Notes under the pieces: generated by a model
The model's database searches: none
Told to the model about the DNA's origin: nothing
Seen by the model: the letters and a program-made list of their open reading frames with translations, nothing else
Part shown: positions 1-64,000 of the stretch, piece after piece
Numbering within the stretch: the first letter of the stretch is position 1
Layout: every line of letters starts with the position of its first letter
Translations under genes and position numbers: made by a program
IMG/VR virus record: IMGVR_UViG_3300033153_006701
Coordinates: 1 to 64,000 of that record
Reading direction: 5' to 3' (one strand)
Length of the DNA: 64,000 nt
Source: a virus

Positions 1-247
1 TGTTAGCCTGAGTAGCAAGCTCTTCTCCCATAGTGATTCCCATGTCCCATGTACTGTGAAGTACAGAGACCGCAGTGTTCTTCATACGCTCATGAAGCCA
101 ATGAATCTTCTCCAAAGTCTTGTCCTCTGAAGCAGGGTCACAGTTCACAATTACATGGTCGCACAACTTAGCCAGGCTATAGATACATTGACGCCAGGGA
201 TACTTAAGCTTGTCCCCGTTGCGAACCAATGTGACGCCTGTTAGCAC
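1..247 (-). CDS. Glycosyltransferase family 2-like protein, N-terminal part (runs off the left edge)
   Basis: The frame opens at a GTG at 247 and stays open to the window edge, giving 82 residues. An AAGGAG ribosome site lies just upstream, inside the end of the previous gene. The start reads MLTGVTLVRNGDKLKYPW, followed by an acidic stretch after VIVNCDP, and later STWDMG. This is the layout of GT-A fold glycosyltransferases that begin with a 'TxVRNg...YPwxxSIxSl...cD' pattern and carry a WD near residue 70. The partner sugar is unknown. It is the last visible gene of the carbohydrate cluster and follows the broken GT2 gene with a 7-base overlap. Only the nucleotide-binding half can be seen, so a GT-A fold is likely but the specific family is uncertain. 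Confidence 0.6.
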   Translation of the reverse strand, partial: MLTGVTLVRNGDKLKYPWRQCIYSLAKLCDHVIVNCDPASEDKTLEKIHWLHERMKNTAVSVLHSTWDMGITMGEELATQAN

Positions 248-417
248 TCCTTGCCTCCCTCTATAGTGACACCAGCTTCCTTAGCGAGCCTGGCATATAG
301 TGCCTGGCGAGTAGCAAGCTTCTCGAATGACTTGAAGACATCATGATAATGATGGATGATAGCGCCTTCCTGTACTCGAGTAACCTCTCCTCCATGAAAA
401 TACTCACCAAACAAAGT
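241..417 (-). pseudogene. C-terminal remainder of the GT2 gene in a shifted frame
   Basis: The frame opens just after a TAG at 420-418 and ends at a TAA at 243-241. It encodes about 58 residues that look like the missing end of the glycosyltransferase upstream: a GEYFHGG stretch, then HHYHDVFKSFEKL, RQALYARLAKEAGV and TIEGG. Small GT2 enzymes of this class typically end with a VHE-like turn, an HY motif and a Lys-Ser-rich helix in this order. The frame is joined to the 404-835 frame by removing one T from the GTTT run near 409-412, which restores DFVGEYFHGG. It could be translated alone from a TTG at 414, but no ribosome site was seen there. It is either a natural frameshift, a switch in a T run, or a sequence error. 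Confidence 0.6.
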
Positions 418-835
418 CTAGGCGATTCTGAAAGAACCTAACCTGTAGATCTGGGTATGCGTCTACCTCAGTCTGCTTCTTTCTCTCGATATCTAGCCAC
501 CTCATGCGAGGGAAAGAGTAGGCTTCCTTGTTCTCTCGCATAAGAGCAACCATTCTCTGTTGGGTAGACTCGAGACCCTCATCAGCATCAATCATCAGGA
601 CCCAGGGAGACCTTGCTAGATGAGCTGTCAGCGTCCTCATGGAGGCGAAGTCTGTGAGCCCGGCTCGGTAGACTCTGGCCCCAAGACTCTTTGCTAAGGC
701 TACTGTGTCATCTGTAGACCCAGCATCAACAACAACCCATTCTTGGAGAAGGGGACCCAGGGAATGCATAACCGAGTTGTACATATGCTCCAGACAGTTC
801 TCTTCGTCCTTAACGAACGTACATAGACTGATCAT
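404..835 (-). CDS. Glycosyltransferase family 2 (GT-A fold), truncated by a frameshift
   Basis: This 143-residue frame starts at ATG 835, overlapping the TAA of the methyltransferase gene by one base. It has the GT2 hallmarks: MISLCTFVKDEE at the N terminus, the nucleotide-binding VVDAGSTDDT (residues 35-44) and the metal-binding DAD at 83-85 within WVLMIDADE. The family transfers a sugar from a nucleotide donor. Relatives of the short type run to about 200-250 residues, whereas this frame stops soon after RFFQNRLDFVW. The rest of the domain continues in another frame (241-417). The catalytic core is present but the acceptor-side C terminus is lost unless the shift is corrected. It belongs to the glycan cluster with the GT4, GT9 and methyltransferase genes. 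Confidence 0.8.
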   Translation of the reverse strand: MISLCTFVKDEENCLEHMYNSVMHSLGPLLQEWVVVDAGSTDDTVALAKSLGARVYRAGLTDFASMRTLTAHLARSPWVLMIDADEGLESTQQRMVALMRENKEAYSFPRMRWLDIERKKQTEVDAYPDLQVRFFQNRLDFVW

Positions 836-1398
836 TATTTCTTCGCCACTACAGTAATGTTATGAGAGTCGTCCTCGGTAACTACCTGGACAATCTCTCG
901 GCAGCCACAGCCCAGCACAAGGCCTTCTAGCAAACCTGCAGTGAACCCAGCCATATGATAGTTGAGACCATAGTCCTGTCCTCCATAGAGGAGCCTTGAT
1001 GCCTCGAAGGCTGGAAGCTCTTTGTCCAACAGAGCCTTAGCTATCTTTGCCATGTCAGGGACACGTACAATGAACTCTCCCTCCGGCTTCAATAGCCGGA
1101 TCCACTCACTGAGAACCTTCTTGGTATGATGATAAGAGAAGTGCTCGAGTACATCATAAGCTAAGATCTGCTCAGCTACATTGCTAGGAAAGAACGGCAT
1201 GTTACGAACATCTGCTCGCAGAGTTAATCCATCCCATGGAACAAGATCAATGTTGACATAACCCTCTCTAATGTCTTCTCCACATCCTAGATTGAGCTTA
1301 GGGTTCTCCTTGTAGAAGTCCATCAAGCCCTCGAAGCTATCCTGTGGAATAGGTTGCTCGGTAAAATCAAACAATACTTCTGGTTCTTCTTCAGACAT
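835..1398 (-). CDS. SAM-dependent methyltransferase (class I)
   Basis: This is a 187-residue class I (Rossmann-like) methyltransferase. Motif I is KLNLGCGED (residues 34-42), the acidic residue ending strand 2 is D51 in YVNIDLVPW, and the post-motif region DVLEHF (82-87) precedes LLKPEGEFIVRVPD. This matches the short methyltransferases often found in surface-glycan gene clusters. The N terminus carries about 30 extra residues. The start ATG at 1398 has AAGGTG a few bases upstream, and the stop overlaps the GT2 start (TAATG). From the neighbourhood, I infer that it methylates a sugar or a glycan end, possibly to cap a chain; the sequence itself does not show the substrate. Confidence 0.8.
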   Translation of the reverse strand: MSEEEPEVLFDFTEQPIPQDSFEGLMDFYKENPKLNLGCGEDIREGYVNIDLVPWDGLTLRADVRNMPFFPSNVAEQILAYDVLEHFSYHHTKKVLSEWIRLLKPEGEFIVRVPDMAKIAKALLDKELPAFEASRLLYGGQDYGLNYHMAGFTAGLLEGLVLGCGCREIVQVVTEDDSHNITVVAKK

Positions 1399-1399
1399 G

Positions 1400-2518
1400 T
1401 TACACCTTTATTCCTTCCAATCTGGCTTTCATTGCTTCGCCGATCTTCTTCCAAGAGAAATTCTGTTCGACAAAAGCTTTTCCTAATGACCCAGCAGCCC
1501 ATGCTGCGCCCTGGTTCTCGAATACAAACCTCATCTGTTTACGTGCGTCTAATAGACTTGGCTCAGCCCAGGTCATTTCTCCCGTATACATTGGCCAAGG
1601 CATTCCCCAGACAGGGGCCTTGGTATACTTGACTGGGTAAGCCTGTCCTACTTGAATGAATTCATCGCTCCCGCTATACCCAGTAGCTATAACTGGATTT
1701 GCCTCTGCCATTGCCTCTACCATAGGAATACCAAATCCCTCACATTTATGCAAAGAGACATAACAGTCTCCCTGGATATGCAGGCAGCGGATCTGTCCTC
1801 TTGAGAGAAGGCTAGAGATGAGCAGAATCTTTGGGAAGCTAGGAAGATGTAGACTATCTTTGATCTGTTTTACCTGTCTTCGGATGACAGCTATATCTTC
1901 TTCCATACCTGGATTCAAGCAATAGCTTTTCATGACCAGGCGGACCTTCTCCTCTGCTTTGAACTCTGTCAAGAATGCTCTCAGAAGAGCAGCAGGATTC
2001 TTCCTCTCTAGCCACTGGAAGATAGAATAGAAGGTAAACTCTCCTTCTTCAGCAGGTTCAAGCACGGGATTTTTTGATACCTCTTCCTCTTGGTTGAAGT
2101 TGAAAGTATGAGGGAAACAGTGGATAGGAATTGTGATACCAGAATCCTTGAACACCTTCACATTGTACTGACTAGGGACCCAGACTTCATCCAGGGTGTT
2201 GATCTTAGTAACCCAGTCCCGTGGGAGCTGATCCGTTTCCCACGCAGCATAGCCAATATTGTATCTGCCAGGCTTTACCAACTGTGAGTAGTTAGGAGGG
2301 GTAGCATGGAGAATGAAGATCTTGTCACCAATGCGAGCCTTCTGGAGCTTAGTGATGAGTTTTCCCATCTCTCCAAGAGCTGGTCTCTTTTGTTCAAAAC
2401 TAATGGGAGCCACGTTCAGGTCTACTCCTGCTAGGTACAGTGCTGCGATGTTGTTCCTTGCCGCTTCTGCATAGCCAGACCCATCTAGACAGGCTCCTAC
2501 GTATGTTACTTGTACCAT
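1400..2518 (-). CDS. Glycosyltransferase family 4 (GT-B fold), first copy
   Basis: This is a 372-residue GT-B fold enzyme. The N-terminal domain has the acceptor-side loop DGSGYAEAARN (residues 12-22) seen in retaining GT4 enzymes. The C-terminal nucleotide-sugar domain carries CEGFGIPMVEAMA (about residues 257-270), the classic EX7E-type motif, followed by NPVIATGYSGSDEF. The central FYSIFQWLERKNP stretch is typical of GT4 proteins acting on glycans. The start is ATG 2518, overlapping the upstream stop as TAATG. It sits next to a second GT4 of the same general class (2518-3777), which suggests that two different sugar transfers occur in sequence. Donor and acceptor are unknown. The fold is near certain; the role in a phage glycan is inferred. 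Confidence 0.85.
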   Translation of the reverse strand: MVQVTYVGACLDGSGYAEAARNNIAALYLAGVDLNVAPISFEQKRPALGEMGKLITKLQKARIGDKIFILHATPPNYSQLVKPGRYNIGYAAWETDQLPRDWVTKINTLDEVWVPSQYNVKVFKDSGITIPIHCFPHTFNFNQEEEVSKNPVLEPAEEGEFTFYSIFQWLERKNPAALLRAFLTEFKAEEKVRLVMKSYCLNPGMEEDIAVIRRQVKQIKDSLHLPSFPKILLISSLLSRGQIRCLHIQGDCYVSLHKCEGFGIPMVEAMAEANPVIATGYSGSDEFIQVGQAYPVKYTKAPVWGMPWPMYTGEMTWAEPSLLDARKQMRFVFENQGAAWAAGSLGKAFVEQNFSWKKIGEAMKARLEGIKV

Positions 2519-3777
2519 TACTGTCCTCCCCTTAGCTGCATTGAAGGTAACCTAGGAGTCTCTCTCTTCATTGTGACTCGAGCAAAGAGATCGACCCATG
2601 CCTTTGTGACAGCTCTCCAGTCGTGCTGGATAGCCCAGCTACGTGCTAGGCGGGCTTTTTCGTTACCGTACTTGGGTCCAGCCATAAAAGCTTTCGTCAT
2701 CTGCTCAACGATCTCTGGAAGTAGTCCCTTTGGTCTGTACCCAGAGTTGTCTATCCAAATCTGATCTTTGCACTCATACATGTACCCTCTCTCACTGTCT
2801 TCCCCAAGCTGCTGAGGCATAGAGGTGTTTCTGGGAGCTACTACTGGGACACCTGCGGCCATAGCCTCTGTTACGGTTAGCCCCCACCCTTCTCCTAGGT
2901 GAGTGGTGAGGAAAACATCTGCCATGTTATACAGCATGTTCAGCTTCTTAGAAGAGATAGGTTGCGCGGGGTTATACCCTACTGGGTAGATGATGTCTTC
3001 GCTCTTAGAGAGGCCAAGGGACCCTATTGCCTTCAGCATATCTCCACCCTGGTCTGTGACTGCAGAGTGGAGATACATCTTGGCAGTTGGAAAGCGTTCT
3101 TTGAACTTCTTGAAAGCTAGGAAAGAGTAGGGAAGCTGCTTCCTAGTAGAGTTACGATTCACATTAATGATGACCGGAGTCCCCTCTTCAACTCCAAGAA
3201 AAGTCTTTCTAACTTCATCGTTCTTCTCTTTAGATCTGGGAGTATAGATCGCACTATCTACCCCATGAGGAATCTCTAGGAGAACCTTCTCGAGATCTGG
3301 GAAGGTATGGAGCGTTCGCTCCTTCCCATGCTTGGTATAGCAGACCGGGATATCAACGGCTCTCAAAAAGCGGGAAGCCTCGGTGGGAACATTACAGTCG
3401 ACCGGGTAGTAGTAGATAAAGGTTGGGGGCTTGTGCCCCTTCTTCTTACACTCGTTCTTGAACTTCACCAACTCGTCTGCGACAGCGTCAGTCACATAGA
3501 GATCATTACAGACCCAGACAATATCATATGGCTGTTCGTACAGAGTCTTGATGAACATCTTCATCCCGTGTGGATCACGGGGGTCCATTAGTTTAGCTGG
3601 CTGCATGAGCCAGGGAACTACATTACGGTCGATGAAGCTTCCGTGAAAGTTAATGGCAAGATGATGGATGTCGTAGAGTCCCGTTGCGTGCAGAGCCCCT
3701 ACAACATGCTTGCTCACGATACCAAAGCCTGTTCCAGCAATCGCAGAATCAGACCAGCATAATACTTTACGTTTCAT
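2518..3777 (-). CDS. Glycosyltransferase family 4 (GT-B fold), second copy
   Basis: This is a 419-residue retaining GT4-type glycosyltransferase. The N terminus, VLCWSDSAIAGTGFG, provides the Gly-rich acceptor loop. The C-terminal domain has the donor-binding loop GEGWGLTVTEAMAAG (about residues 294-308) with both glutamates of the EX7E motif, followed by VPVVAPRNTSMPQQLG. The middle (VIINVNRNSTRKQLPYSF) is the usual entry strand of the second Rossmann domain. ATG 3777 lies one base before the TAA of the GT9 gene at 3778. It differs clearly in sequence from the GT4 at 1400-2518, so these are not recent duplicates. It probably acts in the cytoplasm on the same glycan as its neighbours. Confidence 0.87.
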   Translation of the reverse strand: MKRKVLCWSDSAIAGTGFGIVSKHVVGALHATGLYDIHHLAINFHGSFIDRNVVPWLMQPAKLMDPRDPHGMKMFIKTLYEQPYDIVWVCNDLYVTDAVADELVKFKNECKKKGHKPPTFIYYYPVDCNVPTEASRFLRAVDIPVCYTKHGKERTLHTFPDLEKVLLEIPHGVDSAIYTPRSKEKNDEVRKTFLGVEEGTPVIINVNRNSTRKQLPYSFLAFKKFKERFPTAKMYLHSAVTDQGGDMLKAIGSLGLSKSEDIIYPVGYNPAQPISSKKLNMLYNMADVFLTTHLGEGWGLTVTEAMAAGVPVVAPRNTSMPQQLGEDSERGYMYECKDQIWIDNSGYRPKGLLPEIVEQMTKAFMAGPKYGNEKARLARSWAIQHDWRAVTKAWVDLFARVTMKRETPRLPSMQLRGGQ

Positions 3778-5739
3778 TTAGACCTCTTCTATCCTTAGTC
3801 TTTGATTGCCTGTTCTTTCCAGGTGATCGATACATGAGTTAACAACCTCTGACGGCTGAATGATCTTCCAGCAGAGCTCACCAATGCTACAGCCCTTGTA
3901 CCAGCAATCCCAGGTTCCCATATTTTGTATACAGAATGTAGTACTATTTTCGACCGTAATATCATATACATACTCATCCCGACGATCGGAAAGCTCAATC
4001 TTTTTGATTGGAACATATAGATAATCTTCATCAACTATGTGTCTACTCCACGTCGCCTGTTGATTAGGAATATATACTCTGTAGATGATTGCATCCTGCT
4101 TGTAATTAGTATGATGTTTTCTCTTGTATATCCGAGACCAGATACCAAACCTAGTCAGTAGCTCTTGAGTTCCATAAGCCATCAGACGAGAAGCTGTACT
4201 CAGAACTTTATTATCCTTATCTTGATAACCGTCTCCTTGTAGATAGCCAGTAATAAAACTTTCAATCGCAATATCACTAGCATTCCATAGAAGAAAAGGA
4301 ATCTCCTTTTGGACCGCTCTTCTTTTTCCAAAGAAAGTATCTATATACTCAACAAGAGGCTGCGAATAAATTTCCACCCTAGTAGAATTGTCCTTAGTAG
4401 ACGGATAGACTCCAACTGTTGCCGAATATTTGGAGCGACCAAAGCCTCTTAGGGTCTCAATAATCTGTTCTTCATGTGAGCCTACAGTAAAGACAACGGA
4501 CTTACGATCTGGCCGTAGATGACCCTCCGCTGCATAAAGTCCCAACACTTGATATGTAAGCAGATCAACCTCTGGAAGAATAGGATCTGCCTTGTTCCGA
4601 GGAACACACAAGAAATCATTATCGGTTAACTCTTCTGCTGGAATCCATTCTCTGTTCGCAGTAAAGTTTTTTCTACGAAAGGCCGATGATGAGCCCTTAA
4701 CGGCAAGCATTTTATGGTCCTGTGTCACAGTAATTGGCTCGTTTGAGCCAAAATATTCTATGTCATAGAGCTTTCTACCTTTGCGTAAATTCTTATGAAC
4801 CTTAGTAATTTTGTTCCAATTGGAGTCGGTTGTTTTAACAGTTTGCCCGACTTCTAGATCCTGGATTTCTCGGTATCCACTTGCTGTTAAAACTAAGCTC
4901 TCCTTAACTACACAAGGACACGGGTTGTACTGGTCACCTTTCCAAACAGCTACAGCCTTGTTGTAGTGGTTGATACGGGCAGCAGGATGTGTAGGACCAA
5001 AGTAAGATACTGTGGGGATACCAAGAGCCCCTGCAATATGGAGAAGGGACGAGTCAGGGCAGAGGACCAGATCACATGCAGCAGTGATAGCAGCTATCTC
5101 CCGAACCTTCTTGTCCTTTAAGAGAAGACCTCCAGGAAGGTTATCCCACATGACATTGCTTTGCCAGTCACTCTGGTGGGTAAAGATAATTGGTTTTGCT
5201 TTGATTCGCTGACCTAACATGACCAAGATCTCTTTGAGCTTTCTATGGTCAAATGATCTGATCTTATTACTGGCAAATGGCTGTACTGCGATCTTGGGAT
5301 AGAAATGATATTGTCTGACTACATCCCGTCCTTCTTCTAGCTCCCCTTTCGTCAGATAGATGTGAGGAACAGAGTCTTCTAGTTTGACACCAGCTGCATT
5401 AGCAAACAGATCAATACGATTGATTGGAGGGTTCCCGTGAACCTCATACTCTGTGCACGGACAATGCAGGTCTAAGACTGCATCAAACTGATCTCTGACT
5501 AAATGGTTCTTGTCTACGAACCCGTTGATGTCTGGGTTAAACATAAGAATATCAACTAGAGCTCCGCCAAGATAGCGTGTATCTGTGGCTACTATGATCT
5601 GACCATCAGGGAACTCTTTCTTGAGGGCTCTGATAGTAGGGGTCAGCATAATCACATCACCGATACCCTGACCACGGATCACACAGATCTTAGGGGCACC
5701 GGTAGAGATCAGTCTGCGAAGACGGTCTAAAATTTTCAA
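3778..5739 (-). CDS. GT9 heptosyltransferase-like glycosyltransferase interrupted by an intein
   Basis: This is a 653-residue precursor. Residues 1-275 and 612-653 together form a 317-residue GT9-type (ADP-heptose:LPS heptosyltransferase-like) protein. The N-terminal Rossmann strand is KICVIRGQGIGDVIMLTPT (18-36). The donor-domain motif is CPDSSLLHIAGALGIPTV (227-244), followed by YFGPTHP. Residues 276-611 are an intein with a homing endonuclease (separate entry). Joining the flanks gives NPCP-CWYKGC, restoring a Cys-rich segment that GT9 relatives often have near the end, which supports the chosen borders. The start is a TTG at 5739 with AAAGGA seven bases upstream, and no ATG fits better. 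Activity of the enzyme would depend on splicing. It heads the glycosyltransferase series. Confidence 0.87.
   Translation of the reverse strand: MKILDRLRRLISTGAPKICVIRGQGIGDVIMLTPTIRALKKEFPDGQIIVATDTRYLGGALVDILMFNPDINGFVDKNHLVRDQFDAVLDLHCPCTEYEVHGNPPINRIDLFANAAGVKLEDSVPHIYLTKGELEEGRDVVRQYHFYPKIAVQPFASNKIRSFDHRKLKEILVMLGQRIKAKPIIFTHQSDWQSNVMWDNLPGGLLLKDKKVREIAAITAACDLVLCPDSSLLHIAGALGIPTVSYFGPTHPAARINHYNKAVAVWKGDQYNPCPCVVKESLVLTASGYREIQDLEVGQTVKTTDSNWNKITKVHKNLRKGRKLYDIEYFGSNEPITVTQDHKMLAVKGSSSAFRRKNFTANREWIPAEELTDNDFLCVPRNKADPILPEVDLLTYQVLGLYAAEGHLRPDRKSVVFTVGSHEEQIIETLRGFGRSKYSATVGVYPSTKDNSTRVEIYSQPLVEYIDTFFGKRRAVQKEIPFLLWNASDIAIESFITGYLQGDGYQDKDNKVLSTASRLMAYGTQELLTRFGIWSRIYKRKHHTNYKQDAIIYRVYIPNQQATWSRHIVDEDYLYVPIKKIELSDRRDEYVYDITVENSTTFCIQNMGTWDCWYKGCSIGELCWKIIQPSEVVNSCIDHLERTGNQRLRIEEV
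3907..4914 (-). mobile_element. Intein with LAGLIDADG homing endonuclease inside the GT9 gene
   Basis: This is an in-frame 336-residue intein (precursor residues 276-611). The N-terminal splicing block starts at Cys276: CVVKESLVLTASGYREI. The block with the conserved Thr-x-x-His is ITVTQDHKMLA (336-346). A two-motif LAGLIDADG endonuclease lies in the middle: VLGLYAAEGHL (398-408) and FITGYLQGDGY (495-505), each keeping an acidic residue. Block F is YVYDITVENSTTF (590-602), and the C-terminal junction is GTWD followed by Cys612. Two features are unusual: the last intein residue is Asp (codon GAT), not Asn, and the penultimate residue is Trp, not His. The segment looks richer in A and T than its flanks and lacks the CTCGAG word common elsewhere. 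It is probably a mobile intein; splicing efficiency is uncertain. Confidence 0.88.
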
Positions 5740-5752
5740 GGTGGGTCCTTTC

Positions 5753-6751
5753 TTACATATTCGAGGCTAGTAAACAGCCACGGGCTACAGCGCGCAATGG
5801 ATCGCTAGCATAGCGAACCTCAGATACTGCCAGAGGAAAATCTCCTCTAGCTAGCCGAGCTCTGAAGGCATCCAAGAATCCCTTTGCTCTTGAAGATCCT
5901 CCACTAACTACTACAGGAATAGCTTTTGAGAACTTAGGAAGATCCTTACTATCCTGTAGCCTCACGGCCAACCAGCTAACAGTATAGTCAATGAGACGAA
6001 GGTAGTATGCAGACACAGCAGATAGGATCGGATTCTCATTGTCCTCCCCTACTACAAAGTCTCCATTCTCCTTCTCTACCTGAACAATACTGTCCTCTTG
6101 GGCAGTAGACACTGCAGCCATGCGATCGATCCAGTCCCCACTACGTGTAGTAGAGAACTTAATGACCGCCTCACCAGAAGACATGACGCACACGTTGACC
6201 ATGCCAGCACCAAACGACAGAGTGATACCTGTGTAATCACTATCCTCGAGCTCTGAATAGCAGATAGCTTCTGCTTCATTCAAGGGCCGAGGCTGCCACC
6301 CAAACTCTTCCAAGTCTTTCTTGAGAGCGTCCTCATGGAATCCAGTATCGAAGTGTTCTCCGTCTTGGTCCACAGGAGGTGCTGGGATAGAGTAGACGAG
6401 TATGTCTCCCTTCTTCTTAGGCTTGCCTACCAATTTCTGTAAGATGAACTTGAGCACACGGCGCGCGTCTGGTTCACGGGGAGAAAGAACTCCACGGAAC
6501 AGGGGCCTGCGTGCTGACTGATGGCGCTCAATTGCTTTCTCGATGGCGTCAGCGCCTACTACTACAAAACTACCATCGGTGTCTTTGAAATACGAACGAT
6601 TAGCTAGGCCCTTCTCCATCATCTTAGCAGCGATGGGAGAAGCAGGGGTCATACGATAGAACGCATCCCTGAACTCAGTATACCTAACCTTGTCAGATGA
6701 CTCGGTTGCTTTGATAAGAAATGAGGTTCCTACATCGAGTCCTATTGGCAT
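5753..6751 (-). CDS. Actin/MreB/Hsp70-fold ATPase-like protein
   Basis: This 332-residue protein shows all five landmarks of the actin ATPase fold in order: phosphate-1 loop GLDVGTS (4-10), MreB-like RPLFRGVL (82-89), connect-1 LNEAEAICY (157-165), phosphate-2 region TLSFGAGMVNVCV (177-189), adenosine motif PVVVSGGSSRAKGF (279-292) and connect-2 DPLRAVARG (317-325). In phosphate-2 the usual Asp that coordinates Mg is replaced by Ser, and the Thr by Met. SGDWIDRMAA follows. Related proteins polymerise (MreB, ParM) or act as ATPases (Hsp70, PilM). Its place between baseplate-type genes and the glycan cluster, directly after a membrane protein (TAATG overlap), hints at a filament or membrane-anchored function during infection. 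Its actual role is unknown. Confidence 0.75.
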   Translation of the reverse strand: MPIGLDVGTSFLIKATESSDKVRYTEFRDAFYRMTPASPIAAKMMEKGLANRSYFKDTDGSFVVVGADAIEKAIERHQSARRPLFRGVLSPREPDARRVLKFILQKLVGKPKKKGDILVYSIPAPPVDQDGEHFDTGFHEDALKKDLEEFGWQPRPLNEAEAICYSELEDSDYTGITLSFGAGMVNVCVMSSGEAVIKFSTTRSGDWIDRMAAVSTAQEDSIVQVEKENGDFVVGEDNENPILSAVSAYYLRLIDYTVSWLAVRLQDSKDLPKFSKAIPVVVSGGSSRAKGFLDAFRARLARGDFPLAVSEVRYASDPLRAVARGCLLASNM

Positions 6752-7167
6752 TACTTACCCTTTCTTCTCCACAGGCTTGCCAACTTATCCTTCGACTTCT
6801 CGAGCTGCGCATCATCTGCTACTTTCTCTGTAACACTGTTTTCAATGTTGACAGATTCTGCAGTAGCATTGATCTGCATAGGGATGATCCTTTCGTCGAT
6901 CTCTACAGCTGGACGTTGTTCCTCTGGAGGCGTTTGATTTGAGCTATGATATCGAAGGTGACCAAGTTTGTCTAGGACTTCCTGTGACACTCTGGGCGCT
7001 AGTATCTTGGCGATGGCGTTTGCCAATTCCTCAATATTGATTGGACGCTGTGCAGCCTTCGTCTTTTTAGGCATAGCAAATGGCGCCTCCCCATGTTTCC
7101 AAAGTACCACTAGAGCTACTCCATAGCCCAAGGCTACTAGAATCGCTACAAGAACAACGATCCACAC
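6751..7167 (-). CDS. Single-pass membrane protein, unknown function
   Basis: This 138-residue protein has one clear N-terminal membrane segment (about residues 2-24, IVVLVAILVALGYGVALVVL). A Lys/Arg-rich stretch, KKTKAAQR, follows. The rest is hydrophilic, with an amphipathic helix around EELANAIAKIL, a Gln/Pro-rich linker and a basic tail LWRRKGK. The basic residues after the segment suggest the C-terminal part stays in the cytoplasm. The start is GTG 7167 with AAGGG upstream, and the stop overlaps the start of the actin-like gene, so the two are probably translated together. It could be a membrane anchor for that protein; this is inference from position. No family was recognised. Confidence 0.55.
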   Translation of the reverse strand: MWIVVLVAILVALGYGVALVVLWKHGEAPFAMPKKTKAAQRPINIEELANAIAKILAPRVSQEVLDKLGHLRYHSSNQTPPEEQRPAVEIDERIIPMQINATAESVNIENSVTEKVADDAQLEKSKDKLASLWRRKGK

Positions 7168-7176
7168 TGGATACCC

Positions 7177-7590
7177 TTAGGTCAACAGAACCGTGAAGTT
7201 CCCGCTTACCGCATTGAATTTGATGTCTCTGGTAGCAAAGCTACCGTCCATCTCAAAGCTCTCTCCTGCTTCAATCCAGATACCGGCAACTGTCACCGAC
7301 CTGTCCATCCTGATGCCCTGGGCCAGATTAGGAAGATGATCAGTGTGCATGAGCGGATCCGCCATGTTTATACCAGAAGCCGGTCCCTGTCTGTTTGGGA
7401 AGACCGTATGATAAACGTTGAATGATACATTGAGCTCAGCTACTGCGTCGATTACTACAGAGCGAGCTGGACGGCCCATCGACTCCCTTACCATAAGGAT
7501 GTCGCCTTCACTAATCTCAGTCTGATCAAACAACATCGTCCGCTCAGTTGGGGGAATTAGTCTGTCAATTTTCTTAACAATATCAGCCAC
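7177..7590 (-). CDS. Hypothetical virion protein, 137 residues
   Basis: No family was recognised. The 137-residue sequence has a helical N terminus (ADIVKKIDRLIPPTERTML), then a mostly beta-type body rich in Val, Gly and Asp, with MRESMGRPARSVVIDAVAEL in the middle and FNAVSGNFTVLLT at the end. It has no membrane segment and no signal peptide. It starts at a GTG at 7590 with AAGGAG about seven bases upstream. It lies ten bases below the 211-residue gene and nine bases above the membrane protein gene. Its position at the end of the structural series suggests a small baseplate or fibre-associated protein, but nothing in the sequence proves this. Confidence 0.45.
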   Translation of the reverse strand: MADIVKKIDRLIPPTERTMLFDQTEISEGDILMVRESMGRPARSVVIDAVAELNVSFNVYHTVFPNRQGPASGINMADPLMHTDHLPNLAQGIRMDRSVTVAGIWIEAGESFEMDGSFATRDIKFNAVSGNFTVLLT

Positions 7591-7600
7591 TGCTCACTCC

Positions 7601-8236
7601 TTAGATCAAATTGGTCCAAGAGCCATTCTCTCGGCCTTGGAACTTATCATCTGTTGTGTTGTATATTACCATACCATTGACTGGTGTTAAGAGATTCCTC
7701 TCGGCTGTAGTCAGCCTTCTGATAGAGCCAGCACCTTCGGCTAGGTCCAAAGAATTGACTGCGTTCATAACCTCAGTAAGTGCGGCCTCAACATCAGAAG
7801 CAGTGTAGAGATTGTATTGATCAGCCACTGCTACACTCGAAGCGGACGCCGTGATATTGTTCACCGAAAATCCTACTGATTCTTCTAGGGTACGAAGAGA
7901 CGAGTATAGATCTTCCAACTGCTCAAAGACAGTATTCGGCCTACTGCTTGTAGAGTTGAAGTAAGAGGAGTTAACGCTAGTCGTTGCATTCTGGTCTACG
8001 TACACATTCTTACCATCTAGGCCATTCAAGAAAGCATCTACATCTGCGCTCCCTTCACCATAGGGGAGAGCTAGGACCAGAGGAACTAGCCGGCTATTCC
8101 ACTGCGCACTAAAAGAGACAAAGTCATTTCCAATCTCGTCAATCAAATCATTCATCTTCTCTGACGAGGTAGGACCGCTAGCTGGCATGTTTCGAACCAT
8201 AAAGCTAATGGTGATTTCTTCAATTCTGTCAGTCAC
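7601..8236 (-). CDS. Putative tail fibre or tail appendage protein, 211 residues
   Basis: The 211-residue product starts at GTG 8236 with GGAG upstream. The N-terminal half is partly helical (EKMNDLIDEIGNDFVSF, QLEDLYSSLRTLEESVGF). The C terminus contains RLTTAERNLLTPVNGMVIYN followed by KFQGRENGSWTNLI. That closing pattern (thr-thr-ala-glu-arg, then 'gxxiynTtdxkfqgyxngxWvnl') is common at the tips of phage tail fibres and other trimeric appendages. This supports a role as a short fibre or fibre tip. It follows the 736-residue protein by ten bases, so fibre and attachment protein may be made together. The receptor is unknown. Confidence 0.6.
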   Translation of the reverse strand: MTDRIEEITISFMVRNMPASGPTSSEKMNDLIDEIGNDFVSFSAQWNSRLVPLVLALPYGEGSADVDAFLNGLDGKNVYVDQNATTSVNSSYFNSTSSRPNTVFEQLEDLYSSLRTLEESVGFSVNNITASASSVAVADQYNLYTASDVEAALTEVMNAVNSLDLAEGAGSIRRLTTAERNLLTPVNGMVIYNTTDDKFQGRENGSWTNLI

Positions 8237-8246
8237 TTAGCTTCTC

Positions 8247-10457
8247 CTATGCCAGCTTTACTTTGTACGAGTGTATGACCGGAGCAACAGAATCATCGGA
8301 CGTAGCAAGGTCGGCGCGTACTCGTAGGTATGTACGGAGCTGGTTGATTAGTTTGAATTTTATCATGAACCTTTCATTTTGAAAGTCGGAGTTCTCTTCG
8401 TCTACCTTTATGAGAAACACTCGAGACGGAGAGCTCCCAGTAGAGGAGGTGTGTGGAGCATCTATGTCTAGGGCAAAGAAATTGTAATCAGCAGTCTTCA
8501 GATTATTGTTGAAGTCAAACACACTGACCTTTCTTGTCAAAGCCTGTGCGAACAGATCGGCGCCTTGATAGACTTTCTCAGAAGTAGTCGGATACTGAGT
8601 CTCGTAAGCATAGCCCTCTATCAACAGCTTGTGGTTATAAGGATAGAGAGAGTCAACAGCTCTCAGGGCTGACAGGGTATCAAGAAGAGGCGTGATATGC
8701 TTCCAACGACTCTTGTGTACTCTCACGCGATGAATCCCTGTTGTAGAGATCGTCTCTCCTGTCAAGACAGTCGGTGCCACCAGACCGGTATAGCGGACAT
8801 CGTCAATGATCATCGGGGTGTCCCCAATATCAATAGACATGCCTGCGGGACTGTCAATTTTGATCACACAGAAGTACCATGGATCCTCAAAGCCCCAACC
8901 TCGCTGTACTCCTCTCACTTGATCTCCAGCTATATCTTTCAGGCCTTGTTCTCCAACGTTTCTAAACACTTGCAGAGATAGCGGGTCATACTGTAGATCG
9001 CTATCAATCTGATAATTCAGAAGGCGGTCGTTTGAATTTGCAAAAGTAAAACGCACGCCAGAGACAGTGAGCTCGGTATCTGACACACTGCTCCCTGTAT
9101 CTTCGATTAGATGGAATGTGCTACCAGGAGAAATGTAATCAGAATCAGTAGAGTCGCCCTCATAGGAAATAGAGACGGTCTCTGTGTCTCCCAGAACTAT
9201 CTCTGTAATATCGCCAACTTCTACAACAGTAGGATGAACAGGCGTCGGCCTGTTGTTTGGCGAGAGTGGGGTCCAGATCGTGTTCGAGTTAATAGTGAAG
9301 GGAGAATCATTGCTTACAGCAACTGACCAATCAATCGTGGTTCCTTCTTCTTCCTGCTCACACGCTTCCAATGTAAGCTTCTCAAACTCCACTGGATTCC
9401 CATCTGGATCTGCTACCCAGAGTGGACGAGAGATAACTGTCTGTTCTGTAGTCGAGAAAGACTCAGAGTAGAAGGCAATGCTCTTGAATCCGAACTGGTA
9501 ACTGAATGTAGTGGGACTCGAGACTTCAGGGTCTGGGCCTTTCTTGGTGAGAAGGAATTTGACCCATTGCATCTGTGTCTCTGGGAACTGGAACACTGCC
9601 TGACTCTTTGCCTCTTGGGTGAACGTAATAGAGGGGAGCTGAGCGAAGTTGACGTTATCAGTCGAGTAGAGAGGGGTAATGCTCATGGTACTGGACTGTG
9701 ATGAGTCCAGGAGCTCGAGGGTGATCTTGGAGATAGGGACTGCCGCGCCCGATAGCTTAACTGTCAGCTCACATGTTACTGGCTTGACCTTATTCATCTC
9801 TACTGAGGTCCACCAGCCCTTGTACTGCTGTTTGAAAATATCAGCTAAGACAGCGCCCTGTTGGTCAGTACGACTAGAGAAATCTGAAGTAGTCTGGATT
9901 CTGAAGATGACATCAGTCTTTGTATCCAAGTCTTCCAAGAAGAGACGATCATTAGAGTCAGCAGCTGCGGCTAAAGAAACAACCCCTTCGCGGATGTTCA
10001 CTGCTGCAGTAGTATTGGAGAAATCTACCTGACTCATGTCTCCGAAGTTATCGGCTAGATAAGAGTGATACCCCTCTGTATCCTGAGTGAGGAGAAGAAG
10101 ATTCTCTACTCTATCCTCTAGGTTGATGAGTCTCTGCTCGAGAGCCTCTGCCTCTATCTTCCATCTTGGGGCTGTATCAATAGCCTGTCCAGACAGCACG
10201 ATCATGTTCTTATAGAGAGCACGCAGGTCCTGCCTAATAGCGTTCATCGTGCTGTTGAACCCAGCAGAAGAAGAAGCTACGAGCCTATCCACTGTATGAT
10301 CAGTAGCTAGAAACTGGGGAACAGATAGATCCATTGTGGCTATCAGGTTATTGACCTCTGTTTCGAGCTCCTCTGCAGATACAAGGACTCCACTGGAATA
10401 GGTCTCCTTCAGAAACTCCTCCAACAACATTTCTCGATATGTGTCAGAGATAGTCAT
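8247..10457 (-). CDS. Putative baseplate-periphery protein with discoidin-like layout (736 aa)
   Basis: This 736-residue protein is the third in a row with the same overall plan. A helical N-terminal region (about 1-130, EALEQRLINLEDRVENLLLL) is followed by beta-rich domains containing TCELTVKLSGAAVPISKITL and QWVKFLLTKKG, which resemble strands of a galactose-binding or discoidin (F5/8 type C)-like sandwich. The C-terminal part (about 600-736) has PSRVFLIKVDEENSDFQNERF and ends LATSDDSVAPVIHSYKVKLA, a beta-sandwich end also echoed in the 686-residue neighbour. ATG 10457 overlaps the upstream stop (TAATG). I infer a structural protein on the outer baseplate. No enzymatic motif was seen. Confidence 0.5.
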   Translation of the reverse strand: MTISDTYREMLLEEFLKETYSSGVLVSAEELETEVNNLIATMDLSVPQFLATDHTVDRLVASSSAGFNSTMNAIRQDLRALYKNMIVLSGQAIDTAPRWKIEAEALEQRLINLEDRVENLLLLTQDTEGYHSYLADNFGDMSQVDFSNTTAAVNIREGVVSLAAAADSNDRLFLEDLDTKTDVIFRIQTTSDFSSRTDQQGAVLADIFKQQYKGWWTSVEMNKVKPVTCELTVKLSGAAVPISKITLELLDSSQSSTMSITPLYSTDNVNFAQLPSITFTQEAKSQAVFQFPETQMQWVKFLLTKKGPDPEVSSPTTFSYQFGFKSIAFYSESFSTTEQTVISRPLWVADPDGNPVEFEKLTLEACEQEEEGTTIDWSVAVSNDSPFTINSNTIWTPLSPNNRPTPVHPTVVEVGDITEIVLGDTETVSISYEGDSTDSDYISPGSTFHLIEDTGSSVSDTELTVSGVRFTFANSNDRLLNYQIDSDLQYDPLSLQVFRNVGEQGLKDIAGDQVRGVQRGWGFEDPWYFCVIKIDSPAGMSIDIGDTPMIIDDVRYTGLVAPTVLTGETISTTGIHRVRVHKSRWKHITPLLDTLSALRAVDSLYPYNHKLLIEGYAYETQYPTTSEKVYQGADLFAQALTRKVSVFDFNNNLKTADYNFFALDIDAPHTSSTGSSPSRVFLIKVDEENSDFQNERFMIKFKLINQLRTYLRVRADLATSDDSVAPVIHSYKVKLA

Positions 10458-13400
10458 TAGAAGATCCTTCCTTTTGTGAGCACCTTGAGAGCGTAGTCCT
10501 TTAGAACTGGGGAGAAGAACTCCTTGAGGTCCGTAATGTTTTCTCGGGTTGAGCTCACATAGTCATAGTTCACTAGATAGTAACCGTTGCGACCCTTGAG
10601 GCTAGACTTGGGTAGAGACAGATGCCTAAAGACCTCTGAGTCCTTAACAACTACTGTCCGATTGGTAATATCCACATCATAGTCCAATGGGTCTAATAGT
10701 CTAGCGATCTGGTACTCAGCACGAAAATCTACGTAATGATATGAAGCAAGTATAGTGAAGGTTGAAAGCAATGGACGGTCAGTGAAGATACGGCCATTCT
10801 CGTAGTCAACAGAGTACTTTCCTTCATCTCCAAGTATCAGCTGCTCGTAAAAATATGTGATCGTCCCGGTTCGAACGATAGTCGTCCCGTCTAAAGTCCA
10901 GCTCCCACCACCACCATAGAGAGATGTGTTAGGAACATAGACAGCCTCCCACAAGCTACCAGGTGCATCTACGTATACCTGGCACTGGCCATATGAGGAA
11001 TGATTGCTGTCTCTTTGTATTGCATACTCTCCCCCAACCGAAGGGGTCCCCCATGCAACTTCTGTTGCGAATAAGATTTTGTTACTGAAGACTATCTTGT
11101 GAGCTGACGTATCTGTAGAGATCAACTGCTCTATCAAAGAGATAACATTGAGAGAGGAGTTGGTCAGAGAGGGAACTTGTTGTAGGGTTTGCTTTAGTCC
11201 AAGCGCCCCTAATTCAGTGGAGCCATCTTCATATAGGACTTCTGTAATAAATGGATTGGCAGACTGAGCTTCATCCTCTTCGGTCGACTCATCATCGACA
11301 GGTGGATTAGAATCTATAACCAAAAGGTTGAGTGTCCCCTTCACTATGCTTAGGTGTTCTAGGTCAAGAACAGTGGAACTAGTTAGGAACGGAATTGTCG
11401 TCTCGTCTACAGTAATAGCTTTCCAAGCAGACTCTTTAATCGAGACACTATCACGGAGCACCTTATCTGTAGCCCAGTCCCATTCGTCAGTAGAAAGAGC
11501 ATAAATGTTTTGCCAAGTATATGAAACAGAAGTATCTACGATAGTAGAAGTTGGAGTATACATATAGACAACGCCATTGAGCTCGTCAACTGACCATTCG
11601 TCAGTAGCTGTCAATTCTTCCCAGCCATTGACAAAGGTTTGTTGCTCATCGTAGCCTAGGGTTTCTGCAATGCCACTAGCAGAGGTCACACCCTGGTGCC
11701 GTAGTCGAGCAATGGTCTTCCCTCTTCCTAGGAGTTCAAGAGACTCTTCCTCTTTATCATACCTCTTGATGGTCATATCAGTCTTGTTAGAGGCAGTAGC
11801 AAATGTTAGTGAAGCTATATGGTTATCCTCGACCTCTCCAGGAGTAATTCTGTCCGCCTCGAGCCACAAAGAGATAGGAGTATTATCAGCTGGAGCAAAA
11901 GTAGTCTGGTTATTACCAAAGGCCAGCGTTTGGTTCACAGGGTCAATAACAAAGAGTTTGGCTGGCGTTGAGGTAGCCCAGTCTGCTTGGAAAAGGTTAA
12001 GAGGACGATCAGAATGAGTCCACTCTTCTCCACCGACTAAAACATGGATCCAGTCTGCAATATCAACTGGCTTTAGTTCAAAGTACTCGCCGTTATCTTC
12101 TTTCTGCCAAGGCCTGTTCCCTAGAGGGAAGGGAAGCTTATATGAATAGAAGAAACCATCGGCAGAAGTGTTCCCTAAAACATATGGGAACCCTGGAAGA
12201 CCACAAGACCCAAACAAGGGCTCTACAACCGCAACGGTCCCATTGACTGGAGGCTTCTCGAGAGAGAAACTGAACGGAGAGCTAGAGGGTATCTCATGGA
12301 GCTCAGAGCGTGTATCAATAGTCTTACTAAACGATGACGAGCCTTCTTCAAAAGCATCATCATTTCTTTCAAAGGCTACCTTAAGACGAAGAGACTTTAC
12401 CGGGACAGCAGTAGTGATACTAGCTGTATCTGCACTGTTAAAATCTAAGATCTCAGGAACACCAACGATACCGGCAACACCAGTAAATTCTTTGGGCTGG
12501 ATTCTATGCCAGGTCCCTCCATCATCAGGAGAAAGCATGAAAGTAATAGAGGCTAGCTCAGAATATTCAGATGGGTTCTGATTGCTTTGAAGGATAACCT
12601 TACGAATCTCATCAAGCGACTGGTAACGAGTAGAGACAATCTCTCCCTTAGGTTTGTAAGAAAAAGCTCGTATATCTACGTCACGGATCCCAATCGCGTA
12701 TCGACTACGCTCCTCAGTGGTTGTCTGAATAACATAGGGCTCTGGTTGTTTCAGGATAAAGCGAACATACTTCACCTTGCGAGGTGTAAAAGTATAGAGG
12801 CCTTGACCAGCAAACTTTGAGGAAGAGGGAGCAAGCACGAATACATTTTCTTCGTCCTCGGTTGTAAAACCTGCAATTGGAACATCGTCTTTGATAGAAG
12901 TATAGGCTTCACCATCAAGAGAGGTTGAAATGTCTTCAACCTGAATAGCTGTCTTGGTCCCAAAATTATTGGGGTTGACTCGGATATGGTTGATGACTGT
13001 CTTCTCACCAAGGTTGACAGTAAAGTCGAGAACCAGGGGCTCTCTCTGATCAGAGGCCCCAGTAACTACTCTCTCATATTCAAACCAAGTGTCTGGATTA
13101 TTGTCAAGCAGTACTCGGATGTCTCCATTAAATACTGCTCCAGTCTGTTGGTTATTACCTACAACCCCATTAGAGTCAGGGTTGATAATTGGTGTTTCAG
13201 TAATGCTTAGTATCGAGTCCTTGCTTTTGTCAATGGGAAGAGTTGTCACTCCTTCCTCTTGGCTTATGTCACACTCTTCCTCGTTAAGGAGAGCACTATT
13301 CAGCTCCAGCTTAGTAAGATCGTTAAAGCTATCAATGAAGTAGATAGCATCCTTGGTTGGATTGAGCGAGTAAAGGATATAGTCTCCTAGCTTAGAAGAG

Positions 13401-13768
13401 ACACTTTTCAGACGAGAGGTAAGGCGATTAGCTTCTGTGGTAATGTAGTTGAAATTGGAGACCACAAGGGTCTCAACGTTCTCTAGTTCTGTAAAAATGA
13501 TTGTCAGATCATCCAACAGCCTGTTCCACATATCGTCATAGTCGGTATGCTTGGGAAGATTGTCCTCTAGCACCTCTGCCTTTTTCATCTGTGGTTCTGT
13601 AAGTTCCTTGGAGAACTCTCTCAAAACCCGAGTAGCTTCAAACAAATATTCTTCCTGTGTCTGGAAAGAGCTAGCAGACAGACTAGTCTGCAGGTTCTTA
13701 GACAACTTGTCCAGCTTGCCTTTGAGCAATGTGCTGTCATCAGGAATAAGATACTTGTTTGCTACCAT
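10457..13768 (-). CDS. Large putative baseplate or tail-appendage protein with discoidin-like domain (1103 aa)
   Basis: This 1103-residue acidic protein starts with a helical region (1-150; KLDKLSKNLQTSL, LREFSKELTEPQMKK). A discoidin-like segment follows around residues 220-380: VLLDNNPDTWFEYERV is the usual entry, INHIRVNPNNFG is the second strand, and KVKYVRFILKQPEPY is the closing strand. Later regions are beta-rich and unrecognised, including VSYTWQNIYALSTDEW and GGGGSWTLDG. Discoidin-like domains often bind sugars, but in phage baseplates they may only be structural. It shares its plan with the genes on both sides, suggesting an old tandem duplication. Both ends overlap their neighbours by one base (TAATG). 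Confidence 0.5.
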   Translation of the reverse strand: MVANKYLIPDDSTLLKGKLDKLSKNLQTSLSASSFQTQEEYLFEATRVLREFSKELTEPQMKKAEVLEDNLPKHTDYDDMWNRLLDDLTIIFTELENVETLVVSNFNYITTEANRLTSRLKSVSSKLGDYILYSLNPTKDAIYFIDSFNDLTKLELNSALLNEEECDISQEEGVTTLPIDKSKDSILSITETPIINPDSNGVVGNNQQTGAVFNGDIRVLLDNNPDTWFEYERVVTGASDQREPLVLDFTVNLGEKTVINHIRVNPNNFGTKTAIQVEDISTSLDGEAYTSIKDDVPIAGFTTEDEENVFVLAPSSSKFAGQGLYTFTPRKVKYVRFILKQPEPYVIQTTTEERSRYAIGIRDVDIRAFSYKPKGEIVSTRYQSLDEIRKVILQSNQNPSEYSELASITFMLSPDDGGTWHRIQPKEFTGVAGIVGVPEILDFNSADTASITTAVPVKSLRLKVAFERNDDAFEEGSSSFSKTIDTRSELHEIPSSSPFSFSLEKPPVNGTVAVVEPLFGSCGLPGFPYVLGNTSADGFFYSYKLPFPLGNRPWQKEDNGEYFELKPVDIADWIHVLVGGEEWTHSDRPLNLFQADWATSTPAKLFVIDPVNQTLAFGNNQTTFAPADNTPISLWLEADRITPGEVEDNHIASLTFATASNKTDMTIKRYDKEEESLELLGRGKTIARLRHQGVTSASGIAETLGYDEQQTFVNGWEELTATDEWSVDELNGVVYMYTPTSTIVDTSVSYTWQNIYALSTDEWDWATDKVLRDSVSIKESAWKAITVDETTIPFLTSSTVLDLEHLSIVKGTLNLLVIDSNPPVDDESTEEDEAQSANPFITEVLYEDGSTELGALGLKQTLQQVPSLTNSSLNVISLIEQLISTDTSAHKIVFSNKILFATEVAWGTPSVGGEYAIQRDSNHSSYGQCQVYVDAPGSLWEAVYVPNTSLYGGGGSWTLDGTTIVRTGTITYFYEQLILGDEGKYSVDYENGRIFTDRPLLSTFTILASYHYVDFRAEYQIARLLDPLDYDVDITNRTVVVKDSEVFRHLSLPKSSLKGRNGYYLVNYDYVSSTRENITDLKEFFSPVLKDYALKVLTKGRIF

Positions 13769-15828
13769 TAATCAGCCTCAAATTTGGTTTGGTCTTTCTT
13801 AGCGGAGACTAGGGTATACTCCTCGAGAGCAGGAGTCAGGGTTGGGTCAGAAGTATTTTGCCTCAAGATCACCATTAAGTATAGCTTAGTTTCTGCAACT
13901 TGGTTAGAGTCCTCATCAATCACAACAACATTCTCTGGTCCAATGCGAGCAGAAAGATCACCCAATAGGTCTACTGCCTGAATTCCTCCTACTATGTCAA
14001 ATTCTGCATATGGTGCGGTAGGCTTAGCAAACGTGCTTGAGGTAATTGGGTTGTATGAGACGGTAAAAATGTCTCCCTCACCGGCACCAGCTACCCTTAT
14101 CTTGAAGACCATTGGGTCACCAGTGTCAGGAGTCTTATCTACTGCTACCTGTTCATCAGTTGACCAGCCCTCAGAAGAACCAGGAACATCGTCAATATTA
14201 GGAACCTCTTGGCCATTTCTGTAAACAACAATGTCCCCATCTGTTTTGGTCGTAAAGAATATCGTGCTACCAATATCATTGAAGCTAAGATTAGCCGCAC
14301 TCTTCTCAGATAAGACAAGTCTCTCGTGATAGGCTCTGGTCCATCCTAAGGGGAACAAAGGGAACACAGAAGACCTGATGAGAATGTCTTCTGAACTGAA
14401 GTCACGCTTAGCTACCCAGTACTCTATACTTCCCCAAAATGGATAGAGCTCAGGGCTTGTAAAAGGTGTCTCAGCATACACAATCCCTCCCGATCCATCC
14501 GTATAAGAACGGCGCTCTTTTGCTCTGATCCCTGCCTGTCCAACAATCTTACTTGTAAGAGGAGAAGAGACAAAAATCCCTTGTGACAAGTACTTAGCTA
14601 TACCAATTCTAATGTTGTCAATGCCTGTAAGAAACTCGACGCCTTTGAATGTGATAGGGCCTTCACCATTAAACAAAGGTATTCCTACTGTATTCATAGC
14701 CTTAGAAGAAATAAGATCAGACAGCTGGGTCGTAGCGGCTACCTCAACGCTCAATATCTGCGAGCCCCCTCGGAGCGAGGCAATAGGATCAAGAGCAATA
14801 TCGAGGAAGGTAGACAACGAGGTTCTGTATTCAAATTGCAATGGAAGAGCATTTTCGTTTCGCAGAGTGAGGATTAGTCGTCTTGCAGAGATCTTGCGAA
14901 ACTGTATTGAGGTTACACCTGATAACGAAACATCGATTTGCCCTAGAGAAACAGTTGTTCCCGTATCATCTTCAAAAGAGATAGACTCTACATATATATC
15001 ACGATGATGGACGGGTTCAATCTCGATATAGTTGACTTCTTTCCTTGTGCCTAGGTCGAGCTCGAGCTTCACCTTCATAGACTCAGGTTGACTAGAGAAC
15101 AGGGTCGAGGTGACCCAATATGTTCCCGCAGTATTGTCAATCATCTTGTCTAGAGATGTTCCTGGGCGGTCTACTGAAATCTCTCCTTGGGGAGATTCCG
15201 AATCAAAGATCTGTCGAATAGACCTGACTGGGTGAAAGATATTCCTCTCATATGGGAGAGTAAGGCGCTCACCCGATAGGTCAACGTGTGCGTCGAAGGT
15301 AGCTGAAATAGCCTTCTTGTTTCTTGGGTCAACGAAAAGTCCCTGTGTATCTACTTGTCGACCAGTGCGACCTTCCTTAGATTCACGGAAGGTTGAAAAG
15401 ATAGCTGAGTCAAACCCTCTGCTATCACCATTGAGAAACTCATAGAGGTTTACCTTTGATTCAAGCTCGTCGACACCAGCTTTAAGATTCTTGAGAACTA
15501 CGTCTCTAACAATAGCAACATGAGAAGACTGTACACTAGCGATATTATTAGCCTCTTCAAAGCCTGCACCAAGATCATCCTCGACTCTATCGAGCATGAA
15601 GTTGAACCGCTCCGAGTCAATAACCGAACTCTGTTCTCCAAGAAACAGTTTCAAAGAGGGGGTAAGGACAGTTCCTGTAAGCTCACGGACTAGAGAATCT
15701 AGCTCACGAGAGAACTCATCTATACTCTTGATTTGCCCCGTATTCTTCTTCTTGGTTAGAAGCTTCAAGATCTGGTCCGTCTGTCTCTTTCCCATGAGGC
15801 TACGGAACTTGTCAATATACTTACCCAT
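13768..15828 (-). CDS. Putative baseplate-periphery protein with discoidin-like domain (686 aa)
   Basis: This 686-residue protein opens with a helical basic segment (KYIDKFRSLMGKRQTDQILK) and contains a discoidin-like block around residues 215-330: DKMIDNTAGTYWVTS, then LELDLGTRKEVNYIEIEPVH, then RKISARRLILTLRNEN. The C-terminal part (about 560-686) is beta-rich, with ETKLYLMVILRQNTSDPTL and a charged tail. The order helix-discoidin-beta matches the 1103- and 736-residue neighbours. Its start (ATG 15828) lies inside the end of the preceding gene (8-base overlap), so translation is probably coupled. Function in outer baseplate assembly is inferred from context; no catalytic motif was seen. Confidence 0.5.
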   Translation of the reverse strand: MGKYIDKFRSLMGKRQTDQILKLLTKKKNTGQIKSIDEFSRELDSLVRELTGTVLTPSLKLFLGEQSSVIDSERFNFMLDRVEDDLGAGFEEANNIASVQSSHVAIVRDVVLKNLKAGVDELESKVNLYEFLNGDSRGFDSAIFSTFRESKEGRTGRQVDTQGLFVDPRNKKAISATFDAHVDLSGERLTLPYERNIFHPVRSIRQIFDSESPQGEISVDRPGTSLDKMIDNTAGTYWVTSTLFSSQPESMKVKLELDLGTRKEVNYIEIEPVHHRDIYVESISFEDDTGTTVSLGQIDVSLSGVTSIQFRKISARRLILTLRNENALPLQFEYRTSLSTFLDIALDPIASLRGGSQILSVEVAATTQLSDLISSKAMNTVGIPLFNGEGPITFKGVEFLTGIDNIRIGIAKYLSQGIFVSSPLTSKIVGQAGIRAKERRSYTDGSGGIVYAETPFTSPELYPFWGSIEYWVAKRDFSSEDILIRSSVFPLFPLGWTRAYHERLVLSEKSAANLSFNDIGSTIFFTTKTDGDIVVYRNGQEVPNIDDVPGSSEGWSTDEQVAVDKTPDTGDPMVFKIRVAGAGEGDIFTVSYNPITSSTFAKPTAPYAEFDIVGGIQAVDLLGDLSARIGPENVVVIDEDSNQVAETKLYLMVILRQNTSDPTLTPALEEYTLVSAKKDQTKFEAD

Positions 15829-16285
15829 CTCGACTCCTAGAGAAGTACCAGTTGACCGGGTCAGGAAGACCAGGATTGTTTTCTAGGATCAACCAGTTCC
15901 CTATGTCCTCAGAATGAATGACCTCAAGAGTATCACCAGGGAGCACAGAGCCTGCTGAGCCTGGGATATCAAGAACACGAAGCATGACCGAATGGTCAGT
16001 TGAATAGATCTGCATCAGACGGTCGTTGGGACCAATGCGGCGAGCGAGTCGTCTAGCAATGAGGGTTGAGCCACTAGTGAATAATACGGCTTCGAACAAA
16101 TCTGCTTGCCAAAATTCACCAGGCACGATACCTGACAATGCAATGTGTCGTCCAGCATGTGAGAGAGAGACAGATACCATGCTGTCCAAGCGGCCCTTGC
16201 TCCAGCTGGCTCTTCCGAGGTTGACGTCTGTATCGCTACCATGCTCTTCTGTTCCATCAGAAAAGTACTTTGTCCATCCATTCAT
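15821..16285 (-). CDS. Hypothetical virion protein, 154 residues
   Basis: The 154-residue product begins MNGWTKYFSDGTEEHGSD, a start that looks like a phage protein sensing or displaying a small turn-rich domain. It continues with beta strands (SMVSVSLSHAGRHIALSG) and ends with an acidic segment followed by WYFSRSRDG. No known domain was identified. The start at ATG 16285 overlaps the stop of the 184-residue gene by one base, and its end overlaps the 686-residue gene by eight bases, so it is part of the same translation chain. It is probably a small structural component of the baseplate edge; this is inference from position only. Confidence 0.45.
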   Translation of the reverse strand: MNGWTKYFSDGTEEHGSDTDVNLGRASWSKGRLDSMVSVSLSHAGRHIALSGIVPGEFWQADLFEAVLFTSGSTLIARRLARRIGPNDRLMQIYSTDHSVMLRVLDIPGSAGSVLPGDTLEVIHSEDIGNWLILENNPGLPDPVNWYFSRSRDG

Positions 16286-16839
16286 TATGATGTGTACGTG
16301 AAGCGAAGGCGCAGATCAAACTGCCTTGCTCCCGATGTCCCTTCGTTTGTAGGAGTAATAGATCTTATTTGAAAAGATGGCCAGGTTGTCATACTAGCTG
16401 GAATGACGCCAGGGCTAAGCATCCATGCGTTCATGTCTGTTATCAGAATAACGCCGTTCGAAAACGTATCAGCTACGCCAGTTCTAACATGCTGACTCTT
16501 CCCGTGAGAAGGAGTCTTGTCGCCATAGGTAGGCCAAGAAGAAGCAAAGCCACCCTGGGTGTCCATGTTGATCTGGAGACCACCAAAGTCAGCCTCAGCT
16601 GCCTCGTCTCCCCAAGACACAATCTCAGAATAGTCCGCTGCAGCAGTAGCACCACCAGTATAGGAACCAGAGTACTCAGCTAGGTAGAGCCTACATCCCG
16701 TGATAGAGCTAACGCCATCATGTGAGATAAACAGTTGCTGGGCGGTAGCGGTACTGCCCGCACCTACACTCCCCAGGTTGACCGGTTCACCAACTGCGGC
16801 TCCTCCATTTGTTAAGCTCCAAGTGATGGAGACTGTCAT
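16285..16839 (-). CDS. Putative virion beta-sandwich protein, 184 residues
   Basis: This 184-residue Gly/Ser/Thr-rich protein starts MTVSITWSLTNGGAAVGE, with stretches TAQQLFISHDGVSSIT, ADYSEIVSWGDEA and FGGLQINMDTQGGF, and ends FDLRLRFTYTS. From memory this layout (ISHDG, an EIVSWGD-like core and a YTFTS-like end) recurs in environmental tailed phages as a small virion protein of unknown role; I cannot confirm that here. ATG 16839 has a strong AAGGAGGAG site six bases upstream, suggesting high expression. There is no signal peptide or membrane segment. It could be a fibre-associated or decoration protein. Confidence 0.5.
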   Translation of the reverse strand: MTVSITWSLTNGGAAVGEPVNLGSVGAGSTATAQQLFISHDGVSSITGCRLYLAEYSGSYTGGATAAADYSEIVSWGDEAAEADFGGLQINMDTQGGFASSWPTYGDKTPSHGKSQHVRTGVADTFSNGVILITDMNAWMLSPGVIPASMTTWPSFQIRSITPTNEGTSGARQFDLRLRFTYTS

Positions 16840-16849
16840 TGGCTCCTCC

Positions 16850-17173
16850 TTATGGGACAGTAAAGCTCATACCAAGAGCATCGGTAGTAGCTATTTCTAC
16901 ATACTTTACAATTACTTGATAACTCTTAGCTCTGGCCACTCCCATTCCCCAGGATGAAATTTCTTGTGGTCCAATTGGCTGAGGGACTAGAGCCTTGAAG
17001 TCACCGTTAACTAGTATACCCCCAACAACACTAATGTAATAGAGGGCACCATTGATCAGTCCAGTGATAACAAACTCGTTCCCAGCATCCAGATGATCAA
17101 GTGGAGACCCATTCGCTAGCGTCCATGGACCCTTGGGCGAAGTAGAGTAATAGATGTTGTACTTAAAATCCAT
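16850..17173 (-). CDS. Small fibronectin type III-like virion protein, 107 residues
   Basis: The 107 residues look like a single fibronectin type III-like sandwich: YNIYYSTSPKGPWTLANG, then DAGNEFVITGLINGALYYIS, where 'xxLxxGxxYYfxV' is the classic FN3 hallmark, then a short tail ending ALGMSFTVP. Such domains often decorate virions or act as spacers in fibre proteins. The ATG at 17173 lies within the end of the 653-residue gene (11-base overlap), so it is probably translated by coupling. It is very short and may associate with that protein. No catalytic feature was seen. Confidence 0.55.
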   Translation of the reverse strand: MDFKYNIYYSTSPKGPWTLANGSPLDHLDAGNEFVITGLINGALYYISVVGGILVNGDFKALVPQPIGPQEISSWGMGVARAKSYQVIVKYVEIATTDALGMSFTVP

Positions 17174-19124
17174 AACCTGTCCAAGAGATGTGAAGTCCAG
17201 AGCTTACCATATCCATCCCGCTTACTTCGATGTCGATACCATAGGCTTTTGCTACAGGGTAGGTCCCAAAGGCTACGTGCCTTTCGATTACGTCCCTAAC
17301 CTGATCTACCTGAAAACGACCACCAGCATCCTCGAGAACGCTTGCAGGCACTTCTACCATGAAGTTAGCATTGTGAGGATAAGGGATCCCATCCCAACGG
17401 CCAATATCCCAGTACCAGCTAACCTCTGGCTGTCTGAGCTTGGCGTCATCTATCAGGTCCTGCCTAATCCCTCCGCCACGGCGGCGAACATCTAGCCAGG
17501 TAATATCCTCAATGTCTTGGGCCTCTCCAATCGTCATGTCCCCGAGAACAAGATAAAGACCAGAGCCAACCACGCTAAGAGATTCTGTGAAAGTGAGCCA
17601 GGCCCCTGATGGCGTGACCTCCTCAGCCTTCCCGTCATAGTACATGTCGTTCCAGACACTTCCTACAAGCCAACCGCTCACAGTAACAAAGTCAGGGTGA
17701 TCAGAGTCCGTAATCAGTCCAGTCTCATTTACACTTAGGTAATACAAAGTTTGGGTTGAGGGAGAGGCTAGGACATCTGGTTCTACAAACAGAACAGTCT
17801 TCAGAGGAATGATATTCCTGTTTAGTAGTGGGTTGAGATTGATGAGAGTAAACTCGTAGCTCTTTTCCTCATAGTAGTAGGTAGACTCGAGTACGTATGT
17901 GCTAAGGAGGGTGACTCCCTCAATATCTACAAAGCCTGTAGCTTTGTCAAAGCTCTTAATTCCTATACGACTAGATGTGTCCCAGTGTTTATAAAGCTGG
18001 AGGTTGCTAGCTACTGTGCCCGCTAGAGAACTGTCTGTAGTAAACGCGGCTATACCTGCGCCAGTACTGTCATTCACAAGAATAGAGAGATGGAGTTCAT
18101 CGTCCACTACCACATCCCTATGGGCTAGTTTGATTAGCCGAGATGTCAGTATAGATGACATCTCCCCATCAATAAATTTGTATGGGACTTCAGGAAAGAA
18201 ACTCTGGTCCAAAAATTGTGCTAGATGGTACCTATACTTGATCCCATCGATAGCCCAAAAGAATTTTCCGTTAGGGATACGGACATACCACTGGTCAGTA
18301 GCAGTCGTCAGCGCTGGGGGTTGAACAGAAATCTTTGAATCTGAGATATGCTCGAAGGCATACTTTTTCACAGCCGGGAGACTAACCTCATAACCATTCG
18401 GATCCTCATTAATAAAATAGACTTTACGTCCACTCTTGACCTGAAGAAACTCATCCAAATCCTCGAACGTTACTTCCTTATATACTAGCTCATTGCTCAG
18501 AAGGTCAGTATACGTATAGATGTTGTCTCCGTTTCGTACACTGTACTTCACATAGTAGTATGTGAACCTGGAGGCTGACTCAAAGTCTGGAACAAGATTG
18601 TTGTAAACAATACCTTGGTCTAGATCGATAGAGAGCTCAGAAAGAATAAGCACAGTAAAGTTGGAGTCGAGCACTTCAACACCAAGCAAACTTACATCAG
18701 TAGCAAGGTCCCAGTCCTTATCAGAAGCATCCTCTCTGGGTAGTTTTTCGGTATCTATGACATGCCTATAGTAGAGAGGAGTATCCAGCACTGTGCTTTC
18801 CGAGGCCACAAAGGTGTCTGTCAGCATAAAGTCCTGTGTCTGAACAAAGAAGGCTGAGGCGCTCTCCTTAACAACAGTCTGAGGATTTGGGACTCTGTTA
18901 ATCCCTATGGTCGTCGACTTGTCTATGATAGAAAGATTCCGAGTAGCAGAAACTTCATCTTCACAAGTAGCAAAAGAGATTGCTGCTGCGGCTGCTGATA
19001 AGGCAGGACGATAGACAATACTCTCTCTTCTCTTGGTGATGTTCAAAAATGAGTCTACAGACACAGAGCCAGAGACCTCGTTGACTGTAAACTGTAGACC
19101 AAGAGAAGAATTACTATCTGACAT
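17163..19124 (-). CDS. Putative baseplate or tail fibre protein, 653 residues
   Basis: No family was recognised in this 653-residue protein. It is beta-rich and Ser/Thr/Asp-rich, with an Ala-rich segment (SAAAAAISFATCEDE) near residue 45 and recurring YYxxK-type strands (ASRFTYYYVKYSVRNGD, ESTYYYEEKSYEFTLINL). The C-terminal part holds WLDVRRRGGGIRQDL and DIGRWDGIPYPHNANF. The last section, FMVEVPASVLEDAGG to the end, resembles the closing domain of baseplate-linked proteins that carry an 'RDVIERHVAFGTYPV' type helix. ATG 19124 has AAGAGG upstream. It sits in the series of large proteins between the baseplate core and the discoidin-like trio. A structural role is inferred. Confidence 0.45.
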   Translation of the reverse strand: MSDSNSSLGLQFTVNEVSGSVSVDSFLNITKRRESIVYRPALSAAAAAISFATCEDEVSATRNLSIIDKSTTIGINRVPNPQTVVKESASAFFVQTQDFMLTDTFVASESTVLDTPLYYRHVIDTEKLPREDASDKDWDLATDVSLLGVEVLDSNFTVLILSELSIDLDQGIVYNNLVPDFESASRFTYYYVKYSVRNGDNIYTYTDLLSNELVYKEVTFEDLDEFLQVKSGRKVYFINEDPNGYEVSLPAVKKYAFEHISDSKISVQPPALTTATDQWYVRIPNGKFFWAIDGIKYRYHLAQFLDQSFFPEVPYKFIDGEMSSILTSRLIKLAHRDVVVDDELHLSILVNDSTGAGIAAFTTDSSLAGTVASNLQLYKHWDTSSRIGIKSFDKATGFVDIEGVTLLSTYVLESTYYYEEKSYEFTLINLNPLLNRNIIPLKTVLFVEPDVLASPSTQTLYYLSVNETGLITDSDHPDFVTVSGWLVGSVWNDMYYDGKAEEVTPSGAWLTFTESLSVVGSGLYLVLGDMTIGEAQDIEDITWLDVRRRGGGIRQDLIDDAKLRQPEVSWYWDIGRWDGIPYPHNANFMVEVPASVLEDAGGRFQVDQVRDVIERHVAFGTYPVAKAYGIDIEVSGMDMVSSGLHISWTGYGF

Positions 19125-19135
19125 TTAAACCTCTT

Positions 19136-20929
19136 TTACGATTCCATGTTGGCTCCAGAAAGAATTCGCCAACGGCCATAAGTTCCACCAAAGTTTTCGG
19201 CGTCATATACGAACATACATATATGACCAGGCTGGAGGGTCCAGTCACTATCAACGAGGTCAAGCCGGTTTCCGTCAGCCGAGTCAACACTATCATCTTT
19301 AAACGTTAATACATAAGCAGACTGGTTTAAAACTATAAGAATAGTGCCGGTTCTATTAGTCCCGACAAACCCAGTAATAGCAAAGGCCCCACCAGCACCA
19401 TTCGTAACCTGTAGATTCGAGGTGGTCACTGGAACATCATCGTTATCTCCAGCAGAAGGGACAAAGGTACAATGATCTATACCAAAAAGACTATTGACCT
19501 GGACCGTCTTTGCATAACCCTGAATACTAGGCCCAGTAATGTCTCCAAAACAAACCTTAAAACTATCATTTGCTAGATCTTCATCAAGAGCTCGGCTTCG
19601 GTCAGCTAGAATAAGGTCACCAATCATGGCGTTATCTAGATTGTCTCGATGATAAGCACCAGAAGTTCCGTAGCTTCCTGCTCTACTAAGGAGAGAGGTA
19701 TGGTCATCTCCGGCCCACCTTGAGCTTGGCCATTCGATACCAGACACAGGATAGGTCCCTGGATGCCCTGTATAGCTCTCACCTGGTGGGTTCAAGAACT
19801 TGAGCATCGAGTGCTCCATGGTTGCAGCAAAGTCACCCTTGTTCCCATGGTCATGGCTATAGACTGAGTTTGCTAATGTCCAGAAAGATCTAGACAGAGG
19901 AGCTCCAGCAGCAATCACAGATAGCTGTGTGGAATTGTAACTACTCTCTTGCTCATTAGTAGAGACATAAGCTTCCAGATCAGTACTGGCCGACTCAATA
20001 ACAAAGACCCAACTATCTGAAGTCTTCTTAAAAATAGCATCAGCAATAACCTGGTCCGCTGCACGGTCCCAGAGATAGATAAATCCAGTTGGGAGAACGT
20101 CACCAACAGCAATCGCTCCCCACTGATCCTGTAGATCTTTAGGAAGGGCGTAACGATAGTGTTCATGATTTAGTGCATTAACGTCCGGGTCCTGCCAAAG
20201 TCTCTTATTCGCTTGAACAGTAGTATCGAAGTTGTCATCAACTCCACCACCATAATCTAAGGCATCTGGATATCGTTCAGGTCTCTCCCACGAGCTAGAG
20301 AATGTGAGGGGTTGCCGTGGAGGAAAGTGTAGATAATAGATAGATCCAGACTTAGAGATACGACATCCCGTGTAGTCAGTTTGGCGGGAGTCTGGGACAA
20401 CACCCGGTAAAGTCTCTGTTCCGACATTCCAGTCAGATGGGTCTACCGTATAGGTAACTGCTGTAGTCCCCGTGAGAGCAGAACCAAGACGCATTCGACC
20501 TGTCGAGTCGTCTACGAAATAATCGACAGCAGCATCAACTTCCCATGCGAGAGTCTTCTCTGTTGTGTACTGCTGATTCCAGGAGAACGCGCTTCCCGAC
20601 TTTGGTTTGAATTGAAGATATACATCAGTCTCACCAGTAAACTTGTTGCCTACATTGTCTTCATAGAGGAACTCGCTAACAGAGGGAAACAGAGCTGGGT
20701 TAAGATAGCGCATCTCCCCCATGACCCTTGCGAGGCTAGTGATCTGCAAAGGAAAGTTGCTCATGACCGGGTCACCAGACTGGTTCCACAGATCACCAAC
20801 AGCCTTCTCGAGAACGTTAATACCCGTACGCCCTTGGCGAGCGACCGCAGTCAGCTTCGAGGGCGAAGGTTGTTCTCCTGCAGTAAAGGTAATATCTAGC
20901 GGGGCTGTTGCCCTTAGTTTGTCAGCCAT
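19136..20929 (-). CDS. Putative tail appendage protein, 597 residues
   Basis: This 597-residue protein starts with a conserved-looking N terminus: LDITFTAGEQPSPSKLTAVA, then GINVLEKAVGDLWNQSGDPV. This is a pattern used by phage appendage proteins to attach to a baseplate. The middle is aromatic and Gly-rich, with YYLHFPPRQPLTFSSSW and VLPTGFIYLWDRAADQV. The region HDHGNKGDFAATMEHSML carries several histidines that might bind metal. The C terminus is a compact beta domain (TILIVLNQSAYVLTFKDD, GHICMFVYDAENFGGTYGRW). No enzyme motif is clear. ATG 20929 follows the 1016-residue gene by twelve bases. Fibre or spike is the best inference. Confidence 0.45.
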   Translation of the reverse strand: MADKLRATAPLDITFTAGEQPSPSKLTAVARQGRTGINVLEKAVGDLWNQSGDPVMSNFPLQITSLARVMGEMRYLNPALFPSVSEFLYEDNVGNKFTGETDVYLQFKPKSGSAFSWNQQYTTEKTLAWEVDAAVDYFVDDSTGRMRLGSALTGTTAVTYTVDPSDWNVGTETLPGVVPDSRQTDYTGCRISKSGSIYYLHFPPRQPLTFSSSWERPERYPDALDYGGGVDDNFDTTVQANKRLWQDPDVNALNHEHYRYALPKDLQDQWGAIAVGDVLPTGFIYLWDRAADQVIADAIFKKTSDSWVFVIESASTDLEAYVSTNEQESSYNSTQLSVIAAGAPLSRSFWTLANSVYSHDHGNKGDFAATMEHSMLKFLNPPGESYTGHPGTYPVSGIEWPSSRWAGDDHTSLLSRAGSYGTSGAYHRDNLDNAMIGDLILADRSRALDEDLANDSFKVCFGDITGPSIQGYAKTVQVNSLFGIDHCTFVPSAGDNDDVPVTTSNLQVTNGAGGAFAITGFVGTNRTGTILIVLNQSAYVLTFKDDSVDSADGNRLDLVDSDWTLQPGHICMFVYDAENFGGTYGRWRILSGANMES

Positions 20930-20941
20930 TACACACCTCTG

Positions 20942-23900
20942 TTATTCGTAGTATCCACTGATGAGATACTCGTTTGGATTGATATATGTTACCTGGTCTA
21001 TTTCTGATGCTACAGTGATCCCTGCTGATTTCAAGCGGAAGCCAAGTGGAATGTCACCAGGAGCCGCAGTTAACTCAATATGATCTAACCCAAGTGTTAC
21101 TGAGTCTGCCTTATGGGTACGCCTAAACCAATTGATATAAGACTCTCCCACAAAATCATAGCCTGATACTGTCAAGGTTGTATTAGTAAGACGAGCTCCA
21201 TTTGAGAAACGGACTTCGTCATAAAGACCCAAGGGGGTTCCAATCGAATCAGTAGGATAACCAGCAAATATCCCTGAATCGGCACCATCGGCAATGGCGG
21301 CAGGACCACTAGTTAGCTCAACCCCTGAAGCTACCTCAATACCATCTATATGTATACCATATGAGAGGATTCCGCTAACAGAGGCACCATAATAAGCAGG
21401 ATCTATCTCGTCGAAGAGCCAAACCAATTTGTAGTGATGCCAGTCAAGTAACTCATCTCTAGAAGAGAAGAGATCATCAAGCTTGACTCCAATCCAACCA
21501 ATGTCATCATCTGATAGCTGCAGAACACAGCGCAAATAAGAGTCTCCAGTAGATGTCCATTTCCAGAAACCAAACAAAATTGTGTTGGAATAACTCAGAT
21601 TTCCCCAAGTATAGAGCAGCAACATGTCTGTCTTATCAGTATCTCCAACATAGAGCACGTTAGACTTGTAATTGAATTCAAAAGTTCCTTCTGCTCCTTG
21701 GTTTTCTGCTGCTGTCATAAGCCCTGAGGCTTGGAAGCATTGACCACTTGCCTGAACGTCATATGCTCCCTGAGACAGACCACTCGAAGTGGGGACTGCA
21801 TCAATGTTTATCAGATTTAGTCCGTTACCAGACGAATCATTGGTATTCCCATCAAAGTGCCAGAGACCAATTGTTTCAATATCTTCTCCACTAGTAGAAG
21901 TATAGGGAAGATACGATGCAATCATGTCTCCTGATCTCTCTTCAAGATAAGAACTATACCAGTCAGACTGAGTTGCTAAGATCTCTGTATCTATTACGTC
22001 ATCAATGTCTCTGATCCTAGCTAAGACTCCACTAACAACATCGTCAATAGCAGAAACGTATTTGGTGCCGTTAGCTTCCTCGGTAATCAAGATGTTCAGG
22101 TCAATAGTATTAGAGTAAATGCGTCGACCCGAGCGCTGGTTAACGACATATGCTCGAGCAGATGTACTTCCCTCAACAGCGACAAAGTATGACTTGGTCA
22201 AGTTGATGCCAGGCTCTTCAAGAGCAGTGTCTGGAGTAAAAACTAAACTATAGACAGGGTCTTCATCTGAGCCTGTGTTGCTGATACTGTCTGAATATCT
22301 AGGACCAAGAGCAACACCAGTAAATGTTCCAGTACGAGGATCTATGATATCTTCTCCACTTACCGTAACCAGGGTTTTCTTACCTGTAGATATATCACCG
22401 ACAGAGTAGGTCTCTGGTGTACCAAGCCCATGCATCTCTCGAAAGAGAATTTCATAGTCGATATCAGCCTGGCCGCTTACTGGCAAGTCGTTATCGTTCA
22501 AGTAGTCTGTGTAGTATGTCTCCAATCTGGCTTCTGGGATACCAAGGATCTTATCATCCTGCCATACCTTATAGACCCATACTCCACTAACACTAGTGGG
22601 CTCAGAAATACCACTCACTGAAACAGTTGCAGAAACGCCAGGATCAATGACAACATCTGTTGTGAACGTACCAATATCTTCAACAGTTGATGGGGGACTA
22701 TAGAGAGCAAAAGCTTTACCGCTTGCCCCCGTTGCTGAGCTGATTGAAGTCTCTGTCCCAAAGGTTCCAAGGATAGGAGCTTGTAGATCAAAGGTAACAG
22801 TCTGTCCCTCGAGTGCTTCGCCTGCTGAGTTCTTCACCGTAGCTACTAGACGACCGATATTGTTCCCAACATTGATCTGGTATGGACTTCCAGTCGGGAG
22901 CTCTGCGGTCAAAACGATAGAAGCTACTTCTGATTCAGCAGTCTGTACTTGAACGAACCCCTTGCTAAGAGCAGAAAGAGGATTCAGGTCTGCGTTAGAA
23001 TCATTGATCCACTCCCCGGCAAAATTAGGTTCATAGAACACAGACTGGCCTGCCCAGTAGTGGACGACAATACGGTCACCTGCAGGAGGGACGAGACTGA
23101 CGTCTCCGAAGGCCAGGACACCACGTTCATTATCTATCCATACTTCTTGGCCACTTGAGGTGAACTCATCTAGACCAGAGATACTAGTCCATTCAGTCAA
23201 CATATCCGCATCGGAGTAAGACCAAACAGTAACCGTAGTATCCTCTGGGACAGGAGAGTAGACCAAATGAAACTGTTGTTCTACATCCCCTGATGAGATA
23301 CCAACTAGCTCAAGACCAGAGACCTCGGTTACAGTAGGGGTTCCACCAGCTACACTACCAATCTCGTCGGTCCAGTCGTTGTTCAACCATACGCGTGGAG
23401 GAGAGAAGTTTGTGGCATCTACCTTGAACTCAGGAGAGTCAGAGGTTGTAAGCTCGAGTCTCTTGCGGAAGTCGAGATCTGCATAGTGCTTGTTCTCAAC
23501 CTTGTTGTATCTAAAGCGCCTAACCTGAATTGGGTATGTAGGCTTAGGGTCAAACTGCAGGTCAATGAACTGCAGACCACTTACCGTACTGTCCCTCAAG
23601 AAATCATGTGACTGATACTCATCACTGAAGAGGTACCACTCATCCTCATAGTTGTAGAAGTACCCGCTATGGACCCTGGGGACCCAAGCACGCCAGTCGG
23701 ATACGTACACAGGGAGTATTGTTGCTTGTGCTAAATCATCATTGTCTCCGTATCCCGACTGCCAAAGGTTGTCAGAGATACCTGAAGTAGTTGGATCCCA
23801 AAGGGTGGAAATTGTGGCAGAGGCCTGGAACTCCCTGTCGGTAGGCCAAGTACGCCTGTCCCACTGCCACCCTTGTATCTTCTTGTTCGACCCTGGGTGC

Positions 23901-23992
23901 TCTTCGCTGACATAGATAGAGTTCTGTCCTACGACCGTACTAAAGGACGACCGAAAGACTGTGATCATTACGTCAGTATCTACGAAAGCCAT
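20942..23992 (-). CDS. Large tail fibre-like protein with Ig-like and LamG-type lectin domains (1016 aa)
   Basis: This 1016-residue protein has recognisable modules. Residues 1-130 are Trp/Asp-rich (IQGWQWDRRTWP). At about 370-480 is a bacterial Ig-like (Big_1/invasin-type) domain: RLVATVKNSAGEALEGQTV, then FDLQAPILGTFG. At about 690-970 is a concanavalin A-like (LamG) domain: TIGLWHFDGNTNDSSGNG, later LLDWHHYKLVW, and closing LGLYDEVRFSNGARL. LamG domains often bind sugars, so this could contact a surface glycan. ATG 23992 overlaps the upstream stop as TAATG. It lies just after the baseplate proteins, where host-recognition proteins often sit. Receptor binding is inferred, not shown. Confidence 0.65.
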   Translation of the reverse strand: MAFVDTDVMITVFRSSFSTVVGQNSIYVSEEHPGSNKKIQGWQWDRRTWPTDREFQASATISTLWDPTTSGISDNLWQSGYGDNDDLAQATILPVYVSDWRAWVPRVHSGYFYNYEDEWYLFSDEYQSHDFLRDSTVSGLQFIDLQFDPKPTYPIQVRRFRYNKVENKHYADLDFRKRLELTTSDSPEFKVDATNFSPPRVWLNNDWTDEIGSVAGGTPTVTEVSGLELVGISSGDVEQQFHLVYSPVPEDTTVTVWSYSDADMLTEWTSISGLDEFTSSGQEVWIDNERGVLAFGDVSLVPPAGDRIVVHYWAGQSVFYEPNFAGEWINDSNADLNPLSALSKGFVQVQTAESEVASIVLTAELPTGSPYQINVGNNIGRLVATVKNSAGEALEGQTVTFDLQAPILGTFGTETSISSATGASGKAFALYSPPSTVEDIGTFTTDVVIDPGVSATVSVSGISEPTSVSGVWVYKVWQDDKILGIPEARLETYYTDYLNDNDLPVSGQADIDYEILFREMHGLGTPETYSVGDISTGKKTLVTVSGEDIIDPRTGTFTGVALGPRYSDSISNTGSDEDPVYSLVFTPDTALEEPGINLTKSYFVAVEGSTSARAYVVNQRSGRRIYSNTIDLNILITEEANGTKYVSAIDDVVSGVLARIRDIDDVIDTEILATQSDWYSSYLEERSGDMIASYLPYTSTSGEDIETIGLWHFDGNTNDSSGNGLNLINIDAVPTSSGLSQGAYDVQASGQCFQASGLMTAAENQGAEGTFEFNYKSNVLYVGDTDKTDMLLLYTWGNLSYSNTILFGFWKWTSTGDSYLRCVLQLSDDDIGWIGVKLDDLFSSRDELLDWHHYKLVWLFDEIDPAYYGASVSGILSYGIHIDGIEVASGVELTSGPAAIADGADSGIFAGYPTDSIGTPLGLYDEVRFSNGARLTNTTLTVSGYDFVGESYINWFRRTHKADSVTLGLDHIELTAAPGDIPLGFRLKSAGITVASEIDQVTYINPNEYLISGYYE

Positions 23993-24858
23993 TACTTACC
24001 CCAAGTCGAAGGGAATACAGAAAGAAGCTCGTTCACAATATCTGCTCCGAGTTCATTCGGTAAACCGTCATATCCTGTTGGACTCTGTTCGAACATCTTA
24101 GTTTTGAAGTCATCAGACTGCAAGTTGTGTAAGATCACAGGACTTGCCTCGACAACAAGATCATCATTACGGTATTTGTATCGCACGGTGGAACCTGGCG
24201 CTGGAACCACTGTTGAAAAAATGGTACCAGAGCTGAGGTCGATGTAATACTGCCCAGCTCGAGTCATCAAGCTCTCAACTGCAACGCGCTGAGTCATGTT
24301 GGTAGACTCCACCGATACTGTGTCTGGGATCAGATTCACATTTGCCAGCTGAATCCGCACACCCTTGTCTGAAATATCCTCTATCTCTACCTGGACTATC
24401 GAGCTCTGGTCAAAAATAGTCATAGAACGATCAGTGGCTACAGCATCAGGAAGAAGGGTAACAGTAAACAAGCCAGTAGCATTAATTCGATCTGCCAGCT
24501 CCTGAACAGTGCGTGCCCCTCCAGCCCTTTCGTACCTATCTAGCGTGACTAGGACTGTATCAGGATAGTCAGAATAGAGAGTACACTTGGTCTCTTCAAA
24601 GACTATGGCTGGCATAGTTAGCCCTGAGTTGGGGACTATTTGCATGACCTCAGTGACAGAGAGCCCTAGTTCTCGAGTGATACCATTGATGAGTCCACGA
24701 TAGGAAGCATTGGCGCGATGCACAAAGACATCCATCAGCCGGAGACGATACTCGGCATTGGTCTCTTCCTCGAGACGTGCCAAGCTCATGGTCAGACCGT
24801 GCTGGTCAAACTCATTGAAGACATGATATGGAGCGGGTGTTGCAGTGATCTTAGCCAT
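23992..24858 (-). CDS. Putative baseplate wedge component, 288 residues
   Basis: This 288-residue protein starts MAKITATPAPYHVFNEFDQ and has a helical N-terminal unit, LARLEEETNAEYRLRLMDVF and GLINGITRELGL, that resembles wedge proteins of large myoviruses (an 'xxYrxRiidvfxhrxNasYxGLinGIxRELgL' pattern, from memory). A beta-rich middle follows (YSDYPDTVLVTLDRYE) with a C-terminal stretch VVEASPVILHNLQSDDF. The order of genes (gp25-like, J-like, 533-residue protein, this one) fits a baseplate wedge assembly. ATG 24858 sits within the end of the 533-residue gene (8-base overlap). There are no catalytic residues. It could equally be a tail-protein-I-type adaptor. Confidence 0.5.
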   Translation of the reverse strand: MAKITATPAPYHVFNEFDQHGLTMSLARLEEETNAEYRLRLMDVFVHRANASYRGLINGITRELGLSVTEVMQIVPNSGLTMPAIVFEETKCTLYSDYPDTVLVTLDRYERAGGARTVQELADRINATGLFTVTLLPDAVATDRSMTIFDQSSIVQVEIEDISDKGVRIQLANVNLIPDTVSVESTNMTQRVAVESLMTRAGQYYIDLSSGTIFSTVVPAPGSTVRYKYRNDDLVVEASPVILHNLQSDDFKTKMFEQSPTGYDGLPNELGADIVNELLSVFPSTWGK

Positions 24859-26452
24859 CAGTCTCTACTGTTACCTCGCTGTAATCTTCTTTGAAATAGA
24901 GCAGTTTCTGTTGGTAATCTATCAGCATTATATCTGTGTGCAGACCAATTTGATAGTAACTAGAGGCAGTTCGAACCCACATCTTCTGATCAGCGTCAAA
25001 GTCAATACCAAGAATTGGGCTCAACACAAGGGAGCTTAGGTCGATAGTAGCCAGAGGAAGCCTGTGGTTGACAGAGACAAGTACTCGGTCTGAGTGCTCA
25101 GTCTCGTCTACATAGACGGCGTCGAGTCCTAATAGGTACTCTCCGTAGTTAGAAGCTGTGACGCTCAGGACATTAGTCAGTGTACGGACCAGTCCACGGT
25201 CTACGATATAGGAGTCGGCAATCCATGTCTGCCAGGCGCTCCCATCCCAGTAGTATTTGTCTCCATCAGGTTGCTGGTACCAGACACGATATTTGAGCAG
25301 CTCTTGGATAGGACGGCGATACCAAGGGATGAAGTCTATACTCTCACCCTGGAGCACCCACCGCTCTTCTATGTCAATCTGAACATGGGTCCCATCGGTT
25401 CTGTCTCTGAGGAGGTTTACTCCACTGACCATTTCTGAGATAGCATCATAGCAGTAGAGAATATTGGCATCGTCTACGATCCAGGCTCTCTCTGTGAACG
25501 GCTGTAGTGCCATATCGACAGCAGTAACCGTAGCCCAGCTACTGTCCAAGAGTTCCCAGCTTTCGCTTGCCTCTTTTTCAACAACACCTAGGATCAGCTG
25601 CTCCCACTCGTCTGAGGTATAGCGGACCTTCTCGAGGTAGGATTTCCCTCCTGAGCTATCCAGTCCCCAGAAGGTATCGATCTTCTTGCGCTGCGCAGAC
25701 CACTCGAGGTTCCACTTGTCAAGATAGTCCTCTTCTTCAAACTCAGCAGAGGCAATCGTGAAGACTACATCAGGCTCAACATCTCTGGCCTCAATCTTTG
25801 TCAGGGTCTTCCATTGTCTGAGGGACTTCTGTCTCTGGTCCCATGGGAAGATGATTGTCTCTTGGTCAGTAAGACCAAATCGAGTAGTTCCATGAAGGAT
25901 AAGCTTGGCACGTCGGAGCTCATCAGCCGAGACCTGAAGGTATTGTGTTCCTCCGTCTGCCTCGACAAAGATGTCACCTCCGCCCAGGTGATGAGACCAC
26001 TCACCAGATACACAGTAGTCAGAGGCCGTGAGCTCTACTAGGTTGTGGTCTCCGGTGACCGTGTCATCCAGGGTAGCCCTACTAGGGATAGAGTCATACC
26101 AAAAGCTCTCGATGTCATTACCCGCAGCCACAGGGACCTCATAGTATGTACTATCAACTAGGCCACTAACAGTAGGAGCAGTAGGGACTGGGCCAGCTGG
26201 GTCAGATACATCCTCATCAAAAGTGAAGGTGGTAGGAAGTGCAACACGATGGATCTGACCAATCTCGTTCATGTTGGCCGTAAGAAGAAACTGATTAGCT
26301 CGCATCTTTGCAAGCGCACGGTCTACTGAGTCAAGAGGACCAGCCATACTATTGAGTAAACGATATCCGATGGACTGAGAATCCTCTCTAGTCCTTGACC
26401 AAGGAGGATAGATATTCGTGAGCTCTTGTGTTACTGGTCGTCTCTTCGCCAT
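24851..26452 (-). CDS. Putative baseplate protein, 533 residues
   Basis: This 533-residue protein starts MAKRRPVTQELTNIYPPW and continues with IGYRLLNSMAGPLDSVDRAL and MRANQFLLTANMNEIGQ, an all-helical N terminus typical of baseplate proteins that dock on the J-like wedge. The rest is beta-rich and Trp-rich (RDVEPDVVFTIASAEFE, WYRRPIQELLKYRVWYQQ). It is flanked by the J-like protein (one base apart) and the 288-residue wedge candidate. The start is ATG 26452, with the downstream gene overlapping by eight bases. No known family could be named with confidence. Its baseplate role is inferred from position and the helical docking segment. Confidence 0.5.
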   Translation of the reverse strand: MAKRRPVTQELTNIYPPWSRTREDSQSIGYRLLNSMAGPLDSVDRALAKMRANQFLLTANMNEIGQIHRVALPTTFTFDEDVSDPAGPVPTAPTVSGLVDSTYYEVPVAAGNDIESFWYDSIPSRATLDDTVTGDHNLVELTASDYCVSGEWSHHLGGGDIFVEADGGTQYLQVSADELRRAKLILHGTTRFGLTDQETIIFPWDQRQKSLRQWKTLTKIEARDVEPDVVFTIASAEFEEEDYLDKWNLEWSAQRKKIDTFWGLDSSGGKSYLEKVRYTSDEWEQLILGVVEKEASESWELLDSSWATVTAVDMALQPFTERAWIVDDANILYCYDAISEMVSGVNLLRDRTDGTHVQIDIEERWVLQGESIDFIPWYRRPIQELLKYRVWYQQPDGDKYYWDGSAWQTWIADSYIVDRGLVRTLTNVLSVTASNYGEYLLGLDAVYVDETEHSDRVLVSVNHRLPLATIDLSSLVLSPILGIDFDADQKMWVRTASSYYQIGLHTDIMLIDYQQKLLYFKEDYSEVTVETDG

Positions 26453-27676
26453 TTAGATAACCACCCTAAACAAGATAGGTGTTGCTCCCGCATACTGATT
26501 TTCTACAAGTAGCTTTTCATCGGCCTCAGGCAAGAAGTCAGTCAGAAGAGTATTCCGCACCTTGTTATCCTCGAGGCTCGAGGGCCTATGAATGAACACT
26601 TTGTCAAATGGTTTAGTAGTGGTCCCTACGTTCTTGATAAGATCGGAGGTAGAGAGAACGCGCTCTATCATCTCGTTGAAGATAAGCTGTTCTCCAATGT
26701 CTAGATTGTCGATATAGGTAGAAACATTGGTAGTCACTGAAGAGACGATCGATGCCTGTTCATCAGAGGTTGCGCGGTGCTTCAGAGTGAGGTCCCCAAT
26801 CATTGAAACACCTATCTCTCTAGGACCTCGAACAGAAGACACGTTCCCATATCCTTGATTTTTCCAGACAGCCTGCCATACAGCCTGTTCTAGAGAAGCA
26901 GAGACCGAAGGAACCGTGGCCTTGATGAGAACATCAAAGCTTCCAATGCCATGGAAGTATGGAATGAGAGATACGTCTGCTACACCTGGCACTGCCAGGG
27001 CTGTGAGGCGGATAGAGGTTTGGTTGGCTCTCTCAGCAGCGATGACCTGATTAGACAAGCGGAAGCGATAGTTAGTATCACCCTCGATCTCCCTCCCTAC
27101 GTTGATCTCCCCTTCGTTGTTAACCTTCAGAGAGTTGTTCAATGAATCCGTGTAGTCAGTAAAATCATGATGAATAAGCTGACCCGCACCTACGTTAGCA
27201 GCAGCCCCAGGCCTGATGGCCTCTACTGCTACAAAGCTCTCGGACTGGTCAGAGGGGAGCAGTGTCTGAAATGGAATCCGATAGGTGATACCTGAGCCAG
27301 CACTACCTGTGCTAACCACTCTTCCTGCAGGAAGAATAATAGAGCTACTCGAGTTAATGGTCCCAAAGGTCCCAAGATCTACATAGAAGCGGACTAGACG
27401 GTCAGCTGCAGAGATAGAAGATGTGGTCTCTCCATGCCGAGGAAGACCAAGCATCTGGCCGATGAAATCTAGATACTTTGCGTTAGCACCGTCGATGAAA
27501 CCAAGAGCAATGTTCTGATCAAAAGTCTTCCACTGACGACCTAGCTTCTTGCTGAGTGCCTGGACAAGTGCACGAGTCTTACTACCTGGAGAGGTTCTTG
27601 TGATGTTCGTATTGTTAACAACATCGAAGAGCAAGTCTCCAAATATCTTGCTCTCTGACTCAGCGAAAATAGGCAT
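26453..27676 (-). CDS. Baseplate J-like protein (gp6/gp47-type wedge)
   Basis: This 407-residue protein matches the baseplate J-like family (P2 gpJ, T4 gp6-related). The N terminus, FGDLLFDVVNNTNITRTSPG, is the classic start in which a helix is followed by 'xxxxtxxspGsxxrxl'. It is followed by IALGFIDGANAKYLDFIG. The middle has FRLSNQVIAAERANQTS and LTALAVPGVADVSLIPY, where 'fRxrixxxxxxxxxatxxxixxxaxxvpGVxdvxv' is the family hallmark. The family forms the wedge ring that links the tail hub to the outer baseplate. It lies beside the gp25-like gene, as in many contractile phages. The start ATG 27676 lies twelve bases below that gene. Length is normal for the family. Confidence 0.85.
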   Translation of the reverse strand: MPIFAESESKIFGDLLFDVVNNTNITRTSPGSKTRALVQALSKKLGRQWKTFDQNIALGFIDGANAKYLDFIGQMLGLPRHGETTSSISAADRLVRFYVDLGTFGTINSSSSIILPAGRVVSTGSAGSGITYRIPFQTLLPSDQSESFVAVEAIRPGAAANVGAGQLIHHDFTDYTDSLNNSLKVNNEGEINVGREIEGDTNYRFRLSNQVIAAERANQTSIRLTALAVPGVADVSLIPYFHGIGSFDVLIKATVPSVSASLEQAVWQAVWKNQGYGNVSSVRGPREIGVSMIGDLTLKHRATSDEQASIVSSVTTNVSTYIDNLDIGEQLIFNEMIERVLSTSDLIKNVGTTTKPFDKVFIHRPSSLEDNKVRNTLLTDFLPEADEKLLVENQYAGATPILFRVVI

Positions 27677-27688
27677 CAGTCAAACTCC

Positions 27689-28159
27689 TTAAGCAAAGTC
27701 GAATTCAGTCTGGCCCCATGGAAGAACAAAGAGGCCCTGCTCAGTGCTATCAAATATGGTGGATACAACAATAGGATCTGATATGTCCAGCTGGTTATTA
27801 GTTGTTGCGATAGCCAGTATCGAGATCGCAATCATAACCTTATATACACCAACTGGAATCACCCGAACACTCACGTCTTCAGAAAGCACTATACCAGCTG
27901 CTATGAGCGCTGTCTTCACTCTGTCCTGAATTAGTTGACCCATTTCACGGGTGTTGGGTTCCCCAAGGAAGTCTGACAGGTTCGCCCCAATAGTAGGTTC
28001 ACGCTCCCAGTCTAACAGTTCTGACCTAACAATGTTTGCAACCTCGTTGCGGATCGACTGGAGATAGTCATAGGAGGTGTCCCGAATGTCGCCATCGTCA
28101 TCGATAGCATAGTCTCCGTCCCATGTGAATTCCAGATCAATACTGTCATAGTCACTCAT
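27689..28159 (-). CDS. gp25-like baseplate wedge protein
   Basis: This 156-residue protein belongs to the gp25-like (P2 gpW, T4 gp25) baseplate family. Its N terminus has the acidic beta start IDLEFTWDGDYAID, then DTSYDYLQSIRNEVANIVRS. The diagnostic core is EPNTREMGQLIQDRVKTAL followed by VSVRVIPVGVYKVMIAISI. gp25 binds the J-like and hub proteins and nucleates sheath assembly. The gene is adjacent to the J-like gene in the same order as in other contractile phages. ATG 28159 is followed downstream by a twelve-base gap to the J-like start. The size is slightly above the usual 110-140 residues. Confidence 0.82.
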   Translation of the reverse strand: MSDYDSIDLEFTWDGDYAIDDDGDIRDTSYDYLQSIRNEVANIVRSELLDWEREPTIGANLSDFLGEPNTREMGQLIQDRVKTALIAAGIVLSEDVSVRVIPVGVYKVMIAISILAIATTNNQLDISDPIVVSTIFDSTEQGLFVLPWGQTEFDFA

Positions 28160-28163
28160 GCGT

Positions 28164-28508
28164 TTATCCTAATGCGGCAATCATCACTACCAAGTTCTTT
28201 GCTGTAGAAGCAAATAGGGCAACGGGAGGAAAAGGAATACAGTTAGGGAACGGAGTCATCATGGTTTGAGGAATCATTCGGATCCAGTCGTTCATCTGGA
28301 CAAACAAGCCTCCCATTCGAATATTCTCCGAGGTAGTACCAAAAGAGACAGAACCACCCATACTGATATAGACACCATTCTCATCTGCTGCAACGGCATT
28401 CTTCTTGTTGCCCACCAGGGCTACAGAGTTAGGGGTACACTGGAACCCTGCCTCTGCATTCTTAGTAGCTCGCCAAATTTTGAAGTTACGTTTCTGTGGA
28501 TCAGCCAT
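28164..28508 (-). CDS. Small hub-associated or spike-like protein, unknown family (114 aa)
   Basis: This 114-residue protein was not recognised. It begins MADPQKRNFKIWRATKNAEA and has a Gly/Ser-rich middle (SMGGSVSFGTTSENIR) and a Met/Pro-rich hydrophobic end (MTPFPNCIPFPPVALFAS, then NLVVMIAALG). Placement between an OB-fold spike candidate and the gp25-like protein suggests a tail-tip or plug component, as in phages that carry a PAAR-like tip at this position. However, the sequence does not show the His/Cys metal site of PAAR proteins. ATG 28508 overlaps the upstream stop. Confidence in a specific function is low. Confidence 0.45.
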   Translation of the reverse strand: MADPQKRNFKIWRATKNAEAGFQCTPNSVALVGNKKNAVAADENGVYISMGGSVSFGTTSENIRMGGLFVQMNDWIRMIPQTMMTPFPNCIPFPPVALFASTAKNLVVMIAALG

Positions 28509-28924
28509 TAGAAAGACGTTAGACCTCCTCCCATTAATTTGTATGCTCCAGTCTTAACCTCATTCTCTCTATCTTCCTTGGTCAAGAAATCAACATCCTC
28601 GCCACCAATGATCTCAATCATGGGCTTCCTGGCCCCGTGTCTGCCACGCCAATAGATGCGACACTTCATCCCCTTGCGTACTTGTCCCCAGCGAGTAAAG
28701 ACATCCTCGAGATCATTGAGCAAAGGGACGTAAGCTCCGTTAGCAATCGTCTCTCCTGTTGCATGGTCGATGACCTTGACCTGCAGGTCCTCTTTTCGAA
28801 CATCTTCAATCATGCCATAGGACATTCTATCTTCAGTCACACTAGGCTGTTCGGCCTTAGTGTGAGCTCCTTCAATAGCCGTGTGGGCTTTCGAGCGAGG
28901 AGATGAATATCCAAAAGAAGACAT
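28508..28924 (-). CDS. Putative OB-fold baseplate spike/hub protein (gpV/gp5-type N-terminal domain)
   Basis: This 138-residue protein has the strand pattern of the OB domain at the base of phage spikes (P2 gpV, T4 gp5 N-terminal): SYGMIEDVRKEDLQVKVIDH, then AYVPLLNDLEDVFTRWG and GMKCRIYWRGRHGARKPMIE. The opening is Ser/Ala-rich and the tail YKLMGGGLTSF is short, so there is no beta-helix needle attached. This suggests the OB ring may bind a separate tip, possibly the 114-residue neighbour. ATG 28924 lies just two bases after the stop of the giant hub gene. The OB assignment is from pattern only and needs structure prediction to confirm. Confidence 0.6.
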   Translation of the reverse strand: MSSFGYSSPRSKAHTAIEGAHTKAEQPSVTEDRMSYGMIEDVRKEDLQVKVIDHATGETIANGAYVPLLNDLEDVFTRWGQVRKGMKCRIYWRGRHGARKPMIEIIGGEDVDFLTKEDRENEVKTGAYKLMGGGLTSF

Positions 28925-28926
28925 GA

Positions 28927-31900
28927 TTACCTCTCGGTCCCCGTTAACCAGGCAGAAAAACTACCTTGTGGTCGGAACCAGTTGTTTGGGTTGATTTTAT
29001 CATACAGGTGTTCAGCGTATAGTGGGCTAGTTGCTCGAGTCCTGCTGCTCCAACGAGCAACACTCTGGGCGAAGGAACCTTTATTGCTTCGCGTCGGAAC
29101 CCCACCAAGCATTGGTTTTCCTTGAAGAACCAGGGGACTGAAGCGAAGAGGGTGGGCCAATTGACTACGGGTCAATAGCTTATCTAGGATAAATGTACCA
29201 ATGAAGTTATGGCGAACGGCACCAACGATAGCAGTTTTTGCCAGGGTAGTCGCCAGAGCTCCAAAAGAAACGCTTTCAGAAGATTGAGCAAATGAGTTAG
29301 CTAAACCTTTAGCTGCGAGAGGGTTAGGGAGACCAAGACCAGGAACAAACACAGTGTGACCGCCTGTGCTGACGCCGGGCAAAGACCTTAATCCTATCTT
29401 GTTCAAAGCATGTTCAGCAATTAGGCCCATAGCATCCATGGAAGCCATGGTAGTAACTTCGTTCACATGCACGCACATGCATGGAGTGATTTCCGTAATG
29501 AACCCATGCTGTTGCGAGAACTTATGGACGACCTGTTCTACCTCAATGGGGCCGAACATATCATTGTACTCATCAAGGACATAGCAGATGTCATAGGGCT
29601 TGATACGAGGATTCCCAATAATGATGATACTGCCACGATACCCATAGCCCATAGACTCCTTGAGCAGAGACTGGGCATACCGCTTAGCCGCTTCCTCCCC
29701 GATGCAGTTAGGATAGGACGCAAACATCTCTCTCTTCTCTTCGTCCGGGATAGCGTCATCTACCCTAAGAGTGAAGGTCTCTGCCTCGTCAAGCTTGAGG
29801 GACTGTGTCTTTTCATCCGGTGATGGTTCATCATCTTCATATTGTACGGTACAAATATTGAAGGTGTTCCAGGAGGTAGACTTTATGTCATTGTGGATGA
29901 TGTGCTGCGTGCTGGTTAGCACATGGTAGTTACGGAACGGCTTGATGATACCTCTGTCCTTCGACATCTGGAGCAAAGCTCGATTGACGACAACCTCTCG
30001 TAGGTCATCGTCTACGGTCTTAGCCTTTCCGGTAACAATGGCCTTAACTCTCTTACTCAGAGACTGATTAGCCTTGGTAGCATCAGTCACTTCTTCAAGA
30101 GCATCTACACTCTTGTCTACAAATTTACTAACAGAATCATAAGCTCTGTCTTCTTTTCCTGTAGGCTTACGGGCAAAGTAGAGCTGGTTGGGGAGGCCAA
30201 AGAAGAGAGTCATGCGGGCACCCCAAACATCATCATAGGGGACGGGGTAGGCGATCCAACCTGGGTGGCGTAGAGTCATCTCTTGGATAACGTCCCAAGC
30301 AGTCGCCCGATAGAGTTTGTATACTGTATTGTCGTACAGGCCATTCAGTCCAGAGTTACCAGTAGGAGCAAAGATGTTGTCGTCGGCAGGTGTAGGAATA
30401 ATCTCCCACTTATTAGTCAACAAGGCACGGGACTTGTCCTTTGGGTCAGCTGGATCCCAACGACCAAAATGCGTTATCTCTGGGGCAGCCATCATCTCTT
30501 CTAGAATTGTAGCCGTACTGGAGTCACCAGCACTGAACCAACCAGCACTAAATTCTTTGACATCTCCATAGACGTTCTGTACTAGCTCGATACCATAGCT
30601 CTGACAGGTGATCTCAATAATGTCGTCAGAAGGTGAGAAGGAAACATCTGTGATTACTCCATTGAGAACCTTCTCGAGCTCGTCAGGTTGATTGTCGTAC
30701 CCTAGTCTCAGCTGCATGGCAATGCCTGGCTGCAACATGAGAGAGGCAATTGGGTTCTCTAGGCCAGTATTAGCTGCGCCTGGTGCGAGACTTTCCTTCG
30801 CTAAAGTGTCATCGGCTTTCCTTGGCTCGGTCTCTCGTCCCTGTCCCTGGAACTTCCGGTTACTAAGGACACCAGAAACATTGGTAAGTCGGATGATAGC
30901 AAGATCAGCAGGGAGCTTCTTGTTTCGGACCACCTCAATATCAACGACTGAGCTATAGCCAAAGAAGTCATCGAACTTATACTTCTTCCGCTCCCCCTCA
31001 TCTGACTCAATGAAGTAGAGCTTGAAGGTAGGATAGGCTCTCATAATAGAGTAGCCCTGTGTCTTGATAAGATCCTTCTCTAGCTGCTCGACACTCTTAG
31101 TGAACAAAGATTCGTTGGTGGGATCGAAGCCGACGATTGGGCCAGGAGACTTATGGAACTCACTATCTAGGACCTCGAGGGGAGGAAGGACAGAAGTCTT
31201 GTTCGCATTGGCTCGGACTTCAAAATGAAGATGAGCTCCTGTCGAGTACCCTGTGTTCCCTACTTTACCAAGAGGATCTCCCTTCTTGACATAGACTGGC
31301 TCGTTGCTCTCATAGAAACGCTTAGACAATGCCTGAATCATTGGTTCGTCTGGCCACTGGAGATGTGTGTAGACAGTGCGGTAGCCTCCTGCATGTATCA
31401 GACGAATGGTGACTGCCGTATCATGCTGCTTCAGCCGAATCTTTTCACGTAGTTTCAAAGGGTCTCTTCCCTGTGACTCTTTATACTCTCCCCAGGTCTC
31501 GTTGTAGGTAAGATACTTGTCCGGGATTACCTCTATCTTCCCATCTGCTGCGGCAAGGACCGTCAACAGTTTAGAAGTATTCCCAGGCCCACCGTTACGG
31601 ACGATGTCAATCCCTCTATGAGGAGCCGTGGAGATACCACCTCGGACCACACCGAAGTGACTAGATATATGCGTGTTCTCACTCTCAGATGTTGGCCAAC
31701 CCCATTCAGGGTCTGCATTAGGATCTAGAGATGGAGGAGGCTTAACATAGGAAGAGGCAGGAAGATGGTCCAAGGTATCCTTGATTCCAAAGCGATGCTG
31801 TGCAACCTCTGCCCCGCGTGCACCTGTCATAGTCTTTTGGGGGCGAGTTTTTATGGTCTCGAGATAGAGATCTGCTCCAAGAGTAATTTTCTTCAGAGCC

Positions 31901-34854
31901 ATCCCTCCTAACGTAGAGAGAGCTGACGAGAGGGCCCCTTCCTGATCGGGAGCTACGAGCACAGATTTTTTTCCAGCCTCTGTAGTACGAGAGTCAGCAG
32001 CTCGAGATTTGAGCGTGTTGATGGCTGTTTTTCTAGACTCAGGGAGAGTCTTTGATACTAGCCACTCAGCCCATTTCTTTATTCTAGTAGAAACTCTATC
32101 AGCATCACGACTGGGGCCCCCAGCAACAACATCTTCACGTATCTGTCCTGCGCGATCTGGACCAATAATTGTCCCCTCATAGACCTCTGTTAGCCAATCG
32201 TCCTCAGCCTGAAAACGCTTGTCTCCTTGTACAGTTATGATTGCAGTCTTCGCAGCATTGATTACATCGTTCCCAATCAGTTTGTCTGAGCCCTCTATCT
32301 GTGGGTTGTACAAATAGAAATCTGGATTGATCAGGCTTGCAATACCAATGTTATACAGCCCAAGGTTCTCTAGCTCATGAGTATCTTCAAGATACTGAGC
32401 TACACGATCATAACTGTCATCCTGCTGAAGAGCGTTAACCACTTGAGAAAGAGGAAAGTCCGGATAGGCGTTGTTCCCACCGGCAGCTGTTGAAGCAGAG
32501 ATAAGCTCACGGACACTTTCGAACTGCTTCAGCTCAATCAGTTCTGAGTTGAGAATGCGATCAGCTAATTCAGAGACCTTCCCAGTAAAGAGATTCATAG
32601 CCTCCTGGCCAGGACCGAGCGAAGCAATATCATGTGTCTCTTTTGTGCGATCTGCTATTAGAGTATTTAGCTGTTCTCTTTCTTCCGAAGAAAGGTCCTC
32701 TCCCTTACCAACCTTTTCCCAGAGGCCGAGAACTAAGCCAACATTCTTTTGTGGAGCTATTACTGGCTCAAAGTTAACAACACCGGCCAGACCAGCAGTT
32801 CTGACTGGGGCACTACCAAATCCTTTCGGAGGGGGAGTTGGACCAATCTTAACCGCAGCGCGGCGTTCTTGAATAAACGGCAAGAGGTCCTCCGCTAATC
32901 TTTTCCCAGCTACTGCATTTCCATCCACAACATTAATAAGCATAAAGGCCAGATCTGCTATTGACGACTCAGTAATCAAGTTCAAATACTTTAGAACCTC
33001 CAACATAGTGAGATGTAGATAGAGCCCATATTGTGTAGCCGAATTAGCATAAGCATCTTCGGTTCCGTCCCGGGTCCCTCCATACCTATAGGAAGAAGCA
33101 ACATCCCTGTTATATAGATGGATAGATCCTTCGTCATCTGGGGCCAAATCACCTGCTCCAATTAGAGGGAGACCAGCAAGCCCTAAGACAGGGCCTAAGG
33201 CTGCTGCTGCAACAGACCCAAGACCTGACACTCCTACTCTAGCCTTTCCTACTATTGGAAGTTTATCTGAATCTACACTGAAGCCAGACTTTGAGTTAAA
33301 ACTAAAAGCATCTGAGACAAACTCGAGAGATTGACCAAGTACGTCGAGCACAGCATTCCTTAGCTGATAGCTAGAGGTAAACGATGTTCCTGCTACCAGT
33401 TTCTCTTGGGTCTCAGGGGTGACCGGGTTGTCGACCAGAGTGAAGACTGCACTGTAGGTTCCCGGTTTACCAGGAACAGTAGAGGTGCTCATGTCCTCTA
33501 CAATGAATTCTTTGAGCCCACAGAGATTAACGAGCTCGTTACGGAGACGTATGTTCCTCATACCAGCGGGGACCTGGCGCATCTTCCTTCCCTGGCTCTC
33601 TACCATGTTGTACCAGGTAGCAAGAGCTGCAATCCCGTCCTCATGAGGAGTCAGGATAGAAAGAGAGACGATACCATCTGTGCTTCCAATGTGTTGAAAG
33701 GTTGGATAACAGTGTCCGGTCATAGGAATGGTAGCAAGTGTATTCTCGAAACTGATTGAAATTCCTGTGATAATTAGACCCATGTCATCAAAGGCAAATA
33801 CTTCCTCCTTCTGCATGAGTAACTTTGACTCTGCTCCTGTTCCTTCTCCCTTTGCTGCCTCCTCTAATGTGATATCTAGCCTGTCATGCCATTCAATGAT
33901 TGAACCACGCTTATCTGTTGTGACGTTCCAATCTGTTCCCTCTCCTACTAGGACACCCATAGAGGCAAGCTCTTTCTCCTTGCTTGCGATCTTTCCTCTG
34001 AGAACGCTCTTCACGTCTTCAAGACGAGGGGCTTCTTCAGGGAGATCGATAAAGGAGGAAGTATTCCAGACCTCTCTTACTGGGGCTATGTTCATGTCCA
34101 GTTGTTCTTTAACCTGGACGATGAGAGCACCGGGCATTCCAGCAAATTCACTTGTTCCAATCGCTGGAGTGAACTGTGTATACTTCACTATCTCGCTGTC
34201 CATCTCTTTGAGGGCAGCTATGTCGCTCCTTAGAGCATTGAACATCTTCTTAGCGACTAGCATGTACTGGCTGACAAACATCTCTGTACCAGGAGTAGAG
34301 AGGTGACCCACTTCAGCGTCTCCAGGATAGGGACCGCGCATCTGCTCAGCCTTATAGAGGAGCCTCCAAGCCTTAGAATGCTTAGGGTTCCGGACGCCCT
34401 TGGGAATGAAGATGTCCTCACGGAAGATGAAGTCGTTAGAATAAGGGAAGTAATTGAACCAGGAAAACATTAGATTCAGTGTGAGAACATTAGTATCTGA
34501 ACCAGCAGCATCAACTATCTCGAGCTGCTTGAGTGCAAGAACCATGGCTTGGTCATTCTTATCGTTGGCGAGACCTAGGACACTCTTACGGATGAAAGCA
34601 TTCTCAACCCAGCAGAAGGGAGTGACGCGAATCTGGGAGACAAGGTCACGTAGCTTCTTTAGCTCATCACCTTGATCAACTATCTGAATTGTGACAGCAA
34701 TATCAATCTGTGAGTATTCAGAGCTCAGCTTGATAGACGAACGGGTACGCAGAGTCGACCAGTAGTTGTTACTGGAGTTCCTCATGACCCTGATGTTCTC
34801 TGGAGGAACTACAAAGTCAATGTCGTTGATTTGGAAACTGCCGGTATCGGTCAT
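28927..34854 (-). CDS. Giant tail hub protein with M23 peptidase domain
   Basis: This 1975-residue protein combines several tail-tip functions. Residues 1-150 resemble a distal-tail-type domain (FQINDIDFVVPPENIRVM). About 1060-1230 is an M23 (LytM-type) metallopeptidase with its zinc ligands in sequence: HRGID at about 1078-1082, a THLQW stretch, and HLHFE at about 1207-1211, with KKGDPLGKVGNTGYSTGAHL before it. M23 enzymes cut peptidoglycan cross-bridges, useful for penetration. About 1290-1790 resembles gp27/late-control-D hub domains (NGVITDVSFSPSDDIIEITC, QSYGIELVQNVYGDV). The tail end is Ser/Arg-rich. ATG 34854. The gene lies between the tape-measure-position proteins and the OB-fold gene. 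The fusion is unusually long for a hub. Confidence 0.8.
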   Translation of the reverse strand: MTDTGSFQINDIDFVVPPENIRVMRNSSNNYWSTLRTRSSIKLSSEYSQIDIAVTIQIVDQGDELKKLRDLVSQIRVTPFCWVENAFIRKSVLGLANDKNDQAMVLALKQLEIVDAAGSDTNVLTLNLMFSWFNYFPYSNDFIFREDIFIPKGVRNPKHSKAWRLLYKAEQMRGPYPGDAEVGHLSTPGTEMFVSQYMLVAKKMFNALRSDIAALKEMDSEIVKYTQFTPAIGTSEFAGMPGALIVQVKEQLDMNIAPVREVWNTSSFIDLPEEAPRLEDVKSVLRGKIASKEKELASMGVLVGEGTDWNVTTDKRGSIIEWHDRLDITLEEAAKGEGTGAESKLLMQKEEVFAFDDMGLIITGISISFENTLATIPMTGHCYPTFQHIGSTDGIVSLSILTPHEDGIAALATWYNMVESQGRKMRQVPAGMRNIRLRNELVNLCGLKEFIVEDMSTSTVPGKPGTYSAVFTLVDNPVTPETQEKLVAGTSFTSSYQLRNAVLDVLGQSLEFVSDAFSFNSKSGFSVDSDKLPIVGKARVGVSGLGSVAAAALGPVLGLAGLPLIGAGDLAPDDEGSIHLYNRDVASSYRYGGTRDGTEDAYANSATQYGLYLHLTMLEVLKYLNLITESSIADLAFMLINVVDGNAVAGKRLAEDLLPFIQERRAAVKIGPTPPPKGFGSAPVRTAGLAGVVNFEPVIAPQKNVGLVLGLWEKVGKGEDLSSEEREQLNTLIADRTKETHDIASLGPGQEAMNLFTGKVSELADRILNSELIELKQFESVRELISASTAAGGNNAYPDFPLSQVVNALQQDDSYDRVAQYLEDTHELENLGLYNIGIASLINPDFYLYNPQIEGSDKLIGNDVINAAKTAIITVQGDKRFQAEDDWLTEVYEGTIIGPDRAGQIREDVVAGGPSRDADRVSTRIKKWAEWLVSKTLPESRKTAINTLKSRAADSRTTEAGKKSVLVAPDQEGALSSALSTLGGMALKKITLGADLYLETIKTRPQKTMTGARGAEVAQHRFGIKDTLDHLPASSYVKPPPSLDPNADPEWGWPTSESENTHISSHFGVVRGGISTAPHRGIDIVRNGGPGNTSKLLTVLAAADGKIEVIPDKYLTYNETWGEYKESQGRDPLKLREKIRLKQHDTAVTIRLIHAGGYRTVYTHLQWPDEPMIQALSKRFYESNEPVYVKKGDPLGKVGNTGYSTGAHLHFEVRANANKTSVLPPLEVLDSEFHKSPGPIVGFDPTNESLFTKSVEQLEKDLIKTQGYSIMRAYPTFKLYFIESDEGERKKYKFDDFFGYSSVVDIEVVRNKKLPADLAIIRLTNVSGVLSNRKFQGQGRETEPRKADDTLAKESLAPGAANTGLENPIASLMLQPGIAMQLRLGYDNQPDELEKVLNGVITDVSFSPSDDIIEITCQSYGIELVQNVYGDVKEFSAGWFSAGDSSTATILEEMMAAPEITHFGRWDPADPKDKSRALLTNKWEIIPTPADDNIFAPTGNSGLNGLYDNTVYKLYRATAWDVIQEMTLRHPGWIAYPVPYDDVWGARMTLFFGLPNQLYFARKPTGKEDRAYDSVSKFVDKSVDALEEVTDATKANQSLSKRVKAIVTGKAKTVDDDLREVVVNRALLQMSKDRGIIKPFRNYHVLTSTQHIIHNDIKSTSWNTFNICTVQYEDDEPSPDEKTQSLKLDEAETFTLRVDDAIPDEEKREMFASYPNCIGEEAAKRYAQSLLKESMGYGYRGSIIIIGNPRIKPYDICYVLDEYNDMFGPIEVEQVVHKFSQQHGFITEITPCMCVHVNEVTTMASMDAMGLIAEHALNKIGLRSLPGVSTGGHTVFVPGLGLPNPLAAKGLANSFAQSSESVSFGALATTLAKTAIVGAVRHNFIGTFILDKLLTRSQLAHPLRFSPLVLQGKPMLGGVPTRSNKGSFAQSVARWSSRTRATSPLYAEHLYDKINPNNWFRPQGSFSAWLTGTER

Positions 34855-34860
34855 GCGCTC

Positions 34861-37800
34861 CTACCCGAATATCTTGTCAGCCATAGTGTATGGATTGTTG
34901 CTAGACCTACTGTCCCTGACGTTTAGATTAACAGAACTTCCACCACCCGTCATCCCCGATATAGAGGAGGCCAGGCTAGATGGAGTCACCATGAAGTTGG
35001 ATCGAGCTCGAACATGTGCTCGTGTACGAGGAGGACCAGCCAAATGTACAGCATTCTGATGCATCATACCAGGGGCAGAAGGAGAACCCATCTGGGCAGA
35101 GACCTGCATATCGTCTTGCTTCATGCGACCAGCTCCCTTTCCTCTATTCAGACTCACTCGTGTCTGCATCCCTCGTCCTGAGCCTACAGTCTCATTAGGA
35201 GAAGAGAGAGCAAGGGACAGAGCGATAGCACCAGCAAGGCCATAGCCAATAGGCTTATGGTGACGGATCATCCCGCGCCCTGCCTTGCCTAGCAAGTTCT
35301 CTATCGTCCCTCGAGCCCCAACAGCTTCTCCCATTGCGTGACCACCAGAGAAGCTCACAGTCTGTAGGAACTGCTTAATCGCACCAGGCTGGAACAATCG
35401 TCCACCAGTGCCACTGATCAGCTGAGCCTTAGCGAGCTCTCCAGATTTTTCAAACTTGTGTAGTGACGACATGAGTCCCTTAGCGGTTCCCTCTACGTCA
35501 ATGCCACTTAGTTTGTTTCCAAGACTAAAGCCCAAAGCCTTCTCTGCGTCACGAGCTCCAGAGATAGCCAGGTCCTGACTCAATAGCTTTTGGCCAGCGG
35601 TCCCCGGCTTAACAATCTCGTTGATCTCTCCGATTAGAGAGGTGGCATCCCGCTGAGTAAATGAGCGACGGATAGCTTCCATCTGTGCTTCAAAGGAAAG
35701 GGTCTTCTCTCCAGCAATATGTTTACCAGAGATAGGTGTCTGTTCTAACCACTCGAGCAGGAACTGAGCATCAGCTAATTTCTTCCCTTTCATATGCTGG
35801 AGGGAAGCTCTGCGGGCTGTAGTCAATTCAGTGGAGAGGAAGGGGACCTCGCGTTGAGTAATCCCCAGCTTTGCGATATCTCCATATACGTTCTTCTCTA
35901 TTTGTGCCAAGGTCATAGCCCCTGCGCTCTTCTTAGCCTTAACTAGCTGTAGCCTCATCTGATGCTGAGCATAGGCAACCTGGTATTCGTTACCAGCCAT
36001 TTGGTTAAAGTGGGCCAGCTGTTTAGCTGACTTAGGGCTAACCAAGAATGCAGACAAGGCATCAGCGTCTTTATCAGCTGCCATACCTAACATAGGAGAA
36101 AGATTCATCTGGTGGACCTCTCCACCGATGTTCATGCGGACCTTCTTCTCTGCTACAGCAATACTGTCCTCGAGAGTATCTACTGCCTCAAACATTACAG
36201 GCTGTAGAGAGAAGGCCCCAATAAGTGGGTCACGAGCCACCATTCCCTGTACCTTTCCTGTGCTCTTGAACTGCTCGAACATCTCGGTAAGCTCTGAGCC
36301 ATACATGCCAGTGCGTCTCATCTCACCAAACATATTCTCGATGTGGCTCTTCGATATGCCAACAGTGTTTAGGTCAGTGGGAGTATAGTTCCCTATCTGG
36401 GAAACTGCTTTGAGGCGTCGAGAGCCAGTGACCTTTCCTCTTAGAAAGCCACCAAGGCCTTTACCAGCAGGGGCTGCTTGGCCTGCAAGCTCAGCCATTG
36501 CTTTCTTCATATAAGAGTCCATGGCCCCTGCGCCTAGATCACCAGAAGCAAAGGCTCCACCTCTCTCTGCTATACGGTGATAGACGTCAGGGAGGTAACC
36601 GGCAATCTTCCCGGTAGGTGTAGCATGCGGCTGCATAGCTGGGGTATTGACACCTGGGACAAAGACATCTGGGCGTCCCTCTCCCATCTTCATCCACCCT
36701 CCACCGCGTTCAATGAAGTTCTGGAAATCACCTCGAGAATATGGATGCTTAGAAACGTCCCAGTCAGCAGTACCAGGCATACTAATCTGGCCCTGCATAG
36801 AAGAAAGACTCTTAGTGATATCTTCAAAAGCAGACACTTTCTCAGGAGAGGTAATAGCAACTCGGCGAGCGAGATCATCTGCTAGTTCACTTGCAAACGG
36901 AGTGTCTCTATACGGAGCTCCTTCAAGGATATCAAACACACGAGGTTCAATATTTCCCAGGCCTCCTACGCCCTCGTGAGGTCCACCCCACGTAAGCTGA
37001 GCCCCACCAACAGCAATGCCACGGAACATTTCGCGGAAAGTCTGCGTACTGGTAACACCTGCACTGGAGGCCATTTGGTATGCTGCCTTAGCTCCAAACA
37101 CTTTGGGAACAGCACCAAAGATTCGACCGAACTCCTCTCCAGTAACATTCCCGTGTCTGACAGCAAATCCCATGGCCCTCTCAACAAAAGCTTGTTGAGA
37201 CTTCTGTGTACGATCCCAAGTGTGAGCAAACGACAGGGGCTTACGCATGAAGCGCTCTCCCCATGGGCCGAGATCCTTATCTAACATAGTCTGGTACATA
37301 CCAGTCATGATCTGTTTGTTCAGCTTGGCCGGATCTTTTACAAGGTCATCGAAGGATGCGAGTACATCTACTGGAGCTCGCATTCCGAATCCACGGCCAG
37401 TAGAGAAACGCATCAGGTCGTCTTCAGTAAATCTAGCGAGAGCCTTTAGGTCACCAAACCACTTCTCTTGCTGACCAAGGCGACGACGATTCATCTGCCA
37501 CAGTGTGACAAAGTCTCCCTTATTAACGTCTTTGAAATTCTCGATGCCCATGATGGCACCCTCTGCAGCTGAAGGGGCGGTGACCAATGCTCCAGTCTTT
37601 GCGCTCCTTCCAAGAACAGTACCTGGAGCAACAGTCTCTCCTGCACGAATTGCGTTCATTACGTCTCTGTCTACAGCAGTAAGATGAGTAGAAGTAGCAT
37701 ACTCTTGTTGCATGATACCTTTAACGCGAGAGCTCATAAGAGCTTCACCCTCATTAACCCCTAGTCTCTCTAACTCGCCAGCATACTTCTCTGGATCGAC

Positions 37801-39162
37801 ATAGGCTGTTGTAAGGTAAGGGGCAGAGGCATAAGCTTCCCGAGCTGCTGTGTCAAAGGCTCCTAGCTCAGCGACGGAGGCTGCTCGAGCTTGAGCTTCT
37901 CCTGTGTATCCCCACGCACGAACTGCCTGTTGTGGCGACCTTCCCATTGCTGTGCGACGTGGCGTTGGGTACAAATCAGCGATGTCGAATGTTTGTGCCC
38001 GGCCCTTTGATACACCAGTTGCACCCACTCCACCAAACAGTTTCCTCTCTTCCATAATCGACATGTACTCAGCAGTCCTAGGATCTCTAGTAGAAGCTTT
38101 CCAATTGAATGGTCCCGTCTGATCAACTGCCTCTGTCGCTATTCTGATATCAACTTGCTGGCCACGAAAATCTCTGTAGCCTTGCATCCATGATGGTTCT
38201 AATCCTTCTGGCATATTGGGCAGTGTCTCTAGTTCACGGAAGATAGAAGTGCTCATCGATTTGATGGCAACATCGAGCTCACCTTGAGAACGAATGCGAC
38301 CTTCTTTGAGAGCAGGCATAATAGTTGTTTCAAATTCTCTCAGGAAATACTCATGGCGAGCCATCGACTTGTACTTGAAACCGCCTCCGTCTTGAGGCGT
38401 AGCAAGAAGAATATCAGGAGAGATATAACGAGTCTGGAGAGACTGGCCCATGAGCATGGTCCCATCACGGGTAATAGGAAGATTGAACCCTACCTCGAGC
38501 CCTCCTGCTGCTTGCCAATGAAAACGATAGGCTTCTCCAGGAAGGCCTGGGCGTGTGATCTGTTGAGCGAGCCCCCCTGTTGCTCCAAGACCTTTTGTAA
38601 TATCATTGAAATAACTAGAGACTCCGGGAATCATATCCACAGGGTTAATGGTCGAGGGCTTGAGCCTCAATTCGCGAACAGAGGAGATGTCTGGAAGGTT
38701 TCCTAGCTTGGACTGCTGCCAGCTGAGGACATCTACGTTCTCTCTGAAACGCGCGGTCACCCTCTGCATCAGGTTAGACTGGTTACGACCTACCGTCTCT
38801 CTAATAGCCGTATATACGTCCTGAGGATTCTTATAGGTTCCTAGCTTTGAGGTAAAGGACAGGAGCTTCTGCTTGGACATAGGATCTGCCGCTGCCATAG
38901 CTTGTTCCCATGCCTGTTGGGCTACCCGTGCCCCTTCCTTCTCTAGGAAGAACTTCTCCTTACCTCCCATATAGCGTAGGAAGTCAGCAACAGAAGCCTC
39001 CCCTTTAGCAGCAGAGCCTGTTCTCATAGCTCCTAGAAGAGAAGAGGTAGTACCTACTTCTGTGGTACCTGCACGGGATTGCCTTACAGCAGCCGCTACA
39101 CCCGCTACAACAGGAGCACCTATGATGGCAGACTCTAGTAGACCTGGGCCGTCATTAGCCAT
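34861..39162 (-). CDS. Giant virion protein in tape-measure position, second copy (1433 aa)
   Basis: No family is certain for this 1433-residue protein. An N-terminal hydrophobic stretch (ESAIIGAPVVAGVAAAV) is followed by a mainly helical, Ala/Gly/Arg-rich body. A second hydrophobic stretch, GYGLAGAIALSLALSS, lies at about residues 1300-1315. The last 100 residues are Met/Gly/Ser/Arg-rich and low-complexity, and the sequence ends SSNNPYTMADKIFG. Position downstream of the tube, chaperone candidates and the 1300-residue protein, and upstream of the hub, is the classic tape-measure slot. Typical long coiled coils are not obvious, so a tape measure, pilot protein or ejected internal protein are all possible. 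ATG 39162 overlaps the stop of the upstream gene. Confidence 0.5.
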   Translation of the reverse strand: MANDGPGLLESAIIGAPVVAGVAAAVRQSRAGTTEVGTTSSLLGAMRTGSAAKGEASVADFLRYMGGKEKFFLEKEGARVAQQAWEQAMAAADPMSKQKLLSFTSKLGTYKNPQDVYTAIRETVGRNQSNLMQRVTARFRENVDVLSWQQSKLGNLPDISSVRELRLKPSTINPVDMIPGVSSYFNDITKGLGATGGLAQQITRPGLPGEAYRFHWQAAGGLEVGFNLPITRDGTMLMGQSLQTRYISPDILLATPQDGGGFKYKSMARHEYFLREFETTIMPALKEGRIRSQGELDVAIKSMSTSIFRELETLPNMPEGLEPSWMQGYRDFRGQQVDIRIATEAVDQTGPFNWKASTRDPRTAEYMSIMEERKLFGGVGATGVSKGRAQTFDIADLYPTPRRTAMGRSPQQAVRAWGYTGEAQARAASVAELGAFDTAAREAYASAPYLTTAYVDPEKYAGELERLGVNEGEALMSSRVKGIMQQEYATSTHLTAVDRDVMNAIRAGETVAPGTVLGRSAKTGALVTAPSAAEGAIMGIENFKDVNKGDFVTLWQMNRRRLGQQEKWFGDLKALARFTEDDLMRFSTGRGFGMRAPVDVLASFDDLVKDPAKLNKQIMTGMYQTMLDKDLGPWGERFMRKPLSFAHTWDRTQKSQQAFVERAMGFAVRHGNVTGEEFGRIFGAVPKVFGAKAAYQMASSAGVTSTQTFREMFRGIAVGGAQLTWGGPHEGVGGLGNIEPRVFDILEGAPYRDTPFASELADDLARRVAITSPEKVSAFEDITKSLSSMQGQISMPGTADWDVSKHPYSRGDFQNFIERGGGWMKMGEGRPDVFVPGVNTPAMQPHATPTGKIAGYLPDVYHRIAERGGAFASGDLGAGAMDSYMKKAMAELAGQAAPAGKGLGGFLRGKVTGSRRLKAVSQIGNYTPTDLNTVGISKSHIENMFGEMRRTGMYGSELTEMFEQFKSTGKVQGMVARDPLIGAFSLQPVMFEAVDTLEDSIAVAEKKVRMNIGGEVHQMNLSPMLGMAADKDADALSAFLVSPKSAKQLAHFNQMAGNEYQVAYAQHQMRLQLVKAKKSAGAMTLAQIEKNVYGDIAKLGITQREVPFLSTELTTARRASLQHMKGKKLADAQFLLEWLEQTPISGKHIAGEKTLSFEAQMEAIRRSFTQRDATSLIGEINEIVKPGTAGQKLLSQDLAISGARDAEKALGFSLGNKLSGIDVEGTAKGLMSSLHKFEKSGELAKAQLISGTGGRLFQPGAIKQFLQTVSFSGGHAMGEAVGARGTIENLLGKAGRGMIRHHKPIGYGLAGAIALSLALSSPNETVGSGRGMQTRVSLNRGKGAGRMKQDDMQVSAQMGSPSAPGMMHQNAVHLAGPPRTRAHVRARSNFMVTPSSLASSISGMTGGGSSVNLNVRDSRSSNNPYTMADKIFG

Positions 39163-42100
39163 TAGAACCAGTCCCTCCTAGCTAAGCTATTGTAGTTAGG
39201 TTGTTCGTATACCTGCATTTGAACGGAATCTGTACCAGCAGGATCGAAGACTGTTCTCGTAAACACGTCTCCCTCCATCCGGTTTGTCATTAGTAACCCA
39301 CTGATTCTATCATGGATTTCCCCTCGAGACAGAGTTCCCTCTCCTACAATAGGTTCAATTGCCTGATTATTAATGTAAGGCTTGTTAGCCATAGCCTGTG
39401 CTCGGCCTGGCCAGAGGTCATACTCGTGCATATCCTCTCCCCAGTTCTGAATAACCTTTAGCTTTACGTCATCAAGGTCCACAGAAGGGTGCCACCCTAC
39501 CCAGTCTGGGCCAGGAAGGGTAGATAATTGGGTCAGCAAATGGGTCTTGCGATACCAATCGCCATAGTTTTCTCCAGGTGAACGACTCTGCAGGTATGCC
39601 GAGTTCAGATCTTTGCTTGTCGGGAAGCCTTCAGTAGCAGCTTCATCGTAAATCTTGTCGATGAGCACGTCTGCTTCAGCTAATTCAGAGCCACTGAGCA
39701 GTTCATCCTTCTTCGCGCGACGTACTTCGTCCGCAAACATGACCTTCCACTGTGCAACATACAGTGCTTTTTCGTTTCGAGGGACCATCTCAAGGATCTT
39801 GGCACGTTCAGCTTCGGTTTCTGCACCTGCAAACGCGTTGAAGTAGTCTCGATCACGTCTCGGTAGAGCTCGGAAGATGGCACTGAAGTTTCTCGTGTAC
39901 GGATTCAGACCAAATAGGGTCTGGTCCTTCTGACTTTCGAACTCTCGGAGTGCTGCAGAGTCCTGATTCTCTCGAGCAATGTTAGATAGACGAGAGTATT
40001 TCACATATTTTAGGACATCAAAGTAGTCTTCGAGCTCACGACGACGTGCAATGTGACTGGGAACTCCTTCATATCCAACAGCTTGTGCCCCTAACCAGAA
40101 CGATGGGCGCATGAAGTCACGGAAAGGATGGTTCCAGAATGCATTCTCGGTTCCATAAAGCTGAGTTCTTTCATAGTGCTCAATAGCAGTACGCTGGTGA
40201 ACCAGCTTAGCACCAGGAGAGATAGGTGTCATCTGGTCCAATGCAGTCTCGGCATTGTGAGACAAGGCCTCCCAGTAGCCACCGAAGTACTTTGCAAATA
40301 GGCCACTTTCTCCATCCTTGTCAGCCTTGAGTCTATTTATAGCCCCTATGATATTGGAAGAATCTTCCCCATCGTAATAAACCTTATCTCCAAAGAGCCC
40401 ACCAGTAGAGGTAAGGTGCTTATATTCCTGGAACTCTACCCTAGTCTTCTTCTGCTGCAGCTGGTCCTGGGTCTGTTGGAATACCATCTCCTGACTCTCA
40501 GTCCAGCTCTCCTCCTTACGGGCCCTATTCACCATCCTAAGATGGTCTTTATAGTTCTCTGTATAGGGAGCAACATCAGCTAGTATCTTATACTTGTGAA
40601 TTAGTGGGTAGTCCTCTGGGGAAACACCTTCGAGCTCTGGGTAACGGGCCTCATAACCTCGTCCTGGGAGCCGTAGCTCGCCCTCAGGGATCTTTATATA
40701 GGGGTCACCATGTAGGAAGTCTGGAGACTTCGACCCGGGGCCTGGGAGCCATCCTGGCATCATGTTTGGAATCGGGTTGTACAGGGGGATCTGGCGACGT
40801 CTATGGGGGTACAAACGACGGAAGGCTTCTGTAGTACCCATGAGTCCACCAAGCTCGAGGTCCCAGTAACTACGCTCAAAACCAAACATACGACGGGCAC
40901 TCTCAAGCCTCTGTGTTTGGTCAAACCAGTCTGGGGTACCAGTCATCTGCTCTTTCATACTCATCATAGTAAAGCCTGGAAGACCTATCATCTCCTGTAG
41001 GCGATAGATCTGTTCACCGACTATACCTGTTGTGTCATATGGAGTAGTGGGGACACCTCCGGGTGTCTCCCCAATCTCTGTAGCAATCCTCTGTCCGAAC
41101 CTAGGAGGCTCAACTAGAGCTCCTTCTGAAGAGAGCCAGTCATCTTCGTGCATGATACGCTCAGGTTTGATAGCTCTGCCAACAGTCGCAGCAAGCAATG
41201 GTCCGACAAAGGGGACATCTTCAAGTGGCAAAGCGGAAACAGGGTATGGGCGCTCCTCATAATGTTTCTCTTCTAGGGCATAGGTGAACTCAGACTGGAA
41301 CCAACGCTGGATCGGAGACAGAGCTTCTGCGTCATCGCCCCAGATACCTTCGTTCTTTGCATCCATCCTCATGCGTGCGTACCAGTGAGGACGGAAGTAG
41401 GCAATGCGTTGTCCCTCAAAAGCTGATCGACCAAACTCCCACCAACGACCACGGCGAACAGGGACTTCCTGTGCTCCAGAGTAGATGGCTTCGAGTTCTT
41501 CAGGACTCTTCTCTGGAATCAGAGAGCCTGGAAGGAAAGGTACGATTGATAGTGCGCCGGCAAGACCGCCGATGATACCTGCCAGCTTGACTGGACCAAC
41601 CTTTCTGAACAGCTTGAAGGAGAGCTCACCTGTTCCTTCGGCAACTGGCTTCGCAATTCGACGCCAGAGATCTCCCATCTTCCCAGGGCGAGCATAGATA
41701 CCAGACTCTTGAGTAAGAGAGCGACCCCACTGAGCAAGGCGAGTTTGTTTTCCATACTCAGATGCCCACTCTTCAGCTGCGGCTCGAGCTTGTACTGCAG
41801 TGGCTCCCCGGGTTTGTTCCCGAGCCATGTACCCAACCTTGAGACCATAGGCTGCGCCGGTACCGAACATGGCTCCCATCAATGGGAAGGCCATTAGTCG
41901 AGAGAAGTCTGTGCTACCAGGGGCAAGATCCTCTTGCCAATTCCTGTAGTCCTGTAGTCCAGTAGCCTGAGCAACTCGAGATGCTAGCAGGTTAGCTCTG
42001 GTGATAGCTGTGCCGGCAGCAACTGAAGTTCCCTCTTCGAGAATGGTCCCTTGAGTTAGAGCGCTCCCACTGGTCATCCAGTCCAGTGTCTGGTAACCCA

Positions 42101-43064
42101 TGTAGGCGAGAGGAAGATAGAGACCATACTTTTTGAGCAGGCCTCCCATCATTCTGCCACCAGTAGATTCTGGTACTGCTAGTGTTGGCCTGATTCCTTT
42201 ACCAAAGATCTTCTCAGTAGCCTTCTCAACAAAGCTTTGCCCTTTGGAGAAAGCAGTATCGAATGGAGGCATCTGTGCAGGGAGACGAAGGAGAGTATTA
42301 AAACGGGAAACCATAGCGGTTCCCCAGGCGCTTGCATGTCTCCAGGCTGCCTGTCCTCTAGTGTGTCCACCTACTACTGTTGTGGGCATACCTCCTACGA
42401 GAGGAGGCTTGAATTCTGGGAACCCTTTAAGAGGTTGCACCTTACCGTAGAAGACTTCTGGATTATCGACTGGGGCTCCAACTACACGCGCCCACGAAGA
42501 AGTTAGCTTAGCGCTAGCATCTGGAGCAGTTCTGATCCCAGAAGCAAAAGGCAGTGCGACTTCGTCACTCTGTCCCCAGAAGAGCTTCGAGTCTCTGAAT
42601 GCTAGACCCTCAGAGAGGACACGGCGGTAGGTAGTCCCAACACCAGGGTAGTTGCGCTTACCTATTAGTGAAGTGTAGTACTCGGCAAGCTGTTTTGTCC
42701 CTGTTCCCTCGGCCGCAAACAACGATGGTGGCAGCTGGAAACCAGCTCGGGTTGATGTCTCAAACTGTGAGAGAAAAGGACCAGCAGAAAATGTACGAAA
42801 GATATGAGCAGGAGAGTACTCCTCGAGGACACGAGCTCCTCGAGCATACAGGTCCCAGACACGACCACCTTTCCAAGGAGCATACCCAAGAGCTACTACT
42901 CCTGCAACAGCTCCAGCCTTACCGAGCATGCCAGTTGCTGGATAGTCTTTCCTATAGAAATCTTCTTGCTGGTCGGCTGTCCACATAGGTGGAGATCGAC
43001 GAGGATCTTGCAAAGAAGACCCATAATAAGGGCGACCATAACCTGGAGTATAATTATCTGGCAC
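39162..43064 (-). CDS. Giant virion protein in tape-measure position, first copy (1300 aa)
   Basis: The 1300-residue product is rich in Arg, Tyr, Trp, Gly and Pro. It has an N-terminal hydrophobic stretch (MLGKAGAVAGVVALGYAPW) and two further ones in the first 550 residues (LMGAMFGTGAAYGLK, LAGIIGGLAGALSIVPFL). The second half is hydrophilic and helical (VEFQEYKHLTSTGG, AETEAERAKILEMV). Together with the 1433-residue gene it fills the place of a tape-measure protein between the tail chaperones and the hub. Hydrophobic segments fit tape-measure or pilot proteins that insert into the host membrane during DNA ejection. The start is a GTG at 43064 that overlaps the TAG of the preceding gene. Function is inferred from position. 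Confidence 0.5.
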   Translation of the reverse strand: MPDNYTPGYGRPYYGSSLQDPRRSPPMWTADQQEDFYRKDYPATGMLGKAGAVAGVVALGYAPWKGGRVWDLYARGARVLEEYSPAHIFRTFSAGPFLSQFETSTRAGFQLPPSLFAAEGTGTKQLAEYYTSLIGKRNYPGVGTTYRRVLSEGLAFRDSKLFWGQSDEVALPFASGIRTAPDASAKLTSSWARVVGAPVDNPEVFYGKVQPLKGFPEFKPPLVGGMPTTVVGGHTRGQAAWRHASAWGTAMVSRFNTLLRLPAQMPPFDTAFSKGQSFVEKATEKIFGKGIRPTLAVPESTGGRMMGGLLKKYGLYLPLAYMGYQTLDWMTSGSALTQGTILEEGTSVAAGTAITRANLLASRVAQATGLQDYRNWQEDLAPGSTDFSRLMAFPLMGAMFGTGAAYGLKVGYMAREQTRGATAVQARAAAEEWASEYGKQTRLAQWGRSLTQESGIYARPGKMGDLWRRIAKPVAEGTGELSFKLFRKVGPVKLAGIIGGLAGALSIVPFLPGSLIPEKSPEELEAIYSGAQEVPVRRGRWWEFGRSAFEGQRIAYFRPHWYARMRMDAKNEGIWGDDAEALSPIQRWFQSEFTYALEEKHYEERPYPVSALPLEDVPFVGPLLAATVGRAIKPERIMHEDDWLSSEGALVEPPRFGQRIATEIGETPGGVPTTPYDTTGIVGEQIYRLQEMIGLPGFTMMSMKEQMTGTPDWFDQTQRLESARRMFGFERSYWDLELGGLMGTTEAFRRLYPHRRRQIPLYNPIPNMMPGWLPGPGSKSPDFLHGDPYIKIPEGELRLPGRGYEARYPELEGVSPEDYPLIHKYKILADVAPYTENYKDHLRMVNRARKEESWTESQEMVFQQTQDQLQQKKTRVEFQEYKHLTSTGGLFGDKVYYDGEDSSNIIGAINRLKADKDGESGLFAKYFGGYWEALSHNAETALDQMTPISPGAKLVHQRTAIEHYERTQLYGTENAFWNHPFRDFMRPSFWLGAQAVGYEGVPSHIARRRELEDYFDVLKYVKYSRLSNIARENQDSAALREFESQKDQTLFGLNPYTRNFSAIFRALPRRDRDYFNAFAGAETEAERAKILEMVPRNEKALYVAQWKVMFADEVRRAKKDELLSGSELAEADVLIDKIYDEAATEGFPTSKDLNSAYLQSRSPGENYGDWYRKTHLLTQLSTLPGPDWVGWHPSVDLDDVKLKVIQNWGEDMHEYDLWPGRAQAMANKPYINNQAIEPIVGEGTLSRGEIHDRISGLLMTNRMEGDVFTRTVFDPAGTDSVQMQVYEQPNYNSLARRDWF

Positions 43065-43990
43065 TACTTAGTCTTGGCAGACCTGCGGCGTTTTCGAGAC
43101 TTCTTGGGTTTTACCTTACTAACCTTAGCTTCAAGCTCAGCTATCCTTGTCTGTTCTTCCTGGACCATGAGCAGATTTGCTTTCTTGTTTTCTTGTTTTT
43201 GTTCTTCCAGGGCTGCCAATCTCTCCTCTGGGCTCATGATCTTAACCTTCTCTCCTTTCTTCATCTGTTCTATGTATTCATGATAGACACTAGGAACATC
43301 ATCCATTGATTGCTTCTCAAAGATTACAGCATCAACTTTATCATGCCCAGCCAACGCTGCCAGGTGCTCAACATGGTCCTTCTGGCCGATGATTGTCTGC
43401 TCCTCCTGAGGAGCTGCTGGCTGTTGCTCTCTCCAGGCTCTCTCGAGCTCTTCTGGAGGAGGTAGTTTTTCAACACGGGGCCTCTTCTGATCCTGCTGGT
43501 CAGTAAAGGAAATAGGCTGTTGGAGAACTCCTACCTGTATAAGCTTACGTTCAGCCTGAGCCAGCCTTGTCATGAAGGTGTCATAGTCCATAGCATAGAC
43601 CTGATCAGGGGTATATGCCGGGAAAGCTTGAGTTATCAAAGCTGCCATGTCATGGACTACAGAGGTAGCGTCATGTCGACATACAACAAGGCGCTGTTCG
43701 ATATCATCTAATGTGGATGGCCCAGAGTGAGCCATGATTGCCTGAGCAACTGCTGATACAGTCCCTGCTGGGAGCTTGCTCATGTTATCGACGAAGACTT
43801 GGTTGAGAACACACTTCTTGAAGGCCTCATCCTCGAGCACAGCATGAGGATATGCCCGAAGAGCAAAGCGTGTTTGCAAGTCTAGGAACTCACCGATAGT
43901 TAGAGGGCGCCACGGAATAGTCTCCCCATCTGGGAATACAGAAGCGAAGACTGAATCGTGCTGCTCCCTTAGCAGGAACAGCTCTCTCAT
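43064..43990 (-). CDS. Putative tail assembly chaperone, long form (308 aa)
   Basis: The 308-residue protein begins MRELFLLREQHDSVFASVFP, then ETIPWRPLTIGEFLDLQ. This pairing (HxSVxAS...WRPxTxxEF) repeats in the preceding 146-residue protein, pointing to a paralogous pair. Similar N-terminal patterns occur in tail assembly chaperones of contractile phages (from memory: a 'qyGxVyxxxxxgxxyvyRpLtxxEy' start). The last 150 residues are charged and coiled-coil-like (EERLAALEEQKQENKKANLL) with a very basic C terminus (KPKKSRKRRRSAKTK). Position directly upstream of the tape-measure-position genes fits a chaperone. ATG 43990 overlaps the stop of the preceding gene. No slippery site joining the two was identified. 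Confidence 0.55.
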   Translation of the reverse strand: MRELFLLREQHDSVFASVFPDGETIPWRPLTIGEFLDLQTRFALRAYPHAVLEDEAFKKCVLNQVFVDNMSKLPAGTVSAVAQAIMAHSGPSTLDDIEQRLVVCRHDATSVVHDMAALITQAFPAYTPDQVYAMDYDTFMTRLAQAERKLIQVGVLQQPISFTDQQDQKRPRVEKLPPPEELERAWREQQPAAPQEEQTIIGQKDHVEHLAALAGHDKVDAVIFEKQSMDDVPSVYHEYIEQMKKGEKVKIMSPEERLAALEEQKQENKKANLLMVQEEQTRIAELEAKVSKVKPKKSRKRRRSAKTK

Positions 43991-44430
43991 TACAACTTGA
44001 TTACGATCTGAGATGCAATCCGTGGATCCAAGAAGTTAGAGTTGACCATGATCTGCTCGTGGAGCAGAGTGATAGTCCCACCCTTCTGGGCCATAGCTAT
44101 CATCCCTAGGGGAGAACCCCAAAGAACGCACCTGTGTACTACCTCAGCTTCTACAGCGAGCTGTGTCAGTTGCTGTTCAACAGCGGCAACACTAACCTCT
44201 GTGAACTCGGTACGGGTAACAGGGCGCCAGATAAACATCTCTGTATCGCTGGTGCCAGAGGCATAGACCGATCCGTGCTCTTGCTTCCATCCTTCCATGA
44301 TCTCCTGGGTAGGAGCTCCTGGGAAAACAGCAAGGGCCTCGGCCAGATTCTTAATCTGCTCCTCGACTGCTTGTTCTTCCTGAGTCTGTTCTTGTTCTTC
44401 GACCTTAGCGGTTTCTTCTAGAGCTTCCAT
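43990..44430 (-). CDS. Putative tail assembly chaperone, short form (146 aa)
   Basis: The 146-residue product starts at ATG 44430, where AAAGGAGGAG lies six bases upstream; a longer frame from a TTG at 44457 has no such site and is less likely. The N terminus is a Glu/Gln-rich helix. The core, GWKQEHGSVYASG then FIWRPVTRTEF, matches the start of the next gene (308 aa), so the two are related. The last part (VVHRCVLWGSPLGMI) is hydrophobic, like the helical end of tail chaperones. Position between the tube paralogues and the tape-measure-position genes is the chaperone slot. A role in folding or threading the tape measure is inferred. Confidence 0.55.
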   Translation of the reverse strand: MEALEETAKVEEQEQTQEEQAVEEQIKNLAEALAVFPGAPTQEIMEGWKQEHGSVYASGTSDTEMFIWRPVTRTEFTEVSVAAVEQQLTQLAVEAEVVHRCVLWGSPLGMIAMAQKGGTITLLHEQIMVNSNFLDPRIASQIVIKL

Positions 44431-44460
44431 TGCTCCTCCTTTATGACTGGTCTCCAAGTG

Positions 44461-45264
44461 TTATAGCAAATCCCTTGCGATAAAGGAATAGGCCTCCTGG
44501 ATTGGGAGGCCATCAATAGCCACTTGTTTTGATTGACCAAGAATATAAACGTCTTCTAGCTTCTGGACAGTGTGGTGGATATTATCATCCCCCACATAGT
44601 CTCCAAAAGCGACATAGATGTCAAAAGGATTCAACGCTGGATCGTCAACATGTCGACCCATCCCTGTGTCAACAGTAATGGATCCTATATTTTCCTTCTT
44701 TGGTGCGCCCCAGACTCTGTTCTCGAACATCTCAAAAGCATTCTCTGCTCTACCTACTTTCCCAGCGGCACGTTGAGAGCTAGAGAAGCCCGTTAAAGAA
44801 GCATGGGCAGCTAGCTCTTGTAGCTGATCGACAGGGAGCCCGAGATTACCATTAATGACTTTTTCAATATTTGCCGTAACTGTCTCTTCTCCAATATACT
44901 TTCCCTTGTCTGATTTCACAGCAGAGAAGGGAGTAAACTCGCCCTTTACTAGAGCCTTATAGCGTTGTAGGACAAGCCACAAATAGCCAGCCTCTTTGAA
45001 GTTGATAGTGAACTGGCCCTGTACAATTACGTTCCCCTCCGCCACGGCGTCAAATAGACGAGAGGCATATCCATAGAGAGGAGTACGAGACTGAGTGACA
45101 GCATAAGACATACTAGTGACCTCATCTATAAGTACATCGCCAATATAGATAGCCACCTGTGCGCCCGAGAAGTAATCATTGTTGTAGATACCCCTTCGGT
45201 CTAAGGTAGCCCCATGAGTATCCCAAAAGGATTTCTCTGATTCGCCCTGAGGATCAATAGCCAT
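44461..45264 (-). CDS. Tail tube-like protein, third paralogue (267 aa)
   Basis: The 267-residue protein shares the tube fold pattern of its neighbours: FSGAQVAIYIGDVLIDEVTS, then MSYAVTQSRTPLYGYASRLF (in the tube protein: ISYSVTREKAPLYTMGS), NVIVQGQFTINF, then a closing NPFDIYVAFGD and EDVYILGQSKQVAID. About 90 extra residues in the middle (helical VDQLQELAAHASLTGFSSSQ) lie between the two sheets. It ends YSFIARDLL, like the IARTL of the tube. It may be a tube initiator, a terminator or a specialised ring at the baseplate end. The gene overlaps the 401-residue gene by one base. Confidence 0.65.
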   Translation of the reverse strand: MAIDPQGESEKSFWDTHGATLDRRGIYNNDYFSGAQVAIYIGDVLIDEVTSMSYAVTQSRTPLYGYASRLFDAVAEGNVIVQGQFTINFKEAGYLWLVLQRYKALVKGEFTPFSAVKSDKGKYIGEETVTANIEKVINGNLGLPVDQLQELAAHASLTGFSSSQRAAGKVGRAENAFEMFENRVWGAPKKENIGSITVDTGMGRHVDDPALNPFDIYVAFGDYVGDDNIHHTVQKLEDVYILGQSKQVAIDGLPIQEAYSFIARDLL

Positions 45265-46469
45265 TAGAGCCTTCTCCCTGAGCGCCTAAGCCCCATACTC
45301 TCCAGGTATCTAACATATCTTCTTCCACCTGCTACAAGAAGCTCGGACGCAGTCCTTTCTCTTCCTTTACTCCAAATACCTCTATCATTCTGAGAGAGCT
45401 TCATTCTGCCTACAGAGGTCATGATGTCTACATCTCGAGCGACAAAGTTAATCACCTGTTCTGTCAGTAGATCTTCTACGGACATAGTAACTCCATCATT
45501 CATGAACTCAACACCATAGATCCCCATACGGGAAATGGAACCATATTCATTAGCGAAGAGAACGGTAAGATCCATTGGAGGAAGTTGATCAGGAATGAGA
45601 GTTGAGACTTCAGTATCTGCTCCCATTTCTCCTGCAGTCCTGGCGTCTCCCATCGCACGAATCAAGGGAGCAAGGGCATGCTCATTGAAGAGAGTGAAGA
45701 TCATCGAACCACCAATAGTCCTAGGTCCACGGGTATATCCCTTTACATAGCCTTGGCCCAGAGCCCTTACCCCCATCTTCTCACGGTGGCTCTGGACACT
45801 GATAGTCTGTAGGGTAGCCAAAGTAAGAGTATTGGTAGCTGCATCATCCATCTCTTTGATGTGATCAATGCGGCGCTGTAGGCCATCCTTGATGAACTGA
45901 TGTTCTGCCTTCATAGCAAAGGCTACACGAATCATTCTCTCGTACCCAGCTGCAGAAAAGCCGTGTCTGTTGAATATTCCGAGGACGATAGGAACAGCAA
46001 GATCCTTAGCTGGACTGTCTGTCCCGTCTGCGGCACCTCTTATATATAGACCAGCAACTGTGAGAAAGTGTCGCTTGAGATCCTCATAGCTAGAACGGAT
46101 GACGGCGTCAACATCCAGCGGATTCATGTTGTTGATGATATTCTCACAAGCAGCTACAACCTCTACTGAGGTATCGACCTCTTCCTTGAGAGCCGCGATC
46201 TGTACGTCCTTGTCCACTCTGCCGTACAAATGGGCCACAACCTTGATGTCGCTTCCAGAAAAGCTACTACCAACCCACTTGATCTCACTATGTTTGTCTT
46301 GTTCGACAGGAAGATTATCCTTTTCTCTATGATATTCCTGTCGGATTAAGGCAGGGAAAGAGTCTTCTTGAAGGAGGACTTCACCGGGTTGGAACTGTTG
46401 CGCCTCGACGGCAGCAAGATCAGGAGGGCCAGAGTCTGATTTAACATTGATTGGTCGATCGCCTGGCAT
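45264..46469 (-). CDS. Tail tube-like protein with a helical insertion, second paralogue (401 aa)
   Basis: This 401-residue protein is a tube-like protein with two additions. The first 65 residues are an acidic, disordered-looking extension. The tube core then starts at FSGSDIKVVAHLYGRV (70-85), is interrupted by about 130 helical residues (about 85-215; SYEDLKRHFLTVAGLYIRG), and resumes with TISVQSHREKMGVRAL and RTIGGSMIFTLFNEHAL, matching RGIAGTLIFLMFDEHAL of the true tube. It closes with QLPPMDLTVLFANEYGS and VNFVARDVDIM. Such an enlarged copy could cap the tube or bind the sheath or baseplate. The gene follows a 55-base gap with a hairpin (46483-46512). ATG 46469 has AAGGAG upstream. Confidence 0.65.
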   Translation of the reverse strand: MPGDRPINVKSDSGPPDLAAVEAQQFQPGEVLLQEDSFPALIRQEYHREKDNLPVEQDKHSEIKWVGSSFSGSDIKVVAHLYGRVDKDVQIAALKEEVDTSVEVVAACENIINNMNPLDVDAVIRSSYEDLKRHFLTVAGLYIRGAADGTDSPAKDLAVPIVLGIFNRHGFSAAGYERMIRVAFAMKAEHQFIKDGLQRRIDHIKEMDDAATNTLTLATLQTISVQSHREKMGVRALGQGYVKGYTRGPRTIGGSMIFTLFNEHALAPLIRAMGDARTAGEMGADTEVSTLIPDQLPPMDLTVLFANEYGSISRMGIYGVEFMNDGVTMSVEDLLTEQVINFVARDVDIMTSVGRMKLSQNDRGIWSKGRERTASELLVAGGRRYVRYLESMGLRRSGRRL

Positions 46470-46482
46470 CAGAACTCCTTGT

Positions 46483-46512
46483 GAGAAGCACCGGGATTAA
46501 CCGATGCTCCTC
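46483..46512 (-). promoter_or_regulatory. RNA hairpin between tail tube and second tube paralogue
   Basis: On the minus strand a 12-pair stem (arms GAGGAGCATCGG and CCGGTGCTTCTC, two G-U pairs, loop of six) lies 13 bases after the tube stop codon and about 14 bases before the next ATG. No run of T follows, so it is not a plain intrinsic terminator. It could protect the 3' end of the abundant tube message or lower translation of the next gene. Function is inferred. Confidence 0.5.
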
Positions 46513-46524
46513 TGTATCTTAGAA

Positions 46525-47217
46525 TTATGTATATAGTTGACTAGTTAGACCAGGAAGCTCAACCTTCTGCCAAGGTACGAGTGTCCTAGCGATATAAGTG
46601 TTCTGCATCTCAGACGTAATGTCGTCAATCGAAACACCATATCCCTCATTGAGTAGCTCAACACCGAAGATCCTCATGACAGCAAAGCTGCCGTACTCGT
46701 TAGCCGCTGCTAGTGTGATATCAAACGGAGGAATTTGATCTGAGAACCATGGAGCCATGGCAACCTGATCAGATCCAACATTAGTGATATCCGACTCGAT
46801 ATTAAAATCTGGATCGTCAAAGTCTACTGCCACATTAGGGTCAGAGACTTGAGCAATCGGTAGAGTCGTCACCGAAGCGTCATTGGTATTCTGAGGAATG
46901 AAGTCATCCTTATCGGCCAAAAACTTCGGAGCAGTTCCTGCACCATGTTTTCGATCAGCGATCATTCCAAAGAGACCAAGTAGAGCATGTTCATCGAACA
47001 TGAGGAAAATTAGGGTACCAGCAATGCCACGTTTACCGCGCGAGAAGGATCTAGGATCCGCTGATCCCATAGTATACAGAGGGGCTTTCTCTCTCGTAAC
47101 CGAGTACGAGATAGCCTGAATCTCTGCAATAACCTTGCTCCCGAAAACAGCCTTAATGTCTACGCCGGAAAAACTGTGGTAGCTCTTTCCAAATTGATTA
47201 TCTGCTGTGTTGGCCAT
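46525..47217 (-). CDS. Tail tube protein
   Basis: This 230-residue protein lies directly after the sheath gene, the usual tube position in contractile phages. Core strands are FSGVDIKAVFGSKVIAEIQA and ISYSVTREKAPLYTMGS, followed by RGIAGTLIFLMFDEHALLG and QIPPFDITLAAANEYGSFA, and it ends with YIARTLVPWQK. The FxMFDEHAL-type stretch and the final IAR motif recur in the two paralogues downstream. Tube monomers form hexameric rings around the DNA channel. ATG 47217 is preceded by AAGGAGA nine bases upstream, and a strong hairpin follows the stop codon. It is the shortest and cleanest of the three copies, so it is most likely the main tube protein. Confidence 0.82.
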   Translation of the reverse strand: MANTADNQFGKSYHSFSGVDIKAVFGSKVIAEIQAISYSVTREKAPLYTMGSADPRSFSRGKRGIAGTLIFLMFDEHALLGLFGMIADRKHGAGTAPKFLADKDDFIPQNTNDASVTTLPIAQVSDPNVAVDFDDPDFNIESDITNVGSDQVAMAPWFSDQIPPFDITLAAANEYGSFAVMRIFGVELLNEGYGVSIDDITSEMQNTYIARTLVPWQKVELPGLTSQLYT

Positions 47218-47227
47218 TTACTTCTCC

Positions 47228-49132
47228 TTATACCGCCGCCAAAGCTACGGAGACAGTGATTCTACGTAGTTCGAAGGCTGGTACTAGTTTTAGTTCAACT
47301 GTGGCTTGTCCTAGTACCCTCTGTTGTGGTGTGATAATGAGCTGGAACTCAAAGCGACGTATTACCCCATTCTTAACAAGGTTCTGCAATACACGCTCAA
47401 GAGCCGTCTCGAGAGCTGCAGTTTGAGCTCCCGTCATTGCTTCGCCTAGGAATGGTTCTCCTACGTCGCGAATCGCGTCCATCGAAGCCTTGACCTGACG
47501 CATGGTTGACAGACGCTGATAATCAGAATCTGGACGTGCTGCTGTTGGACCATCGCTGACTACGATTCCACGCTTCTTAGCATGGAAGGTAACAAAGCGA
47601 TAGCCTGCAAGCGTGTCAATCTTAGCTAGATTAAGACGGAATGGCAGTCTAACACTGTTCAACAGTTTGTTTGTAGGCGCACTGTTAACAGCTAGTGCAG
47701 AGTAGAACCCTGCATAAGTGGCAGCACCAGACGCAACGTAGGCTGACGTTCTGCTTGAGTTAGCCAGAACAGGCCATGTCGCCACGACACTGAGATACTT
47801 ACCAATATCGACCAGGTGATCGTTGTCATCCTCTAGCTGGGTACCATCCAACCAATGATCATCAGTAGCGATGAAACCACCGTATGCCAGACCCTCGACT
47901 CCGTCGATGGTAAATCCTGGCGTACCAGTTACTCCTCCACTTGCTAGACGACCGGCTAGGAACTTGTTCCCTAGCAGTCCAGTACCATTGCCACCAGAAG
48001 CCACAACTCTATTACCGTTTGCGTCGGTTTCTAGAGTTGGTGCGGTTCCTACCCACTGTGCTGCTCCCTTGAGAGAGTAACTCGTAGGTGGCTTGACACC
48101 AATTACACCTGTCATGTCCATGTTGTCTGTAGCCTGGCGGTAACAGAAATCAGCCAGCTGATAACCGAAGTTGACTTCATGGAAGTCTCCTGCGGTCAAA
48201 GCCGTTCCGTCAGTCGTCGCAGATGCAGTTGCCGATCCTACCCCAGAAGAGGTAAAGACCTGTGCTACAGTGAACGACGGAGACGATGCGTTGGGCTGTT
48301 CTGGGAACCACCACCAAAAATAGTTAGTTCCTTCAAACTCTTCTGTGTACAGCATACCGAGAGCGTCGTCAGACGCTGCGGCAACTGGGTACCCAGTAAG
48401 AGCAGCAAGGCTCAGGCCAGAAACGGTTGCTTCATTCATATCCCTAACGTTGAGGTCATCTAGATAAACATCCATGGGGACTACTACGTCAATTTCCTGA
48501 TCCTCGAGCAGTTCATATGCGTTATACAAATGCTCGTATAGTTTCATTCGGGATACGGTAAGACCGTCTGTACCTGCTGTGTATACCGCGCCGCCAACTG
48601 CATCTGCTGCAGCTAGTGTTACTGGCACAGAAAGGGTTCCGATGTCCCCTGCGCCAGTAGTTGCGGTACCAGTTACGTCAAGCTCCCTAAGGTCAACGCG
48701 ATCCGATGGAGATGATGGGATGTTGTCATAGACAAGTTCATCATCCGAAGCGCGCCAAAGTCTTAGCCTAAGGCCAGTGTCATCCCAGAAGATTAAGTAA
48801 TCAGTGCCGGCAGAGTCATCCTTTGAGACAGTCTCAACAGTGATTCCAGTACCAACACCTGTAAGAGTAGCTGAAGTAGCACCAGTCCTAAATAGGTTGA
48901 CGTTCTCAGCCCCTCCAACAGAAACTTCATACATACCTCTTGTGAGAGTTCCTTCGGCCTTGCCAAACTCGCTTGCCGCGTCTGCTACGCGTTGCACCCC
49001 GTACAAAGTCTCGGACCTACCCTTTGAGGCAGTTCCAAGAATTAGAGAAACGGGATCACTATTAACAGAGTTGGTGATAGTATTGCCATCTTGCTTTACT
49101 TCAACAATCCCTGGCAGGTTTTCGCGAGCCAT
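47228..49132 (-). CDS. Tail sheath protein
   Basis: This 634-residue protein starts MARENLPGIVEVKQDGNTIT and VNSDPVSLILGTASKGRSE, where 'PGiy' and 'gxiaxxgxaxkGp' are the usual sheath start. The conserved C-terminal domain is present: YQRLSTMRQVKASMDAIRDV, GEPFLGEAMTGAQTAALETA, LERVLQNLVKNGVIRRFEF and TVELKLVPAFELRRITV, matching the sheath motif 'l.xvlxxlxxxGaixxfxv...dxxxxxvxixvxPvfpvxyixv'. Around 310 residues of beta-type insertion sit in the middle. The sheath wraps the tail tube and contracts during infection. ATG 49132 has AAGGAGG upstream. Its gene precedes the tube gene by ten bases, as expected. Confidence 0.88.
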   Translation of the reverse strand: MARENLPGIVEVKQDGNTITNSVNSDPVSLILGTASKGRSETLYGVQRVADAASEFGKAEGTLTRGMYEVSVGGAENVNLFRTGATSATLTGVGTGITVETVSKDDSAGTDYLIFWDDTGLRLRLWRASDDELVYDNIPSSPSDRVDLRELDVTGTATTGAGDIGTLSVPVTLAAADAVGGAVYTAGTDGLTVSRMKLYEHLYNAYELLEDQEIDVVVPMDVYLDDLNVRDMNEATVSGLSLAALTGYPVAAASDDALGMLYTEEFEGTNYFWWWFPEQPNASSPSFTVAQVFTSSGVGSATASATTDGTALTAGDFHEVNFGYQLADFCYRQATDNMDMTGVIGVKPPTSYSLKGAAQWVGTAPTLETDANGNRVVASGGNGTGLLGNKFLAGRLASGGVTGTPGFTIDGVEGLAYGGFIATDDHWLDGTQLEDDNDHLVDIGKYLSVVATWPVLANSSRTSAYVASGAATYAGFYSALAVNSAPTNKLLNSVRLPFRLNLAKIDTLAGYRFVTFHAKKRGIVVSDGPTAARPDSDYQRLSTMRQVKASMDAIRDVGEPFLGEAMTGAQTAALETALERVLQNLVKNGVIRRFEFQLIITPQQRVLGQATVELKLVPAFELRRITVSVALAAV

Positions 49133-49158
49133 TTAGCAATTCCTCCTTGTAAACATTC

Positions 49159-49878
49159 TTAAGTAGTATCCATCGCTGGGTTTAGTCTAATGATGATTTC
49201 TTCGAGTGTCTTCTGCTTAAATGTGCTTACCTTTTCTGTCTTTACGAAGAAGTCGATCGGTCGGCCATACCATTTGTTCTCGTTTACTCGAACAACAATA
49301 TCGCTTCCCTGACCTTCCCAGAATACTCTATTGACGCCTTGCATAACAAACCACCAATTGTACTCTGCCATCAAACTCTCAAACCAAAGAGCGCGCCGGT
49401 TAGCTGCCTTATTGGTTCGAGCCCAACATGTGAAACGCACTACATTGTCGTACCAGAACCCAAAACTCAGGTTCTTGTACTTTGGATTCTCAGGGTCGTC
49501 TAACTCCTCTCTAAACATAGGTCTACGATTGTGGACCTTTGCTTGTCCAGGAGGACCCTGTCCAAAAGCTCCAGGCTGTCTACTGACCAAACTGAAGGTG
49601 ATTGACTCAGTCATAGACTTGACGTCAGGTTCCTCCTCAGTAAAGGTCACCCGGTTCTTTTGAGATGTTCCGGCTCTATCTTCATAGTTATCTATAGCTT
49701 GGCGAACCAAATCATGAAATTCCAGAAGAGATTTCGCCTTGCCAACAGTTGTGGACTTCCCAGGTTGGTACCCGAACACGTCCTCAGTGATCGCAGAATA
49801 GACTTGTTGGACTTCGATCCTCGGCCCATCATCTACCAGTTCTTCATCTAGAAGATCTAGAAGTAGACTATCTGTCAT
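49159..49878 (-). CDS. Putative tail terminator or completion protein, 239 residues
   Basis: The 239-residue protein lies between the neck proteins and the sheath, where tail terminator or tail completion proteins are found. It has an acidic N terminus (LLLDLLDEELVDDG), then a helical segment and the beta-type stretch NLSFGFWYDNVVRFTCWART, followed by KAANRRALWFESLMAEYNWW. The C terminus is VSTFKQKTLEEIIIRL. The 'fxxxxdnvVxftxwAxTnkaAnrral' pattern resembles tail terminator-like proteins of large phages (from memory). ATG 49878 is one base below the next gene. Function inferred. Confidence 0.55.
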   Translation of the reverse strand: MTDSLLLDLLDEELVDDGPRIEVQQVYSAITEDVFGYQPGKSTTVGKAKSLLEFHDLVRQAIDNYEDRAGTSQKNRVTFTEEEPDVKSMTESITFSLVSRQPGAFGQGPPGQAKVHNRRPMFREELDDPENPKYKNLSFGFWYDNVVRFTCWARTNKAANRRALWFESLMAEYNWWFVMQGVNRVFWEGQGSDIVVRVNENKWYGRPIDFFVKTEKVSTFKQKTLEEIIIRLNPAMDTT

Positions 49879-50460
49879 TTAGCCAACTCCATTAAGGAAC
49901 TTCTTCTCTTCCTTATAGCAGTCGAGTTTCCAATACTCGAGCCTACCCTTGTCGGATCGCAAGTCCAATGCACTTGATATACGGTAAAGAGCTTCCCTCT
50001 GATATGGACGGACGGGCTGTCCCTCCTCATCCCTAACCAGCTCTACAATCTTGTCATCAGGGGTAATAGAAACGCTGGATCTCAGATAGAATACCATAAG
50101 GGGCACGTTCATCAACCCAGGCGGAATGATTTGCTCCCTAATGGCCTGACCAATGTCACTACCGAGGACTACCCGATAGACACTGATAAAGGTTTCGTCC
50201 CAGAAGAAACCTTCACCATGACAAAAGGGACAAAAGGTATCGCGGTCGGGCTCATGAGTAACCAAATCAACACAGGGACATCCAAGTAAGATACCATTAT
50301 TCCTACGCATTTTACGTAGAACCGCTGGCTGACCCTTAGCTATCTCTGGCCATTTTCCATCAAGGAAGTTGATGAGCTCCTGTCTCATATTAGGTTCTGT
50401 TCGTCCGTCACCAAAAAGAGTTCTCTGAGCTGGGTTCTTGTCCCAAAAACGACTACTCAT
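49879..50460 (-). CDS. Putative neck protein with Cys-rich metal site, 193 residues
   Basis: The 193-residue protein is placed between two neck or tail-end genes. It contains four cysteines in a zinc-finger-like spacing: GCPCVDLVTHEPDRDTFC then PFCHGEGFFWDETF, that is CPC then CPFC some 16 residues on, plus His. Similar Cys clusters occur in neck or adaptor proteins of large phages; here it could bind zinc and stabilise the fold. Upstream helices (EPNMRQELINFLDGKWPEI) and a C-terminal region rich in Arg, Tyr and Leu (QREALYRISSALDLRSD) fit a head-tail connector part. ATG 50460 follows the 327-residue gene stop closely. No enzyme motif was seen. Confidence 0.5.
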   Translation of the reverse strand: MSSRFWDKNPAQRTLFGDGRTEPNMRQELINFLDGKWPEIAKGQPAVLRKMRRNNGILLGCPCVDLVTHEPDRDTFCPFCHGEGFFWDETFISVYRVVLGSDIGQAIREQIIPPGLMNVPLMVFYLRSSVSITPDDKIVELVRDEEGQPVRPYQREALYRISSALDLRSDKGRLEYWKLDCYKEEKKFLNGVG

Positions 50461-50463
50461 TTT

Positions 50464-51447
50464 TTACCACCACTTCTTCCTATTAACGTTATAGGTTCTT
50501 AAATGGCGACGATGACCCGTTGGTCTTACTCTAGTATTCGCAGCAGGATAACGTCTCGAGATGTCGCCAGAGTCAGTACTCTCCCAAGAGCGACTCACAT
50601 CTGGTCTGTCAACATCCATCTCCCCCTTCACTACATAGGAGGGATTGGTTGCTGCCTTAGCCCAGCCGCCAGCAATCAACTGACCTTCCCATCGGGCCAT
50701 ACACTCTCTCACTCTATTCATACTGTCTCTTACTGTATTAGAGTCATATTCTACACTTAGGTTATCAAGGGTCTTAGACCTGATCGTTCCTGCAGTAATG
50801 TTGTTAAGGAGAATAGATGAAGAGAAACAGGAAACATACTCACGGCGAGCATGTTCGTAAAGAGCCGTATTGATCTGGCCGATCTTAAAGGTGAGAACAT
50901 TAGCCTCGAGACTAGCTTCTAAGATAGCAGTCTGAATAACGTCATCATAGAGGTCTACGATATGTCTACCAATCTCCAACCTGACCTTACGAACGTTGGT
51001 ATAAGCAGGGCTAGTTGTAGTCATGAACTCAAAGATCTCTTCGTCCTCGAGCACGCTACCATCCTCTGCTTGGATCCCAGAAGCCAATGTCACCTGGACT
51101 ACATTGTTCACATTGAGCTGAGCAGGGAGACTGAAAATTTGGCCGGAGGCTGAGACGTTGAAGGCCATGACACCAGAGATTGTCTGGGCCGGCAGATCCC
51201 CTATCCACTGGTCATGCCAGGCACCACCAGGACCTATGCTAGGGACAGCATAGTCATACTCAAAGATACCTTCCCCAAAATAGGTAGCCACACCAGAGAC
51301 GACTACAGCATTTGCTGGAACAAATTCCTCTGCATCAGGATCGTAGATATGGACAATAACATTCTGGGCCTGCTGGGATTTCCCTAGGTCGTCCTTGAAC
51401 CTAGTCCGTAAAGTAATGGTATCTCCGGCCCTTACATTTCTACTCAA
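50464..51447 (-). CDS. Putative neck protein with Ig-like N-terminal domain, 327 residues
   Basis: The 327-residue protein has a beta-rich N-terminal domain (about 1-105; VRAGDTITLRTRFKDDLGKS and VIVHIYDPDAEEFVP) like an Ig-like or filamin-like sandwich. A helical C-terminal region follows, with VRKVRLEIGRHIVDLYDDVI and EANVLTFKIGQINTALYEHA, and the tail is basic (RHLRTYNVNRKKWW). The position directly before the tail genes and after the fibre region fits a neck or head-tail joining protein. The start is a TTG at 51447, with AGGAGG upstream; the nearby ATG is in a different frame. The N-terminal Ig-like fold is a guess from strand pattern. Confidence 0.5.
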   Translation of the reverse strand: MSRNVRAGDTITLRTRFKDDLGKSQQAQNVIVHIYDPDAEEFVPANAVVVSGVATYFGEGIFEYDYAVPSIGPGGAWHDQWIGDLPAQTISGVMAFNVSASGQIFSLPAQLNVNNVVQVTLASGIQAEDGSVLEDEEIFEFMTTTSPAYTNVRKVRLEIGRHIVDLYDDVIQTAILEASLEANVLTFKIGQINTALYEHARREYVSCFSSSILLNNITAGTIRSKTLDNLSVEYDSNTVRDSMNRVRECMARWEGQLIAGGWAKAATNPSYVVKGEMDVDRPDVSRSWESTDSGDISRRYPAANTRVRPTGHRRHLRTYNVNRKKWW

Positions 51448-51477
51448 CGGCCTGCCCTCCTATTAGTGTTGTTTGTC

Positions 51478-51483
51478 ATTATA
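51478..51483 (-). promoter_or_regulatory. Possible -10 element (TATAAT) upstream of the neck genes
   Basis: The 51-base gap before the 327-residue gene contains a perfect TATAAT on the minus strand, within ATATAATGA. No -35 box was found at the right distance, so this is a weak promoter candidate. The same ATATAATGA occurs in the gap after the capsid gene. It might mark a phage-specific late promoter. Confidence 0.25.
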
Positions 51484-51498
51484 TCTTAACTCTGTCTC

Positions 51499-54400
51499 TT
51501 AGCTAGCGGCGGCTGTACAGTCCAAATAATGAACAGTAATACGAACTGCTCCATCGTCAAAACCAGGATCCCCACCGATGGCAGTTAAACGAACCTCGTC
51601 TCCAGCCGCAAAATTTTGAATCGTCGAATTAGTCCAATCTGTATTGTCACTAGTTGTCCCAAGTGCCCCTGAGATTTCACTACCCCAATCTTCGTTACCA
51701 AAACCAGTAAGTGGAGCTATGCTATAACTATCTGCTCCTTCAATTGAGCTTGTTACACGAGTAGAAACTGCCACCACAACCGCGCCAGCTGGAATAAAAA
51801 TGCCCGTAGTGGTGTCACTTGCACCATCCAAGCTACTCAAGACAGTACTAACAGATTTGATATTCAGAGTTTGGCTGTTAGATAAATCATTAGAAATTTC
51901 TATATCACCATCACCAAGAACAGCCATACGTGTATTGTCTCCATGTGTCTGCAACAAGATACTCCCTGTACTAGAGCTCCCAGCGTCTGCTTCTCCAGTT
52001 CTAATAGAGACATCACCAGTCTCTCCAACTGTATCGCTGTTTCCAGTCCATAGACGAAGTTCTCCACTATCATAATCACCTGCATTTTCAGAGTCCCCAG
52101 TCCTAATAGTTATCATTCCACTACTATATGCAGGAGATACATCATTTGTGCGGAGATCTAACGTGCCACGACCTGCGTTATAAAAATCAACATTCGAATC
52201 ACTATAGAGTCTAAGGGCGGTTGAGGTGAAATAGGTAATAGGACCAATAGAAATTTTATTGCTGGCACCAAGTGCTAAGTCTAAACCGTCCCAGGTCAAG
52301 TTACTGTCACCGCTAACAGTATTTGAATCAGAAAAAACAGCTATCTCATTTTGTGCTGGAGTTTCAGCAGCATCGATAGCCACGCTAGTTTCCCATGCAC
52401 ATGTGCCGTCGCCCACGGCAGTCAATAGGTAACCATCAGCAATAGCAGTTGCTGCTAAATCATCGGCCTCAATCTCGTCTGCTCCACCATCATGATGTCG
52501 TGAGCCATGGGCAGATACATCTACACCGTCAACATTTCCAGTGACTGTAATTGCTCCAGTAATGGCCAATGTCGACCCGTCCCATGTAAAATTCGTATCA
52601 CCTTCAATGCTGTCGCTACCGGTGAATACTGCAATACGGTCGTCTTCGCCATCCGTTGCATCAACGCCAGTCCCGCTGAGACCGGATGCAGTCAGGTCAA
52701 TCTCGGCACCATCATGAGGCTTGTAGTACAAGGCGCCGTCAGTCTTGGCATAGAGAGCTCCATACCCGGCAGTGATACCGGTCGCTTCCGTAGCAAGTTC
52801 TTCCAGCTCAAGGAACCCGGTCGGAGTGATAGCCAGCCGTGTATTGGTGCCATGGGTTTGGAAGTAGATTCCACCCGCGTCAGCCACACCTACAACAGCA
52901 GCACCGGTCCTTAATGTGATATCTCCTGTATTGCCGTCAGTGTCAGTTGTCGCACCTGTTACAAGGGTGATAGCCCCACTGGCATAGTCGCCCGCATTGG
53001 TCTGATCCCCCGTGTAGAAGTCGAGGGAACCAGAATCTATGGCAGTAGAGGCATCAGCAGTGAAGAACTCAGTATCTCCACCGATATAGTAATTGTTCAT
53101 TCGGCCAAGGGAGGCATAAAGAGACAGCCGATTCGCAGCAAAGTACGCACTGTCTATGCTTGTCGCCCAGGAGTTGGCTTTTACGTTGCCGAGGGCTCCG
53201 CCGGCATCCTGAAACGTAAGGAACGATGACCCAACAAGCAGGCGAAACGAGTACGTCCCTGCAGCGTTCCAGATCTTGAGCGCCCCATCGGCAGGCGCTG
53301 ACAACCTCGTCAAGCCACCTAGCTGGACGGTACTATCGCTCGCATCGATGCGGAGCTGCTCGACTGTACCATGAGTCTGGAAGATAATGTCTCCCGCATC
53401 GGCAGCACCAACAACAGCAACACCCGTTTTTAGAATAATGCTTCCCGAATCACCGATGGTATTTGTCGTCGCACCCGTCTCGAGAGTAATCGAACCGCTA
53501 TCGTAGTTGCCCACGTTGGTTTGATCACCGGTCCATAAGTGCAAAGAGCCACTATCACCAGTGAAAGAATGGTTGGACGAATAGATGTTGAGGCCCCAGT
53601 AGGTATGGCTTTGGTAAATTGAAGCATTCATCGCAGCAGAGAACTTCACTGCCGCGTCGCTTATATATGCAGTTGAGCCACAATAAAAAGCTGACCCCTG
53701 TACGGAAGCCGTATACCCATCCTCGTCTAGAACAATAAGTCGAGCATTTGTGGTTGAGGTATCAAGCCTGATGCCCTGGCCACTGGCTGCATTGTTGATG
53801 ATAAGATCACCGTCGGCAGGAGCCGTGAGTCTCGTCGTTCCTGCGAGCTGGATCCCGGACGTGGTTAGAGTGACGCCGTCCCAAGTGAAAGTAGAGTCGC
53901 CCTCGATTGTATCCCCATCCGTAAAAACAGCGATTTGATTATCAGCAGGTGAGCCAGAAGTATCTACGCCACCAGCAGCTTGTACGTCAAGGTCTACCCA
54001 ATCGACTCCATCATGTCCCTGGAAGTTAGATCCATCCCACTGAATATCACCAGCTGTCGTTGAAGACGTAGAACCAACTCGGATACCGTTGGCGAACTGA
54101 ACATCTTGGTTGAAATCGATCCGCATTGCTTCAAACAATCCAGTCGTGTTACCGGTACTAAACACCAGATCGGCGGACACCGAGTCCACAGCAGAACCGT
54201 TCTGGATGCACCTAATTCTAGCACCCTCATCCCAATTCGGCCCAGATGATCGAACACCTCGGAAATTGATTGATGCAAGAATATCTTCGTCAGCGGTAGC
54301 CGTGAGGGTTCCAACACTAGTTCCCCTGGAACGACGAAGGTCCAATGCACTGTAATCATTTGCTCCAGTACCATAAGCACTGACTCTCGTAGCACAGGTA

Positions 54401-55623
54401 CTCACATTAGCAACCTCAAGCTTGCCTCCAGGCGAAGCAGTACCAATACCAATACCAACATTGCCCTCATAATCAAGCACCATATAATCTTGAAGATCTG
54501 AACCATCATTGGTGCGAAAGACTAGCTTGCCCTGGTCGTCTGCCCCGTTACGCTGTCCCTCAACTGTAGCAATAGTATTGCCACCGGAACCATCTTTGAG
54601 AGTAAAGCTAATTGCGACACCAAAACCATCCACCATCACAGCATCAGTTTCGTGCACGATGTTGAGCGGCGACCTAGCAGTATTTGTGTAAGAGGCAGCA
54701 TACTCCAATCGGCAAGAAGTCGAAGAATCACGGACAGTAAGCCGATTCCCTAAAGTTTCAGTGCCAATACCAACGCGCTGGCTGGAGTCGATCCGCATGG
54801 CCTCTACGAACATAGAGCCGCTGTCAGTCTCAAAGATCAGTGCACCCTGGCCGTCTGCCCCATCCCGTATACCAGCGATAGCAGCAATTGACTGGACAGC
54901 TCCGGGGTCCTTGATCGAAAACACAACACCGGCACCGAAGCCATCCACCATGTTTCCGTCAGTAACATGACGGACACTGAGTACAGACCGGTACACACTT
55001 GTGAGACTGGAAGAAAACTCAGCCAAAATTGGCCAATTTGCTGAAGCCGCGTTGTTAACGTATAGCTGATTGCTGTCCCAAGTCAGATTTGCATCACCTT
55101 CAAGGGTTCCATTACCAGTCCATACGGCAACCTGGTCATCAACTGGCGTATCTACCTTGGTAACAGCAATCAAGATGTGAGAATCTATCTGAGTATGGGT
55201 ATTAGAACCAACATTTTGGATACTTAGATGGCTGATATCAGTAGTCAGATTATGTGTGTTAGTAATTAAGGCGTGATCAATATCGGTCGTTAGATTATGT
55301 GTATTGAGGATACTGTTGTGATCAATAGATGCTTCTGTAAAGTGAATATCAGTATCAGCAGCATGAGAAGTATAGTTAGAGCTAAGAGTAGAGACATCTA
55401 CTCCATCTACATTACCGACATTGGTGACAGCGCTGGCCCCCATATCTAGGTCACCAGTCATTGCTCGAGAGCCAGTCACCAGCAAGTACTGAGTATGGTC
55501 GTCATCTAGAAGACCATCTAGTTCGCCATGGTTAGTGACAATCCCACTAACAGTGGTTCCTCCGCCGCTGGTCACGCCGAGAATATCATGTATTCTCTTA
55601 TGTTCCACAATAGGGTTAGGCAC
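51499..55623 (-). CDS. Large repetitive tail fibre or virion appendage protein (1374 aa)
   Basis: This 1374-residue protein has the features of long phage fibres. The N terminus (PIVEHKRIHDILGVTSGGG, then HGELDGLLDDDHTQYLLV) resembles particle-attachment segments. It then has a His/Thr-rich stretch (NTHNLTTDIDH), GIGT motifs at about 278-296 (QRVGIGTETLGN) and 386-404, four 'AVFT...EGD...TWDG' units, and three long repeats of about 75 residues at about 678-760, 854-934 and 1152-1236. The final residues are Ser/Asp/Thr-rich with a closing beta domain. It lacks cysteine-rich or catalytic motifs. The start is a GTG at 55623. The central DNA (52.6-54.3 kb) is richer in G and C than elsewhere, suggesting recombination. 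Receptor unknown. Confidence 0.7.
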   Translation of the reverse strand: MPNPIVEHKRIHDILGVTSGGGTTVSGIVTNHGELDGLLDDDHTQYLLVTGSRAMTGDLDMGASAVTNVGNVDGVDVSTLSSNYTSHAADTDIHFTEASIDHNSILNTHNLTTDIDHALITNTHNLTTDISHLSIQNVGSNTHTQIDSHILIAVTKVDTPVDDQVAVWTGNGTLEGDANLTWDSNQLYVNNAASANWPILAEFSSSLTSVYRSVLSVRHVTDGNMVDGFGAGVVFSIKDPGAVQSIAAIAGIRDGADGQGALIFETDSGSMFVEAMRIDSSQRVGIGTETLGNRLTVRDSSTSCRLEYAASYTNTARSPLNIVHETDAVMVDGFGVAISFTLKDGSGGNTIATVEGQRNGADDQGKLVFRTNDGSDLQDYMVLDYEGNVGIGIGTASPGGKLEVANVSTCATRVSAYGTGANDYSALDLRRSRGTSVGTLTATADEDILASINFRGVRSSGPNWDEGARIRCIQNGSAVDSVSADLVFSTGNTTGLFEAMRIDFNQDVQFANGIRVGSTSSTTAGDIQWDGSNFQGHDGVDWVDLDVQAAGGVDTSGSPADNQIAVFTDGDTIEGDSTFTWDGVTLTTSGIQLAGTTRLTAPADGDLIINNAASGQGIRLDTSTTNARLIVLDEDGYTASVQGSAFYCGSTAYISDAAVKFSAAMNASIYQSHTYWGLNIYSSNHSFTGDSGSLHLWTGDQTNVGNYDSGSITLETGATTNTIGDSGSIILKTGVAVVGAADAGDIIFQTHGTVEQLRIDASDSTVQLGGLTRLSAPADGALKIWNAAGTYSFRLLVGSSFLTFQDAGGALGNVKANSWATSIDSAYFAANRLSLYASLGRMNNYYIGGDTEFFTADASTAIDSGSLDFYTGDQTNAGDYASGAITLVTGATTDTDGNTGDITLRTGAAVVGVADAGGIYFQTHGTNTRLAITPTGFLELEELATEATGITAGYGALYAKTDGALYYKPHDGAEIDLTASGLSGTGVDATDGEDDRIAVFTGSDSIEGDTNFTWDGSTLAITGAITVTGNVDGVDVSAHGSRHHDGGADEIEADDLAATAIADGYLLTAVGDGTCAWETSVAIDAAETPAQNEIAVFSDSNTVSGDSNLTWDGLDLALGASNKISIGPITYFTSTALRLYSDSNVDFYNAGRGTLDLRTNDVSPAYSSGMITIRTGDSENAGDYDSGELRLWTGNSDTVGETGDVSIRTGEADAGSSSTGSILLQTHGDNTRMAVLGDGDIEISNDLSNSQTLNIKSVSTVLSSLDGASDTTTGIFIPAGAVVVAVSTRVTSSIEGADSYSIAPLTGFGNEDWGSEISGALGTTSDNTDWTNSTIQNFAAGDEVRLTAIGGDPGFDDGAVRITVHYLDCTAAAS
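51915..52165 (-). repeat. Third copy of 75-residue fibre repeat
   Basis: This segment encodes about residues 1152-1236 of the fibre protein: TLDLRTNDVSPAYSSG, ITIRTGDSENAGDYDSGE and a close ending in LLQTHGDNTRMAV. It matches the copies at 52820-53060 and 53343-53590 in the order 'TGD..NaGdYdSG', 'TGxxx..GxtGdixxrTG', 'QTHG.xxrl'. Confidence 0.6.
52820..53060 (-). repeat. Second copy of 75-residue fibre repeat
   Basis: This segment encodes about residues 854-934 of the fibre protein: DSGSLDFYTGDQTNAGDY, ITLVTGATTDTDGNTGD and YFQTHGTNTRLAI. It is the copy most similar to the first one (53343-53590), sharing TGDQTN and TGATT and TGxAVVG. Confidence 0.6.
53343..53590 (-). repeat. First copy of 75-residue fibre repeat
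   Basis: This segment encodes about residues 678-760 of the fibre protein: DSGSLHLWTGDQTNVGNY, ITLETGATTNTIGDSGS and IIFQTHGTVEQLRI. Three such copies alternate with the 'AVFT..EGD..TWDG' units. The repeats probably build a long beta-structured shaft. Confidence 0.6.
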
Positions 55624-56118
55624 TTATTTAGCTCCTAGATACTTAGCAAACGTCAGCAACTTTCTTCCTACCCACTCACCAAATGAACCAGATACAACAT
55701 GGTCTGTCCGAGCTGCGTCCCAAACAGCAGCAGCGATTTCGGTTGGAGTGATGACATTAATCAAACCTGCGCTATTTGCCGCACGAACCGAAACTTGGTT
55801 TGCATTAGTAACTTCGAGAACATTTGAGTTAGCACCAACTAGATTTACAACATACTGGCCATCTTCAAAGGTGACTGTATAGCCATTGATAATCTCAATA
55901 ATTCGAGCATAGGTTACGCCGCCCAAAAGAACCTCAGTATTATGATTGTGGGTATCAAGAAAAGGCATTCCCTCTGGGTCCCACTCTGCTGCTCTTAGCC
56001 AGAGGTGAAAATCATTGAGATCTAGTTCTCTAATTTCGGGAGGCCCTGCGTCAATCAACGTTAGGTCAGCCTTAGGGACAGTGATGACTCTTGTTCCCCA
56101 GTCAATTGAAATAGCCAT
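55624..56118 (-). CDS. Small virion-associated protein, 164 residues
   Basis: The 164-residue protein reads MAISIDWGTRVITVPKADL, then LDLNDFHLWLRAAEWDPEG, DTHNHNTEVLLGGVTYAR, IIEIINGYTVTFEDGQYVV and GANSNVLEVTNANQVSVRAA, and ends with a helical tail (GSFGEWVGRKLLTFAKYLG). From memory this gene type (DTHNHNTEV, NGYTVTFEDGxYxVNLVGANSN) is common in environmental tailed phages and lies beside fibre genes. It could be a fibre-linked assembly or adaptor protein. ATG 56118 sits twelve bases after the coiled-coil gene. No catalytic residue pattern was seen. Confidence 0.5.
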   Translation of the reverse strand: MAISIDWGTRVITVPKADLTLIDAGPPEIRELDLNDFHLWLRAAEWDPEGMPFLDTHNHNTEVLLGGVTYARIIEIINGYTVTFEDGQYVVNLVGANSNVLEVTNANQVSVRAANSAGLINVITPTEIAAAVWDAARTDHVVSGSFGEWVGRKLLTFAKYLGAK

Positions 56119-56130
56119 CAGCTGCTCCTA

Positions 56131-56442
56131 TTAGTCTTCGTCGCCGGGGTCTGACTTTAGTCCTTTCTCCATTCGAAAGGCCTTGATCTTCGACCTAAGG
56201 CCAGCAATCTCTTGTTCTAGCTGTCTCTTTTCATTTGAGCTCTGCATCAAATGATTGGAGACAATTGTCTGCTGCTGGCTTATCCCCGCCTGTAGACTTT
56301 GTATTTGAACAGCTAGCTGGCGATTCTCTGCTGCAGCAATATTGAGAGCCTTATGTAGGTTCTCTACTGCCTCATTTGTTGAGGTGTGAATCTCCTGCAG
56401 GCGCTTATACTTTACCTCTAACGGAATTTCTTTTTCAGACAT
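56131..56442 (-). CDS. Small coiled-coil protein, 103 residues
   Basis: The 103-residue product starts at ATG 56442, preceded by GGGAG five bases upstream; a longer frame from TTG 56457 is less likely. It is almost wholly helical, with heptad-like spacing (LHKALNIAAAENRQLAVQIQ, SLQAGISQQQTIVSNHLM, EKRQLEQEIAGLRSKIKAF) and a charged end (KGLKSDPGDED). Coiled coils of this length may trimerise and help fibre assembly. It lies between a fibre-like protein and a small virion protein, so a fibre chaperone or connector is possible. There is no membrane segment. Confidence 0.5.
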   Translation of the reverse strand: MSEKEIPLEVKYKRLQEIHTSTNEAVENLHKALNIAAAENRQLAVQIQSLQAGISQQQTIVSNHLMQSSNEKRQLEQEIAGLRSKIKAFRMEKGLKSDPGDED

Positions 56443-56478
56443 TGTACTCCCTTTCAAATTACTGACCTGTCGCTGCCT

Positions 56479-56508
56479 AGAATAGCACCATTACTCATCC
56501 TTCACCAA
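56479..56508 (-). promoter_or_regulatory. Possible extended -10 promoter for the coiled-coil gene
   Basis: On the minus strand TTGGTG (56508-56503) and TGCTATTCT (56487-56479) are separated by 18 bases between the -35 and the TATTCT hexamer. TG one base before the hexamer would make an extended -10. It overlaps the end of the 618-residue gene and lies upstream of ATG 56442. Weak support only. Confidence 0.25.
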
Positions 56509-58347
56509 GAAAGATGTTTGAGAGAAGCCTCCCGACCCAATTGCTCCTACCAGAGGAGCTGCCTTATAGAGAGGAGTTGTAGTCCCTCGGCGAACAATGC
56601 CCTCAACTGGCTGAGAGCTCGTATAGACAAATGCGATCGCGAGCTCGCCATCTATATCCGTATCTCCATCTAGGATAACTGCTGTAGCAGTTGGTGAGCC
56701 AGTAGCTGGCGAGTCAGGTGTACCAGTCACAGTATAGGTATAGGTACTTGCTCCAGTAACAGTTATCGTCGTGACAGAGTTATATTCCTGCTCTGCAGCC
56801 CCTTTAATCAAGACCTTATCGTCGGTCTCGAATGGATGAGAGGAGTGTGTCACAGTCGCTGTAGAGCCAGAGCGCTCAATGTCCACCGATATCTGATAGG
56901 GTAGGTCACCACCAGTATCAGCAAGCAGGAGAGCACGAGCAGTCTCGATGTTCGTAAGTAAGGCAGCATCCTTTGCAATAATCTTCACCTCAACTTGGTT
57001 AACGTTCATAATAACTGTTGCGGTACCTGGAGCAGTCTTATAGGTAAAATTGCCATTGCCACCGAAGACATTGATAGTCACAGTGCCACTAGTACGCGCT
57101 ACATAGATAGTCGAGTCGTCCTCTTCGTTACCTGCGTTAAAGCCAGTTGTTGTCCAACCACGTAGATTGATCGTTGTCGGAGAGCTGGTTCCGAGCTCGA
57201 TTGCATGGTGAGCATTCGTTCCTTTGGAGAACGTCATGTCGTCCAGATAACCATCTGGATCTGTTGCTACATCCCAAATGAACGCTGAGGTATTAGTTGC
57301 GACCGTGGAAGTGATGACCTTTGATCCTGTAAAGGTTCCACCGGCTGCCGTGATGGCTCCACACGAAGTCCAGATTGTATTGGTCGAGGTAGCGTTGGTA
57401 CCGCCAAATACAAATGTATTCATCCCAGTAAACTGGCAGGCATCCCAGTTCAGATCTGCATCGACCCCGGCCGAAGAGAATGTCCCGGGGCAGTACGTAC
57501 CAAGCGCGGTGAACTTGACGTTGGACCAGTCAATGCGCGAACTGGCATTGGTTACTACGATCGCGTTGAAGACATCGGCCGTTGCCTTGGGCGTGTCGGC
57601 AATCTTGATGTCGACATTGCTGTCTCGCATATCGACGATGTTGTTCGTGCCGAGTGACAGGAGCCCCTTCCACACGTAACTGCCGCCGACCTCCTGAAAC
57701 AAACCCCACCTGGCAGCGACGGCATCGTTTGCTGCAGCAATCCCGGCGAACGTCGCATAGTTGTCCGCCCCCTCTCCGTACTCAACGATCAACTCACCGC
57801 GACCCCACCGGAACACGTCGAGCCCAAACGGTCGCCCACGGGAAAGACCCGCAGCGATCGACATCGCTCCACCGAAGAACTGGTAGACGGTGGCCGATGG
57901 TGAGCCAACGCTGTCGTCCTCGGACTCTTCCGGGTTGACCACCACGTTCACCCAGCCGCCGTATGGGTTCGGCTCACGATCGCTGCCGCCAGTATCCCAC
58001 GCGCGGAAGTCACCACGACTAGACCCGATGATCACCCGTTGCCCGCCAGCGGTGTAGATGGCGAGCGCGTTCGGCACACCGAAGAACTGCCACACGAACA
58101 GGCAGTCCGTGCCGTCCCACGCGCTAATGTCGGTACCGTAGTCGGCGATCATCGTGCCCACGCCGGCCTTGGTACACTGCGCAGAGATGCACTGGGCGCC
58201 GCCGTTCACGTTGGCGATGTAGTATTCGCCCTCATCATCCGGTGCGCCCTGGTCGTCCCAGGCAGCATTGGTCGACTCATCCCACGACGTTACGTCTTCG
58301 GCATCATCGACTACAAGCAGATCCGTTGTATAGCTAGGTGCCGTCAT
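56491..58347 (-). CDS. Virion surface or fibre-like protein with a composition break (618 aa)
   Basis: The 618-residue protein starts MTAPSYTTDLLVVDDAEDVT and contains GTDCLFVWQFFGVPNALAIY, then PYGGWVNVVVNPEES and GDNYATFAGIAAANDAVA. From memory this resembles beta-helix-like proteins seen in environmental phages. The C terminus has a GVSGGS-like Ser/Thr-rich section and TYTYTVTGTPDSPATGSP, with an Ig-like strand order. The first 290 residues (57,470-58,345) are coded by DNA much richer in G and C than the rest of this gene, which points to a module swap. ATG 58347 has GGAG upstream and a strong hairpin 20 bases before it. Role unknown; surface attachment is inferred. Confidence 0.5.
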   Translation of the reverse strand: MTAPSYTTDLLVVDDAEDVTSWDESTNAAWDDQGAPDDEGEYYIANVNGGAQCISAQCTKAGVGTMIADYGTDISAWDGTDCLFVWQFFGVPNALAIYTAGGQRVIIGSSRGDFRAWDTGGSDREPNPYGGWVNVVVNPEESEDDSVGSPSATVYQFFGGAMSIAAGLSRGRPFGLDVFRWGRGELIVEYGEGADNYATFAGIAAANDAVAARWGLFQEVGGSYVWKGLLSLGTNNIVDMRDSNVDIKIADTPKATADVFNAIVVTNASSRIDWSNVKFTALGTYCPGTFSSAGVDADLNWDACQFTGMNTFVFGGTNATSTNTIWTSCGAITAAGGTFTGSKVITSTVATNTSAFIWDVATDPDGYLDDMTFSKGTNAHHAIELGTSSPTTINLRGWTTTGFNAGNEEDDSTIYVARTSGTVTINVFGGNGNFTYKTAPGTATVIMNVNQVEVKIIAKDAALLTNIETARALLLADTGGDLPYQISVDIERSGSTATVTHSSHPFETDDKVLIKGAAEQEYNSVTTITVTGASTYTYTVTGTPDSPATGSPTATAVILDGDTDIDGELAIAFVYTSSQPVEGIVRRGTTTPLYKAAPLVGAIGSGGFSQTSFLVKDE

Positions 58348-58366
58348 ACGATCTCCAGATCCCTAG

Positions 58367-58397
58367 GTCCAGGATCACCCGGCTGGTGACCCTGGAC
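58367..58397 (-). promoter_or_regulatory. Strong RNA hairpin upstream of the 618-residue gene
   Basis: In the 103-base gap, the minus strand can form a 13-pair stem (arms GTCCAGGGTCACC and GGTGATCCTGGAC, one G-U pair, loop of five). It ends 20 bases before ATG 58347. No T run follows, so termination is unlikely. The rest of the gap shows no clear promoter. The hairpin is G/C-rich like the start of the gene beside it. Confidence 0.55.
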
Positions 58398-58450
58398 ACG
58401 AGGAATAGCTTGCAACAGAGTGTGCATCCATCGCATTCCACAATTATTCC

Positions 58451-60409
58451 TTATGCATCCGACGCTCTAATAGCGGTAACGGAACCACCACCAGAGCCTA
58501 GGGTACCCTGAGACTCGAAGGTCTTAATCGGGGTAGGCCCACCATCTCTTACTCGAATCCACAGTGTACGAGGAGAGTCATAAACCGTAGTAAACGACAT
58601 GCTCGAAACAACCGCTGCCTTATCAAGGTACGAGATGAAGATGTTTTTACCTGCTGTTGAGTCATCTGGATCCAAGAAGTCATATCCACTGATGGAGAAA
58701 GTAGAAGCAGCCCATGAGTAGTAGTTGATTCTACGATAAGTTAAGACATCAAGCTGAATACGAATGGTGCCAGCCGTTGGAGTATCGTCCGGAATCTGCG
58801 TCGTAGAAACAACAGCGTTTTCCGTGCCTGCGTCAAGAGTGGTGTCCAACACCATCTGATCCTTCTCGAAGTCAGCACCAGTATCCTTTGGTCCTACCAA
58901 GACATAGTCACCGGCAGTCAATCCATCAACTGTAAAGGTAACATTGTTAGGAGCAGGATTAGTGTCACCTTCAAGGTCCTGTACGGTATCTGGGAAGCTT
59001 AGGTCATCCTGATCTACGCCGATACCGAAGGCACCGATGAGAGAACCAGTAAACGCGCCCAAGAAGATCTTAGGAATAGTACGTGAAGTAGATGCTCCAT
59101 TTACATCAGCTGTGCAATCTGAGTCTCTTCCGCGAAGAGGAAGACCGGTTGCTGGAGCAACTCCAGAGATGAGCTGAATCCACAAAGTTCCCTCTGCTAC
59201 GTTGTCATACAGAGCTAGAAGAACACCTTCTCCTCCATCCTTATCTCCATTGGTAACTGCTCCATCGACAGCCGCTGTGACGCCTGTAACAGCACCAGTA
59301 GAAACGCTCCACTCAGTCATTACTTCCGTAGTAGCAGGAGCCGCTGAGGTATCCTCGAGGGCTATTCTACAATCAGTACTGCCATTGTCGTACAATACCT
59401 TTCCGGCATTACCGCCAGCAAATACGACGTAGTTTCCCTCAGCAAAGGTTCCACCAACTAGAGAAGTATAGGTAACATCAGTTCCCCATGTAATAATCTC
59501 TTGCTCCTGGAATGGGCCGCTAAGCTCATTGTTATAGTCAAACTCATGGGTAATACCAAGGAACAAGTCTCCAATAACACCATCAGTAGTTCTAGTCGTT
59601 CCACTACCCGTTAGTGCCTTAAGGTATTCATAGACACCCTTTAGCTGATCAGCTGAGCTATCTGCACCATAAGTCCACTTAGAATAGTAAGGCTGGTCAC
59701 CATTACCATCATTGATGTCGATCAACTGATAGCCACCTGTTGGGGCCGCAGCTGATCCACCACTGTTGACAACATGGGTATATCCAGATACCTCAAGCTG
59801 AGCAGTGTCGTTCTGTGCATCTGGAGTAGTCGAGACAGCAGCAACTGCTTCTCCTGTCCCTAGCTGCACATTAAAGAAGTCATATGTATCGCCCCAATGT
59901 CGGGCCTGGACACGGACCTTCTGCAAGTCAACGTCATGAGCGTTCTGGCGAGTCTTCACCAAAACACGCATGAGAATACCAGCAGTAGAGTCACCGTTGT
60001 ATCCACCACCAGACTGGGTTCCCCAGAAAGGAACCGTGTCACTATCGTAGAAATCGTTATCCCTAACGATAGTAAGCTGGGTTACGCTGTTATTTACAGC
60101 TCCAAGAACTCGTAGGCCAGAATAGATTGTTCCTCCACTGGCCTGCGTAATTGATCCTCCATACAAAAACTTAGCTGCATCATCGTCGATATTGTAAGTT
60201 CCTAGGAGAGTGATGATCTGGTCCGTAATACGTTCAGACGGAGTGCTTGAAACGATATCGATCAGATCGTTACCACTTGTGCTCGCCGCTGGATCATCAG
60301 CCAAATCCTGAAGCCAACGGTGTAGTGCAAGAACGGTATAGTGTGTCGCTCCACTGACGTGGCGAATGTCGCCATTTACCGCAGCAGAAAAGTCGTCGCC
60401 AATAGCCAT
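58451..60409 (-). CDS. Virion surface or fibre-like protein, 652 residues
   Basis: The 652-residue protein starts MAIGDDFSAAVNGDIRHVSG, then TVLALHRWLQDLADDPAAST, DIVSSTPSERITDQIITLLG and DDAAKFLYGGSITQASGG. From memory this order occurs in a virion protein of environmental phages, often beside fibre genes. A beta-rich body with SGYTHVVNSGG and TFTVDGLTAGDYVLVGPK follows. It is Asp/Thr/Gly-rich and has no signal peptide or catalytic motif. ATG 60409 has AGGGAG about ten bases upstream, and a promoter candidate lies 40-70 bases before it. A structural surface role is inferred from neighbours. Confidence 0.5.
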   Translation of the reverse strand: MAIGDDFSAAVNGDIRHVSGATHYTVLALHRWLQDLADDPAASTSGNDLIDIVSSTPSERITDQIITLLGTYNIDDDAAKFLYGGSITQASGGTIYSGLRVLGAVNNSVTQLTIVRDNDFYDSDTVPFWGTQSGGGYNGDSTAGILMRVLVKTRQNAHDVDLQKVRVQARHWGDTYDFFNVQLGTGEAVAAVSTTPDAQNDTAQLEVSGYTHVVNSGGSAAAPTGGYQLIDINDGNGDQPYYSKWTYGADSSADQLKGVYEYLKALTGSGTTRTTDGVIGDLFLGITHEFDYNNELSGPFQEQEIITWGTDVTYTSLVGGTFAEGNYVVFAGGNAGKVLYDNGSTDCRIALEDTSAAPATTEVMTEWSVSTGAVTGVTAAVDGAVTNGDKDGGEGVLLALYDNVAEGTLWIQLISGVAPATGLPLRGRDSDCTADVNGASTSRTIPKIFLGAFTGSLIGAFGIGVDQDDLSFPDTVQDLEGDTNPAPNNVTFTVDGLTAGDYVLVGPKDTGADFEKDQMVLDTTLDAGTENAVVSTTQIPDDTPTAGTIRIQLDVLTYRRINYYSWAASTFSISGYDFLDPDDSTAGKNIFISYLDKAAVVSSMSFTTVYDSPRTLWIRVRDGGPTPIKTFESQGTLGSGGGSVTAIRASDA

Positions 60410-60450
60410 TGTGTTTTACTCCCTGACCCCTCCACCGAGGCCTTCAAAAA

Positions 60451-60478
60451 AGAATATAGTGTTCGAAGTTAGTGTCAA
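60451..60478 (-). promoter_or_regulatory. Possible promoter before the 652-residue gene
   Basis: In an 80-base gap, the minus strand has TTGACA (60478-60473) then, after 16 bases, TATTCT (60456-60451). The -35 is a perfect match to the bacterial sigma-70 consensus, and the -10 matches four of six. A run of T follows. It would start transcription 30-40 bases before ATG 60409. It is the best promoter candidate in the window, but the spacing is slightly short. Confidence 0.45.
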
Positions 60479-60489
60479 GTAAGAGTAAC

Positions 60490-61014
60490 TTAGTACGAGA
60501 AGGAACCGCGATTGTTCCAGATATGGACAAATGCCGCGTCTCCATTGGCATACTTCTTTAGTAGTTCTTCATCACCTGACTCAGACTCATCGAGCCTGAA
60601 AACTCGCCAAACTGCCGAGCTCGATGACGATCCCGGAGCAGCTTCTCCAATGTATGTATAGTCTCCATCTTCATCGAGCAATAGATCTAGTTTTGTTGCC
60701 ACGTCATCTGCCCTCTGGAAATCTTCATAGATTTCCTCAATGAAAAGATAATTAGCCGAATAGTCAGCTGGAGCCTCTATGATTAGTGAGTCCCCTGACC
60801 ACTCAAGGCCACTGCTCGTAATACCGTCGTATAAGTCTCTAGAATCTCTAATCTCTGTAGCCGTGAACTGACCTGAGGCCTCGAGCGGAACACCTTCCAT
60901 CATCGAAGACATCTCGGTCCAGTCAACACCAGAAACTATGTTAACACCCAGGTCGAGGATTTCAACATCGATCCCAGTCCCTGCACTAGCAGTTCTTACG
61001 AATAAACGACCCAT
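60490..61014 (-). CDS. Hypothetical virion protein, 174 residues
   Basis: The 174-residue protein opens MGRLFVRTASAGTGIDVEIL and DLGVNIVSGVDWTEMSSM, then TATEIRDSRDLYDGIT and GLEWSGDSLIIEAPADYS. The end is Ser-rich (GSSSSSAVWRVFRLDE) with a final AFVHIWNNRGSFSY. The pattern 'lGvxvxxgxxwtxls...qfxaxEirdSxDLydxi' looks like a small phage structural domain seen at the start of fibre-associated proteins (from memory). ATG 61014 overlaps the stop of the upstream gene by one base. No catalytic motif. Role unknown. Confidence 0.45.
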   Translation of the reverse strand: MGRLFVRTASAGTGIDVEILDLGVNIVSGVDWTEMSSMMEGVPLEASGQFTATEIRDSRDLYDGITSSGLEWSGDSLIIEAPADYSANYLFIEEIYEDFQRADDVATKLDLLLDEDGDYTYIGEAAPGSSSSSAVWRVFRLDESESGDEELLKKYANGDAAFVHIWNNRGSFSY

Positions 61015-61532
61015 TAGAGACTATCATTCCTCCAAGCAATTTGTATCCAGACAACTGGATCTCTGACTCCAAAGACACCAGTTGTCTCTGCGTATATCTG
61101 GATGTAGTCCCCTGCAGCAAAATCAACGTCTATGTCAGTATCATGATCACCAGCACTTGCGGCAATAGCTAGGCTGGCAAGATCAGTGGCACTGTCATTC
61201 TTTCGTATCTGTACGGTCCATGTCTCAGCTGTGCGAGTCTGGGCTGCTATCGCTATAAGAGTAGCATCGCGTGGCAGCCTATATCCACTAACTCCGAGCT
61301 CTAGTCCGTCCCAAGTGCTCAGATACCTGTTCTTCGCCCTACCTGCGCTTGCTACTCCAAAGGTAGCTCGATCAGCACTGAGCCACTTAGACCTACTTGT
61401 ATCCTCATACCAGAGAACTCCGTCTGCTTGCCAGAGCCCAGAGACTGTAACCCCGGCGCTGCCAGTGTCGTCAATACCAAGGATCTCATGCTCAATGATG
61501 TGATCCGCTATAGAGTCTGGACTGACTGGCAT
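61014..61532 (-). CDS. Hypothetical virion protein, 172 residues
   Basis: The 172-residue product starts MPVSPDSIADHIIEHEILGI and has the tag HEILGIDDTGSAGVTVSG, which is echoed at the start of the 1374-residue fibre (HDILGVTSGGGTTVSG). The rest is beta-rich: NRYLSTWDGLELGVSGY, then DATLIAIAAQTRTAETWTVQ and DIDVDFAAGDYIQIYAET, ending with PVVWIQIAWRNDSL. The layout is similar to small head-fibre or collar proteins in which an attachment tag is followed by a carbohydrate-binding-like sandwich. ATG 61532 overlaps the TAA of the upstream gene by one base. Function not proven. Confidence 0.5.
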   Translation of the reverse strand: MPVSPDSIADHIIEHEILGIDDTGSAGVTVSGLWQADGVLWYEDTSRSKWLSADRATFGVASAGRAKNRYLSTWDGLELGVSGYRLPRDATLIAIAAQTRTAETWTVQIRKNDSATDLASLAIAASAGDHDTDIDVDFAAGDYIQIYAETTGVFGVRDPVVWIQIAWRNDSL

Positions 61533-61879
61533 TACAGAGTATCCCCAATCATTGCTCCGACTGTACGGAACGAGATCTCTACATCATTATAGCCTGTGTT
61601 CTGCGCAGGCCAGGTAGCAGTGAGGTGATCTCCAGAATCGTCAGTGAGAGTAGTAAAGTCACCCATAACTAAGATAGAAGCAACTACGCGGGTTCCTACC
61701 CCAAGATAGAGTAGAGTACGCTTGCTTGTAGGATGTGCAGAGAAATGGAACTTGGTAGCTGAAATCTTGCGTGTTTCTGCAACAACCGCAATGTTATCTA
61801 TTGCGATAACTTTACCAGCTGAGTTTTTGTAGATCCTCATCGCAGAACCGATCTGACGAGAGTTAGCGTGAGCAGCCAT
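61532..61879 (-). CDS. Hypothetical virion protein, 115 residues
   Basis: The 115-residue protein begins MAAHANSRQIGSAMRIYKNS and continues with beta strands (GKVIAIDNIAVVAETRKI, TLLYLGVGTRVVASILVM), ending with HLTATWPAQNTGYNDVEIS and VGAMIGDTL. No family was recognised. GGAGG lies ten bases before ATG 61879, a strong ribosome site, and the stop overlaps the next start by one base. Size, expression signal and place among small virion genes suggest a decoration or collar protein, but this is inference. Confidence 0.4.
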   Translation of the reverse strand: MAAHANSRQIGSAMRIYKNSAGKVIAIDNIAVVAETRKISATKFHFSAHPTSKRTLLYLGVGTRVVASILVMGDFTTLTDDSGDHLTATWPAQNTGYNDVEISFRTVGAMIGDTL

Positions 61880-61889
61880 AGGAACCTCC

Positions 61890-62636
61890 TTAGACCTTGA
61901 TCTTCAGCCGATTCCCTTCTACAGTCAGCTCCTTGGCTAGCTCGCCATGCGCGTTCGCAGATGCACCAGGATGGTCTGTCGCAGGTATAGTCTCTACAGT
62001 GACGTTATCATCAGTGATTGAGTCAGAGTCCAGATTCTTGTTGAACTCTACTACTATCTCTTCTATGTCGACATCATTCTGCACAGAATGATCAGCTGGA
62101 ATAGTCTTCCCTATGGTAAGGGGAGTCTGTGAAGCCAGCTGTGATAGAGCCTGAGGAGAGGCAGCAAGAATTGAGCTCGAGATGTTACTCGGGAGCTCCT
62201 CAATAGAACCAGTTCCTGTCTCAAAACTCCAGGTTACCGAACCGGTAAGAGTATTTCCGTCTGCATCCAGTGTCTCTCCAATGAAAGCAGTATACAGAGT
62301 CAGGGGAGCCATAGGGTTAGTTGGAGAGAATGTCAGCTCTGTACTAACACCTGAGACTGTTACAAAGCTGAATGTTCCCTGAACAATGCCTGTGTAGCCA
62401 GGAGACTGGAGAAAGTCGTCCAAATCCCCTTGTGAGATATTGCTTGGGTCAATGAGCTCGGCCATAAAGGGGCCAACGAACTGGTCCGTATCAGGCCCCT
62501 GCAGAAAGAAATCTTCTTCAAGCCGGTCAGTATCCATCTCGATACTAAACTGGACTGTGACCTCACTCTGCAAAGGAATGGATACCCCAGATGCAGGAGG
62601 GAAATAATCAGAGATAACGTCAATGAGGTCGGCCAT
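61890..62636 (-). CDS. SbsA-type Ig-like (Big_5) virion protein, 248 residues
   Basis: The 248-residue protein contains two copies of an SbsA-like bacterial Ig domain. The first (about 1-145) reads SDYFPPASGVSIPLQSEVTV, FSIEMDTDRLEEDFFL and APLTLYTAFIGETLDADGNT, then GSVTWSFETGTG. The second (about 175-248) reads TIGKTIPADHSVQNDVDIEE then VVEFNKNLDSDSITDDNVTV and ends soon after, at a strand rather than after a full domain. Such domains are common spacers on virion and cell surfaces. ATG 62636 starts ten bases after the 207-residue gene. A GGAGG site for the next gene follows the stop. It might decorate the capsid or anchor fibres. Confidence 0.6.
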   Translation of the reverse strand: MADLIDVISDYFPPASGVSIPLQSEVTVQFSIEMDTDRLEEDFFLQGPDTDQFVGPFMAELIDPSNISQGDLDDFLQSPGYTGIVQGTFSFVTVSGVSTELTFSPTNPMAPLTLYTAFIGETLDADGNTLTGSVTWSFETGTGSIEELPSNISSSILAASPQALSQLASQTPLTIGKTIPADHSVQNDVDIEEIVVEFNKNLDSDSITDDNVTVETIPATDHPGASANAHGELAKELTVEGNRLKIKV

Positions 62637-62645
62637 TTGTGGCTA

Positions 62646-63269
62646 TTATTCCTCGAGAGTTGGATTTAGAACAATTTGCTCTACTTCCGATTCTACTATA
62701 TCTGATAGCTGTGTCGACACAGCTGCAACACGATCTTGGGCATGAATACCCGCCATATCTGAAAGATCAGAAGCTCCTACTCGATCAGTCACCTGTTTCT
62801 CATGTCCCTTGATAATCTGCTCGAGCATCGCTATTACTTTCTTTCGTGCCTTCTTTGATTTTTCAATCTCAAGGAGCTTACGAAGTTCTCCCATTCTGAG
62901 AGTTGGGAGGGCGGCTTTGATGGTAGGAATCCGTCCCGAAAGAAGCTTGCGAAGCTGTTTGGCACTCTCTTCCTGAGTCTCCTGAGGGGACTTAGAAATA
63001 GGCTTTGCAGGATCGATTGGAGGTGGAGGAGAAGCCAGTGGAGCATACCCTTGCGCGCTGGCAGGAGCTTCCTGTCCGTGCCTTTTAAGCTCGCTCTCGT
63101 CATCAACGACGAGAACATTCTGCCTCCAATTGTAAAGGATTTGTTCGATCTGATCCTGAGAAAAGTTTTTCAACTCAATCTCTTTAGGACCAGGATCATC
63201 ATACGAAAACGATAGTGGGCCAATAAACAACATAGATCTTCTATTTCTGTCTGCTAGAGCTACTTTCAT
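62646..63269 (-). CDS. Hypothetical protein downstream of the capsid gene, 207 residues
   Basis: I place the start at ATG 63269, which has GAAGGGAG about five bases upstream; the longer frame from 63320 would run through the terminator-like hairpin. The 207-residue protein begins MKVALADRNRRSMLFIGP, with GPKEIELKNFSQDQIEQILY, and has a Pro-rich linker (LASPPPPIDPAKP). A helical, basic second half follows (MGELRKLLEIEKSKKARKK). A helical tail ends SEVEQIVLNPTLEE. The short helical repeats resemble protein-protein interaction segments (EQILYNWRQNVL). No family was recognised. Position after the capsid gene suggests a head-linked or assembly protein. Confidence 0.45.
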   Translation of the reverse strand: MKVALADRNRRSMLFIGPLSFSYDDPGPKEIELKNFSQDQIEQILYNWRQNVLVVDDESELKRHGQEAPASAQGYAPLASPPPPIDPAKPISKSPQETQEESAKQLRKLLSGRIPTIKAALPTLRMGELRKLLEIEKSKKARKKVIAMLEQIIKGHEKQVTDRVGASDLSDMAGIHAQDRVAAVSTQLSDIVESEVEQIVLNPTLEE

Positions 63270-63283
63270 GTAGTTCTCCCTTC

Positions 63284-63317
63284 TAGATAAAAGAATGGGG
63301 AGGTTGCCCTCCCCATT
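63284..63317 (-). terminator. Intrinsic terminator-like hairpin after the major capsid gene
   Basis: On the minus strand a perfect 10-pair stem (AATGGGGAGG, loop GCAA, CCTCCCCATT) is followed by CTTTTATC. It lies 35 bases after the capsid stop codon. The GCAA tetraloop and strong G/C core suit a rho-independent terminator or a message-stabilising 3' end. It may limit read-through into downstream genes. Confidence 0.7.
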
Positions 63318-63334
63318 CATTATATTAGCTATTC

Positions 63335-63356
63335 GCTAATCTTACTAGAGATTAGC
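63335..63356 (-). promoter_or_regulatory. Second hairpin overlapping the capsid stop codon
   Basis: A perfect 8-pair inverted repeat, GCTAATCT ... AGATTAGC with a six-base loop, covers the TAA stop codon of the capsid gene. It precedes the terminator-like hairpin by about 18 bases, and a TATAAT (63324-63319) lies between the two. Together they probably shape the 3' end of the abundant capsid message. Confidence 0.5.
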
Positions 63357-64000
63357 TCAAAACGCTATCAGTTGCACCAATCTTCTCGATGCTACCAGAA
63401 ACACTGATTGTGGTCTGTGCCGGTAGAACGATTTCGTTTGGTACCACATGGACGTTCTTCAGCGTTGCGATTGCCATACCCTCATTGAGGATTCCGATCG
63501 CATAACGTTCACGCATCTTGATCTTCTTGATGTCTACGCGTGGGTCATCAAACTCTTCAGTCATCAGATCCTCATCGACAATCAGAACGCCAAGCTCTGA
63601 TGAGTCGAACATGTAGATATCAGTCAGCTTAGTTGCGGGATCGTATGGAACGAATGGGCTAACGATAATCCTAAATGGAATGTTCATATAGCCCGGCAAC
63701 TGCGGTGCCGAATTGAGTGTCTGTGGATAGTCAGCTAGTGGGCTGGCTTGGTCTCCAGATGCTGCATCTGGAGGCGTAATCAGCTGTCCGCCTGACATTC
63801 CTAGACCGCCCTGACTAGAGCTGTCCCATGGGGCACGCCCCGCAGGATTTCCAGTCCAAGTAGCGAAGAAGGTTCCGCCGCCGTTATTAAGAACGAACGC
63901 ACGGAGAGTCGCATCCTTCACAAACATAACCCAAGTCAAGGGATGCATAAGCAGTGTGTTAGGGAAGAATCCCTGGGTAATGATCTGAGCATAAGCATCA
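63352..64000 (-). CDS. Major capsid protein, C-terminal part (runs off the right edge)
   Basis: The frame is open from the right edge to a TAA at 63352 and encodes 215 residues. It does not start at the ATG at 63948: the upstream in-frame codons read AYAQIITQGFFPNTLLMHPL, a typical inner segment of HK97-fold capsid proteins of large phages ('iixxgfxPnxlLmHPlxWxmf'). It continues with TWVMFVKDATLRAFVLNNGG, IPFRIIVSPFVPYDPATKLT and DIYMFDSSELGVLIVDEDLM, then RERYAIGILNEGMAIATLKN and a small beta end. Two hairpins follow the stop. The gene opens the structural series. Only the C-terminal part can be seen, so its full length and any N-terminal cleavage site are unknown. Confidence 0.78.
   Translation of the reverse strand, partial: DAYAQIITQGFFPNTLLMHPLTWVMFVKDATLRAFVLNNGGGTFFATWTGNPAGRAPWDSSSQGGLGMSGGQLITPPDAASGDQASPLADYPQTLNSAPQLPGYMNIPFRIIVSPFVPYDPATKLTDIYMFDSSELGVLIVDEDLMTEEFDDPRVDIKKIKMRERYAIGILNEGMAIATLKNVHVVPNEIVLPAQTTISVSGSIEKIGATDSVLS

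Follow-up and report, generated by a model that had tools for sequence, protein, structure and literature searches.

Inteins occur in sugar-metabolism enzymes of archaea, for example in UDP-glucose dehydrogenase, so the novelty of an intein in a phage GT9 glycosyltransferase, such as the one described here, is one of degree. We refer to the whole stretch of DNA analysed as the window, which covers 64,000 bases out of a virus record of 83,614 bases. Kelley et al. (2016; PMC5050341) report, in the portion of their text considered here, that all phage intein hosts in their analysis bind nucleic acid. A full-text literature search, judged by titles and the beginnings of abstracts, returned no report of a phage glycosyltransferase or GDP-mannose dehydratase bearing an intein, which is no proof of absence; in the portions of PMC6132909, PMC12403621, PMC10638138, PMC11162368 and PMC7468147 that mention both terms, inteins and glycosyltransferases concern different genes. 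The inteins in the DNA methyltransferase of Pseudomonas phage Lana, the anaerobic ribonucleotide reductase of Lactococcus phage 949 and the thymidylate synthase of Aeromonas phage PS1 are full length, begin with Cys1 and contain a TxxH-type block B, two LAGLIDADG motifs and Cys at the +1 position. The window intein has all of these features and can be aligned with them end to end at about 23-25% identity, but it resides in a glycosyltransferase and ends in Asp, whereas they end in Asn and have DNA or nucleotide enzymes as hosts. Inteins with Asp or Gln as the last residue have been described (Amitai 2004, as cited in parts of PMC4031507), although the hosts named for them there, DNA polymerase II and ribonucleotide reductase, are no sugar enzymes. 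LAGLIDADG endonucleases have also been tied to glycosylation genes in Haloferax glycosylation clusters, where passages of PMC5867893 propose that they move parts of the cluster; those archaeal genes are free-standing, whereas the window element is an intein within the enzyme.

The precursor gene (3778..5739, minus strand, as are all window features below) is a single open frame of 653 codons with a TTG start. It encodes a 653-residue protein consisting of a 275-residue GT9 N-extein (4915..5739), an in-frame intein of 336 residues from Cys1 to Asp336 (3907..4914; precursor residues 276-611) and a 42-residue Cys-rich GT9 tail as the C-extein (3781..3906; CWYKGCSIGELCW...). An earlier sequence-only reading had assigned the same coordinates, frame and residue numbers, which we confirmed. 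Joining the GT9 portions, residues 1-275 and 612-653, gives a predicted GT9 of 317 residues. The similarity to GT9 claimed in that reading was borne out by the Pfam profile Glyco_transf_9, which matched residues 109-282 of the precursor with 51.2 bits (cut-off 22); the intein-free relative described below matched the GT9 profile with 46.2 bits. The enzyme thus belongs to GT9 by profile, and sugar transfer is its predicted activity. NCBIfam divided the protein in the same way, with heptosyltransferase models on one part and intein-bearing-protein models on the other, at scores far below their cut-offs. PHROGs matched the gene only to the NrdD (anaerobic ribonucleoside reductase) family, and since this match runs through the intein (residues 276-615), automatic phage annotation could misname the precursor gene. 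A single-sequence AF2 model of the whole precursor had a pLDDT of 33 and was discarded.

Relatives of the GT9 enzyme were few. The spliced GT9 found no match at E 1e-3 by tblastn in 50,697 phage records, and one of the GT9 scans of genome contigs gave no relative. A TPR-type protein from a Rhodobacteraceae MAG matched the GT9 query over a short stretch and was rejected as a counterpart. Queries of IMG/VR with the GT9 N-extein, the intein and a two-row GT9 alignment led to a second assembly of the locus, to the related phage record L010 and to a distant GT9-like protein in L003/L112.

The insert has several hallmarks of a class 1 intein. Position 1 is Cys (Cys276 of the precursor; codon 4912..4914), the block A nucleophile; block B contains T64-Q-D-H67 (4714..4725), in which His67 is invariant in all 11 rows of alignment A3; and Cys612 provides the +1 nucleophile. 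Both LAGLIDADG motifs, LGLYAAEG (4522..4545) and GYLQGDG (4228..4248), retain the acidic residue, Glu130 and Asp228, respectively, as had been claimed from the sequence. With Cys1 present and Asp at F:4, a class 3 mechanism was rejected. The HINT-profile match predicted for residues 276-611 was found, as Intein_splicing scored 40 bits (cut-off 35.8) on the insert, together with LAGLIDADG_3 at 51 bits (22.5), whereas Hint_2 (26 bits; 28.4) and Hom_end (17.9 bits; 21.1) remained below their cut-offs. An AF2 model of the intein alone, built from 11 sequences, reached a pLDDT of 86.1 and a pTM of 0.86. Its best Foldseek match was the TliVMA intein (7qsu; E 2.3e-20, TM (query) 0.79), and VIA-align superimposed model residues 1..336 on chain residues 1..371 with Z 32.3 and an rmsd of 2.8 for 308 aligned residues. 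The TliVMA intein, whose host is annotated as a V-ATPase and which is only 20-23% identical to the window intein, was also the best (3.3e-26) among the 38 distinct PDB sequences matched at E 0.01 by the A3 profile. Foldseek also matched PI-SceI and I-DmoI entries, and the two motifs with their acids lie in a predicted endonuclease fold. The predicted model indicates that the insert folds as a complete HINT and LAGLIDADG intein, with the HINT domain joining both insert ends, in agreement with the full-size LAGLIDADG intein in a GT9 gene proposed from the sequence.

Hedgehog and BIL domains could also be aligned to the model, with Z of about 16.6-18.4 over 127-137 residues, and the C-terminal end of the insert is atypical, as expected if the insert were a different, BIL-like or hedgehog-like HINT domain that cleaves itself and cuts the enzyme without splicing. 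We regard this as very improbable, because structures of inteins with endonucleases cover nearly the whole model at Z up to 32, the +1 nucleophile and an endonuclease domain are present, and the empty site in a related phage (see below) fits exact excision.

The C-terminal end requires closer consideration. The sequence-only reading had listed all splicing blocks; every block is indeed present as a segment, but the C-terminal catalytic residues are atypical. Block F, YVYDITVENSTTFCIQN (3922..3972; limits set by eye), retains Asp318 at F:4, while Thr325 occupies the position of the usual block-F His, with residue roles taken from parts of PMC4031507. Block G, MGTWD|C (3904..3921), ends in Gly-Thr-Trp-Asp, so that Trp335-Asp336 instead of His-Asn precedes Cys+1 (GTWD|C rather than VHN|C). 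Of 17 phage inteins compared, the 16 others all end in Asn and Asp is the end of the window intein alone, a count that reflects ends set by eye; the penultimate residue is His in 13 of these 16, and Lys, Gly or Ser in the remainder. The block-F His is also absent in several relatives, for example in the inteins of phages Lana, 587AP2, Nyseid and 949, and it is missing in methyltransferase and NrdD relatives, too.

These departures at Thr325, Trp335 and Asp336, together with the Asn ends and frequent penultimate His of the other inteins, might indicate a decaying intein with a mutated C-terminal cleavage site, whose precursor stalls or is cleaved only on the N side and leaves little or no working GT9. 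However, the frame and both endonuclease acids are intact, and the gene is identical in two assemblies. Passages of PMC5050341 report that the penultimate His is poorly conserved among mycobacteriophage inteins and that replacing the native Gly by His slowed splicing of one of them. Furthermore, parts of PMC4031507 describe Asp-, Gln- or Glu-ended inteins as following the common splicing pathway, in which their last residue cyclises, although other mechanisms are possible; a Gln end is linked there to slow splicing in two archaeal inteins, and in one viral intein it splices more efficiently than Asn. Decay is accordingly an unlikely explanation, though the first to consider after a functional intein. 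Since Asp-ending inteins have been described, splicing of the window intein is likely by analogy, possibly at a rate below that of an Asn-ending intein.

The GT9 gene is embedded in a run of glycan genes. It is followed downstream by a glycosyltransferase group 1 (GT4-type) gene (2518..3777), and the remaining run (404..2518) comprises a second glycosyltransferase group 1 gene (1400-2518), a methyltransferase gene (835-1398) and a glycosyltransferase family 2 gene (404-835). The upstream neighbour (5753..6751) encodes an actin-family protein (Pfam Volactin, 208 bits), which has 275 relatives in IMG/VR contigs; two metagenomic phage records, 485 and 595 kb long, contain copies that are 33-35% identical. 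We used this actin-like gene as a query for related phages and kept the best 80 of the 275 related loci (L008-L087). One of them, L010 (IMGVR_UViG_3300033146_001917), holds an uninterrupted GT9 gene flanked by counterparts of the window neighbours, which are 70% identical upstream (actin family) and 55% and 51% identical downstream; the 55% identical protein is the counterpart, in the same place, of the GT4-type neighbour. The intein-free allele in a related phage that the sequence-only reading had suggested looking for was thus found in a syntenic position. The two GT9 enzymes are 42-44% identical and have no DNA match. The L010 sequence GPCPCWSKHDC aligns without a gap across the junction with the joined window sequence NPCPCWYKGC, and the splice point C276...D611|C612 therefore fits; the counterpart is consistent with exact excision. 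The GT9-like protein of L003, a weak local match, has Cys-x-Cys at two comparable places by eye (ECPCG and DPCRCW), which suggests that the insertion site is a conserved Cys motif.

The same motif places the N-extein residue Cys274 two residues ahead of Cys1. This CPC context is the sole sequence hint at a conditional switch, in which a C274-P-C276 disulfide would hold the precursor until it meets a reducing cytoplasm, or a slow Asp step would delay GT9, thereby timing glycan modification. A precedent is the MoaA intein of P. abyssi, held by a disulfide between Cys-3 and Cys1 according to portions of PMC3922620 and PMC10663303, but the spacing here is -2 instead of -3. Because the Cys pair is also present in the intein-free L010 enzyme, the CPC context may be a coincidence. 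PMC4031507 (2014) states, in the part considered, that conditional splicing had no known physiological role at that time, whereas PMC10663303 (2023), in similar part, argues for some. We consider such a switch improbable for this locus.

The second assembly, IMGVR_UViG_3300033148_004740 (G001; 126,472 bases), carries the GT9 gene with its intein base for base identical to the window record, and the rest of the 14.75 kb compared differs by 7 substitutions and one 14-base gap. The gap lies at window position 406 in the family 2 glycosyltransferase gene and is either an allele or an assembly difference; this gene encodes 143 residues in the window (404-835) and 202 in the second assembly (L008:13917-14525). 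Further along, G001 has an NAD-dependent epimerase/dehydratase gene without an intein (GDP_Man_Dehyd, 165.5 bits) and, by eye, an aminotransferase-like protein, additional glycosyltransferases and methyltransferases. It also contains a second intein, ending in HIVHN|C, in a DNA polymerase III alpha gene (host identified by Pfam). The base composition sets the GT9 intein apart. Its GC3 of 0.336 is exceeded by the exteins (0.451 and 0.548) and by every one of the 25 other window genes measured (0.407-0.585), suggesting a later arrival.

The sequence-only reading considered a glycosyltransferase an unusual intein host, which agrees with the part of PMC5050341 cited above; nevertheless, the GT9 gene is not a single odd case, as phage inteins also exist in GT4 and GDP-mannose dehydratase genes. 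Using the Lana methyltransferase intein as a query, we reached L128 (IMGVR_UViG_3300023179_006577), a 954-residue protein with an intein (L128:1441-2628) immediately preceding CEGFGMP. LAGLIDADG_3 scored 42.5 bits on it, with Intein_splicing (19.6) and Glycos_transf_1 (24.4) below their cut-offs; the Glycos_transf_1 match begins at the +1 residue, and the N-terminal part of the protein has relatives in named phages that carry the annotation glycosyl transferase group I or glycosyltransferase. Among the best 80 of 106 relatives, this site holds an intein in 3 and is empty in 76, while one stops short of it. Querying with the GT4 intein added three further loci (L210-L212). The idea that the window holds the only phage glycosyltransferase intein was rejected on these grounds. 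The GT4 inteins represent four distinct alleles (L128, L174, L210 and L211), all ending in IG[AS]TFQ|C. Their pairwise dN/dS is about 0.13-0.24, of which five of the six values are rough because dS is saturated (>1 in 5 of 6 pairs); the L210-L174 pair has a dN of 0.044 and a dS of 0.26. These ratios indicate that non-Asn ends persist in phage glycosyltransferase inteins that look functional. Among seven records tested for the actin gene, those of L211 and L212, which have a GT4 intein, also carry it; the other five do not show it and are possibly fragments.

The GT4 inteins resemble the window intein in occupying a conserved-Cys site of a phage glycosyltransferase and in ending with an aromatic penultimate and a non-Asn last residue (ATFQ/STFQ versus GTWD). 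They differ in the enzyme family and the site, in retaining the block-F His and in having Cys at F:4, and they are about 20-22% identical to the window intein. In the same run of genes, L010 itself has a GDP-mannose 4,6-dehydratase gene (L010:15229-16995; open frame of 680 codons) that contains an intein. GDP_Man_Dehyd (313.8 bits) and LAGLIDADG_3 (26.4) scored above their cut-offs and Intein_splicing (19.4) below. Although it too is an intein in a glycan gene of a related phage, it differs from the window intein in its host enzyme, in its end LVIGN|S (Gly-Asn|Ser) and in the replacement of the first LAGLIDADG acid by Gly. The window intein is 22-25% identical to its best relatives by BLAST. 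A tree of 19 inteins, from which four inteins lacking LAGLIDADG (HNH or mini) had been left out beforehand, had deep forks without support and did not group the GT9, GT4 and GDP-mannose dehydratase inteins, while an AU test with 18 inteins did not reject grouping them (p 0.34 for GT9 with GT4, 0.38 with the dehydratase intein). Common origin of the GT9 and GT4 inteins is thus neither shown nor rejected, and for the glycan-gene inteins both independent invasions and a shared source are possible on the sequence comparison. The GT9 element is ordinary as an intein, while its host protein is unusual, and the GT4 and GDP-mannose dehydratase inteins are exceptions to the reported nucleic-acid-binding hosts of mycobacteriophage inteins.

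We looked for PF14890 in those 42 of the 80 actin-gene records that reach about 20 kb, and it matched at E 0.01 in 12 and above the cut-off in 8. The hosts confirmed by Pfam in actin-bearing records were DNA polymerase III alpha, ribonucleotide reductase, Thy1 (ThyX), T4-like portal and dUTPase, which makes glycan genes a minority of intein hosts even in these phages. The host proteins of the L090 and L094 inteins gave no Pfam match outside the intein, and in L094 the Intein_splicing match was just under its cut-off; both host names are guesses. Some actin-bearing phages have apparent split inteins in their genes for DNA polymerase III alpha and ribonucleotide reductase, the pieces of which are bounded by N- and C-intein halves (L047:5407-10422, L068:9964-14829, L040:9181-14192, L015:11492-16669, L024:8699-12500 and L069:3214-8175); in L047, L068 and L040, the frame between the halves looks endonuclease-like by eye. 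A dUTPase gene (L018:5475-6475) is likewise in two frames with N- and C-intein halves, only about 60 bases apart. The 44.7-kb record G044 (L128, L215, L222 and L225) has seven LAGLIDADG_3 matches; its genes for ribonucleotide reductase, GT4, a PhoH-like protein and a PD-(D/E)XK nuclease carry inteins or intein-like inserts, and a frame with LAGLIDADG matches adjoins a DnaE-like gene. A RecA-family gene with a LAGLIDADG insert (L216, record G046) shares its record with a GT4 intein, and in Mannheimia phage vB_MhS_587AP2 (L115) a methyltransferase intein lies in a 'hypothetical protein' gene beside a partial methyltransferase.

Taken together, these results lead us to infer, with a probability of roughly 0.72, that the window element is a mobile class 1 intein whose splicing involves cyclisation of Asp and whose spread depends on homing. 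The conserved Cys motif close to the GT9 C terminus would have been invaded by a selfish homing intein starting with Cys1. In co-infections, the LAGLIDADG endonuclease of this intein would cut alleles that lack it, and repair of the cut allele would copy the intein in. Splicing would start with an N-S acyl shift at Cys1 and transfer to Cys+1, the terminal Asp would cyclise in place of Asn, and ligation of the exteins would yield the 317-residue GT9. Against this reading stand Thr325, Trp335 and Asp336, atypical residues at positions assisting or performing C-terminal cleavage; in addition, a single allele of the GT9 intein is known, and the empty allele belongs to a diverged relative (42-44% identity) and not to the same phage.

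A more speculative generalisation is that homing inteins have a recurrent niche in the genes with which large uncultivated phages build glycans (so far GT9, GT4 and GDP-mannose dehydratase), and that those in glycosyltransferases have swapped His-Asn for an aromatic residue followed by Asp or Gln, so that slow or conditional splicing delays or gates surface-sugar modification in the course of infection. As a whole, we find this proposal improbable; conditional control of glycosylation through splicing is possible by analogy. The nucleic-acid-binding hosts reported in the cited part of PMC5050341 are in keeping with a preference of inteins for DNA metabolism or a part in its regulation. The presence of inteins in phage sugar enzymes, in one case at a site that is mostly empty in relatives, suggests that a conserved target exposed in co-infection may suffice. 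The most useful result is the recurrence of inteins in phage glycan genes, together with the common Phe-Gln ends of the GT4 set, whose four diverged alleles make the chemistry of non-Asn ends testable in a natural family.
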